The translations under genes and the position numbers were made by a program. A stretch of 64,000 nt of DNA from Dermatophagoides farinae. Taxonomy: Eukaryota > Arthropoda > Arachnida > Sarcoptiformes > Pyroglyphidae. Where the stretch lies: contig NC_134681.1 of assembly GCF_024713945.1 (NCBI RefSeq), forward strand, positions 620,001 through 684,000, read 5' to 3'. The notes beneath the pieces are model-generated. The model did not search any database. It was not told the origin of the DNA and worked only from the letters and a program-made list of their open reading frames with translations. This document shows positions 1 to 64,000 of this stretch, one piece after another. Each line of letters begins with the position of its first letter. Within the stretch, counting starts at the first letter, position 1.

Positions 1-3000
1 ATGATAATGATTGAAGCAACAGGTTTATGCAGTAATGCGATGATAATTAAATTGTCATCATCATAATCATCATTTCGGACAGATAGGATAATCAAAAAAA
101 GAAAAAAAATTACAGAAAAATTTCATTCTTCCTTTTTCTAGTTCCACACACATTTGTTCTCAACACAATGATCCATCCATTTTTTTTCCAGAATATTTCC
201 ACTGAATCATTATATAATCATTATAATCGATTTTTGTTTTTATCTAGATTAAATTTTTATAATCAACAAAATGATGACGATGAATATGACATTTGATTTG
301 AGTGGCAAAAAAAAAACAAAGAAAGTAAAGTCAAAAAAAAAGAAAAAAAAAAACAAATGACCTCGACCATTTATCTATTTTTCCTTACAAGTGTATGTGT
401 GTGTCCTCGATGGATCATATTTGTTTTAATTTTTTTTCAAGTTCCATCAAAAAAACATCATCATCATCATTTTTGACTAACTATTTGCTCGCTCATTTTT
501 TTTTTGATCCATTTGTCCAGAAAGAAAAAAAAATACATTGATCCATTGTTCCATATTTTACCGTAAATTGAAGAAAAAAAAATGAATTTTTTTTCACATT
601 TATTTCCATTTCGATTTTTTTGGGAGGAGAGAAAATTTTCTTCCATTCATCGTTTTTGATCATGATCATGATGATTTTGACTTTGGCGCCTTTTAAATTT
701 GAATGATGATGAAATTTTCATTTATTTTCAATGATATTCTTTCCAATTTTTTTTTCGTATCTCAAGTCATCGTTAACAACAACGGCGGCGACGACGACGA
801 CGACAACGAAAAGTTTACTCATTATAAATTGTTGAAAATGGCCGCAAAATAAAACCATCATCATCATCATCAACAACAATGATAATGATGAGCAAATTTT
901 TCTCTCACATTGAAAGGACGATGGTGCGATATTGAATTTTGTCTGTTTTTTTTGCATGAAAAAAAACCAAAATCCGAAAAATTTGATCAAACAAACTATG
1001 ACTGTGAAACGAATGAACAAGATGAATTTTGAAATATTTTTTTTCAACAACAACAACAACAAAAGATTCAATCATGTAAAACATGAAATTATTTGTAAAC
1101 AGAAATGTATACATTGGTGATGGTCTTGATCGACGATATCGAAAGTCACCACACACACACACATAAATAAATATGATGACCATCATAAATCAAACAAACA
1201 AAATATACATTCACTTCAAATAATGGTGAAATGGAATTTCAAACGAAAAACGTGTTGTTGATTCCTTATATAAACGAATTTCAAACAATGAATGAATGAA
1301 TGAGTGAATGAAAATGAACGAAATTTTAAATCCAATCATAATCAAATAATAATAAAGTTATTATAACGTTTTTTTTCATATATGTGGAAGCAATTTAACA
1401 TCCACATCTTTATGTGCTATATTCGTGAAGTTTTTTTTTTTCTTCTCTTTCAATCATTATCAACAACAATATTGCACGCATTTATATGGTGATGATTATA
1501 ATTATGGCTATATGGGGTCATTCATATATCACACACACACACACACATTCATCAGGATAGACAATAATAATGAATCGTATCAATGAGAAAAAATGTTTAT
1601 AAATAAAATTAATCCAATATTACGTGTGTTTTTTGTTTGTTTGTTTGTTTCAGCGCACGTTTTATGAATGCGTGAATGATTTTTTTTTATGTGTCCACAT
1701 TATTTTTGCATTTCACTATGATCATCTGTGCATCAATTAGTAAATTATTATTACTTTCAATGAAAAATATTTTGAAGAATTTCAACAATTTGAACATTTC
1801 AAACATGACACTTTGATATGACATTTTGCACGCAATCCACCATGATGATGATTGAGAAGAGAATAAAAATCTCGATTATCAGATATTTTATAAAAATTGT
1901 TTGCTTGTTATACACATTTTCATCTTTCTATTGTGTTATTTTATATAACATATATATATATCTAGCTAATGATTATGGTTATGGTAATAATGGCTTTATG
2001 ATGTTGATGATCATGATCATCATCATCATTATAATATTATCATTACTATGATGATCTATTTCATTAAACACATTCATTCACATCTATGGTCTTAAAATAT
2101 TTTTTTTTCTCTCTCTTTTGGATATATAATTATTATTTTGATCATCATCATCATCATCATCATTTGCTTTATTGTAAAATTGTATATGATGATGATGATG
2201 ATGTAATAACGACTTTCAAGGCTTTTGCAACAGCATCAATGATTTGGAGCAGAAAATAGAAAAAAAGAGAACAAAAAATAACGTCAGCTGTGATTATAAG
2301 ATTATATCTTGACACGTTGTCAATAAATATCAAATAAAATCACCATGGGTGATCTTATAAATGAAAGAAAAAAAATTACCAACTGACGATGGTGCCAAAA
2401 TCTATTGTCACAAGGGTGTGTGTGTGTGTGTGTGTGTGTACAGATCATAATAATCTTAGAATTTCAATCTTTTTTTTCAGTAGTATAAGAATTTCTTAAT
2501 CGATGTTCTAACTGAATGTGTCGTCACTAATTTACGCATAAAGATTGATAAAAATCTTGATTTCTAATAATTCATTATTGTATTCACGTACATATATAAT
2601 GTATAATGAGAAAAACAAAGAAATAGTATGAAATGACAACAAACAAATGAAATAAATGAAAAAGGTAATGAATAAATTGAATAAAAACAAAAATGAAAAT
2701 CAATTCAATGTCATTAGATTAATTAATTGATTTTTGCTGACCGTTTTTGTTGCATTCATAATTCATACATTTTTTTTCATTTATTTTCGGAACCACAATC
2801 ATTCAAATGTGCACGTGTGTGTGCGCGCGCGTGTTTGTGCTTTGAATAAAATGTGAATAAACTGATAAAACTATTGTTCATTGAAAATAAGAAAATTTTG
2901 TCTACCATTTGAGTTCATTTTGTATATATTTTTGTTATTCACACACATATCATTAATATTATTGATCATTTTTAATATTCAATTTCAATTTGTTGTTTCA

Positions 3001-3351
3001 CTACTTTTTTTAGCACATTTTTTTTCTTGTTCATATGATTTAATATAAATCAAATGAATGAATGGACAGAAAAAATCAAATGAATCTATTGTGTTATGTA
3101 TGAAGAATAAAATTTTTTTGGAATAATTTGTCCTTGTCCAATTACAATGGGAACAACAACAAAGTTACAACAAAAAAAAACGTTAATTTAATTTTTTTTT
3201 TGGGAAGAAAAAAAATAAATACTAGGTTCATCAAATTTTCTTTTTTGTTCATTTTTATTTTTATGAATTTGCATTCATTGTTGATCATTTATCATTTTTT
3301 GTGAAAAGAAAACTTTAATAATTCTGTTTATTCTGTTTTTCTCCTATATAG
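1..3351. other. Non-coding stretch upstream of the LHFPL exons
   Basis: No exon could be supported on either strand. The stretch is AT-rich with scattered (ATC)n, (CA)n, (GT)n and poly-A/T runs, and every open frame in it translates to low-complexity protein. Because the LHFPL exon at 3352 opens with an acceptor site, at least part of this stretch is probably its upstream intron. The missing N-terminal exon(s) lie either left of the window or here unrecognised. Confidence 0.6.
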
Positions 3352-4213
3352 CCATCTCAATGTTGGTGGGTGTATTAATTTTTCCTATTGGTTGGGATAC
3401 ACCGATTGTACGTGAAGTTTGTGGCAATGATTCTGATAGCTATGCATTAGGCCAATGTGGTATTCGTTGGGCATTCATTTTGGCATTGATTGGTGTTGTC
3501 GATTCTATTGTATTGTCCATATTGGCTTTTGTACTTGGTTCACGTTATGTTAAATTATTACCAGATCATTATTTACCAAATGGTACTAAATACAAAGGTT
3601 TGAATGAATGTTAGGATTTTATGGTTATGAATCAAAAAAATTAAAATATGAATAATTATCCATTGAAATTACAGGCGAAGTGAATTCTGCATTTATGAAT
3701 CCAGAATATTTACCCAATAAAAAACTAATTGGTAGCCTACAGAATCAAATGATAAGTAAATCATTGCATGGATCACTTTCATCAAATGGTATGCCACCTG
3801 GCTATGGTCCATTGGGACCAATAAATCATTCGGCTTCTCATCATCATCATCATCATCATCATAATCATCATGCAAATCAAAATCCACATCCACATCCAAA
3901 TCCACATTCACAATCACATCATCATTTAAATGAAATGGAACGTTATTCTGAATATTCACAACGAACAAATCGATCTTCATATAAATCATCAACGGCAATA
4001 ACATCAAATCTTAATCACCATCATCATAATCATCATCATCATCATGTAACACCACAACAATCACAGCATCAATCACAACAATCATTGCATCAATCTTTAT
4101 CTGGCCAACAACAACAACATCAAACCACACCAACTGCTACATCATCCGTTTCCGGTACAACAAGTCATCACTCATCATCATCAATGGCAATCAATCCGTA
4201 TAATAATTTTTAA
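3352..4213 (+). CDS. LHFPL-family tetraspan membrane protein, 3' two exons (partial)
   Basis: Two exons are visible: 3352-3597 after an acceptor TATAG, and 3675-4213. The 77-bp intron splits a Gly codon. The first exon reads LVGVLIFPIGWDTPIVREVCG, then YALGQCGIRWAFILALIGVV and LSILAFVLGSRY. This is the third-TM, second extracellular loop and fourth-TM signature of LHFPL (lipoma HMGIC fusion partner-like; Drosophila Tmhs) proteins, including the paired loop cysteines. LHFPL members are four-pass membrane proteins related to claudins; some are auxiliary subunits of hair-cell channels or GABA-A receptors. The second exon encodes a long cytoplasmic tail of about 180 residues, much longer than in vertebrate members, rich in His, Gln and Ser with runs of eight and five His. 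The N-terminal exon(s) with the first two TM helices were not found. The family call is firm; the exact paralogue (LHFPL3/4/5-like) is not resolved. Confidence 0.85.
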
Positions 4214-4475
4214 TTCCACCGAATAAACCAAGCGAATTTACATTACATTACAAATAATTTACAATGCACAATTAATCATCAATTAATTATATTATCATAT
4301 AATTACATCATTAAACGATTTGTCAATTTTTCTTCAATTAACCTAAATATAAATAAAACAATCATACACACCCACACACACACACACACACCCATACACA
4401 TGCATACACAAACGAATTAAGCTATTATTTAATTTATCTATCTAACTATATCTTTTTAAATATAGAATTGACGTG

Positions 4476-4481
4476 AATAAA
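4476..4481 (+). terminator. Probable polyadenylation signal of the LHFPL-like gene
   Basis: AATAAA lies 263 bp after the stop codon and is followed about 13 bp later by a long A run. An earlier AATAAA-like motif occurs near 4351. Function is inferred from the motif and its position only. Confidence 0.4.
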
Positions 4482-4499
4482 AATTTTGCAAACCAAAAA

Positions 4500-7400
4500 A
4501 AAAAAAAAAAACAATCGTTGTATCAATGAATCTTGTTGTTCAAAATCATCTTATCATCAGACAATCATCATTTGTAATATTTTCGAAATGATCCAGATGA
4601 TAAAATCAAGCTAATTTGATTAGCATTTTTTTTCATAAACATTTGTTGATTGGCTAATTGTAAATTTCCTGAAAAACAACCACAAACAAATGATCAATTG
4701 CTTTTTTTTTGTTTTGAAAAAATGAAATTTCATCATAATTAATCAAATGTGATGATCAATTATCTATTGATTAATGATTGACGCTTGGACATTTAGTTCA
4801 ATGTTAATATTTTGATTGGAATGAAAATGAAACTTTTTTGTCCAACAATCATTTTACAAACAAATCAGATCATAATTTACATACATACACACTCGCACAC
4901 ACACAGGGTTAACTCAATTTATACTATTTTTTTCTGAAATGTTCCATGTTTCATGATAAACATGTGATCATGTCAATAAGTTCTTGAGCATAGATAGATC
5001 ACGAATAAACAGATAACACGTATAGATTCCTTTTGATTGTTTTTTTTTATTTTCGATATTGATTTATTTGAACAACAACAACAACAAAAAATGATAAACA
5101 CCACGTACAATTAATCGCATTTGAAAATATTGACCGAAAGATCATGGCGATTGTTCCAGAAAAAAAAACTATTTCAACAGACTGAAAAAAACGTTTTTAT
5201 TTATTTATTTTTTTATTTTTTTTGCTTGAAACAACACGAATAACGAACGTGCTGTCAAGAACAGAAAATTGAGTTGTTCCAAAAAAACAAAAAACAAAAA
5301 ACAAAATAAAAGAATGAAATCTGTTTGAAACTTCTATTCTATCATCACGTGTTTTTTTTTCTCTATTGCATTATAATTAGATTAATTTTTTTTTTACTCT
5401 TTCTCTTCAACGTTCCTATTCACATTTTGCATTTTTTTTTCATTCAATCAAATCGAATTGAATCCATTTTGACTCCATTTTCATCATCATCATCATCATC
5501 ATGATTTCCATACATACAAAATGAAACGTAACTATAATTTTTGATCCAAAAACATTGTTATCAATCATATGTGGAAAATTTTTTTTTGTCGCTGCAATCG
5601 ATCAGCAAAAAATTTTCTCATTATTTAAATTTGATCACACAAAAAAAATCGATCACATTATGGCCAAAATAAACATATTATATAATAATAAAAATAATTT
5701 AAAAACCAAAAAAAAAAACACACACACACACAATTGTGTTGATAATAATCATCACTATAGTGAAAACCAATCAATGGGGCCACCTTGACTTTTTTTTTCT
5801 TGACGTATTTTTATTATTATTATTATTATTATTGGCAATTTTCATTTCGTTTGTTTGTTTGTTTGTTTGTTTGTTTGTTGTTGATAAAATTTTTTTTTTT
5901 TTACAATAATCAAACACGAATACGTGCCAATAGGATTTTACTCCGATATATCCATCTGTTGCATTAAATCTAAATGGTGGAATATATACACAGACAAAAA
6001 ATGAAAATGAAAATGTTTTGATTTTCAATATCACATCACATATGATTGATATATATAATTTCTATGAGATACATATTTATTGCCATCTATTAGCGACATT
6101 TCTAACTGTTTTTTGCTTTCATTCGACTAATATTGTCACTAGATGGCATACATACAATTACCATTTAAAAATTATAAATTTTTTTTTTGTTTTGTTTTAA
6201 ATCAATTTGTAGTTTTTTTTCCTTCCTATTATCAAGATTATTATCTTATTATTAAAAATGAGAAAAAATAAAAAATTCAGAAAAGAAAATCAAGATGTAT
6301 CACGTCATATCATATAACGATAATCATTGCTTTTGGCCATCATGAAAATTGATTTGAACAACAACAAAAAAAAAAAAAACAAAAACAAAAAGAAAAACAA
6401 AAAAATTTTCAAAAGGTGATCGCACACACACACTTACACACGTCAGATATCGAATTGCAAATTTTTATTTTCTCTGTTCAACAATTATATGGTACCGTTT
6501 CTGTGATCTGTTTCTTGTTTCATTCATTATTTGGGCCTTTTTATCATAATTTGTCGATTGGGATTGTTTTTTTTTCTTTTTTTTTCATAAAAAAATATCT
6601 GCAAAGTGCACACATATCATGAAATTACCTTGATAATATCTGTGCCTGTTTGTGTATTGGCGTGTGTGTGTGTGTGAAAATGGATCCCACCTATCCTTGA
6701 GGAACAAAATTATTGTTGTTGTCCTCAAAAATTTTGTTTTGTTGTTGTTGTTGTTATAATTCTTCATTTCTTTTCTCTTGATTTAATTATTCATCAATTT
6801 TTTTTTTTTTTTGGTTATCAATCATCACCATCAACATCATCAACACCTTCGAATTAGAGTTATCCACAAACATTTTTCATATCATCAATCATGCATTTCT
6901 TATCTTTATCTAAAATTGAAATATTCGTTTTATTTTTATCCATTGTTGTTGTTGTTGTTGTTATGCACATCATCATAAGTGGTCATCGTCATCATCATTG
7001 TTTTTATGTTAGTGGTCAGAAAGAAAAAATTAATTAATAATAAATCAATTTATGAAAGTCAAAATAAAATGAAATTCATCTTATTCTCTCAAAATAAGGT
7101 AAAATGAATGTAAAGCAAAGTATGTGTGTGTGTGTTTATGGTCGATAAAATTAAATGCCGGACAACCGGCTCAATCACATGCACATGGCAACATCATCAA
7201 CACACACACACACAAACATACAATGAATCGATGATTCGTTTTGATTACAGATATCGGTATTGAATTGATGAATTGAAATTTTTCGTTGTTGCTGTTGTTA
7301 TTGTTGTTGTTGTTGTTATTTTTCATGTTTTTTTTACTTCAATAATTCATAAATTAATTTTTTTTGTTCTTTATTTTTATATATGAGTGAAATGAAAGTT

Positions 7401-10400
7401 AATTAATCATAATTTAATTGATAGTTGTCAATATATATAGGTAATTTATAATGTTATATGGTGAACAAATTGTGTAAAAAAAAACAATTTTGTTGTCCAT
7501 ATTTTCAATGTGTGTGTGTGTGTGTGTGTGCATTTTCCATGTAATGTCTATTCGTTTCGTTTCGTGTATGTGTGTGTCTGATAAATTTAGCTTTTTTCAG
7601 TCTTTTTGATTTTTTTTTGTTTTGATTCACCATTTCACCAACATCAGATCCATTTCAAGTCATACTATCTATCGTTGATATTGCTATTGTGTGTGTGTGT
7701 GATTGAATGTTTTCAACAACAACAACAACAACAACAACAACAGCGACAACATTTGTATGGTTGCAAAACATAAATATCCGACGAAATATTATCATTTTTC
7801 CGACACGTGAATTATTATGATTTAGATTTTTCATGTAAAAACTAGTTCATACAAGCAGACCAAACAAATATATACACAAATAAATTCTGATATTATGATG
7901 ATTGAAGAATTCTGAATATTTTTTTTTATTTGTTTTTTAAGCATGCGCAAAAATTTGTTCTTGATTTCGTAATTTTTGTTTTTGATTACATCATCCATTT
8001 CCGTAAATGTTTTCTAATCATACTGAATATAGACAATTAAATGTAAATCATCATCAATTTCATTTTCATCATCATCATCATCAGTATCATCATTAAATTA
8101 TGCTGCAAAACAATTTATTCGTCCATCTAATTTAATTCATTATCATCATCATCATCATGATCATCATTATCATTATCGAATCAACGAATTTTCTTCCTAG
8201 TGTTTTTCCTTTTTGCTTCGAAATTATATAATAAAATTTGAATGAAAAATAGAAAAAAAAACTTTTTAATTGTCCCCATAAAATTATCATCATCATCATC
8301 ATCATCGTCTTCTTATGGTTTTTATGTGCCCATTTGAATCCAAAATTAAAATCAAAATTTTCCCCTTGAAATTCTCTTCTCCACTATGATCTTTTGTTGT
8401 TGTTGTTGTTATTGTTGTTGATGTTATTTTTTTTAAAAAATCTCAAAACAAACACTGAACTTGGTCCGTGTGCGTGCGTGCGTGTGTTTTTCTACGTCGT
8501 TAATTAATCATATATATATAGTGATTGTTGAAAAAAAAAATCATTACCATCAGTAAATTGTATTCATTTTGTTGATCTTTTTTGTTCGTTATCTAAATTA
8601 GATGATGTTTGATTGTCATCAAACATTGAATGTCAGGTTAGTCAATGTTCAATGTTCAATAACAATATTCAATATATGCATCCATATTCTTTGCTGTCAT
8701 TGTTTTCCATTATTATCTGATTCAATCATCGATTACGATCATGGCTGAAAATACGGATTTTCATTATCATTTTGTAAATTTTTTTTTCTATTGAAATAAT
8801 TTTTTTCTTCACATAAATTAAATTTGTCAATATGAATCAATGTTCTCTCACTCAATGTTTTCCATGATTACTTTTGACATTTATTTGGGATTATTTTTTT
8901 TTTTTTCGTATTCAATGTTTGATGATGATGATGAATTTACCCGAAACAGAAATAATTTGATTGACAATAATCAAATTGATCGTAAAATGTAAAATGTTTA
9001 CAATGTTTCAAACATACGTTCATTAATTTTTGATCTTCTTTTTTAATTCTGACAAATAAAAGCTTGGATTAACGTTAGTTGATTTGATTATGGATAGATC
9101 TTTTTTACTTGTCACTATGTTCATAATAATTATTACAGTATACCAAACATTTTGATTGGATTCTATTCAAGTCAATATATTTATTGATGATGTTACCGAA
9201 CAAATTGAGACTGTGTGTGTGTGTGTGTCGAGACAATTTTCATCATTATTGTGGCTGAAAATTTTTGTTTTTTTTTTGTCCAGTAAAAAAATCCTCTTTC
9301 GTTAGACATATATTCATGATGATCTGAACACACACACACACACATACACATTTATATTTTTAGTCGCTGTCAGGTTATGTTATCATCATCCATTATCAAC
9401 ATTCTTGTAGATGTGCACATGAATCAATAGTTCAATGAACAATATTAATCGACTGATGAAAAATATTGTTTCAATGAAATTTTATTTCATTTTCATTCAT
9501 CATCCATAAGCGAAACATTGTAATTTGTATGTAATTTTTTTCTTTCATCAAGATAAATTCAATTTTAACTATCAAGACCAGAAATTTTAAAGAGGTACAA
9601 TCATCATCATCATAAACGAATACCATGACAACAACGATGAGTTTAGAAAATTATTATTATTATTATTATTGATTAATTAACCTACATTCATCATTTTTAA
9701 TTTTATTTATATTTTTGTTGATTTCTATTAAGAGAAATGAATGAATGAAATTTTTTTTTTTCATAGTAAAAACATCCTGAATATATATTGACATATAAGC
9801 AGCAAAAAAATAATGATGACGATAATGAAAAGCCAATGATCCTAGAATGTTGATTTTGATCACCATGATGATGATGATGATGATCACCATCTTTTTTTTC
9901 CATAACGATAATTGATCAAGTTTTTTTTTCTTCATATTTTTTTCCGTTTGTTGTGAACCGGTGAAGTGAAAAAAAAAAATAAAAAATAAAAAAATACCAG
10001 TCATTTTTTTTTCTGCAAGGAATCTGACAATCTGTTTTTTTTTTATCTTGCACCCAGTATTAAAAAGTGTTGAAAGATTTATTCCTTACACACATACACA
10101 CACACATATATACACATACACATACATACAGATGATGAGTTGTTTTTTTTCAATGTAACATTTTTTTTTTTTTGTTGTCTGCATGTGTTTTTCTCATTTG
10201 TCTTTTTCACCCATCATGTCTTTGAATTCTTTTATTTTTCACAGAATTCATTTCATATTTTTAAATGGTGTTTTCCGTACATATTTGTCTGTGTGTGTGT
10301 GTGACGTATGATTCTATTAATCAATCAAATATTCATTAACAACAACAGTGACAACAACAAGCAGACAGAGACAAACAGAAAAATTTATTTGAGGCACCAA

Positions 10401-11460
10401 ACAATCAATGATGATGATGATGATGATAATGATTCTCTGTACAATGAACAAGAATCGACATTTTTTTATTATTAATCAATAATTATGAATGATGAACGTC
10501 ATCATCATGTTGTTATCATTTTTCAAAACAAAACAAAAAAAATTAATTTTTCTTTTTCATTATCAATAGGTAAGTGATCGATTAGTTTTTAATGTTGTGA
10601 TGGCCCATAGAATCGATCGGTTTTTTTGTTCACCTGTAGTTATGGTTAGCCATAATCATCGTCATCATGTTGCATGTGTGTGTGTGTGTGTGTGTTTTTC
10701 ATTTTCATTTTTTTTTCTTGTTTGCCCGATGACGCCCATTCAATGGTGCTGACATTTGCTTTCATTGTGTTTTTTTTCCGTTGAAGAAAAACAAAAAAAA
10801 TATTCTTCATCATTCAATATACAATATTCAAGGCACGTTTTTTTTCTACTCTCGTACAAGTTTGAAACTAATTTTAGCCGGCTATGTCAATTATGATGAA
10901 TGAATGATTCGTTTATTCTTTTTCTTGGATTGTTTATATCGTTGCCATCATCATCATCATCATCATAGTGAACATTGAATATTCATTCACTGATTTTTTT
11001 TTCAACGTGCCTATTTTTAATTTATTATTCATTGAATCATCATCATCATCATAATGTCATCATATTTTTTTTCATTCATTCATTCATTCATTTGATATAA
11101 TTTATTCATTTTACTAAATTCTAGCATTATCTACACACACATATACAACTTCCGATACCGTATAATCATCATCATCATCATCATCACAAGAGTGACTGAA
11201 TAAATTTCCAATATAAATATTTATCCAGACAGAAGAAAAAGGGTGAAAAAAAAATTTCAGATTTAAATGGTGTATAATATACAAATCAAATTGATTTGGA
11301 TTTGGAAACATTTTCAACATTATGTTTACCATTCGTATCAAAGTTAAAAATTTTAATTCAATATTATTACTTTGTTTGATCATGTGAGTTTTATTTGATT
11401 CAAAAATTTTAAATAAATTTCAACTCTTTTTTTTTGTTTGAATTCAATTCACACCCACAC

Positions 11461-11495
<35 letters not shown>

Positions 11496-11497
11496 AG
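4500..11497. other. Intergenic/intronic stretch, no gene recognised
   Basis: No supported exon. It contains a (GTTT)n tract at 5849-5878, many (CAA)n/(TTG)n, (ATC)n and (GT)n blocks, and a pair of inverted CTCF-like motifs at 6081-6148. The right end must include the upstream intron of the Wnt gene, whose exon at 11498 opens with an acceptor. A signal-peptide exon for Wnt may hide here, but I could not identify one. Confidence 0.55.
5849..5878. repeat. (GTTT)n microsatellite
   Basis: About seven and a half uninterrupted GTTT units are visible. Confidence 0.9.
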
Positions 11498-13101
11498 TTC
11501 AATATCATTGAATTTACCCAATTGTTTATGTCAGAATATGATCTGTCAACGAATACCAAATTTAAATAGACAACAATTGAAAATTTGTCAAAAAAGTCCA
11601 GAAATATTGTCCGTAATTAGGAAAGGTATACAAATTGCTCTTTCAGAATGTCAACAATTATTTAGTAATCGAATACAATTACAACATTCATCATGGAATT
11701 GTTCATCGTGGATACAGAATTCATTGAATCGTTTATATGTTAATATAACCGATATCGATGTCAAAGGTATGTAAACCTGACAAAAATAATTACTTTATTT
11801 ATTTATAATGAAATTATATCAACAAAAAAAAAATAAAAATTACAAAAGGTACAAAAGAAGCATCATTTGCACATGCATTATTTGCCGCTGCTGTTGTCTA
11901 TACGCTAAGCGAAGCATGTACCCGTAGTAATTTTCCATATTGTTCATGTAGATCATCAACAAAAAAAGATTATAACCACCAAATTGATATGTTTGATATT
12001 ATGGATTATTCTTCATCATCGTTATCATCATTTTTTACAACTACAACATCATCATCATCATCATCAATTAATGAAGATAATTCAATACAATCATCGGATA
12101 ATTTAATTTTATTAAATCAAGAATGGAAATGGAATGGTTGTTCACATAATATACAATTTGGTATGGAAACAGCAAGAATTTTTCTCGATTCATCTGAACA
12201 TCAATCAATTACACCATATTCATTGATAAATTTACATAATAACAATGTAGGTCGTAAGGTAAGATTGTATCGATTGAAAAAAATTGTAAATTTCCATATT
12301 TTTATTATTATTTGTTTATTATTTAAGATAATTCGTGATGGTCTAATATTTCGTTGCCAATGTCATGGTATTAGTGGTTCATGTACATTACGTACATGTT
12401 GGCATACTATACGTGGATTTCGTCAAGCAACACAATTATTATATAATCGTTATATAAAAGCAAAAATGGTCTCATATTCGTGGCTAAATAAATCATTTAA
12501 ACAAAGATATGAAAAACAAATACGAAAAAAATCATCAACAATAAAATCGAATCAATTAAAACAGCTACAAAAAGCATTCCATAATATAACATTATTTGAA
12601 TTGAATCAACCAAATATGAATCGTTTGAATAATAATAATAATAATGATATTAAGAATAGTAAAGCAAGTAAACGTGATCTAATCTATATTAAACCATCAA
12701 TTAATCATTGTCAAATAATGAAACGATCATTATTGATGAATAATAATCGAATATTGACCAAAGAAAAACGACTTACGAATCGTCCAATAATATGTATGGC
12801 TGAAAATGTTACCACCACCACCACCACCACCACTGATGATGATGATAATGATAATGATCTCAATATAGATGGAAAAAATTATAATCATCAACAATGGCCA
12901 CCAATTGAATCGTGTGATAAAATTTGTTGTAATTTTGGTTATAGGAAAAAAACACGATTGAAAATATATAAATGTGAATGTGTATTTCAATTCTGTTGTT
13001 CAATAGTATGTAAATCATCATGTTCAACATATACCACCGAATATGAATGTAATGATCATGATAATAATACTGAAAATATTGATACATTGATATATGATTG
13101 A
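11498..13101 (+). CDS. Wnt-family secreted signalling ligand, three 3' exons
   Basis: Exons 11498-11766, 11849-12258 and 12328-13101 join in phase; the first opens after AACACAG, so an upstream exon with the signal peptide is missing. Wnt landmarks in order: CQRIPNLNRQQLKIC; an ECQ motif; WNCSSW; GTKEASFAHALFAAAVVYTL; WKWNGCSHNIQFGM; LINLHNNNVGRK; CQCHGISGSC, whose Ser is the site palmitoleoylated by Porcupine in known Wnts; DLIYIKPSINHC; and a Cys-rich end with CDKICCNFGY and a CECVFQFCC-type cluster. Wnts are lipid-modified glycoproteins that bind Frizzled receptors. Oddities are an insertion of roughly 60 residues after the first half of the C-terminal domain (basic, Asn-rich), a second low-complexity stretch with eight Thr then Asp/Asn, and a Ser-rich stretch after 11989. 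Intron 2 is 69 bp and has no in-frame stop. The paralogue (Wnt4/8/10/16-like) could not be resolved by eye. Confidence 0.92.
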
Positions 13102-13220
13102 TAATCATTTAGGATTTTTTTTTTTTTTTTTTTGATAAATCAATTCTCAATTTTTCATTGTTATTGCTATTGTTGTTGTTGTTGTTTTTGTTTATTTTAA
13201 AAATAAAAAAAAACCCTGTA

Positions 13221-13226
13221 AATAAA
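13221..13226 (+). terminator. Possible polyadenylation signal of the Wnt gene
   Basis: AATAAA lies about 120 bp after the Wnt stop, with another at 13202-13207. The call rests on motif and position only. Confidence 0.35.
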
Positions 13227-13581
13227 ACTTTTCATTCAATTTTTATACAAATTATTATTTGTTTTTATTCAATGGTTTGTAATTTGAAAAAAAAATTCAA
13301 AATTATGGCAAGAAATTCATATTCATTAAATAGATTGATTGATTGATGACAATGATTGATAAATATAAAAATCCATATTATTGAGAAAAAAAAATAATCA
13401 AAATCATCATCGATATTCCATAAGCAAAAGAAAATTTCGTGTTGAATTCACCATTCTGTTTGGTGATTGATTGATCAATTTGGAAATAGAAAAAAAAAAT
13501 CCGAAAAATGATTTTTGATGTCACAAAAAAAGAGCATAATTATTGATGTAATGAGATTATATATGACCAATAATCGGTATT

Positions 13582-16500
13582 TTAAAGCTGTCGAGAAAAT
13601 GACGACGTAGGTGATGATGACGATGATGATGATGATGATGATGAAACAGATGGAGAATCTAATGAGCTCTGCTCATTTTTTCCATCAAATTTTCCTTTAT
13701 AAAGATTATTATTAAGAGCATAAAATGATGGTGCTGTTGCACAATTCACCTGTGTCATAAGAATAGAAAACAAAAAATTATTACATCGTTTCATTCTGAT
13801 TATCAATCCAAAATAAGATTTGATTTCTTTTTGTCAAATTTCAACATTACCTCATACCACCATTGACATGCAAATTTTTCCTGATTCCAAATTGTACCAT
13901 TTGGACAAATAAATGAATCCTGTACACCACCCATTTGACACATGTGTACAACTTGACAAGCAGTTTCTGTAAATTTTTAAATATGTAACTTTAAATTGAA
14001 TATATACATGAAATGTTTCAAAAACTATACCTGTATCGGCATAATAACCATTCAATGGTTGTCGTGCACATGAAAATGATGTTTTTGGAATTTCCGTCAA
14101 TGTTGGATAATCTCGACCAGCAACACCTGGAATACCATCTCTATCTAAATCTGGTGGTAGTTCTTGTAGACTTATTTTGGCCGGTTTAAAATGTGATTCA
14201 TTTTTCGATGTTGATGATAATGAAGAAGAATCAATTTGATTGGGATCTAATCATGAGAAAAAATTGTTAGTTAATGATAATTTTCCCAATAAACTTACGT
14301 GATTGTCTATCAGTGTAATCTGCGCTGATACTACGGATATTGATCGAATTCGTTTGTGGTGATGATGTCTGTCGAGCGACAACTGGTTCAGGTGATCGAA
14401 CATTATTAAGGCTACCATATTGTTGTGGAGTTGAAACATTGGCTGTTTGATATTTATGCAAATCTTCAGTGTAAGGTGTATAAGACATTGTAGCCGGATC
14501 ACGAATTGCTGCCTCTCTAGCGGCATTAATCAATCGACTTTGTTCGTTACGTGCACGAAGAATTTGTTGTTCTTGTGCTTCACGTGCTAATCGTTCTTCT
14601 TCTGCTTGTAGCAATTCCTCTTCACGCAGTCTTCGTAAACGATTCTGTTCGGCTGCTTGTTGTTGTGCTAACGCTTGTTGACTGGCCTGAAATCGTAACA
14701 AACGTTCTTGTTCGGCCAATGCCTCCTTTTCGGCTCGAATACGAGCTGCGTCAACAAGGCCTGCATTATCAACTTGAGATCGCGAAACAGTTGATTGTCT
14801 ATTATTGCTCAGTAAAGCTTCATCGATTGCTAAACTTGGTTCCGGCTGATAGGATAGATTATTTGAAGTTATATTCGAAGTTCCAAGTAATTGTGCATTC
14901 TGGTATCGCAAAGCAGCCAATTCCTGTGCATTTTGAATTCTTTGCAATCTTGAAGAACGTTCAGCCTCAGCCATCCGAATCGCTGCTTCATGTTGAGCAC
15001 GCAATTGTCGTTGTCGTTCATGTTCCGATTCTTGTTCTTTCAATTTTTGATAACGTTCTTGTTCTTCACGAATTCTTTTCAATCGTTCATGCTCAGCAGC
15101 AGCTCGTGCTGCCATCTCTTGTTCTTCACGAAGTTTTAGCAATCTTTGATGTTCAAGAGCTTCTTGTTCGGCCTTTAATCGGCGAATTTTTTCTTGTTCA
15201 GCAGCGATTCTTGCCACAGCTTCCTGTTCTGCTTTTAATCTTCGAATTCGTTCCTGTTCTGCTGCTGCACGAGCAGCCGTTTCCTGTTCGGCTTTTAGTC
15301 GTCGAATTCGTTCTTGCTCTGCAGCTGCTCGAGCTGCTGCTTCTTGTTCTGCTCGAATTCTTTGAATTCTTTCCTGTTCAGCACGAAGTCGAGCGATTCT
15401 TTCCTGTTCTGCAGCAGCTCTAGCAGCAGCTTCTTGTTGTTCGCGAAGTTTCCGTAATTGTTCTTGCTCTGCTGCTGCTCGAGCAGCAGCTTCCTGTTCA
15501 GCTTTTAATCGTCGGATCTGTTCTTGTTCAGCAGCTGCACGAGCTGCTGCTTCTTGTTCTGCTTTCAATCTTCGAATACGTTCCGTTTCAGCAGCTGCAC
15601 GAGCTACTGCTTCTTGTTCTGCTTTCAATCTTCGAATTCGTTCCGTTTCAGCTGCTGCTCGGGCTGCAGCTTCTTGTTCAGCTTTCATTCTTCGAATGCG
15701 TTCTTGTTCGACAGCGGCTCGAGCAGCTGCTTCCTGTTGAGCCTTCATAGTCGCAGCTTCTTCGGCTAATTTTTGTTGACGCAATCGTTCTTGTTGTGCT
15801 TGTAATTCTGTTTGTCTTTGTTGTAAGAAAAGCCTTACTTTGCGATTATGTTCTTCTATCAATTTAATATCTTCATCGGTCAAACTTTCTTTGTTGGTTA
15901 TTGGTGGATTAAACAATGATGAAAGTGAATTATTGGAAACTCCGTTAACCGATCTTCCAGTTGGAGCACTATTTAAATTTGTTGCAATGATATTTGGCTG
16001 TTGTAATGAATTCGATGATTGATGACCTGATGCAATCGACGATTGTGATGGGGTTTGAGTTTGTTGAGATGAGGCGAATACTTGTGGCAAATTAGCTGCA
16101 TACGGTGGCTGTGGTTGATTAACTGTAAGTGAAAATTCATTATTTGAAAATTCTATTATACAATTCCATAAACTCACTTATTTGATGATGCGATTGTTGT
16201 TGTGGTCGTGTTGGAATCGGTTGTTGCTGTGGCTGCAATTGTGCTGATTGTGATTGTAATTGATTCTGAGTTCGTTGTAAAAACGAATTCAACAAGCTCG
16301 ATGGTATACCTCTATTATCTTGTGGACCAGCAATTAGAACGGAATTCAAAGTGGACAATCGTAATGCCGATTGACTTGAATTCTGACCATTTGGCGGTAC
16401 AATAATCTGTATGGGCGTATATTGATTCTGTGTTGGTTGTGGTAATTGATTTATATTTGGTGGTAATTGTTGTTGTGGTAATAAATTTGGTGATGGCTGT

Positions 16501-18233
16501 AGATTGGAAATGTTCACCGAAAATGGAGCAGGCACACGCACCTGAATGATTGAATGAATGAAGAAAATTAAATGAAAAGAAACAACAAAAAAAAATAATT
16601 ATTATTAACAAAAAAAAACTCATCATATCAGATTTTCATGATACTAATTTTAAACTAATATTTAGTTCGATAATGAACTAAATGGTGGCCATCATCATCA
16701 TCTAAAGATATGTATTCCCAAATGGAAATCGGTGTTGTCGAAAGTGAAAAACGGAGAAAAAATTTATTTTTGATTTTATCACCTGGTGATGTTAACCTCA
16801 TTTAATTTAAATCAAAATCAAAATCAAAAAAAAAATTGAACTTGTCATGATTATTCGACCGATAGTCGACAAAAAAAAAAATTTTTCATGGGAATCGTTA
16901 ACAACAACCACATTATACATATCATCAAATTTTCAACTATATACATCTAACAGATTGAGATTGATGATAATATGTCATCATCATCATCATCATTTTTTTC
17001 CAAATAATGTCCATAAACAAAAACAAAATGAATTCCAAATAGAACAACGACATTTTAAATCATCAAATGAATGATGATCAATGTTTGTGAGCGTGGGAGC
17101 GAGCAATAAAAATTTCAATGTGTGAATGTGAGTGTGTGTGTGTCACGAGCTTCACAGGTCGATGTGTGTTTTCCATTCTGTATCCGATTGTCATCGCCAT
17201 CGTTGATGAATGTTAAACAATTGATCAAAATAATACTAACCACATATTGTCGTTGATTCTGTGCTGATACTCGTAATGGTTGTGTACGGCTATATCGATT
17301 CTCTGAATGTTGCTGTTGCTGTTGTTGTTGTTGTTGTTGTTGTTGCATACGAAGCTGTTTACGAATTTCCGAATCATATTGTTCCGGTATTTGATTACCG
17401 GTAGTAATTGGTAATTGTGATACAGTTGTTGTTGTTGTTGTTGTTAGTGGTGGCAATACTGTAGCCGAAATATTTGGCTGTAATAATCGACTAATTGATC
17501 GCATATAAGTAATATTTGGCAACAAAGAACTATTGGTTATTATTGATTGATGATGATTATTATTATTATTAATGCTAATATTTTGATTTGCAGCTGAATA
17601 GGCATTTTGATTCGATCGTGGTATTGATCCAATACGTATACGATTACTTTGATGATGTTGTTGTTGTTGTTGTTGTGGTTGATATTGATGATGATGATGA
17701 TGATGATTATGATTATGAGTATGGCTATGATTATTATTTAAATTATCATCAACATATTGAACAGAACTTTGTTGTAATGATGTTGGTGTTGTTCGTCGTA
17801 TTTCCGGTACCTGTGGTGCATTTATAATTGGTTCAATAGATGTACGCGATATTATTGGTGATTGTGGCAATGATGATGAATCAGAAACGACGTTCAAAAA
17901 TGATGGTGATGATCGTGATGATAATGATGATGATGATGATGATGAGCTTGGCCTAGTATTAGCCGCTTGATTCTGTAATTGTAGCAATTTATTCTGTTCC
18001 TGTTGTTTTTGTAATTGTGATGGTGAAACATATTTATATTGTGATGGATCAAATAGATCTGACTTTGGTGCACGATTTTCATCTTGCACTTCAAAAATAT
18101 GTATAAATTGACCACGTACAAAAATTTGTGTGACCGTTAAACAATACAAAACAATCATCAATGTAGACAACAATGATGAATGTTGTACTGCAAAGATTTT
18201 TGATGATGATGATGATGTACAAAACCTTTTCAT
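13582..18233 (-). CDS. Secreted CBM14 (peritrophin-A type) chitin-binding protein with long helical repeat arm
   Basis: Six exons on the minus strand: 18233-17241, 16541-16178, 16122-14299, 14246-14031, 13966-13851 and 13749-13582. All joins keep phase and give 1226 residues. Residues about 1-41 form a signal peptide (hydrophobic LLSTLMIVLYCLTVTQIFV, then RGQ). Residues about 70-560 are Q/N/S/H-rich with poly-Gln and poly-Ser. Residues about 575-810 hold roughly eleven copies of a 20-residue Ala/Glu/Arg/Gln unit (RRLKAEQEAAARAAAEQE), predicted as a single charged helix or coiled coil. Residues 1120-1174 form one CBM14 domain with six cysteines (1120, 1136, 1142, 1153, 1166, 1174) and the core CPNGTIWNQEKFACQWWYEVNC-like pattern. 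The preceding RDYPTLTEIPKTSFSC resembles CPAP1-type cuticular proteins. The likely role is an extracellular chitin-binding cuticle or matrix protein; the repeat arm's function is unknown. It ends tail-to-tail with the Wnt gene, 480 bp away. Confidence 0.85.
15060..15745 (-). repeat. ~60-bp coding minisatellite array encoding EAAARAAAEQERIRRLKA-type units
   Basis: Within exon 3 of the CBM14 gene a degenerate unit of about 60 bp (20 codons) repeats in tandem about eleven times. Variants include ETER, EQEQ and LRKLREQQ forms and shorter units such as ERIARLRAEQERIQRIRAEQ. The repeat is visible at both the DNA and protein level, and third-position differences show it is not freshly amplified throughout. 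Confidence 0.85.
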
Positions 18234-21200
18234 TTTTTTTTGCTTTCTTACTTCCAGTTTTTCTCTTTCACTTTATAAAATTATCTAAATTGAGGGGTTG
18301 AAAAATTAAATTCAAAATCAAAAAAACCAATCATTACGTATCGATCACAGAATCAATTTTTACATTGAAAACAAATAAAAATATCACTAGGTCATCATCA
18401 TTACACACACTACAAACGCACACACACACACACACACACAAGCCGATTCAATTTTGATCATCAATTTGATTCTGATTATTGAATTGATTTTTCAATTAAC
18501 CAAACAGACAAAAATTGAATTTAGAAAAACAAAAACAAAAACAACAACAACAACAACAACAAAAAATTATTACGATCCAATTGAATGGACAACAAAAATA
18601 TAAATGAATCAAATTTTGTCCATTGAAAGGTTAGTTATATCAAAATTGTTCATTCATCATGTTAGTGTGTGTGTGTGTGCGATTCACGAAGACAAGAAGA
18701 AAAAATTTAATACATATAATGAAAATAAATTAGAGGGATACTATTGCTCTCTACAAATGTGTGTGTGTGTGTGTGTGTCAGTATATAATACATTCAGACA
18801 CCTAAGAAGATGTAAACGACAGGTGTGTGTGTGTTCATCTTAAATGTCCAAAATATGTGAAAAAAAAAGAAAAAGATGATAAAATGAAAATTTTGGATTG
18901 TTGGAACAGACCATTTTTTTCAGTTTAGTTTAAGGAATTGGACGAAACAAAAAAAAATGTCTGAGAAAGAGACATTTTGTAAAGAGAAAAAAAAGAGAGA
19001 AAGTGAAGAGAAATACGATTATGGAATGGAATGTAGTTTTTTGGGAGTATTCAATTTACACACACACACAGACACACTGACACACACACACACACACACA
19101 TGATGGAAGCATTTTTTTTCATTTTAATTTTAATTTTCAACTTTGGCCTAATGATAAAAATTGAATGTTCTATACAGAATGTTGATGTGAATCTCATCAA
19201 CATCGACAACAACAACAACAACATTATCATCATCATCATTGCTTCGAACAGCAACAAAGCTCGTGTTGAAAGACAAAGAAAAAAAAACGGGATTTTCTTT
19301 CATCCAATTTTAAATCCGTAATGGAAAGCTACGTAATTTGAGCTATAGCTAACTACAAATTGTAAAATCAAGTGTTTGCTGGTGGTGGTGGTGGTGGTGG
19401 CGTCGGCGGTGGTTGTCATCGTTTTCATCACTCTATTGGAACACACACACACACACACAAACATGCATGCATGCAAACACGCAACATACATCTACAAAGA
19501 ACAATAGAAGCGTTCCAGTTTTTCATTTTCTTTTACTTATTGACCGCTATATTGAATCGAACAGGATTCAACTGTTGAATGATATGAACGAAATTTATTT
19601 TTTTTTTGTTTTAACTAAACGACCAGGATGACTTGAAAAAATTTTTGTCTTGTTTTATTTTTTCTGCTTCATTTTTTTGTTGTTGTTGTTGTTGTTCAGC
19701 TATTTGATCATTGAAGCTGTCCGAGAAATCGAAATTTATTTTTTTTTTTTGCAGAAAAAAAATCTAAATGAATAAAAAGAAAGAAAAAAAACGAAGCAAT
19801 TAGAACTCGTGCAATAGAAACGTTGGAAAAACAAAAACAAAAAAAAAACGTAAAAAAAACCTGTCTAATGTTATGCTGATGATGATAATTTGGCCACGAA
19901 AGCAAAGAATGAAACACGATGATGATGATGATTATGATGACAACGAAAATGTTCAAAATGATGTTCCAGAAACAACAACAACAGCACATAAACTCATAGT
20001 AATCATCATCAAACAAAAATGAAACGGAAAAAAAGATAACAAAACAGATACAGGATGTAAATGAAAATCACTATATGATGATGATGATGATGAACATTGT
20101 CAATTGTATGAATTGATAACTAAGAAAAAAAAACATTCAATGTAGATCATCATTATGAATAAAATGGATAAAATCAAATTAAAAAAAAAACAAAAAACAA
20201 ATCAAATCGAAATTTGATTGATTGATATTATAAATGAATTGTGTGTGTGTGAGAGACAAACAGATCACTGATACAAACAGACACTGGTGTGTTTGTCGTG
20301 GTCATACAGACAGACAGATGGATTGATGGATGAATACAGACATAATGGCAATTTTCATTTCATTTCATTTTTTTTAAATTGATCCAATTGGAATAGTTGC
20401 ACATCGATTAGATTTTTTTTCCGTCATCTTTATTTTTTCGTTTTCGTTTTCATTGTTGATAATATTCATCATTTCATCATCATCATCATTTTCATTTATT
20501 TTATTCATACATATATTTCTCAGTTTTGAATCATCATCAATAATAATGATATATATATACTGATACTGAGATAGGAGTGTAGTATTCCACGATATAATAA
20601 TTTTTGCCGTATGGTAATATTATGGTTGATATTATAGACAAATAATAAACAAAACAAAACAAAACAAAAAAAAATATTATTCATTCATTCAAAACCAACC
20701 TGTGTATGGATTAAAAAAAAAATATCCAGATATCCGAATTATTGATTGATTGATGTTGATGAATGATTTTCGTTTTTTTTCCGATGTTTATTCGGTTTGG
20801 TTTCATTTCGATTTATTTATTTATTGTCGTTTTCCGGCAATTGATCCATATGATTTCATTGATTCATAAATGAAACAATAGTGCAACAAAACAACAACAA
20901 CAAATATTTCAATCAATGTCGATGGTTATTTAGTTAAATCAATAATACAATCTGCGTTTCTGATGCATCGTTCATGTGTTATATATATCATTTTATAAAC
21001 ATATAAACAAAAGCAAACACGTTCACATTCAAATATGATGTGACCAAATTTAAAAAAAGAAAAAAATTCAATTTTTTTTTCTTTCTTCTTGCTGTTCCGC
21101 TTGTAGAACCGATCTGTTTTTTTTTTGTTTTGTTTCATGGATCCAACAATAATCAAACAGAAATGATCTATTAGTGATCTTGTAGTCAATTATTATTACG

Positions 21201-22469
21201 ACAACATTTTCTATTTCATCGACTTATAGACTCACTAATTATATTATATATTATGTATATACCTCTATTTTTTTCAACTCTAAAGTACGTGACGATTACA
21301 ATTATAGCTTTCAATTGGATTTTTTTCATTTTTTTTTTTTTTGATCTCGATGAACAATTAATCTTATATATATGCTATGAACATCTTTATACAGGCATTT
21401 TTTTTAGTCCGTTATATAAATTGTAATTATATTAATTATATAATAATAATATTGATCACATTGATTGATAGAAAATTGATCCGGATTGATGATCATGATA
21501 ATGATGAAAACATGATGATAATGATCATGTAAAAACAACAACAACAACAACATAGGAACAAAATTACAATTGTTGGTGTTTTTGTTTTTCTTGTTGAAAA
21601 ATCCCCTGAAACAAAACAAAAGCTAATTTTTAAAAAGCAAAAAAGGCTACAATTTTTTGTTGTTGTTGTTGTTAATCACCACCGGAAACTAATTATACGA
21701 GCTTATCATGTTTGTTTGTTTATCATTCCAATTTCATTTACAAATCGATGAAAAATGATTTGTCAATTGATTTGATTTTCATTCCACACACACACACATA
21801 CCTGATATTCAAACAAAACAAAACAAAACAAAAAAAGTTTCACAACACGAAAATCGAAACAACTTAATCATCTTTTTTTTCTCCATGTTCTTCTTATGAA
21901 AAAAAAAATATTTTTCAACAAATTGATTGAGCAAAAAATGAAACAACAACAACAACAAGCTTATTATTACGATGAATTTTATTCATTCAACAAACGAAAA
22001 AGAAATTTCATAATTATCATCATCATCCACATCGTCAAAAATAACGACAACAAATTGAATATATATATATATATAAATAGAATTGGTGATTGTTTCAATT
22101 TTTTTTTTGGCTGTCTTTTGTTTCATTCATTCATTCATTCATTCATGTAAATATCCTTGAAATATATCAATCACAAACGTAGGAATCACAAAACTAAAGT
22201 CAATGTTGGAACATGAAGAAAAAAAAATTGAATTCATTCATTTGAGATGATATATTTTTTTCATCATCATTTTTTCGTCTCTAATATGGCCATCATCATC
22301 ATCCCAGTGAAATGAAATTACAGTTAGTTCTCGGCTGGTGATTTATACCAAATCAATCCATTGTGTATGGCAAAAAAAAAAATAAAAAAATATCGTCAAT
22401 CATTGACAAACTGTATTTGGATTCATTCATTCAATTTGTTTCTAAAAGAATCTATGGAAAAAATCTTTT
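18234..22469. other. Intergenic stretch between the CBM14 gene and the copia element
   Basis: I see no supportable gene. The content is (CA)n/(GT)n around 18420, 18745 and 19060-19100, (GGT)n at 19380-19400, (ATC)n blocks and many poly-A/T runs. The left end must hold the promoter and 5' UTR of the CBM14 gene; no element there is distinctive enough to call. Confidence 0.55.
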
Positions 22470-22474
22470 CTTTT

Positions 22475-22613
22475 TATTAGACATTTAGTCAGACTTGGAA
22501 CAAAATAATTTTTAATAATTATAACATAGCTAACAAGCTTTCAATATATATATATTCAATAATTCAATTACAAACATAACTGAATGATTGTTGTTAAAAT
22601 AACAACCTCAACA
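22475..22613 (-). repeat. 3' LTR of the copia element
   Basis: This 139-bp direct repeat is identical to 24986-25124 except at 22520. On the element strand it begins TGTTGAGG, next to the GGGGGAG polypurine tract, and ends TCTAATA. It carries the TGA stop of the element ORF at its very start. Confidence 0.95.
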
Positions 22614-24854
22614 CTCCCCCGTTTTAACAAAATCATACAATGATAAATTTTCGACAAAAGATATATGATTCTTCCGACTTAGTAGTTTTGTTAAAACGTC
22701 CACCAATTGTTCTTCAGAAGACATCCACTGTATAGACAATCGTCCACGTTGAATTAAATCAAGTACCATTAAAAACTTAATATTGATAATATGTCGCAAA
22801 TTCAGAGAAACATTCTCATCCAGTTGTTGTTTCATCACAGCCTGATTATTACGATTAATAACTAGTTTATCGATTCGAATCTCCAAATTTTCGAATAGGT
22901 TTACGATGAAACGAACATCTTTTAAACAAACAGACACAGAAATGAATCTGGTTTTTGCTGTGTTGTCGATGACACATTCATGCAAATTAGTCTTCCGAAT
23001 GATCGGGTCACCATATAAAACTATATGACCAGTTGATGTTGTTGTTGTTGTTCGACTATTTTCTTTTCCATCAACCAAAACAACATCAGGATTTGCTAAA
23101 CATTTCGGATTATCTCCACCAAGAATAATCTCAGACAAATATAACCAGGACAAATCTTTCACTCTTCCAGAAATAAACGAAGCCAACAGTGCATCGTCGA
23201 CATATAAACGAGAACATTCCTTATCCATAGCTTCACACCATTTCTCTGATTCATTACAATTAACGACCTTTTCATACGTAGAAGGTTCATAGCGTGCCAC
23301 ACACACATCAACAGTTGAACGTCCAGGAGATTGACTTAATGACTGAAGACGTTCTTCACTTTGTTGTTTTTTAGCACCAATTGGTTGGCCAGGATCACAA
23401 TGATTAGAAACAGGTTGATCTGGAACATGAAAATCACGGGAATCAACAAAAGAAATAACAGTGTTTGGTTCACTTCCACTACTGTTGACAGTTGTTTTGT
23501 TGACATTGGAACCAATGGACTGAACAAAACATTTTGGCTTCTCATCAGTATCCAAACGCAACTTCACAATATTTTTCGAAGAAGAAACATCAATTCTAAT
23601 TCGTAATTCAATAAGGTTCAGATATTCTGTGCTCCAATCACCAATAAGAATCGGATCTTCTTTGTGATAAATCGTGATACCATCATTGTTTGTCACACTT
23701 CTAACATTCTCCCGTCTACAAATTTTACCAATCGCGATAAGATTGAATGGTTGGCCAGCTACGTAATATACATCTCTTATTACCATTGGAACCCAACTTT
23801 TTCCATTAAACAATTGACATTTCATATCACCTTGTTCAGGACCATTGACCACACCACTCATCGTTATAATTTGATGACTTGTATTACGAATATTAGATAA
23901 CAACGATCTATCGTTCACAATATGATTGGACGCACCACAATCAGCTAAAAACTTCACCGAAGACACAGAGACCAAAGACAACGAAGATGACACATTCGAA
24001 GATAACTGATTCATATGACAATCAATATCAGAAATCTTAACAACAGCACTCAAACTTGCAAGTTTATTTTCATTGCTCGGTTTGGCTTCATTGTTCTGTT
24101 GACCACTTTTAGAATCGTTCATTTTCTTTCGGCAAAATTTTTCAATATGACCTTTAACACCACAATAATTACAATTACCATCAAATTTCTTCTTGTTCAA
24201 CAATACAGAAGAATTATTCGATTTAATTGTTGCGGCCAATGACGTATTTTGGGCAGAAAATTTCAAAATTTTCTCTCTCTCGAATCTCAATAATTCGGAT
24301 TCAAACTGTTTATCACTCATATAATCAGTTTCAGATCTTCCGCCATTATAGATGTCAACCATTTTGCACATCTCATCATATTCAGCGGGTAAAATAGCTC
24401 GAACTTTTGAATTAATAAAATAACTTGGCAGCTTAATATTTTTATCAGCAAAAGCTGCAAATAATTGCCGTAACTTCGCAAATAAACCTTGAATCGAGCC
24501 TTCAAACTTGATTGTATCAAAATCACGTAATAACTCCCAAGCAGACTTAGCACCTGGACCACGATATTTTCTGTCCAATTCACTAATCATTTCTTTAGGA
24601 TTATTACATTCCATAATACTTTCTAAATCTTCATTAGAAATCGACAATCGTATGATATTTTTAACCTTTGCGATACGACCTTTCTCTTCTTTTGTTATAG
24701 CTACATCGCCATTATTACGTATGTACTTGAAATCTTTAACAAAATCATCGAGATCTAGCGCTTCCAGAGCATCCAATAGAGTAACATACCATTGTCTATA
24801 CGTTACTTCGCCCAGTTTAAGGGTCTTAACAACATTAAATTCTTTATTGGACAT
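22608..24854 (-). CDS. Fused copia Gag-protease / RT-RNase H remnant polyprotein
   Basis: This is one uninterrupted frame of 748 codons from MSNKEFNVVKTLKLG. The frame stays open 27 codons further upstream to an ATG at 24935, but that extension is a hydrophobic leader translation and is less likely. Domain order: a copia-type Gag at about residues 1-215; a CCHC zinc knuckle CNYCGVKGHIEKFC near 226-239; an aspartic protease with active-site DCGAS near 305 (the usual hydroxyl residue after Asp is Cys here); and a protease tail to about 420. It then passes without an integrase core to the RT N-terminus (PSTYEKV...WCEAMDKE, about 525-545), YVDD near 550, and a degenerate RNase H end (HIINIKF, SSEEQLVDVLTKLL). 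The GAG-preIN motif, integrase DDE core and RT palm before YVDD are absent. The stop TGA lies in the 3' LTR. It could act as a Gag/protease donor or be non-functional. Confidence 0.85.
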   Translation of the reverse strand: MSNKEFNVVKTLKLGEVTYRQWYVTLLDALEALDLDDFVKDFKYIRNNGDVAITKEEKGRIAKVKNIIRLSISNEDLESIMECNNPKEMISELDRKYRGPGAKSAWELLRDFDTIKFEGSIQGLFAKLRQLFAAFADKNIKLPSYFINSKVRAILPAEYDEMCKMVDIYNGGRSETDYMSDKQFESELLRFEREKILKFSAQNTSLAATIKSNNSSVLLNKKKFDGNCNYCGVKGHIEKFCRKKMNDSKSGQQNNEAKPSNENKLASLSAVVKISDIDCHMNQLSSNVSSSLSLVSVSSVKFLADCGASNHIVNDRSLLSNIRNTSHQIITMSGVVNGPEQGDMKCQLFNGKSWVPMVIRDVYYVAGQPFNLIAIGKICRRENVRSVTNNDGITIYHKEDPILIGDWSTEYLNLIELRIRIDVSSSKNIVKLRLDTDEKPKCFVQSIGSNVNKTTVNSSGSEPNTVISFVDSRDFHVPDQPVSNHCDPGQPIGAKKQQSEERLQSLSQSPGRSTVDVCVARYEPSTYEKVVNCNESEKWCEAMDKECSRLYVDDALLASFISGRVKDLSWLYLSEIILGGDNPKCLANPDVVLVDGKENSRTTTTTSTGHIVLYGDPIIRKTNLHECVIDNTAKTRFISVSVCLKDVRFIVNLFENLEIRIDKLVINRNNQAVMKQQLDENVSLNLRHIINIKFLMVLDLIQRGRLSIQWMSSEEQLVDVLTKLLSRKNHISFVENLSLYDFVKTGEC
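22614..22620 (-). other. Polypurine tract of the copia element
   Basis: GGGGGAG on the minus strand directly abuts the 3' LTR, the expected position for the plus-strand DNA primer in LTR retrotransposons. It is also translated here, as part of the last codons of the ORF. Confidence 0.8.
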
Positions 24855-24965
24855 TGTCGTAAAAATAAATATCGATACGGTAAAAAGATGATGATAACAC
24901 AAGAGTAAAAAAATAACAAGAATGACTAAGCACAAAGAAAAAAAAAACGAAACGTTAATTCGTAA

Positions 24966-24985
24966 GCAATACTAGGCCCATAACC
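24966..24985 (-). other. Copia-type primer binding site (initiator tRNA-Met internal segment)
   Basis: On the minus strand the bases immediately after the 5' LTR read GGTTATGGGCCTAG. This matches the complement of the anticodon-stem region of initiator tRNA-Met, which copia elements use as a half-tRNA primer instead of the tRNA 3' end. The match fades after about 11-12 bases. Confidence 0.75.
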
Positions 24986-25124
24986 TATTAGACATTTAGT
25001 CAGACTTGGAACAAAATAATTTTTAATAATAATAACATAGCTAACAAGCTTTCAATATATATATATTCAATAATTCAATTACAAACATAACTGAATGATT
25101 GTTGTTAAAATAACAACCTCAACA
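24986..25124 (-). repeat. 5' LTR of the copia element
   Basis: This 139-bp copy precedes the primer binding site and is followed outside by the CTTTT target duplication. It differs from the 3' LTR only at 25031. Confidence 0.95.
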
Positions 25125-28100
25125 CTTTTATTTTTTTCAAATTATAATTTTAGCAATTTGAACAAGTTTTTTTTGTTGCTATTTTCTCATAATTTGATTT
25201 TCATTGTCGATTTTGATGATGATGATGATGACAATGATCGGCTTTAAATACGATTAGATCGATTTCGACAAAGTCCAAGGTCATTATTTTAACAACAACA
25301 ACAACAACAAAAAAACAATGATTATTCACACACAGACACACATATATAAACACGCACGAGAGCTAAAAATTCATATAACAATGATCCAATGATCATTGTT
25401 CTGATTTTTTTTTATTTTCAATCTCGTTACATTTTTTTTTTGCTAACATAAACATTGTCGTGTGGTGTGTGTGTGTGTGTGTGGTCACATTGACCATCAA
25501 TAATAATAATTCATTGATGACGATGATTCAAGGAATGTATTATCATTATCATGTGCGTGTGTGTGTGTGTGTGTGTGTAAGTATGAATAACTTTGCAAAA
25601 AAAAAAGAAATGAATACAAGAGAACAAAATTAATCAATACCCGAGACACATTTTGATCAAAAAAAAAAAAAAAAAAAATTTTCATTTCACATTCATTTAT
25701 CATTCTTTTATTTCACGCCAATTGATATTGAACGATGATTATTGTCTGCAATATATGGCTTCATTTGAATGCATGTTGTTCGTCCAAAACAATAGATTCA
25801 ATCACAATGGTCATCTTATATATATATTTATTATTTTGGATTGCTGAATGAAAAAAAAAATTCGAATTGAAAACATCAAATTCCAAATTTGACAATTATG
25901 ATTATGATCATGATCAATGTATGATTGATTTTTGTGATCGTATCAACAATCAATGATGATGATGATGATAATAATGATGTGATTGGAACGACAATGCCAC
26001 TTTTTATCGATCTGAAAATTAAATATCCAACTTCATACTTCAGGTTTCTCTATTTTTTTTTTTTTTTTTTGATTCTAATTTAATCAATGATAATTATATT
26101 GAAACAAAACAAAAATTTGAAATTACGAAACTCCAAATCTTATCACAGGCTATTTATCTGTTTTGTTTCATCAAATGAATCACTGAATAGATTAATTTCT
26201 CGATTATATTAGTTGTGTGAGAAGAAAAAAATGAATTTTCCAATTGCCATTTAAAATGTCGAAATTTTTTTTTGCTCATTTTGTTTTTTTTGCATGTATC
26301 CACTTATAAAATCGAATGAATTTAGAATATCGAAAAATACAAATGCAAATTGATTTTGTCGCGTACCAATCATCGTCATAATTAAAATAAAATAAAAAAA
26401 TAAACAATGGCAATGCGATGCAATGAATCAAAAAAAAATCTTTGAATCAGTAAAAATTTTCATTGAAATTTTGTTTATTTCATTCATTCCAATCATTCGT
26501 TGACAAATTGATTTTGTCGCATATAAATTTCCATTATATTGATACTAAAAATATCCATGACCATGAATCAAAGACAATGAAAAAGAAAAAGAACACACCA
26601 GACCAAAAATTACCAATGACAATATAACAGTAAAAAATTCAATTCAATTTTTCAAATTCAAATATCCTGTCCTATTCATTTAATGAAGAAGAACGAAACA
26701 AACAAAAGAAAATTTTTTTTTTTGTTCCCACTTGCCAAATGACCACCAATTTTAATGATAGTTTGTCAACAATATATATATATAATTAGATGATAAATCA
26801 ATTGATAGGAAATTGAAATTTTTACAAACAAATTGAAAAAAACAATATGAATTGATTATCAAGTGTTTATCAAATTTTTTTTCCATTGCCTTGTTTTTAT
26901 TTTGTTGTTGTTGTTGGTGGTGGTGGTGGTGGAAAATGCATATGTATATTTATCATTTAATCGTAATAAAAATATCAACAAACAATAAACGCAAATGATG
27001 GTCATCGCCTATTTTGGTTCGCGGACACCATTATTATCATCATCACAATTAATGTCGATCACAAATCGTAAAAAAAGAAGAAAATCTCCACCTATTTTTT
27101 TTTGATTTTCATTTGTGATTGTTTCACATATGAAAAATTTCTAAAAAAAAAAATTTCACGAGTTTTGATGATTTTATCAATAAAATCGCTGAATATTTGA
27201 GTTTTTTTTTTGAAATACATGATATGGTGTGGATTAAACGAAAAAAAAACTCGTGATACTAAATCAGTTGAAAGAAAAAGACAAAATTCGTACTAAGAAA
27301 TCGATGACGATTAACAAAATGATCGTCGTTGAAAATAAATCTTTCTGGCCATTCTGTTTGATCCACAGGTGCCGACATCCATTCAATATTTGGATTTTTT
27401 TTTTGTTGTTGTTGTTGTTGTTGATTGATCTCTTAGTTTTTGATTCACACTCACTCACGAACGCACACAAAAAACATGCCGACATACGCACACACACACG
27501 CACACACTATTATCAAATCATCAACAATTGATCGATCTATGAAGATCAATCAGTTTTATTAAAAAATATATGCATAGAAGATTTTCTGTCTGATTATTAT
27601 TTGGAAATAAAAACAACAATAAAAACAAAAAAAAAACAACGGCGTTGGCGATACAACAACGCCCTAAATCATATATAGTCGATCACATTTATCGTTTGTG
27701 AATGTGAAATTTTTTTTTTGTTTTTTAAATTTCGATAAGATTGATAATCATCGATCTTTCAATTGTTAATTATCGATCATTCGTAATCTTGAGTTTGAGT
27801 GAGAAAAATTTTTTCTCAAAATAAAAAATAAGATCAAGCATTGTTTCCATTGCCGTATTTGTCCGAATTAACCTTGAAAATATATTAAAGAAAAAATTTT
27901 GTTAGTTTTTGGAAAATTTCCCAGTGAATTTGTGGGGGGGGGGGAAATCTTCATCCTTGCTCAGAAGCAACACATAGCTTCTGTGATTAAGTTTTGAATG
28001 AAAAGAATGGAATGCAATACATTTTCATAACTATTTGATCCATCATCAAATCATGGCAATGGATTACGAATCACACATACACACACACACACAATGATGG

Positions 28101-31100
28101 ATACGATTAATGCAAGCTGCACCTTAGAAAAATAAGAAGAAGAAGAAAAAAAAAAGATTTACGCCCAAATTCATGTAATGATTATAATCAATGATGATGA
28201 TTGAGATGAGGAATAATAATAAAAGAAACAATAATCATCATCATGGTTTTGATGAGGAAATTTATCCATTTGTTATGTTTTATATTTTTTTTCAAAAAAA
28301 AAAAAATTTCTAATTAGTAACACACACACACAGACAAATACACGTATAAAATCAATTGATTGTGACAAATATAATACATTGTTACCATTGTATTATATTA
28401 CATGATGATTTAAGACATTTATGCCAATCATACAATTCAATATCATCAACAACAGTCTGCATAGTCAATGGACAAATGGTGGTCGATATAAAATTGATTA
28501 GATTTAACAATGATGCAACAAACTTATATTTAGACGTTTTAGTTGTAGTATTGTTATTATTATTCTCAAAATAGCCATCATTACAGAATGAAATTCAAAA
28601 CGAATTGTATTGCGAAAATAAAAAGAAACAATGGAGAATAAATAGATGAAAAGCACCATATACATCATCAAAATCGGCAATATCGGTAACAATTGTATCA
28701 TTGTAGAAGAAAAATAAAAAAAATCTATATCAATATAATAAACAATCGATGGATCGATCGATCGATCGATTGTTTCATCTTATATTTTTTTTTCATTTTA
28801 CATTCACACTAAATCAAATATCTTACATCATAATGTGGACAATAAATATATACACTTTTTTAACATTTTCCACATTATATAACACGTGCCGCCAACACTA
28901 TTGTCATTATATTGAATCTATATCGATCGATTAAGATTAATATTACTGTTACAAAGGCAAAAAAAAAAATCTATCTTAAATCGAAAATTTAATTGTTTTT
29001 CAGAGTATCAATCTTTTTTTTTTTTTTTGGAATTATTGATGATGATTGTTTATTTTATGGCCATGACCATCATCATAAAAATACCTTTATTGATTGATAA
29101 TAGATTAGGATATTATTTGAATTTGAAAATTGACGATAATAATCTCGATTGAAATATGTGTGTCATTAGTTTCATCATCATCATCATCATCATCGCATAT
29201 GTTTAATCCGATAAGCTTCCGAAGTTTATTACATTTGAGAAAAAAACTATATATTCAGATTCAACAAACAAACAAACAAACAGTGAAAAACCGAATGAAA
29301 AAAATAAAATGTTCCTCATTTGAATTTCATTGCAGTTTGTTTATTTATTAGAATGATTTTTTTTCCCATTAATTTTGTCTAATTTATGGCTACAGCAACA
29401 ACAACAACAACAACAACAAAAAATTAAGCAAATGAATCCAAACACATTATATTAACAACAAGCAAGATTTAAATGTTTCATTTTCATTTCCATTATAATA
29501 ATTTTATCATCATCACAATCATCATCGTTGTCATAAAAAAAAAATTTTTTTCGAGTATAAAATGACAACTGAATAAAAAAAAGTGAAAAAAGGAAAAAAA
29601 ACTAAAATTTTTTTTTTTAATTGTCCAAAAATGGACATTTTACAAATGTCCGGTTTGTGAATTAGATAGAGAAAAAAAATCACGTGGATAGAACAAAAAA
29701 AAATCACAATGTGTTGATGGACGGAAATACAAAAACGAAAATGAAAATGAAAAACAAAAAGGGTGACAGTAGGGAAAAAAACCGATTAATAGAACGTGTT
29801 TGCGTGTGTGTGTGTGTGTGTGTGTAAAAGTGTCAATTTTAACATCGCAAAGTTGTTGTGGTTCCCAAAGTTTTTTTTTTCATATAATTTATACTGATCT
29901 TTAACCATAATATAATAAATGTGATGATTATGGTTATCAACTACGTAATAATTTTTTTTTCTCTGTTTTATTTTCGTATTTTTTTTTAGTTTTATCTTTA
30001 TTTTTCTAAGAAAGCAAAAACGAAAACAAAAAAATATTTTGTCATCCACAGAATCTGTTATAGAGGGAGAGAGAGAGAGACATGAGGAAGAAGAAGATGT
30101 GAACGATGACGATTAACCAACTGAAACTATGATGATAAATATGATGACGATTATTTGTTGCTCTGTTTTTTTCCGTTTTTTTTTGTTTTTTGTTTTTTGT
30201 TTATAAATAGATTTAGCAGATTTTAATTAATCAATTATTCATTCAGCTGTTTTTTTTCCAAATTGATCCATTATTGTCTCGTTCTGTGTGTGTATATGTA
30301 TGTGTTAACAAATAATTCCGACAATAATGATGATTATGATTATGATTCCATTTTTTTTCGGGCATTTTTTTTTCACCAAGTAAAAAAAAAAGACTGTTCA
30401 CTTTGTTATTTTATCATGGCCACCATTGATTGCCATTATTGTAACAATAAATCTATTGTGGCTTGTTTGTTTGTTTGTTTATTTGTATGACTAGAAAGAA
30501 AAAATACGATGCAGACAATTTTTTTTTTGAATTGAATTGAAGGAATCAAGACAATTATAATGATGACGATGATGATGATGGCGGCAGTGATGATAATGAA
30601 CGAACGAACAAACCAACACATAGTGGCCACATTTTGAAAACATGAACAAATTTTCATTCAATTCCAATTTGAACCGATGAAAACTAAATGATTTGTTTTT
30701 TTTTTTTTTTTTGCTCAACTTAGTTGTTTTTGTTGTTGTTGTTGTTGTTGTTTAGTGAGTGTAAATTTTTTTTTGTTGTTTTTTTTTTTTTTTTGTTATT
30801 TCACATGAACACGTATATGTATGAGAAATAAAATGACAGAAAAATAGGAGAGATCTACACATAAAGGACGAATAAAATGAAAACGATTATGTAGAAAAAG
30901 AGAGAGAGATGGAGATTTAATGACCAAGATAACAAAGTTCACGATCATCTCGATTCATCATTGACGTCATCAAATAATCATCGGCCTAGCCTATTACACC
31001 TAGCAACACCTTTACATTTATATATATTAATCATATCATATATATTTAGCATAATATCACCTTTAATATGAACCATCATCATCATCATCACACAATAATC

Positions 31101-34100
31101 ATTGAAAAAAGATCCATATGGAATTGAATAAAAAAAAACACTGCATATTATTATACGTAGAATAAATCCGAGTAAAATCCGAATAAATATCAAATTTTTT
31201 TTTTTTGGAATTTTTCCATACGAATAATATGAAATGGCACGAAATTAAATTACGGGAAATTTACAAACACATGAACCGATGGGCAGAAAAAAAAGACGTT
31301 TCCGCTACTGTATTTTACTACTGGATGTTGAAAAACAATTTTATCATATAAATCTCATTATTATTATCATCATTTATTTAAGCGCCATCAACAATTATAT
31401 ATGATTGTGATTGATTTATGATTAAAATGACTTATGTCTTAAATGTTCAACATACCCATGATATATGTAACGCCCAATAACGTACAAACAGTGGCCAATT
31501 ATTATTCGATATCTATATTCCGAATTAGTAATTCAATTATTATAATTTGAAATAACTTGCGTCAAATTTTTCTTTTTTTTTTTGGAATTTTTGATTAACT
31601 ACTAAACAACATTTAACACTATGTTATATAATTGAAAAAAAAATATATCTAGCCAATATCTCATCTGTCTGTTGGCCTATATATATGTATATGTCTTGTT
31701 CATTGAACTTCAGCCCACCATCAATGATGATGTATTTAAGAAAATGTCCTGAAGCAAAGAAAATTTAATAATTTAACAAACAAACGAAAAATTGAACATT
31801 TAGATCAGAAAGTTGGAAAAAAAAATTTGGCCAAATTTGATCCAAAATAATGATGATGATGATGATGATGATGATGGAAAAAAAATGAAGAAGCAGAAAA
31901 TATGGCCGCAAAATTTTTTTTTTGTTTGTTCCAATTATTTGAAATGGTTAAAACATATTAGGCGGTTGTTGATATGTTTTTGTTGTTGTCGTTGTCGTTG
32001 TCGTTGTTATATTGCGGTGCACAGTCGAATTTTTATACAAACAAACAATCATTACATTTATGAAATGAATGATTTTTTTTTCTCTTTTTCTTCATAAGAA
32101 AATTTTCAAATCAAAAAAAAAAAATAATGATCTATTTTATCATCAATTATCATTATTAAGTAGCCGCTCATTAAGTTCAAATAAACGAATTTTCTCATTT
32201 TTTTTAGGAAAAAAATGATGTTAATTCTTCAATATTTACACATGTGATATGGTTCCACAACAGACATCATAATAATCATCATCATCATCATTTGTATTGA
32301 TATAACAATTAATTTGTCTCTAAACATAAAATTATCAAGCAACAACTAATGGGAAAAAAACAACAACAACAACAACAACAAAAATTCACTTAATCATGTT
32401 TCTGTTGTTGATGTGTGTGTGAGTGTTTATTGTAAATTTTTTAAAAAAAAAAGTGTCGAGTACTAGTCGATTATCTATTGTGAGAAAAAAAAAATTTCAC
32501 TGTGTGAAATGAGAAAAAAAAGACATAATAAATCAACAAGAGATAATCTAATATATCAGATTATGAATGAATAAAATAAAATTATTCTTCTTCATCGTCG
32601 TTATTATAATATCCACCAATAATGATGATTACAAGATTATATAATGATGTGATCCAAACTATCCATAATAACTGCTATATAATATAATCCAGTGATTAGT
32701 GATTCAACATCATCATCATCATAATCATCTTTAGGTTTCTTCCATTCTATGAATATATATTGTGTTGTATATGATGATGATGTTTAAAATTACAATTATA
32801 TATGTGAATATATATATTATTGCGACACCAAACAGCTGGTAACCTTGTTATTGTTCAAATATATAATTATGGTGGTGGTGGCAATGGTGGTGGTGGTGGT
32901 TATGTCAATAAAAATAAATAAAAAAAATTGTATTATATGGGTATTAAAACCAGAAAAACAATGACCAAATTCTACTAAAGTTTTTTTTTTTTTGTAACAA
33001 CTTGTTGAATTATAACTAAACACAGATGATGATGACAATAATAATAATCATCATCATAAAAAAATAGAACAATAAGATAGTAGTAGTAGTAGTAATTAAC
33101 ACACATATGTTCAAATAAAAAACCGGGTGAAACGAAAAAAAAAAAACAGAAAAACAAATTCAAATTGTGTGTGTTGTTATTAATAATATGATATGATATA
33201 TGATTCAAATGTCAAATGAACTATATAGTTTTGTTTTATAACACATTTGATATGAATGAAAAAAAAGTGACCATCAATTCACATCATAAATCAAATTTTG
33301 AATCATATATAAAACAAATAATCACCGTATTCAAATGACCATATCTTGATTTTTTTTTGTCAGTTGAAAAATAAAAATTTCTAATTATAATTTTGTTGCT
33401 TCTGGGATTTATTTTTTCTCAATAATTTATGCATAGTTTTCAAGTTGTTGTTGTTGTGATCTAATAGACGGAAAAAACAAGACAAAAACAAAATTGAAAT
33501 TTCATCCAGTTTTTTTTATTGGCCATGTTATACGCCTTTAATGAATTTGATCCGATAACATTTGTCCGGATTTGTGATTTTTGTCAATTAATTTTGTTTT
33601 GCTGCTGCTGATGTTGCTGTCAATTAGCCTTTTTCTTAACTTGAGGATTATTTACATTTTTTTTCCTGATTGATCAACAAAAAAAAAACAAACAAACAAA
33701 CATCATGGATGATATGAATATATCGATCGATTAAAATTGAAACTGATTGCCAATACTTTAGAGCAAAATGGAGTGAATGAAATAAAATGGAAGAAAAAAA
33801 AACGATTCAAACGTTCAACGTGAATCTAATTCAATTTTGGAAGAAAGGAATGCGTGAAAAAAAAATGTTCACCATTAATTCGTAATGTGTATATCGAATT
33901 TTCAAACAAACAAAACAAACGAAAAAAAAAAGATTTTCATTTCACCTTGAAGTTGAAATGATTGACATTCAATCAATGATGATGAAAAGAAAAAACAATG
34001 ATGATGATGATGATTATGATTATGCTAATGATGATTGACCATTGAACAAATATGACCAATTGTATCATATTGAAATTGATATATTATTTATATATAAATA

Positions 34101-34553
34101 ACTTGTGGCGACGTGGTAAACTCTATTTTTATATTATGAAACTGCTATTGTTATAATCGAAATTTTTTTTTGCCTAGAATTGTCTATTGTTGAAACAAAT
34201 GAAAAAAAGAATGAATAATGATTTTCAAAAGAAAAAAAATTCAAGAGCTAAACTAAGAAAAAAAAGAAAACATTTACATTCACATTATATATCGATGTAT
34301 ATAGAACATCTCAATTTTTATTTCTATTTTTTTCTCATGAAAACACATGTTTCATATTGTTTGTGTGTGGCGCCACTGGATTTAAAAAAAAAGACGATCA
34401 TCATGTCGTTTTTGATTTAATTTGTCAATTTTTTCTATTATTTCTTATCATAATGGGATATATATATGCACTCCGTAATCATTTATTATTGTCAAGCTAA
34501 ATTCCGGATGCTTAAATTCAAATAATGATTGTTCGTGTCATTGTGTATAATCG

Positions 34554-34581
34554 TCATCATCATCATCATCATCATCATCAC
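34554..34581. repeat. (TCA)9 microsatellite
   Basis: Uninterrupted TCA/ATC units, representative of a motif that recurs dozens of times across the window on both strands. Confidence 0.9.
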
Positions 34582-34668
34582 CATAAAGACCGTTAATCAT
34601 CATCATATAATATATTACTATCATACACAAATTCACTCTAAAAGTTGATGACAATCACTTACACTATC

Positions 34669-34670
<2 letters not shown>

Positions 34671-34700
<30 letters not shown>
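34671..34700. repeat. (TG)15 microsatellite
   Basis: Thirty bases of perfect TG dinucleotide repeat. Confidence 0.95.
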
Positions 34701-34702
<2 letters not shown>

Positions 34703-35021
34703 ATTAAAATGATAAACTTATACGAGAACCAATGATCTTTATTTTCAATCATCATCATCATCATCATCATCATTGTGTTCGTGTGTCTGTGTGAATACAA
34801 AATACAAATGAATGGATTTAGCAAAAAAAAAAAAAAAACGTGTCACCTTTGTATGTGTGTTAGCCACAATTCATTGTCGTCGTTGACAATTTTCTTTATA
34901 ATTTATTTGAATTAAAAATTTTCATCGTCATTTTCATAGTATAATCATCGATATAACGATGATAAAATTCAAAGCAAAAATAAATTCACGTAATTCAATA
35001 AGGATGAACAATATGTTTTTT

Positions 35022-35110
35022 TCTCTCTCTCTCTCTCTCTCTTGTATTGAATACAATGCATGACAGTCAGTCAAAAAGGAAACAAAACAAAACAAAACAA
35101 AACAAAACAA
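35022..35110. repeat. (TC)n tract and nearby (AACAA)n tract
   Basis: A perfect TC dinucleotide run at 35022-35042 is followed, after about 40 bp of mixed sequence, by AACAA pentanucleotide units at 35081-35110. Confidence 0.85.
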
Positions 35111-36398
35111 ACAAAATCTGGTGACATATGATACTTTTTAATAATACCATATATCATTTACTATTCCAATTATCTTGAGCGGAAACAAAATACATTAACA
35201 ATTTAAACGTAAGTCACTCATCATCATCATCATTTAATATGTTTGATGATAATGATGGTTTGGTGATCACAATGTATTCAGATTACTAGGACAATTTTTT
35301 ATATTATCATGGTTAACATTAAGCCTTTTGGATCGGAAATTAGAAAAAAAAATTTTGTTGACAAATAAATTATTTGAGATTTTTTTTCTGTGGAATTCGA
35401 AAATTTGTTCTCATCTCATATCATTACATTTACACATTCTATAATTGCATGGTCAACATGGATTTTTGTTTTTTCATTGATGTAAGAGGTGAGCCAAATT
35501 AGAAATCAATCCAATTTCGAATCCAATCAATTCGTGGTATTGATTAGAAATGTTTGTCATGGTTCTCATCTAATATCATCATCATTATCGTACGAATCAA
35601 TCATATTATTTTTTTGTTTGATTGCTTTCAACCAATTCTCAATTGCTTACACCTAATTATATGAACAAATTGGTCAATATATATAATCAATAATCAATCA
35701 ATATAAATATGAATGATGATAATGAAAATGGATTTTTTTTTGGCAATTAACTGAAATTCATCATAATTATGTTTTGTTTTTTTGATTGATTTGTTATTCT
35801 ACATTGAAAATTAATGTTGATTACAATTTGATTTTTGTTAATTATTTTCTAGTTGTTGTTGTTGTTGTTGTTGTTCAATTCATTACATCCACATTAACAT
35901 AATCAACAGGTTATGTCAGTTTTTATGGACACATGGGACATCTTTGAAAAAAAAAACAATTTATGTGAAAAAAAACCAATCACAAGTAATGCAACAATAT
36001 CAGATTAATAGTTTTGTACATGATCGAAATTACAAAAAAAAAACAACACAATTGTCAATCAATATGATACGAAATGATGAAATTATTGCATATATCAATG
36101 AACAATATTTTGATTGACCATTGTTTTGCTTTCTATCATTTAAAAAAATTTTCATCAGATATTCTTTGATAAAAAAAATCACATTTGTTGTAAACATATT
36201 TCATAATCAATATTGGTGATTGTAAAAAATGAATGTTTTTTTCTCGCCATTTGATTTCATCATCATCATCATCAGATGATGATGATGAATTAGCATTTAA
36301 AAAACATTGAAAAACCAAAAATATGGATTGAACAAAAATGATGATGGAAATTTCAAAATGAAAACTACTAGATTTGTAAACATCAATGGTTTTTGGGC

Positions 36399-36429
<31 letters not shown>

Positions 36430-39400
36430 TGTGTTTGTTCTTCCGGGCTACACCCTTTGACACCTTTGAAAATTATAATTTTTTTTCTCTACCATTTATT
36501 TATTTTTTTTATGTGTTTTGTTTCAATACAAAAATTAAAATCAAATCAAACAAATTGATTTTATTTATTTATTATTCATTTATTGTTGCTGTTGTTGTTG
36601 CTTGCGATGTGATTATTATTATTGTCTTTTTTTTTCTTTCTGTGGTGAATACAACATAAAATGACCTCAGCTATAATTTTTGGCCGCTATTGTTGTTGTT
36701 GTTGTTGTTGTTGCCAGTTTTTTTTCATTTGTATTAATTAGTTTGTTATTTTTCCTTTTTTTTTCTTCACCATACATATAATTGATGAAAAAGAAGGGGA
36801 AAAAATAATTTTGGAACACACGCACACAAACACACACACACACACACACACACAGAGAGAGACTCGAAAACATCAATGGTGGTCATTATTATTAATAGAA
36901 AAACAAATTGATGATGATGAAAGGAAATTTTGTTTGATCCAGACGTGGAGAAAAAAAAATTTTGTTGTTGTTGTAATCAAATTTCTTGATCATATCAATC
37001 CAATTTGAATGAGATAAGAAAGAGAGAGAGAGAGAGACATTCAAACATTTTTTGTTTTTTATCTGTTCCTTTAGTGTGTAACGGGAATTTTTTTTTTTTT
37101 GCCATTCAAATAATTTTTTCGTTATTGAATTTTACATTTCACTGTGATTGTGATCACCACAAAAATTGGATATAGTGAAAGTATATTTTGTTTTAAATAT
37201 ACCGTGAGACCGTAAATTTTGTTTTTTTTTCTTTTCATTTGCCCCTATTGCCAAACAATCAATCAATCAATCCAAATGCTAAATAATAAAGGGCGAATCA
37301 AGGACATTTTTATGGAACAATTTATATCATCATCATTACATTTATCGTAGCGAAAAAAAACATGTATGAATTTTGCATGAAATTTTCGATTGTATCTATG
37401 TTGTCAATGTAATAGTTTATGTTTCTTGGACAAAACCCCCCCCCCCATTTCTACACAAGTAACCATTAATATTTTATCTAAAAGAATTCTTTATCTTGAT
37501 GAAATCATACGCAAACATTTTTTTTCTGAATCTGAACATTCTGAATTTGTGTGCGTGTGTGTATGTATGTCCTGATTGACCGAAACTACTTTCCATGCGC
37601 ATTTGATTCGTTTTTCCGTTTTATTCATTGATTTTCTAGAAAATTGATTCAAAAGACCTACGTACATAAAACATCACATCATCATCATCATCGTCACCAT
37701 CACCATCACCATCACCATTGATAATGATGATATAAGGTTTAATACCCAAATTGCAAAGTACCAACATAATACATACAATGATGATGAATTTTCTATCTAT
37801 ATATTGATGAAGAAAAGCAAGTATCTGTACTGAAAGAATCATGTGACTTTCAATTCTTTCTTCCTTTTATTCGTCTTCTGTTTTTGTTGTTGTTGTTTTT
37901 TCCTGTATCCGTATTATATTATATCGTTTGTCATTAACCATCAAAATATCACATGATTCTTGTATCTGTGTGTGTGTATGTATGTATGTATGTGGGTTTT
38001 TATGCTTTATTCTTCAAGGTCAACTCTTTTGAATTTCTTTCACTATTCTTGATCGACAAAAATAAAAACTTTTTTCTCTCCCCACCAGTGTTTGTCTCTT
38101 ATTTGCAATCAATTCAATTCAATTCAATTTCGATATTATATTTGTTAGTTTTTATTCAATTTAGCATCGCACAAAATAATCAAAAATTGTCATTTCAATG
38201 TAATGTTTATCTTTTCATCAGAATAATAACATTAGATTCTTTTCAATGCAATGAATCATCATTCTAGAGAAAAATTAATCAAACAAGATAATTAGTAGAA
38301 TTTTTATGTGCACATTTCCCTATCGAATTATTCTGACAAAATATTTCATGCGTAGGTGCATTAGTTTTTTTCTTATATTATGGTTAAAATAATTGGACAA
38401 AAAAAAACCCTAATTTTCCCGGGAATGTACTGAAAAACGATAAAAAGTAAAAATATTCTCTGTAAACACGAAATTGCGACAAAAGAAAAAACAAACTATG
38501 CACTATGGATTGATAAATTAATGATATCACAATCCGAATCAGATGAAATACAACACAAACACAACCAGAAAAACCGGAATGATTTAAATTCAATTTTATT
38601 CCAATCATCGATAAAAAAATAACAAAAAAAAATTTGATATGACATTAAAATGAAAACATTCAGGAATCACATTTATTTTTTCAATTCATTGGCTTTTTAT
38701 TGGTACAAAAAAAACATGCAAATGTAAATTTTATAATTTTGTTTTTTACTTGATTTATATATATATAAAAAAAAAGTGTTGACTAGATTGTTGCTAGATT
38801 TGGAAGATTTTGATATGAAAAACTGGAAAAAAAATTATTAAAAAAAAGTATAAAAACTCACACACACATACACACATAAACATGATGTCTGAGTGATGAT
38901 TGTTGTGTGTACAGGTAACGAAAACAACAACAACAAAAAAAAATAAATTCCACACACACACACACACATTAATAAGGCGAATCGGTATGTCTATGTCTAT
39001 GAATTTCAATCGAAATTGAGCGAATATTTCAGCACAATCAAGGTTTAGTGATCAAAATTTGTCTGTATGGAAAAAATTTGAAATTCTAAATTTTTTTTTA
39101 AATTTTTCTTTTTTTTTCTAAAAAATCAAACATTATCAAACAAAAATTATTTGAGAATTTCAGTTTTTTTTCTTCATTATAAATATAGAAAATGGAAAAG
39201 TTGAAAAATTTTACAGTTTAGAAAAAAAAACAATCTATCAAATTTTCATTGAAATACACGAACACACTTGCAAGCACACACACACACACACATTTGGAAG
39301 ATCGAATTTCGAGAATGATGATGATGATGATTATAATTATGGATATACGATAAATGTATAGAAAAATCAATCAATAAATTATCGATTTGTGATGATAATG

Positions 39401-40424
39401 ATGATGACGATGATGATAATGTTGATGTTAATTCGTTGATGGATTGATGTGTCTATTATGATCATGAATGGTGTGATTATGTGTGTGTGTGTGTGTGTGC
39501 AAAGTCAAAAATAAAAAAAAATCTGAATGATTAAGGACAAAAAAATTATTTGTTTTCTTTGATTGTAGTTTGATTGTTCTGGAATTTTTTTTTGCCTTTT
39601 GTTCATTTCATCTCCTCTCTCTCTCTCTTTCATTCTTGAATATAAATCAACAAATGGTCATTTTCATCAAAACCAAATATAAATCACAAACATAGAATGG
39701 TATATATATATATATATAACGGTAAAAAAATTGTACACTTGAGCTTCACAAATAATAATTCATCATTGTAATTTTTGGTTTTCTTCTATACCATTCTCTC
39801 GATTGATGATTAAAATGAATGATTGATATTAATTGATAATTGACAATTTGTCTCCAAAAATTGTCGTAATTTTAATATACAAATTGATTCGATGAGGCAA
39901 TATCCGGATAATCCAGTTGAAAAATATATAAACAATGAATCTGAATGTAGATATTTGTATGTTTGTTTTTCTTTTCTTTTTTTTGAGGCATTCGATATTA
40001 GATAAATCCAGTGAAAAAAATGAGATGACAACTTGGTATACGATATTAGATAATGAGATTGGAAGAATGAAAGATAGAATATGGAATAAAAATATGTGAC
40101 AAAAAAAAATTTTTTGTTGAATAACATGGATGCCATAACATGGTAGTGATTTGGTGCCATTTGGTTGATGTTGATGATGATGATGATTTGTATTTTTTGA
40201 TAATGAATTCCGATATGATTATTTCTGTGTTCAATGATTTCATGTTGTTTGATCAAAATCATCATATTTAGTTTTGAATCATAATTATGATATAATAATA
40301 ATAATAATAATAATAATTAATAAAATATGAATTATGAATTGAGATAAAATTCGATGATTTGAGATTATAAAGTGATGATGATGATAGCTGATATTTAAAT
40401 GCAATTTATTTTTTCTTGTCTATT

Positions 40425-42379
40425 CTAAGCTGGTGCCACATATTTTTCATCTAAATCAGAATCAGAAATATCAGTGATACTTGTAATGACAACGCCAATT
40501 TCTGTGCTGCCAATCAATTGTAGCTGTCTTTCTTTTAATTCTTCATCGACAACGATTCCATCATCAAATGTTTTCTTTGTTGGTTTTGTTGATTGAAGAT
40601 AAACGGTTAAATGTATGATGACAAATATTGTCAAACAAAGTAGACAACAGGCTAAATTGAACCATACCAATATCAATGGATTAGCTTCAATATATTGACC
40701 AACTAATGATGGCGATACAGCCGCCGTTAGACCACCAGCGAATACAAATATCGAACCAATTCGATTGGTCACTCGGATTTTTTGCTCTAAGAATGCATAG
40801 ATAGATGCGTAAACTGATGAGAAACCACAACCAAGAATAATGTTGCCCACCCAGAGCATTGTTTCGGAATTGTTTGCATAAATTGCCAATAAAATTGTTC
40901 CTACCAACATAAGAAAATGATTTGCATAAAGAATTGTCTGTGGTTTGAGTTTGATGGCTAATGGAATCGAAAGACAACGACCAATAGTGAATGCAAATGC
41001 AGCCGCAGAGCTCATCATTGCAGCTGTCGATGGACTAAGATCAAGTTCAGTATTTACAGCGAATGTTGGTAAAAATTGTAGATGCATTTGTTCCATGCCC
41101 ACAAAAAACGTCAAAAACATTGAGCCCATGCTGACCAACCATATTGTAAGACATGGTGGCATTTTATCCATGAAACTTCGTTTACATGGGAATGGTGGTT
41201 CAAGGCCTATTTAGAGACCAATTTAAGAATTAGTTAAATTTTTTAATATGAAATAATTTTCAACTTGAATAACACATACCATTTTCAAGCATAGCAACAC
41301 CTGATTTATCTGATTTCATTTCTTGTGACCGTCTAACTTTGGTTGGTGGTTCATATTTTTTATAATAATAAAGACCTAATACGATCAAAGCGCTGAACAC
41401 AGTGATTGCTCCAGCAATTGCATATGGAATATAGATTAGATAATCGATTGGATCGACAGGATCAATATGGCTGAGAAAATCATGGAATTTGGTATCGTTC
41501 AAATTCAATATCATTTTATGGCTATTATTAACCACCGATTCTATTTTCATTATGGATGAATTTTCTGTCGAAATTAATGTGGCCGGTGTTGTTGGTACTG
41601 AATTACCGGTAACAGGTGGACCATGGCCACCACCACCATGAATAGATTCAGTCGATAAAAATGGTTCACAGATTAATGGAGCAACAAATGAACCAATTCC
41701 ATAGGTAAAATGTAATGCTTGCATAAACGGTCCACTAAATGGATTGGAAAAAAAATAAAACAATTACAATTCTAAATGAAAATAAAATCAATCAATACTA
41801 ACCTTTCTTCGGCCCAAATTTCTAATACCCATACATTGATGGCCGTATCAAATGAACCGATAGAAAAGCCATTAATACCGGCTAATACGAATAACCATGT
41901 CAATCCGGTCACATGTGGCATTATAGCCAATGTAATACCCATTAATGCCATGAAAAATACAAAAATCAATTGACGATTAATGTATTTGAATAGAAAGCCA
42001 CCTGTCGATTATGAATGAAAATATAGTCATTTTTTTATTCTATTGAATAATAAAAAAAATGATAACTTACTTAATGATCCACATGTATAGCCGGCAGATC
42101 GTACCGTATAAATAAGACAGATTTGTTCAATACTTGTTTGAAATAGATCGGCCAATTCAATCAATGTTGGACCAACCACATAGAAATTGACGCCCTAAAA
42201 TAATGAAAAAAAAAATATTAAAATTAGATTAACACTCGAATGAATATTTCTATCAATCTGATGAATTGAATTTGAAATTTGAAACATGAAAAAAAAAATT
42301 TTTAAATAATTACATAGGCAAAATAGCAGAAAAACAATGAAAATGTGATAATATATTTATAGCTACGTGACATCTTCAT
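40425..42379 (-). CDS. MFS transporter, MFSD4 / NaGLT1 (sodium-dependent glucose transporter 1)-like
   Basis: Five exons on the minus strand: 42379-42314, 42194-42071, 42001-41803, 41734-41280 and 41206-40425. All joins are in phase and give 541 residues, against about 514 for human MFSD4A. The start MKMSRSYKYIITF has an upstream GCCAAA context; MSRS at 42373 is the alternative. Family features include YGVNFYVVGPTLIELADLF in TM1, VRSAGYTCGSLSGFLF, GFSIGSFDTAINVWVLEIW, EESGPFMQALHFTYGIGSFVAPLICEPFL, a variable Gly/Ser/Thr/Asn-rich extracellular loop after TM6, then TM7-12 with GRCLSIPLAIKLKP. The MFSD4/NaGLT1 group consists of 12-pass plasma-membrane transporters, some moving glucose or urea; the substrate here is inferred only from family. 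A minus-strand AATAAA lies at 40410-40405, just after the stop. Confidence 0.88.
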
Positions 42380-45300
42380 TTTGGCGGTTATTTTGTACTT
42401 AATTTGATTAGAAAAAAAATTGATACAAATTATTGATACGATTATATATATACTGGATAGATGCCAAGGAAATCGGCTATCAATTAATTTTCTTTTCTTC
42501 AAGAATTTGGCAAAATTTTGGGAATAATTAAAGTTTTCAATTTGTATATCAAATGGCGAAAAAAAACAAAACAGATCAACGAAAAACAAAAAACAAAAAA
42601 AAAATGAAACAAAACAAGAATTTGAAGAGTTACGAAAAAAAAAATTATGCAACAATTGATTTTTTTTTTGAAAAAATAAAAAATAAAATTGAAAAAAAAC
42701 AACCAAAAAAAAAAAAAACATTCAATTTTCCTTGAATGGATGGAAGTGAATTAAAAAAAAAAAAAAAAATTTTTGCTTCAAGTTTTGTCGTCGTGTTCAC
42801 ACATTGTCATTCTTCTTCTTCTTCTTCTTTTTCGTTGTTGTCGTCTTGATGGTTGTTGAAATTTTTCTTTCATCAATGTTGAATATGAATAATTTTTCTC
42901 TATTATTGGATAATAATAATGATGTTATTAAACCACACATTTAAATATGAACAACAACAACAACAACAATAACAACATGTGATTTTAAATGTGTGGTAAA
43001 AATTTGTTTGTCGATTTGTAACCATGAATATATATGAAATGAGAAAACAAAACAAAAAAAAATACACAATGATGATGAATCTGAACACAAACAAAATTCA
43101 AATATAAAATAAAATAAATATTTTTCGAGATTAAATTTCAAACAAAAAAAAAATCTTGATTCGTTTTTTTTTCAAACAACTTTTTCTTTTGTATAAAAAC
43201 TATTTTCTTTCATTGACGATGAAGGTTTATATTTTGGCAGCTTCACTTTTTTGTGTATCATATAATAATGGCTAGGTCCAATATGATATACATCGCTTTA
43301 TATATTCGCGCGCACACTTTACACGCTACATACAAACACACTACACACAAACACAAACACAAACACAAACACACACACACACACAAAAAAAATTTAGTTG
43401 AAACAACGAATGTTAACGCTTGATAATGATGATGATGATGATGATGATGAAAAGCAGGAGGATGATTTAAAAAAAAAAACTTGTCGGTATATATAAATGA
43501 TGATTGTGTGGTGGTGGTGGTGGTGGTGGTTTTGACTCTAAGAAGCGACAAAAAAAAAATCGACCAACAAATCATCATATGAAACTCTTTGTGTATGAGT
43601 GTGTATAATATATACACACTGACATATGTGATCAGGATGATGATGATAATGCCACCACCACCACCACCACCACCATCATCACCATCACCATCACCACCAT
43701 CACTGCCGCCACCACCATCACCGATACAAACATTTTGATATCTACCCAAAACTACAGAAAAAATGAGCTAATGTGATACGTATAATAATCAACATCAATA
43801 CATTGTACCAAAAAAAAAAACCGAAAAAAAAACGAAAAAACCAGTGATAGCCCTATTTTTTTCTTGTTGTTGTTTTCCTTTTCCCATTTTTTATTTTACC
43901 AGCAAAAAAATCACTGTGATTGATATAATAATGAATAAAATGAACAAAAAAAAAAGGAAGAGGTGTTCACCTCAATGTTATCATCATCATCCACACCATC
44001 ATTTGAAGTGAATACATGTGTAAATAACATGATATATATAAAATATATATATGACAATTTCTGTCTTCTATTATTTACTTCTACCACATATTAAAAAAAA
44101 ACAGTCCTGATATTCATTCATTCATCGCTATTATTATTATTTATTTATCATCATTAACAACCCTATCTTCATTTCAAGTGCATTCAAACGAATTTCGTTT
44201 ATTATCAAGTCAATCAATGAAAAAAAACGAATGTCAAAAAAGAGAGAGAGAAAGAAAAGTTAGATATTATTGAATAATAACTGTTTCAATGCAGTGAGCA
44301 TTTTTTTTTCATTTTCATAGATAAACACAACAATGTAGACAATTAACGCAATCTAGTCAATGGTCATCAATGCAATTAGAGAAAAACAAAGAAAAAAAAA
44401 TAAATAAATACCACATTAATTGAGACACAAGAATCATAATGAAAAAAAAAACAACAAACCATGACCATACAATGCTTGAATTCAGTTTATACGATTTCAT
44501 TACACACAAATCACATGTGTGTATATTTCATGTGTATTGAGATTTTTGAAAAAAAAATTTTTTTTTTGTTTTTTATTGCAAAACATCAAAATCTAATATG
44601 GCCAGCGATCAAGCAACCATTTCAGCCAGTCATGACCGCTCTGCGCCAGTTTTTTTTTTATTTGGATACACTAAAAAAAAATTTCATAGTATGGATGCTA
44701 TCCTGTGTGTTTGATCGTTCGTCGTTTTATATACGATTTATGTTTGTATGTTTGTGTGTGTGTGTGTGTGTGTGTCTGTCATGCTGAACATTATATTAGC
44801 CGGCTAGTGAAAAAAAAGGTAGAAAAAAAAACAAAAATTGCTCATGACTATATCTATATTGATTTTACCTTTTTTTTCTTTCTTCATATATATATAGTCA
44901 TCATAGATGGATTTTATTATATAGATGATATTACATGTTGCAACACAAACACACACACCCACCCACACCCACACACACACAGACACACACCCAAACACAT
45001 GGTGAAAACATTAAATGATTGCCAGTTTAATTGTAATGTGTGTGTTTTTTTTTTGTTTCTAGATAATAATTATTATAAATCTCATGTGATCATCTGATCA
45101 TGTTTTTTTTCTGGATTGAATGAATGTACATCATCATCATCATCGTCATTAGTCATTGGATATCGATGTATTTGTTGTTGTTTTTTTTTTGTTATTAACT
45201 TTCTTTCGCTCATACAAACAAACAAATAAAAAAAAAATTAAGAGGAAAACAGAATGGGAAATTTACAGTGAGGAAACAACAACAACAACAACAACAACAA

Positions 45301-48300
45301 GCAGAATGGTCGATCAAAATATTATAATTACAACATTCAATAACAAGAGAGAAAAGGGAAAAAAATACCACCAAACATCTATTGTTATGAATATCAACAG
45401 TACTGTATCAACACCATTGGAATGTTCTATGGAAATTAATTCATACAAGGAGAGAAAAAATGAATATTTTTTTTTCTTATAATGAAAAATCCATTTCTCA
45501 TTTGAACCTGAGAACAACAACACCAATCATCAACAGCGATCAATGAAAACAGGATCTAAATTTCTGTTATTATTATTATTGTTCGTTTGTTTGTTTGTTT
45601 GTTTTGTGCGCATTCTCCGAATATTGTCGATTGCAACTTCCGGAATTTTATTTTTCATTTCCTTGTTTGTGTTCAATGTGTGTGTGTGTGTGTACGGTGT
45701 GTATGTTTTGTATGAATCTTTTTATTTTTTTATAAATTTTGAAAAAAAAATAACTTCTACCACTAGACAGTAGCGACAACAGTAATATATTGTATCAGGT
45801 TGGATGGATAAAAATGATTGATCCATCTAAAATGTCTAGAATATGAATTTGTTTTGTTTGTATTTTTTTTCAGTTTATTTCTTTGTTATTTCATCTTCAT
45901 ATGATTTGAGATACACTCTACATGCATTCACCCTACAACACATGCGGATTTCGAATTAGATACGTAAAAGTAAAGTTCACATGATAAAAATACAATACAC
46001 ACACACAAAAAAATAACATCCGGATAAAAACATTGAAAAGAACCAGGAACTAAACTATTGTGGAATTATTATTATTATTATTATTATAAATCTTAAGAAT
46101 GTCAATGATCATGTTCATGAATTGGTTGATAATGTTTGAACATGCGTAATGTATGAACCGAAAAAAAATATTTATATCCCACTACATCCCAATATTTATG
46201 ACTTTTTTTTTGGCATCATACCAGAGAGATGTACTACCTTCTTTTTTCTTCTTCGTCGTCGTTGTTGTTGTTGTTGTTAAAAACCCATCTTGATCTTTGC
46301 CAATCTATGATTCATTTTCATCGAATTAGGGTTTTTTTCCATTGAAAATAAACTTAACAAAATGGATTAATGGATTGACTGATTATATTATTCATTATCG
46401 GTCATTCTAAATTTTAAATTTTATCCACATGAGAAAAAAAAACGATAGTTTAATTGCCTTAAATAGAAAAGTAAAGTTTTTTCATCGTTATTGTTATTTT
46501 GTTATTATTATTTTTGTTGTCAAATTCAAAAAAAAGGAAAAAAAAATTCAAATGTCATTCACATTTGGTGTATTAACAAAAAAAAAAAAAAATAAAAAAA
46601 AAATTATCACCCCATTGACGATGACATGATGGCAATGATAGTTGTGTATATTTTTATATATATATAACGACGACATTAGCTCACGTGAATGATAAGAAAA
46701 TGAAGGATATTTCCGGAGAAAATTAATACATTATTATTATGAAATTCATTCATTTCATCATCCAATGTATTGGTTTTCTGGTCAGTTATCCAATGAATTG
46801 ATTTAAAATTATATATCTTATATATGTCTATGGATAAATGGTATATAGAAATCATGAGAGTTTTTTTTTATTTTGTTTTATTGTCAAATGATCAACATGC
46901 CGAATTACGTGGTTTTGAATTTTTTTCTATTTTATTTTCGGTTATTACTTGTCGATTGTCAAACAATGACAATGTGCTTTTTATCATCATCGTCATCATC
47001 ATGAATTGATTAGATATGTCAAAAAGCAGAAAAAAAAAATTTTTTTTCCCCGTTTTCATATATGATAAACATCAATTTTGATGGCTCTCGATTGTTTGTT
47101 TTTAGATATGTATCAAGCCAACTACCTAATAACAGAAATCACAAAAACCAAAACAAACCAAAAAAAAAGCCAAGCCGCGGACACAATGCTACGAATTTGG
47201 TTTTGTGAATAAATTTTCTTTTCTCACTCAATTCATTACGCCCCCACACACATCCTGTTTGAGTGATGCAAAATGATTATGTGATTCTGTTCATAATGAA
47301 TTTTGTTTTGAATATTTTCGATCCATACATCGATAATAATGTAGTAATGCAAAAATACAAATAATTTTTCTCTTTCCTAATAGCAAATGGTTGTCCTCGA
47401 ATTCATTATACATAAAGAAATTTGCCATATGTGTTTTTTTTTGTATAAATGAGTGATTTGTATGTGTGTGTGTGTATGTGTTCATTTTCAATTTTATGAT
47501 TTGATTCGAATTGGTTTGATTCGGTTAGAGCCGGTTATGTTTTTTTTTTTTTTGGTAAAATAATAATTGTAGATATAGATATGTTGTCTCTATGTTGGAA
47601 TACTGGTCGTTGTGACATGACCGACTACGAATTTTTTATGTCGATGTCGATGATGACGGGCAAAACTAGACATAAAAACAAACACACAACAAAACGCACA
47701 TGTTTCTTCTTATTTCATCATCATCATCATCATCAATGACATATATGAATGATGAGTAGAAAGAGAAGAAAAAAAAATGGAAAACCAGATCAAGCGCAAT
47801 GCACAATTGTAAAGAATTTTTTTCCCCATTGTTTAATGTATTTTATATATATATATATAGAAAATAGGAAAAAAATGTCTAAAGCCATGCGTGTATGCAT
47901 TCGGTTTTTTTTTCTTTTATTTTGTTTTGTGGCTGCAAAATAGCCTAACGATAATGACAATCCGATATGATAGATAGAACCAGTCCAAACCAGATTTTTC
48001 CAACCAAACATGGTCAGGAACAAAAAAAAAAAAGTTGGAAGGAAACAAAAAAAAGAAAGAAAAAAAAAGTTTGTAAGTAGGAAAGAAAAATACTGATTAG
48101 AATGAATGAATGAATGAATGAATTCATACAAGAATCTGTGCGTGTGTTTCAATCTGTGCGTGTGTTTGTGTTGACGCATGTGTGGAAAACTGGTGAATCT
48201 CAACTCATTCGAACAACAATAATAACAACAACAACAACAAAGAAAAGAAAAAACCAGAACAAAAAAAAAACGTAAATCGTTTTAATTCAATATATACACG

Positions 48301-49140
48301 ATGATGATGATGACGACGGAATATTTTGTTGGTGATATACAAAGTGGTATACAAAGTTCAAATATCTGCCGATTGGTGAATTGAATTCAATTCCAATTTA
48401 ATTATGCAAAAAAAAAAAAAAATAAGCTATTTAACAACCACTGTACTGTAGTTTGTACTTTTGGATTATGATTTTTTTTTTCATACTCAATTTCATCATA
48501 TATATGGGATTTATAAAGTGAATGACAATGATGAAAAAAAAAATATATATATATCACAGATTTATTCATTATTTAACAACAATTTCAAGTACAGAACACA
48601 AATATATTCTACTACTAATATATTCAATCATCATTTTATATTATGATGATTTTTTGTTTTTTGTCATCATCATATCATCATCATCATCGATGATCACAAG
48701 TTCAGTGTACATGATATGGCAGAAATTCAATTTCAGTGTCAATTTTTTTTTTTACTCATTTTTCATTGTCAATTTGTCAATCGCTTATTATAATAATTCA
48801 ATATATATATATATCAGACATTCTTTTATTGGCCGGATGCAGAAGAAATTTTGACCAAAAAATTTTTTTTTTTTTTGCAATTCTATGCAAATCATATATT
48901 TGTTTATATATGATGTGATAATAATAATTATATTATATTTGGTTCAATGTAAAGAAAAAAAAAATCCTTTCATTCTACCATTATCAACAAAACTGTTACT
49001 TGGCCAATTTATTGTATCACAAAGACAAAAAAAAATGATGATAATAACAACAACAACAACAACAACGACAACACCTAATAAACGTTGACCTAGATTTCTA
49101 ATTGACCTTTTTGTTTTTCAACAAAAAAAAAAAAAGAAAT

Positions 49141-49167
49141 AAAGAAAGAAAGAAAGAAAGAAAGAAA
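49141..49167. repeat. (AAAG)7 microsatellite
   Basis: Nearly seven perfect AAAG units. Confidence 0.9.
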
Positions 49168-50083
49168 CCGAAAAAAATACATTTCAAATTGTAAATACTT
49201 GGTGACATGGTAAAGAAGGGAAAAACATTTCAAATGAATTTTCAAGCATCACAGTCAATTAATCAATCAATTGAATATCATGAGTTCAGGATTGATGTTC
49301 GAAAAAAAAGAAGAAAAAAAATAAATGAAAATTTCAAATCGTCGTCGTAGTTTTTTTTTTGATATTCATCATTTTCAATTGAAAATTAAAATGAAACATA
49401 AAATTTTCCATGAAACAAACATCGAGAATAACAAACAGGAAAAAAAACACAACACACACACACACAACTTGAATGTACAAATCCTGTAAAATATTTGAGT
49501 GCATTTCTAATATAATCAAAATTATCATGACAGGACGACGACGACTAGATAGAAAAAGAAACAGAACCAAAAAAAAAAAACAAACAAACAAACAACAACA
49601 GGAATAAGAAAAAAAATTCACGAAACAAAAAAACCTTGAGGTGATTCCCAAAAATAAAAAAAAAACATTTAAGAAAAACGAAAACTGAATTAATTGAATC
49701 AAGAATATATACTTACTGAATGAAAGAAAACAATTTACATTAATGATAAACGACATGAAAAATTGGAATAAACATCGTACTGTCGTTGTCGTCTTCATTT
49801 TCGTTGATGATGATGATGATCATATCAAATCACATTTCATTTCACATCTCAAATATACATGTGATTATTTTGTATGTTGCATACAATTTCATTTGTTTGT
49901 TTGTTTGTTTTTTGTTACACAAATACACAAATAAATAAATGAAAGAATTATCAAACATGATCATCTTTGATTATTGTACATTTAATATATATTGGCAATG
50001 CAATACATGTTTCTGGGTAAATATAGACAACAAAATATATTTATATTGAAATTTTTGGCCCAGAAAACATAACTTTCATACGA

Positions 50084-50118
<35 letters not shown>

Positions 50119-53100
50119 GACATACATATACCGATAAACATTGAGTTTTATGATGTTGATGGATTCAGCCAGTCTGTCTGGCAATAATTCAATTTTCACT
50201 TTTTTTTTATTTACTTGTATACAAATAATATAAGTAATTTAAATTTGAAATTTGAATTTTTTTTTTTTAAATTTAATGTTCAATGCAATTTTCTCGGTGG
50301 CTACTTTAAATCCATATTTTTCCATATACAGATGGTTTTTTTTTCGACAGAATTTATATGATTGCAAAGATTTTTTTTTTCACACAGATTTCTCTTGATT
50401 CATTAATTATCAGATTATTATGATTTGATGAAGAAAAATCGAATCAATGAAATTTTACCTTCAATCACCGAAACCGGCAAAATTGAAATTGAAGAAAAAA
50501 AAATTCCATTCAACATTTCATTCATAATCAATTTAAATTATTCGTATAACATCGATGTTTTTGCTTTTTTATTCGGATTTGACAATAAAAACACAAAAAA
50601 ATTATCATAATATAAATGATGATAAATTAAACGAGATAAAAATTCATTCATATAATCAATACGATATTTGTGTGTTGGTGTGATCTGAAATAATCTCACA
50701 GATATACCATGATTTCTTGACGTAAAAAAAAAAAATTTTTTTTTGACATGTTAAAAACAACAAATGTATGATGTAAACCTCTTTTAAAATTTGAAGAATG
50801 AACGATTCTTTCTCTCTCTCTGTCTCTCTCTTTTTCGATTATAAGCAACAGTAACACGTTTTCAACATGTGGACAAAGAAAAAAAAAATTACATTATGTA
50901 TTCAGAAGATTGATAATATTGCATCATAAAATTATGGTTATAAGAGCAAAAAAAAAAACAGAGAAAAAAAGTACATCATGATTCTTGAGGCATAGACTTT
51001 TTTTAATAAAAAAAAATCGACGTCATTGTTGGATGAATGGATTTGGAAAAAAATATTTTTAAATGATGCTGCTGATGATGATGATGATGATGGAGAAAAG
51101 AAAAAAAAATTCGGTTGCCAAGTGGTTTGGTGTAGCATTTGTATTGAATTACAAGTTGAAACCTTGAATAATTTTTTTTTCGTTCATCTCATCATTTCTA
51201 ATACGAATAATAATGTCATATATTGACGATGATGGTTATTCACTGGTTGATCAGGAATTTTAGTGATAATTAATTGATTTGTGAAAAAAATTCAAGAATA
51301 AACATACATAATCGATCATAATTAATTAATAATGTTTTGAAAACGCTTATGTAATGCCGAAATGGTAAAAAAAAAATTCAACTGTAACATTGTATAATTG
51401 TGCGAGTTTTCCAATAAAATAAAATAAAAAAAAAAAAGAAATTTGTCCTTATCGACCTGTTGGCCAATCTGATAAATGTACAAAAAAAATCATCATATTA
51501 CCGGGAAAGCCCAATCATCATTCAGAAATATCAATCAAATGAACTGATGTGACCGTTGACAAACGATCAAAGATCAATTTTTTTTTGTTTTGTTTCATAT
51601 CGACATTTGACATTTGTTTATATATATATTTTTTTTTCAATCATAATATCCAACCATCGCATATATGAACATTTTTTTTCTTTCATTTCTTTCAATATTT
51701 GAGTGCACAGGGAAAGAAACAAAAAAATTACTTATCATCACCATATAGACAAAAATATATATATATTTAGATGAATAACATATGATGATTTGATTGAGCC
51801 TGTTTGATGTGTGTGTGTGTGTGGGTTAACCACATATCAATCAATTTCTGGAATTTCCAGCAACAATACTATTATCGATTGATGATAATAATCAAATATA
51901 TATATTGATGTTAATTTATTTTATGGACAAACATTATCAATCAACACACACACACACACACCGAATGTCTTTAATCCTATAAAAATTTAAATTATCCAAT
52001 TTTTTCTTCTGCTAAATCGTTTTTTTTTTTTGGTTTGAAATAGATTATCCTCAATTTTATTGATCCAATTTGTCTCATTAATCAATCAATCAATCAATCA
52101 ATCATATTCAATAAGAAAAAATCCCAAAACGATGACGACGTGACTGAAGTAATCTGAATTGTAGAAGGAGCAAAAAAAAAAAAATTTTTTTCATTTTCAC
52201 ATACAAATTGTTGATAAAATTCATTTTTTTTTCATACTTAAATTTCGTTATGTGAGAAAAAACCGAAGAAAACAACCATCCATTATGAATGAATGAACAA
52301 GTGAATTCGACATCAACAACAGCCAAAACATCTGAATAGAAATGCAGTTAATATTACAAGGCTAGGAAAAATTTCGTGTATTTTCCAAATGGATGGTATT
52401 ATTATGATCATCATCTGTAAAAAAAAAGAAAAAAGAAAAACAGAGAGAATATGACAGAAAATTTTTCTATAGTTCAGTGAAAAAAAAAACAAAATCAATA
52501 TTCATAACCTTAACAAAAAAAAACCAAATGAAAATGAAAATAATTAAACAAATTGACAACATTTAATCTGATTTATTATTGATTATATTTGTGAATGTGA
52601 ATATTTATTTCTACAAAATTAATCAAACACAATCCAAATACTATATTTCCAGTAATGAATTTCCGTCACAATCATTTTTTTTTGAGTGTGTGTGGGTGTG
52701 TGTTTTGTTTTGATTTAGTATAAGTACAATCCATAAAAAATAAATCAATCAATCGATCATTAGATAATGGATTTGTTTGTTGTTTATTATTGTTGAATTT
52801 TATTGAAACAACTCATATTGATATGTTTGATAAATGGTGTGAAAAAAATATATATTTAATAATCAAATCAAAGTTGTTTTATGTCCATTGAACATGATTC
52901 ATGATCATGATGAAATGGCAAATTTCAATGATGAAAAAAAAAATAAACTTATGGTCATATATGAACCATCATCATCATCATCATCATATGAGATGAAACC
53001 AGAAGGTTCAAAATATTGAGAAGAAAACGAATTTCATTTTTTTTTTAGTTTGTCAAATTATTATTTGAATCAAATATTTTGTGTTTTCATTCTTTTTCAA

Positions 53101-54711
53101 TGTAGCCTTCATCATCTAGTGATAAACTAGATTCAAACTATGGTGATAATTAATGGCATCGAACAAAAAAAAAAAAATATTAAGGACAAACAGACTTACA
53201 TGTAATATACTGTATATATACTGTTTAACTGAAAAAACAAACCAAAAAAAAAATGATGAAAAAAAAGTTTCAATGGCAATGATTTGGTGTATAGATCAAA
53301 TATTAGTTCACCAGAAAAAAAATGAGAAAAAATCGATAGACTGATCGTAATCGATTTTGGGCAGCTGATTTGACTGAATAACTGATCGATCAATTGATTG
53401 ATTGATTGATCAATACCAGAAGCAGCACAAAGATTGCCTTCTTCTGTATCAATAATAAAAATATAATAGACTTTGGATTGTTAATTTTTTGTTTTTGTTT
53501 TTAATTTCTTTCTTTCTTTTTTTTCATAATTCAACAATTTCATTCATTAAATTTTTTTTGGAGTGAATGAACATTGTGTAAATAACAAAACAAATGTTAA
53601 GACTGACGTAATATAAATGTTTATTATTGTTTATTTGTAACACACACATGGTTAAACTGTCCGTTTTCTTGATCATGCTCATTATGTAATCAATAATCAT
53701 CATCATATTATTTATAGATTCATGAGGAAAGAAAACAATAAACTACAAACTACAAAAAAAAACATAATGACCATTCATGTTAAATGAAATGAATTATTTT
53801 TAATTCAAAAACAATTTTAATTTGTTTTCAATCGTTGCCATTGTCATTATTGGAATATTTGTCTTGTCACTATTGGATACCAATTGTGTATAGTTCTGTT
53901 GTTTTATGACAAAAAAAAAAAAAATAAAATGAATCCAAATGATTGTTTGAATATCAATGCACAAATATAAATTTGTTCATTTCGATGATAATAATATGTA
54001 GTTTATTTTTCTATTGTTTTCATTGGAAATGATATTTTTCATCAACTTGAAAAAAATCATATTCATTAAATATTTATAAATCGATCATAATAAATGCTTA
54101 AAATCATTGACTGAATAGATCATCAATAGATTCACCGGATGTTGACTATTTCGATATGACCAATTTTTAATGATGAAACCAAATATGGTATTATTATTAT
54201 TATTTTATTCTTTTTCACTGTCTAGAACATCATTATGATCATAAAAATGTTTGACAATTTTTATTTTTGGTCATTATCATTTTCATTATCATCGACAAAT
54301 TCTGTTATTTATTGAACTTGTCAAAAGAAACCATCATGAACATGATGATATGATGATATGATGATGATAATAATGACAAACCCGAAAAAAATTGTTTGCA
54401 TGTAAATTTAGTTATCAGATAGATTATTTATCGGCTTTCAATAATCATTGATTTATCGATTGAATGACAATGTCAAATTCAAATATGAAAAATTTGATTT
54501 TTTTTTCATAAAGAATTTATTTATTTGTGAATAAACTTTGAATAATGGGAAAACCCATCAGCCAAAAAGATAGGAATGTTGCATAGATTTTTTTTTTTTT
54601 TTTTGCTTCTGTAATCATCATCCAAATGATAATTGATTTATTGTTTGATTATCGAATAATAATCTGATTGTTTATGATTTTGTGATGGTGATGGTGTAAA
54701 TTAATGAATTT

Positions 54712-54878
<167 letters not shown>

Positions 54879-55789
54879 CCAACATAAGATGAACATGACA
54901 AGCATGAAAAACAAACTAAATTTTGATTGGCAAAAAGAAAAAAAAATTATTTTTTTTTCACGTTTTTTCCCCGTAGATTTATTCCGATAAACTTAACCTT
55001 CGGGAGATAGATTAAGAGAAAGAGAATGGTGAAGAAAAAAAAACCGCTTCAAACCGCATTATATATCGCAGCATTTTTTTTTTGTTCTGAAAAAAACCAT
55101 GATGATGATGATTTTGAAGTGTGTGTGTGTGTGTGTGATCATGTTAAATTCTCGAAACTCTTCATGAAAAGATTGAGCTCAATGTTATTGAAAACAATTC
55201 CATAGTGTTTTGAATCAAATTTCAATTTTTCAAATAAACAAAAAAATACGGTTACAACCATTATAGAATTGAATAATAATATTGTTTTGTTCAAAAAAAA
55301 GTTTATTGTCCGGCATTGAGCATCTTTTATTTGCAAAATATATAGAAAAAAAAATCTACCAATAAATGTGGGTAATTTGGTTTAGTCGTAAACAATCAAA
55401 AAAAAAAAAAAATTCAAATCCATCAAACAAGACACCTTAACAATACACAATATGAAACAATGAAAATTTAAAACTTAAATTATAGACAGAAATAAAAACA
55501 ATCGATAAATCAATGATGTTGATGATGATGTGGTATAGTGGTAATGATGGCGATGAAGATGTTTGATGATGATGATTCTATTAAGTGGCAAAAGTATACT
55601 TTTTGATCATTGGATAAAGATTGCAAAAAAAAAAAAATTGAATCAAAACCGCAATCCTTCATCATCATCATCATTGTCAACAAAATGAACATTTTTTTTC
55701 AGTCGAATATTCAAAATATGGATAGAAAGAAGAAGAAGAAAAAAAAAATTTTTCATGTTCATTTCAATTTTGTTGATTATCAATGAACG

Positions 55790-58700
55790 ATGATGGCATT
55801 GTTAAATCGATTTAGGATTTTGTCTTCAATATTTTTGTTTGTGATTTTCTGTACAATTTGTAATTCACAATCAACAACAATCGACGAAATCAATGATGAT
55901 TATGAAGAATCGACTACATTGTCCACAATTCTTTCATCCAATTTGAATTTGAATCATTTTAGCTGGTCTAAATCGATTGATAATGCATTCGATTTGGCTT
56001 TTTTAAACGATACATATGCAAAATTGATTAATGTTGATAGAAAAAATTCAACATTAATAAATGAAAATAATGATGATGATGATGATCAATTGGATGATTG
56101 TCAAATTGATCAATTTATTGATGATATTTTTCCTGCCAATTATCAAGTGGATAGTAATTTTGATTTTCAAAAAGCCATATGGACAGATAATATTGATCAA
56201 ACATTTGTTATTGCACATCGATTGATTGATTTAGGACGAAATTTTAGTCATCGTTTAACACCATTATTACAAAGAATGTCCAGACAATTATCATTTCTGG
56301 CATATGAATTACAATTATCTCCACAATGTATGGCATCATTAGTCAAGATTGGTAGAGCAATAAACAAAAATGAATTATGGTCATTCAAATGTATGTGTTA
56401 CATTCATTTATAATACATTAATTTTTGATTTTTGATTTTTAATTTTATTTCATTTTCAATGTGTTCTATGTATAAATGATTTTTTTTTGTTACATTCAAC
56501 AGTTTTAGATGCAGCTGGAAAAATTCCAAGCGGTCTATTGGAAGGAACGCTATCTAGTGTCGGTGATTATAATCAATGTTTAGAAATAAAAAGTCCTCGT
56601 TCACAAAATGAAAATTTAAAACAATTTCGTGGTAAATATTGTTTTGCACGTCCTATTGTTCCACATCCTCGTGGAAAAATTATAATCAATAAGGATCGAT
56701 CATTACCATTTGGCATACCAACAAGTTTGATTGATGAAATTTCAGATGCATTATATTTTTTCAATCGTTCAATGATAAACATTGGAATTTGTATACCATC
56801 CACTTGTACAGCTGATGAAATTCAATTGACATTGAATTCAATTCTGTATCCAATAACAAAAATACCAATTGAAATTGGTCCAGAATCTCGTTGTGATTCA
56901 CATGATAAACCAATTGTTTTGGATAATTTTCAATGGATGGCCATGTAAGATGATGAATTTGTGATCCTTTTTTTTAATCTTTAATTGTAAAAAATATTAT
57001 TTCATCATTCGTTAGTTATATCTATTCTGGCCTTTTCTTGTTAACCATTTTAGCATCAATCTATGAATATTTTCTCAAACGATCACAACAACAATCATTA
57101 TCAATCAATGATCCTGTGAAAAGCAAAAATGATAACGATGAAAATAACAACAAAAACATTGGCAAAAACAATGATATTATCGACAATAATCAACTTACAA
57201 CAGTTAATGTTAACAATGGAAATGAAAGCAGTATATCATCATCATCATCAACATCAACATCAACATCAGAATCATTACAAAAACATTCAACTATATCTTG
57301 TATTATTGTTGCATTTTCATTCGTATCCAATTTACGATCATTATTCGTTTCGAAACCAAATAATTTCGGATCAATTGATTTTTTTCGTCTAGTAATGTTA
57401 ATTGAAACAATATTCATGCATACATATTATATGGGCACATTGACAGCCAGTATGGCTGTGCAGAAAAAATTATTCACTGGTCTAGCAACGAAAACATTAC
57501 AAGACAAGAAATATGGATTTCTACGAAATTTTCATAATACAGATTTTTTCTTCTCTTTAACGTAATTATTTTGTCATTTTTTTTTACTCGAACAACTAAT
57601 ATTTATCCACAATTATTCATTCATTTTCAGTGGTCTTTTGATGGCATATACAACATTGAAATTTTTGAGAAAAACCAAAGGAAGATTTAATTTTTTACAA
57701 TTTGCCATCAACATGTATTTAAGATTTTATCCAACAATTTTCGGCGTCATTCTTCTCTACTATCTACTACCATTATGGGATAGTGGACCATTCTGGCATC
57801 ATATGGATCAATATTTTGTATATGCATGTCGCCATCAATTATTGTCCAGTATGCTAAGCTATAATTTCTATGATGTTGATTTGGAATTCTTACAGAATCA
57901 TAGTTTCGTATGTTTAATTAATTCTATCGAAAAAAATTCCATTTATTTCTTTTTTTTTTGTTTTCATTTGTAGTGCAATATGGCAACTTGGTGGGCAAAT
58001 TCTTGTTTCCATTTGATTCTTTTATCACCATTGATTCTGTTGCCATTATATCGTCTTAAAAGAGGATTCTTTTCGATATTATTCCTTATTTTATCCATTA
58101 TTATTGGATGTTTAATCAGTATCAGTCATCTAATGTTTAATGGAAGGCCATACGCAAATCAATGGTCACGAATGGATTCCATTTTTTATGAATCTCTTTA
58201 CACGATTTACTATACATGGCCATTTATTCATCATATTTCAACATTTGTATTTGGAATGTTAGTCGGTTATTTGATATTGGATTATCCGAAAATCTATTTC
58301 GGTGGTAGAATTGGTGAATGTATTTTAACTATTGTTTTTATCATCATGTCAATTGTTGGATTTCAATGGACATATACATTACATACAGCACCATCTGATT
58401 TATTTACATTATTAACAAAATCAGCATCAGATTTGGAAATCTATTTAAATATTACCATTGGTAAATTATTATGGTGTTCAGGATTTATGTGGATATTCTA
58501 TATTTGTTGTACTAAAAGAGGTGAGTCGATAAAATTCTGATGTTTCAGCCATTATTATTTTATCTATTATACATTAGAATTTTGGTCAAAATTATTTGAT
58601 TTTCCGGCACTTCGTCCTCTATACAATTTATCATTACAAATCTACCTGATAAATTTAATACCAGCTATTTGGTTAACATTTCGAACCAAAGATACAATCG

Positions 58701-58895
58701 ATTTTGATGATATGTTTATGGTAAGGTTTTTTTTGTTGTCCTTTGTCATCATCATTAATAATATAATGCAAAATTTTTCATTAGTTTCAGCAAACAATAT
58801 GCAATGTTTTCCTCACAACAGTACTATCATTTTTCGTACATCTTTTGTTTGATAAACCGGTGCAGAATATTCTACGAATTCTTGAAATGAAATGA
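55790..58895 (+). CDS. NRF-6 (nose resistant to fluoxetine)-like membrane acyltransferase
   Basis: Seven exons: 55790-56390, 56503-56944, 57016-57561, 57631-57907, 57974-58520, 58578-58720 and 58791-58895. All splice in phase and give 886 residues. Tandem ATGs open a signal peptide (residues 1-26, ending CNSQS). Residues about 105-345 form the luminal NRF domain with its conserved cysteines (DDCQID, SPQCMAS, NQCLEI, KYCFARP, GICIPSTC). A first TM (IYIYSGLFLLTILASIYEYF) and an Asn/Ser-rich linker follow. Then comes an acyltransferase-3 domain of about ten TM helices opening with SIDFFRLVMLIETIFMHTYY, whose His (about 483) sits at the place of the family's catalytic His. In C. elegans the NRF-6/NDG-4 family acts in epithelial lipid or drug transport; the acyl substrate is unknown. 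AATAAA follows at 59108-59113. Confidence 0.9.
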
Positions 58896-59107
58896 AAATC
58901 AACACATACGTCAAAAAAAAAACACACACACACACACAAAAACAAACAAACAAACACAGAGCCAATGACAAATGCTTTTTAATTTTCAATTAATTGTTAT
59001 TTTCGGTTTTTCGGGCAGGCAGAATAACAGAAACAGAGAACAGAAACAAATTCGATTCTTTTTTTTTGAATCATTTTTTCGATATTTCATTATTATATTT
59101 GCTAAAG

Positions 59108-59113
59108 AATAAA
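59108..59113 (+). terminator. Possible polyadenylation signal of the NRF-6-like gene
   Basis: AATAAA lies 213 bp beyond the stop and about 70 bp before the end of the convergent troponin I coding region. The two 3' UTRs could overlap. Confidence 0.4.
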
Positions 59114-59180
59114 GATAAATAAATAAATATGATAATAATGTACGTGAATAATTGAATAGTTTGTTCATTCACGTTATTGT

Positions 59181-60254
59181 TCACTCTTCATCATCATCAT
59201 AATCATCGATTTCGCCTGCATCAATTTCACCTGCATCAATTTCGGTTGTTTCAACCGTTTGTTTAACCGCTTTAGTTTCAGCAGCCCATACTGGTTTTGT
59301 TTCTGTTTTTTTATGTTTATCATCCAATTCAATTTCTTTTTTCACCGATTTCAATGCACCACGCATATCCATTTTGGCCAATTTATATGTCCATTGACGC
59401 ATCTTTTCCAATTGTGTTTGATATTTGGATACTTTTTTCAATGGTGGTATAATGCTATTATTATTCAAATCATAGAATTATTATAGAATAAAATAAAATG
59501 ATGAGACCGACAACCATTGGAAATAGAAAAATGAATTCTAACTTACAATTTGCCTCTCATATCGTTAACACGTGATTGAAGATCGGCAATCTAATCATGA
59601 TTATCATCATCAATGAATTTTTTTTTATTCCAAAATCATTCACATACCTCATATTCTTTGAGACAAGTAATCAATTCTAGATCCCATTTATCTTCGTTTA
59701 GTTTGTAAATTCTGTTATGATATTGTTTGCAAATCTCTTGCAATTGATCAACTTTAAATAGAAACAAATTGATTTGAATAATAATTTCAATATATAAACT
59801 TCAACAATACAACAATCATACTAACCATCATCTGGTAATGATTTTGATTCGCCCGTTCGTTCACCGATTACTCTTTGTCGTTCTTTTTCTTTTTGTTCCT
59901 GTTGTCGTTTTACTTCATCGGCTGCTTTACGACGAAGTAATTGCTAATTTTTTTTCAACGGAAATAAACAAATTAAATTACGAATTCATAATTAATATTC
60001 TGATCAACATTCACTACTTACACGAAGTCGTTTTTTACGTTCAGGTGTCATGAAACCTTTTTTCTTTTGTGAACTTTTCAGCTGAGCTTCAAGACGTTCA
60101 CGAATTTCACGTCTTTTACGCTCTTTTTCAGCCATTTTTTCATCATCCTGAAATGATAAATAAATAAAATTGTTCAATAATAATATGAATTTATATTGAC
60201 AAAAAAATATCGAATTAATTTGATTTTTTTATTGTTTTTTCGGACTAGTACCAT
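59181..60254 (-). CDS. wupA: Troponin I (thin-filament inhibitory subunit)
   Basis: Exons on the minus strand: 60254-60252 (ATG only, tentative), 60147-60022, 59943-59826, 59751-59648, 59590-59547 and 59454-59181. They join in phase to 222 residues, within the usual arthropod range of about 190-220 or more. Residues 2-43 read DDEKMAEKERKRREIRERLE and KKKGFMTPERKKRLR, the N-terminal troponin-C-binding region. Residues about 44-117 are a charged helix of the TnT-binding coiled coil. DMRGKFIIPPLKKVSKY at about 126-143 covers the inhibitory/actin-binding junction seen as RGKF..P.LKKVSKY in arthropod TnI. The tail ends in an acidic EIDAGEIDAGEIDDYDDDEE-like stretch. TnI blocks actomyosin in muscle until calcium binds troponin C. 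The gene is tail-to-tail with the NRF-6-like gene at 285 bp. The weak point is the start: the ATG is followed by donor GTACTA, so another 5' exon is possible. Confidence 0.92.
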
Positions 60255-60787
60255 TTTGATTTCAAATGAAAATTACAAACACTTTAAAAGTATTGATTGA
60301 TTGAATCAAAAGAAATTCAAACTCATACAAAAATCTTCGCACTTATTCACAGAATTCGACAAACAAAAAATGATATCCAGATGGATTAGCTGGATGGCGA
60401 ATCAAACATCGAATGAGAATGAAAGTAATGATAATGATGATGATGATGATGAAGTGGAGTTGAATGATATCGATAATCAAATACCGACATCAGGAATGAT
60501 AGTGATCATAAATATACACACATCTGGTTGATAATATAAATGCAAACATGAGACATATATATATTTTTTCTGAATATGCACACACACACACACACACATT
60601 TATAAACAATCCTTGAAAGACTAAGATGATGATGATGTTAGTTTATAAAATTCTTCCACAATCATCAATCTTTAGTCTATATTCAACAAAAGAGAAAGAA
60701 TAAAAATTGGGCGTTTTTGACGCAATAAGTAAAAAACAATGAAACTAATGAACAGTGGGCTTTAACTATTGAATCATGAATGATGTA

Positions 60788-60819
<32 letters not shown>

Positions 60820-61822
60820 AGTCTTCATTGTTGCCATTCTTTTTTTTTTTTTTTTTTTGACGACCTGATTTCTCCTTTTTTTTTGTCATTATAATTCATT
60901 CTTAATGGCATCGATATATAAATTGAAAAAAGAAAGAAAAAAAAATTTTTTTTTCATCATTATAAACAAAAGAACAAAAATTTAATGACGTACCGATAAC
61001 AGTGTGTGTGTGCACACTTTATTTAGAAACATGTTCAAAATTCAAATCAATGATAAGATTCTTAAAATATTTAACATCATCATTGTAATAAAAAAAAAAA
61101 AAATTTGAACAACTTCAAATGGATTAAAAATAGGGACATAAATAACATATATATGATAGACATAGACAGATTGATGATGGAAATAATAACAATAATAATA
61201 ATGCTGACTAGGTTGAAGAAATAAAGAAGAATTCAGCACCTTATCTGTTATTATCCAACTGCAATAAGTAACTGTTTTGTTTTCTATTATTATTCATAAC
61301 AATCGTAAATAAATGATGATGATGATGACAATGGCTGTATATCGAGATTGTTTTGCATATTTTTTTTTTTTTTTAATTATCCATTATCTTTCACACATAT
61401 GTTAAATTCAACTAATGAAATGGAGCCATTCAAGTAATATGAAATTTGCTGACGTCAATAGAACCAAAAAAATTTTTTTTTTTAGTGACAACGGTGATTC
61501 TTTTTTTTTTTTTTTTTTACTGAAAAAAATTGTTTGGATATAGATTCTTTTTTTTTATTTTTTATTCAATAAAAAAAATTACATTTTATATTTGTTTAAT
61601 AGTAGAAAATAATGAATAAACAAATCAAGTTTGTGTTTTTAATCCATGCAAACAAACAAACAAAAAAAAAATAAAATAAAATGTTTCTGTTGGTTTCCAA
61701 GGAAACAAAAACAAAAAAAAAATTCTTCTTTGAATACGAATATGCATGCATGTACCATATGGATGTTAATGGATAATTAATCGATTCATTATTCACAATT
61801 TTCACCAATAAATTCAATGAAT
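60255..61822. other. Stretch between troponin I and the OST3 gene
   Basis: Upstream region and probable 5' UTR/promoter of troponin I (left) and 3' UTR of the OST3 gene (right). It holds (CA)n near 60580, a CT run near 60789, CTAT repeats near 60807-60818 and long poly-T tracts. A TTTATT at 61561-61566 is a possible minus-strand polyadenylation signal for OST3. The 76-codon open frame at 60301 has an Asp/Asn-rich composition and no recognisable family. Confidence 0.5.
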
Positions 61823-63093
61823 TCATTTGAAAAGAAAACTATATGGATAACCATGTGCTTTACCACGAAAGATTGACATCAGGAATGAGAAAAATATTGC
61901 AATCAATGAAACTCCGGCAATCAACATTACTGTAATGAGAATTTGATTTAGTTTTAAATTCAAAAATGGTCATAATAATTTTGGTTATACAAACTTTTCT
62001 TTTTCTTCTGATCTATTTTACCACTTTGTTTAACGGCATGAATAATAAATATGAAACCAGCGGCAATAGCACAATCTGTGAAAAGAATTTAAACATTAAT
62101 ACATTAGGATTCAATTGAATTAATTTAAAAATTTACTGATGACAAAGATGATATAAGTCTCGATAATGAATTGTCCACCGCTTCCATTATGTATGTATGA
62201 TATTCCATTCGCTGAACGATGCATCAATGGTGGTCCACGAATATGGCTCCACATTTGACCAGAAGTCATACCAAAAACAATAGCCAAAGCGGTTACTGAC
62301 CAGGAAGTTTTGTTACCAAGAAAATCGAGATTATTTCGGCGAACATAAAGAATGATAGAAAACAAACTGAAAAATATAACCAATAGAAATGAAGCAGTAT
62401 AATTGGGCGGACGAACTACACGAATCGAGATGGAAGTTTTTTCGGCAATCCAACGAGCAATAGTTTCGGCAGAGAAACCAATTCGTTGAATGTCCATTTG
62501 ATCAGCATGTTTGATTAATAATGTGTTTGCTTTCATTTGTCGTTCACTAAACAATAAAAACACCGGGGCTGAATTGATTTTAAGTTGTTGAAAGATTTCA
62601 GACCCTTCATCATAATCAACAAAACCGAAAAATAGGCTTGGATTGAACAAAGATGAATAACGCCAACTATTGGCTACAATGGAAAATTCATCGGCAGCCG
62701 AACGACATACAGAACATTGTCGTCCCGGTGATAATGCAGTCATCATGACAACGAATGTATAATTACGAATCGGTTGACCATGTTGTTTTGATCCAATGAA
62801 TGTACGAAATTTTTCCGGATTCAAGCGTATCATTGGCCGTTTGAAGGACATTTGAATTAATTTTTCGCTTCTTTCCTCTAAAGGCATATGAGGCGACTGA
62901 AATAATAATAATTAAGATAAATTAATTGGTTTGAAATATTAAATGATTTTAAAATTACTTCTTTCTTTTTGGCATTGGCATTGATTATTGGTATTAGCCA
63001 AATCATTGCCAAACACAAAAGAATCATGTGGCAGGACATTCTGGAATGATGATATAGAATTCTTGGCTGTATCATTTTTGTACACGGAATCAT
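61823..63093 (-). CDS. Magt1: OST3/OST6-family oligosaccharyltransferase oxidoreductase subunit (MAGT1/TUSC3)
   Basis: Exons on the minus strand: 63093-62959, 62896-62137, 62075-61995 and 61929-61823, all in phase. The total is 360 residues from the first ATG, 354 from 63075 or 342 from MSCHMILL at 63039. The last fits the family length (human MAGT1 335) and places a signal peptide at the very start. A luminal thioredoxin-like domain follows, with redox motif CSVC (Cys106/Cys109 in the long numbering), [19 protein letters not shown] and a cis-Pro region NSAPVFLLF. Then come four TM helices and the family-typical ending [14 protein letters not shown]. In the ER this subunit of the STT3B-type complex forms mixed disulfides with nascent chains so that N-glycosylation sites are used before folding; it was also proposed as a magnesium transporter. 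It is divergent from COQ3, with 432 bp between starts. Confidence 0.95.
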
Positions 63094-63525
63094 CGGAGTT
63101 CTCAATATTATACAGGCAATATTTTAATAATCCAATATTTTGATGAATAAAATACTTTATTGTATCAAGAATCGGATTTTCTAATTTATAAGATGAATTA
63201 ATGAATTTTTTTTTTTTGATGATAATAACCCGGCTTTTCGTTCTTTGGTAGATATATTCCGTTCACGTGGAACCACAACAAACATTCAATCACCACCACT
63301 AAAATTATCGCCGAGAGTTAAAGACAGCTCATCAATGTAACTATTATTGTTGTCTGCATTATAATTTGCCCGTATCTATTTCGACAGCAATGAATACACT
63401 CAACCGTTCCTAACTTTTGTGTGTGTATGATAAACACTCAACATATATGCATGTGTGATATTTTGTTTTTTGATTTCAAAAACTGAATCTTTTCTGTATG
63501 TTTTAAAAAAATATTCAATAAGAAA
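63094..63525. promoter_or_regulatory. Probable shared promoter between OST3 (-) and COQ3 (+)
   Basis: The 432 bp between the two start codons must contain both transcription starts. It is slightly less A/T-homopolymeric than intergenic DNA elsewhere, with CCCGGCTTTTCGTTC and TTCCGTTCACGTGG near 63229-63272, the latter containing an E-box CACGTG. No TATA pair is clear. The bidirectional function is inferred from layout. Confidence 0.5.
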
Positions 63526-64000
63526 ATGACCATTAAATTATCATTTTGTCGTCGTACATTTTTAATGCGAAAATTTCATTTGCAATTGTCAAAACCGAAC
63601 CAATTGAAACATTCAAAGCGTATGATTGCCACAACAATGGTCAACGAACAAAATTCAAAAATTCACAACGATGTTTCTCAACTATCATTCAAAAGTATCG
63701 ACTCTAATGAATTGGAAAAGTTTCGAAAATTCTCACCAAAATGGTGGAAAGGTGATGAACTTTTGGCATTACGAAATTTGAATCAATTACGTGTGCCTTT
63801 TATTGTCGATGCTCTTCAATCTCGTTTAAATGATAATTATGATAAAGTAACACGTTGTTCACAATTTCCATTGAAAGATTCAAAATTGTTGGATATTGGT
63901 TGTGGTGGAGGCATACTTGCCGAATCCTTAGCTCGTTTAGGTGGCAATATATATGGTATTGATCCGGTCAAAGAGAATGTTGTTGTTGCCAAAAATCATG
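63526..64000 (+). CDS. COQ3: COQ3, ubiquinone biosynthesis O-methyltransferase, mitochondrial (5' part, cut by window end)
   Basis: This is an open frame of 158 codons from ATG 63526 to the window edge. The N-terminus (MTIKLSFCRRTFLMRKFHL) is basic, Ser/Thr-rich and lacks acidic residues, as expected for a mitochondrial presequence. Residues about 55-90 read FRKFSPKWWKGDELLALRNL and LNQLRVPFI. The SAM-binding motif I, LLDIGCGGGILAESLARLGG, starts near residue 120, and YGIDPVKENVVVAKNH follows as motif post-I with the acidic ribose-binding Asp. COQ3 performs both O-methylation steps of ubiquinone synthesis on the matrix face of the inner membrane within the COQ complex. The C-terminal half lies outside the window. 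An internal ATG at 63565 could serve as an alternative start. Confidence 0.93.
   Translation, partial: MTIKLSFCRRTFLMRKFHLQLSKPNQLKHSKRMIATTMVNEQNSKIHNDVSQLSFKSIDSNELEKFRKFSPKWWKGDELLALRNLNQLRVPFIVDALQSRLNDNYDKVTRCSQFPLKDSKLLDIGCGGGILAESLARLGGNIYGIDPVKENVVVAKNH

Follow-up and report, generated by a model that had tools for sequence, protein, structure and literature searches.

The window is a 64,000-nt stretch of the Dermatophagoides farinae genome, and its minus strand carries a copia element of 2,650 bp (hereafter W) with one stop-free ORF. Sequence comparison places the two copies of its target site duplication, CTTTT, at positions 22470–22474 (left) and 25125–25129 (right). They enclose a 5′ LTR at 24986–25124 and a 3′ LTR at 22475–22613, both 139 bp long on the minus strand and separated by a single mismatch. 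A preliminary description of the locus had reported the same LTR difference and an intact 5-bp duplication, which we confirm, and its reading of a recent insertion is supported by both. The LTR starts with TGTTG and ends with CTAATA, so that the usual CA end is not kept. The LTR pair and 5-bp target duplication are those of a Ty1/copia element; the Gag–protease–integrase–RT order of this group is present in the relatives L009 and L013, and W is without integrase and most of RT. We rejected the possibility that W is a domesticated host gene, because both its LTRs and its target duplication are still intact and date from a recent insertion.

Directly after the 5′ LTR lies the primer binding site GGTTATGGGCCTAG (24972–24985, minus strand), which we take to be a copia-type half-tRNA site; its sequence recurs unchanged in L009, L010 and L011 and almost unchanged in L013. 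The ORF (22608–24854, minus strand) runs for 748 codons from an ATG at 24852–24854 to a TGA that forms nucleotides 4–6 of the 3′ LTR and thus ends 6 nt inside it; counted from the first TTG, it covers 22608–24935, or 775 codons, and is again stop-free. Every other frame of the same stretch, five in all, is interrupted by 30 to 101 stops. A Gag CCHC zinc knuckle, CNYCGVKGHIEKFC, was recognized by eye at 24132–24173 (minus strand), where Pfam gives no match, and the protease active-site motif FLADCGASNH at 23922–23951 (minus strand) is identical in L009, its FLADCGAS part agreeing with the intact relatives. Pfam places Pol_BBD, a protease-type barrel, above its cut-off (E 1.7e-10). Copia Gag scores 23.1 bits and so misses its cut-off of 27; two further sub-cut-off matches, to Rax2 and DUF3217, look like chance.

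Beyond the protease, the ORF is a chain of pol remnants, all on the minus strand, whose joints we describe relative to L009. Identity to L009 drops at the joint of deletion 1 (213 bp) and its island KLRLDT (23547–23585). The remnant of the pre-RT stretch and the RT start follow at 23217–23546, with deletion 2 (633 bp) on their 5′ side and a 9-bp deletion within. A YVDD island (23151–23216) is flanked by deletion 3 (480 bp) and deletion 4 (357 bp), and an RNase H remnant extends from there to the stop (22608–23150), altered by deletion 5 (15 bp) and by two insertions, one of 12 bp and one of 3 bp. The preliminary description had listed Gag, protease, an RT start, YVDD and an RNase H end in one unbroken ORF, and all are found, with YVDD as an isolated island and RNase H eroded: AEAEF has become AKTRF and CDNQ has become RNNQ, motifs that presumably contain the RNase H catalytic residues. 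Pfam finds no RVT_2 or rve match in W at E values up to 1, whereas in L009 and L013 the same scan detects RVT_2, SH3 and pre-integrase at scores that pass the cut-off, and an integrase core that narrowly misses it. The reported loss of integrase and most of RT is thus borne out and supports non-autonomy: W lacks the complete RT and integrase of an autonomous copia element and can probably no longer copy itself.

A search of the assembly (62.4 Mb, 22 contigs) identified two full-length relatives, L009 and L010, which are 99.4% identical to each other and each have an identical LTR pair, and a more distant full-length relative, L013. L010 carries one TAG within the matched stretch and none downstream of its ATG. 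The assembly also encodes a homologue of group-2 mite allergens that matches Der p 2 and Der f 2, though it is identical to neither, and that probably points to an astigmatid mite. L009 and L010 resemble W in the primer binding site, in a nearly identical Gag–protease part and in an ORF that stops at the LTR edge, but they are 4.35 kb long with integrase, RT and RNase H. W and L009 differ at 32 of 139 LTR positions, at 38 of 1,421 positions in the part that reaches from the primer site to deletion 1, and at 143 of 885 positions in the pol remnant. For the 3′ half of W outside the LTR, the assembly search returned no relative above 82% identity over more than about 100 bp. This half with its junctions is unique to the W locus, and the LTR type is shared only with the truncated copy L011 (3 of 140 positions different), which also has the gag of W and about 9 bases in common past the first deletion joint before it ends.

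The suggestion that W belongs to a successful non-autonomous family therefore draws a little strength from L011, with its shared LTR, gag and first junction, but the complete junction set occurs once in the assembly, at W itself, and a multi-copy family with this structure is not supported. L011 (L011:353-5992) and a second truncated copia piece (L032:578-6264) each show one LTR and lie between direct repeats, which measure about 2.0 kb (96%) around L011 and 1.5 kb (98%) around L032; the repeats around L011 are target DNA. Both structures perhaps reflect one-ended integration with end joining.

By these comparisons W is a mosaic: the part from the primer site to the protease is 97% identical to an intact relative, and the LTR and pol remnant are far less so. 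By the retroviral mechanism, LTRs are rebuilt from the template ends, and the first change in identity, at the LTR/primer-site border, is what a single template switch during minus-strand synthesis would give for this reason. The second change falls at or within deletion 1, and within gag the groupings among W, L011, L009 and L010 conflict. We infer that Gag–protease was exchanged by template switching between the W lineage and an L009/L010-like lineage, either of which may have been the donor, with a joint at or inside deletion 1. Sequence comparison also makes the pol remnant of W older than its Gag–protease.

The same frame is open on either side of every indel that separates W from L009, so that 8 of 8 keep the frame, with a chance expectation of (1/3)^8 = 1.5e-4. 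Because the lengths of the five larger deletions were measured between peptide anchors in open frames, they can only be multiples of three; the informative point is that homologous codons on both sides share one open frame. L009 is only an approximate parent, 16% different in pol, and the true parent of W is absent from the assembly, so the number of deletions is a reconstruction against a diverged relative in which adjacent deletions may be non-independent.

Substitution patterns separate the two parts of the ORF. In RNase H, dN/dS is 0.04 between L009 and L012 and 0.28 between W and L009; the W–L009 values for the RT start and Gag–protease are 0.71 and 0.23. A branch model of four sequences assigns omega 0.78 to the W branch against 0.07 elsewhere (p 3e-9), and the value of 0.78 is indistinguishable from 1 (p 0.73). 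Residues invariant in three relatives have changed in the W remnant at a rate similar to that of variable ones (27 of 117 versus 10 of 51). Under such neutrality the pol remnant should contain 3 to 7 stops, and it contains none; in simulations of 600 runs for each setting, the probability of zero stops ranges from 0 to 0.05 with base composition and branch length. As far as codon comparison goes, Gag–protease of W is under purifying selection, and the pol remnant drifts near-neutrally in its residues yet stays open in frame.

W is one of 11 defective LTR-paired copia elements in our partial survey of the genome. Pol_BBD occurs at 48 places in the assembly, 27 of them within the loci that we fetched; the remaining 21 comprise 11 with open frames of at least 1,256 codons, 7 of fragment type and 3 short ones. 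The count of 11 leaves aside L011 and L032 (one LTR seen), L033, L034, L038 and L044 (no LTR pair in the stretch fetched), L030 (complex and cut by the end of the stretch), L042 (full length with a broken frame, LTRs 97%) and the older pieces L012 and L014–L019. LTR searches with four families turned up further pieces in the L041 and L036 families; for L029 and L050 they gave no additional LTR pair. Multi-copy Pol_BBD fragments with open frames near 139 codons were considered as counter-examples, of which L048 and L049 have no LTR pair and were set aside uncounted. L048 (C3:883500-888000) and L049 (C4:1489000-1493500) are a repeat whose two ends resemble each other in inverted orientation, with a dead copia protease fragment inside, and several near-identical Pol_BBD places like them suggest a multi-copy element of another type.

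Six of the 11 elements are open from LTR to LTR: W, L028 (803 codons), L031 (852 codons), L050 (L050:2034-6335, C10; 1,259 codons), L051 (L051:1883-6289, C3; 1,244 codons) and L052 (L052:859-5197, C8; 1,259 codons). Relative to L029, L028 has lost 1,332 bp in a single deletion; L031 has three deletions relative to L041, of 480, 18 and 816 bp. In all six open elements, the ORF ends at most 10 nt from the 3′ LTR or inside it. Two more are nearly open: the frame of L045 (777 codons) stops 179 nt short of the LTR, and that of L046 (735 codons) stops 275 nt short of it. The other three, L047, L039 and L053, are broken, with LTR identities of 100%, 100% and 99.6%. Five-bp target duplications accompany W, L028, L031, L045, L046, L047, L039, L050 and L051, with a candidate in L052; no clear one was found for L053. 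L045 (L045:1486-4331, C4) and L046 (L046:858-3673, C6) are two recent copies of one defective family (dN 0.0026, dS 0.0187, 668 codons). Their protease-like part lacks the usual aspartate, their integrase similarity is weak, and Pfam detects no RT in them. In the recent element L047 (C3:1845000-1850500; LTRs 100%), an insert of about 200 bp (around L047:2463-2942) separates the gag–protease from the pol parts and breaks the frame; it has weak condensin/HEAT similarity below the Pfam cut-off and is perhaps a captured host mRNA.

L050, L051 and L052 are recent copies of one family that serves as an internal control. Pfam sees only a protease barrel in which the usual aspartate is replaced (AGYGTS), and a profile search detects an eroded integrase; within the ORF, protease and integrase similarity occurs twice in tandem. 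The family has omega 0.79 (p 0.25 versus 1) and no stops where 5 to 9 are expected. Its fourth copy, L053 (L053:400-3842; C4:2065000-2069300; the same locus as L035), has LTRs 99.6% identical and 25 private deletions, mostly clustered in the middle third of the interior, with no private insertion; 7 of the 25 are multiples of three. Every private indel of the open copies, 6 in total, is a multiple of three; the ORF contains 4 of these and the leader 2. In-frame indels within the ORF thus number 4 of 4 in the open copies versus 7 of 25 in broken L053 (p 0.014), a contrast weakened by the leader indels, which are also multiples of three where frame is irrelevant. Pooled with W (8), L031 (3) and L028 (1), all three reconstructed from relatives, the 4 ORF indels of this family bring the in-frame total to 16 of 16.

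How W came to combine a lost pol with an open frame has several possible answers. The preliminary description had offered, besides a family, an origin from copia subgenomic RNA that was spliced down to Gag–protease and then copied into cDNA. According to excerpts of PMC11835246, Drosophila copia produces such a form, in which Gag is accompanied chiefly by the protease portion of Pol, by splicing its full-length RNA, and W, with its Gag and protease region and most of Pol absent, resembles it and would give a similar product. However, none of 9 deletion intervals (5 in W, 1 in L028 and 3 in L031) has GT–AG borders at any equally good breakpoint; for W the parent is only approximated by L009, but the L028 interval also lacks them although its relative L029 is about 99% identical. 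W moreover has several DNA deletions with islands in between. On the GT–AG result we reject a splice origin, which is now barely credible. The description had itself set a unique junction set without splice signals against its proposals, and this is what we find, so both of its named mechanisms lose; its further statement that frame-keeping through several deletions is unlikely by chance is, by comparison, upheld with moderate confidence by the 8 in-frame indels and absent stops, and gains because other defective copia elements of this genome also show frame-keeping.

Two explanations compete more closely with selection on the frame. The frame might be kept for its residues, if a fusion of Gag, protease and pol remnant aided assembly or interfered with a helper; Gag–protease is indeed under purifying selection (dN/dS 0.23), and excerpts of PMC8458377 describe a truncated Gag product that restricts Ty1. 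But an omega not different from 1 in the remnant, changes at invariant residues as frequent as at variable ones, and an L050 family that stays open without any Gag, integrase or RT recognized by Pfam make a functional fusion improbable. We give somewhat more weight, while still thinking it unlikely, to chance with recent origin, in which a deletion-ridden cDNA kept its frame by luck or has had too little time to gather stops: the simulated probability of no stops reaches 0.05, L028 requires a single 1-in-3 event, broken recent copies exist, and W was picked for study on account of its open ORF. Set against this are the in-frame indels of W (8 of 8) and L031 (3 of 3) and the stops missing from the L050 family. 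We conclude with moderate confidence that frame-keeping exceeds chance and is wider than W alone, and we lean slightly towards selection on the open frame as such.

Among known systems, TR-GAG elements of plants are non-autonomous LTR elements with only a GAG domain between their LTRs. W likewise keeps Gag, but it adds a protease and a pol remnant in the same frame, and its host is an animal; it falls outside the definition by a GAG domain alone. To our knowledge, large retrotransposon derivatives and TRIMs have no coding capacity; W would share with them LTR-flanked mobility in trans, whereas its interior is filled by one ORF. The copia-type BARE2 of barley cannot make Gag and parasitizes BARE1, according to excerpts of PMC3735527; W would similarly rely on the proteins of another element, but BARE2 lacks the Gag product that W keeps, and W has lost pol. 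Our literature search, which covered few subscription journals, recognized no paper on frame-keeping non-autonomous copia elements.

On sequence evidence, we put at about even the chance that W is a helper-dependent, non-autonomous copia element from a lineage selected for RNA that can be read from end to end. W would have moved with RT and integrase given in trans by L009/L010-like elements, a helper mobilization that we infer because its LTRs are recent and the enzymes are missing. Its RNA would have been selected for uninterrupted reading that begins at the start of Gag and finishes at the stop on the edge of the 3′ LTR, irrespective of the residues after the protease. The likeliest agent, which we nevertheless regard as doubtful, may be nonsense-mediated decay (NMD), by which a premature stop, leaving a long 3′ untranslated stretch, would expose the RNA before packaging; NMD is a natural candidate because, if translation stopped after the protease, about 1 kb of the RNA would remain untranslated. 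The pressure for an open frame would not be absolute, because the broken elements L047, L039 and L053 can be recent insertions. More broadly, and tentatively, defective LTR retrotransposons of the D. farinae genome may be selected for end-to-end translatable RNA whose content is irrelevant. On this reading the open frame would help the element survive by acting in cis, probably under the control of host mRNA surveillance, and the L050 family, with three recent copies of 1,244–1,259 open codons, would be the extreme case.

Non-autonomous retrotransposons are usually pictured as requiring just their ends and packaging signals. If several lineages hold on to the frame as their residues drift, translatability itself would be a selected trait of the transposing RNA, and transposon evolution would, if this is true, be tied to mRNA surveillance. 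Finding that a transposon derivative has a long open frame is, then, no proof that its protein works.
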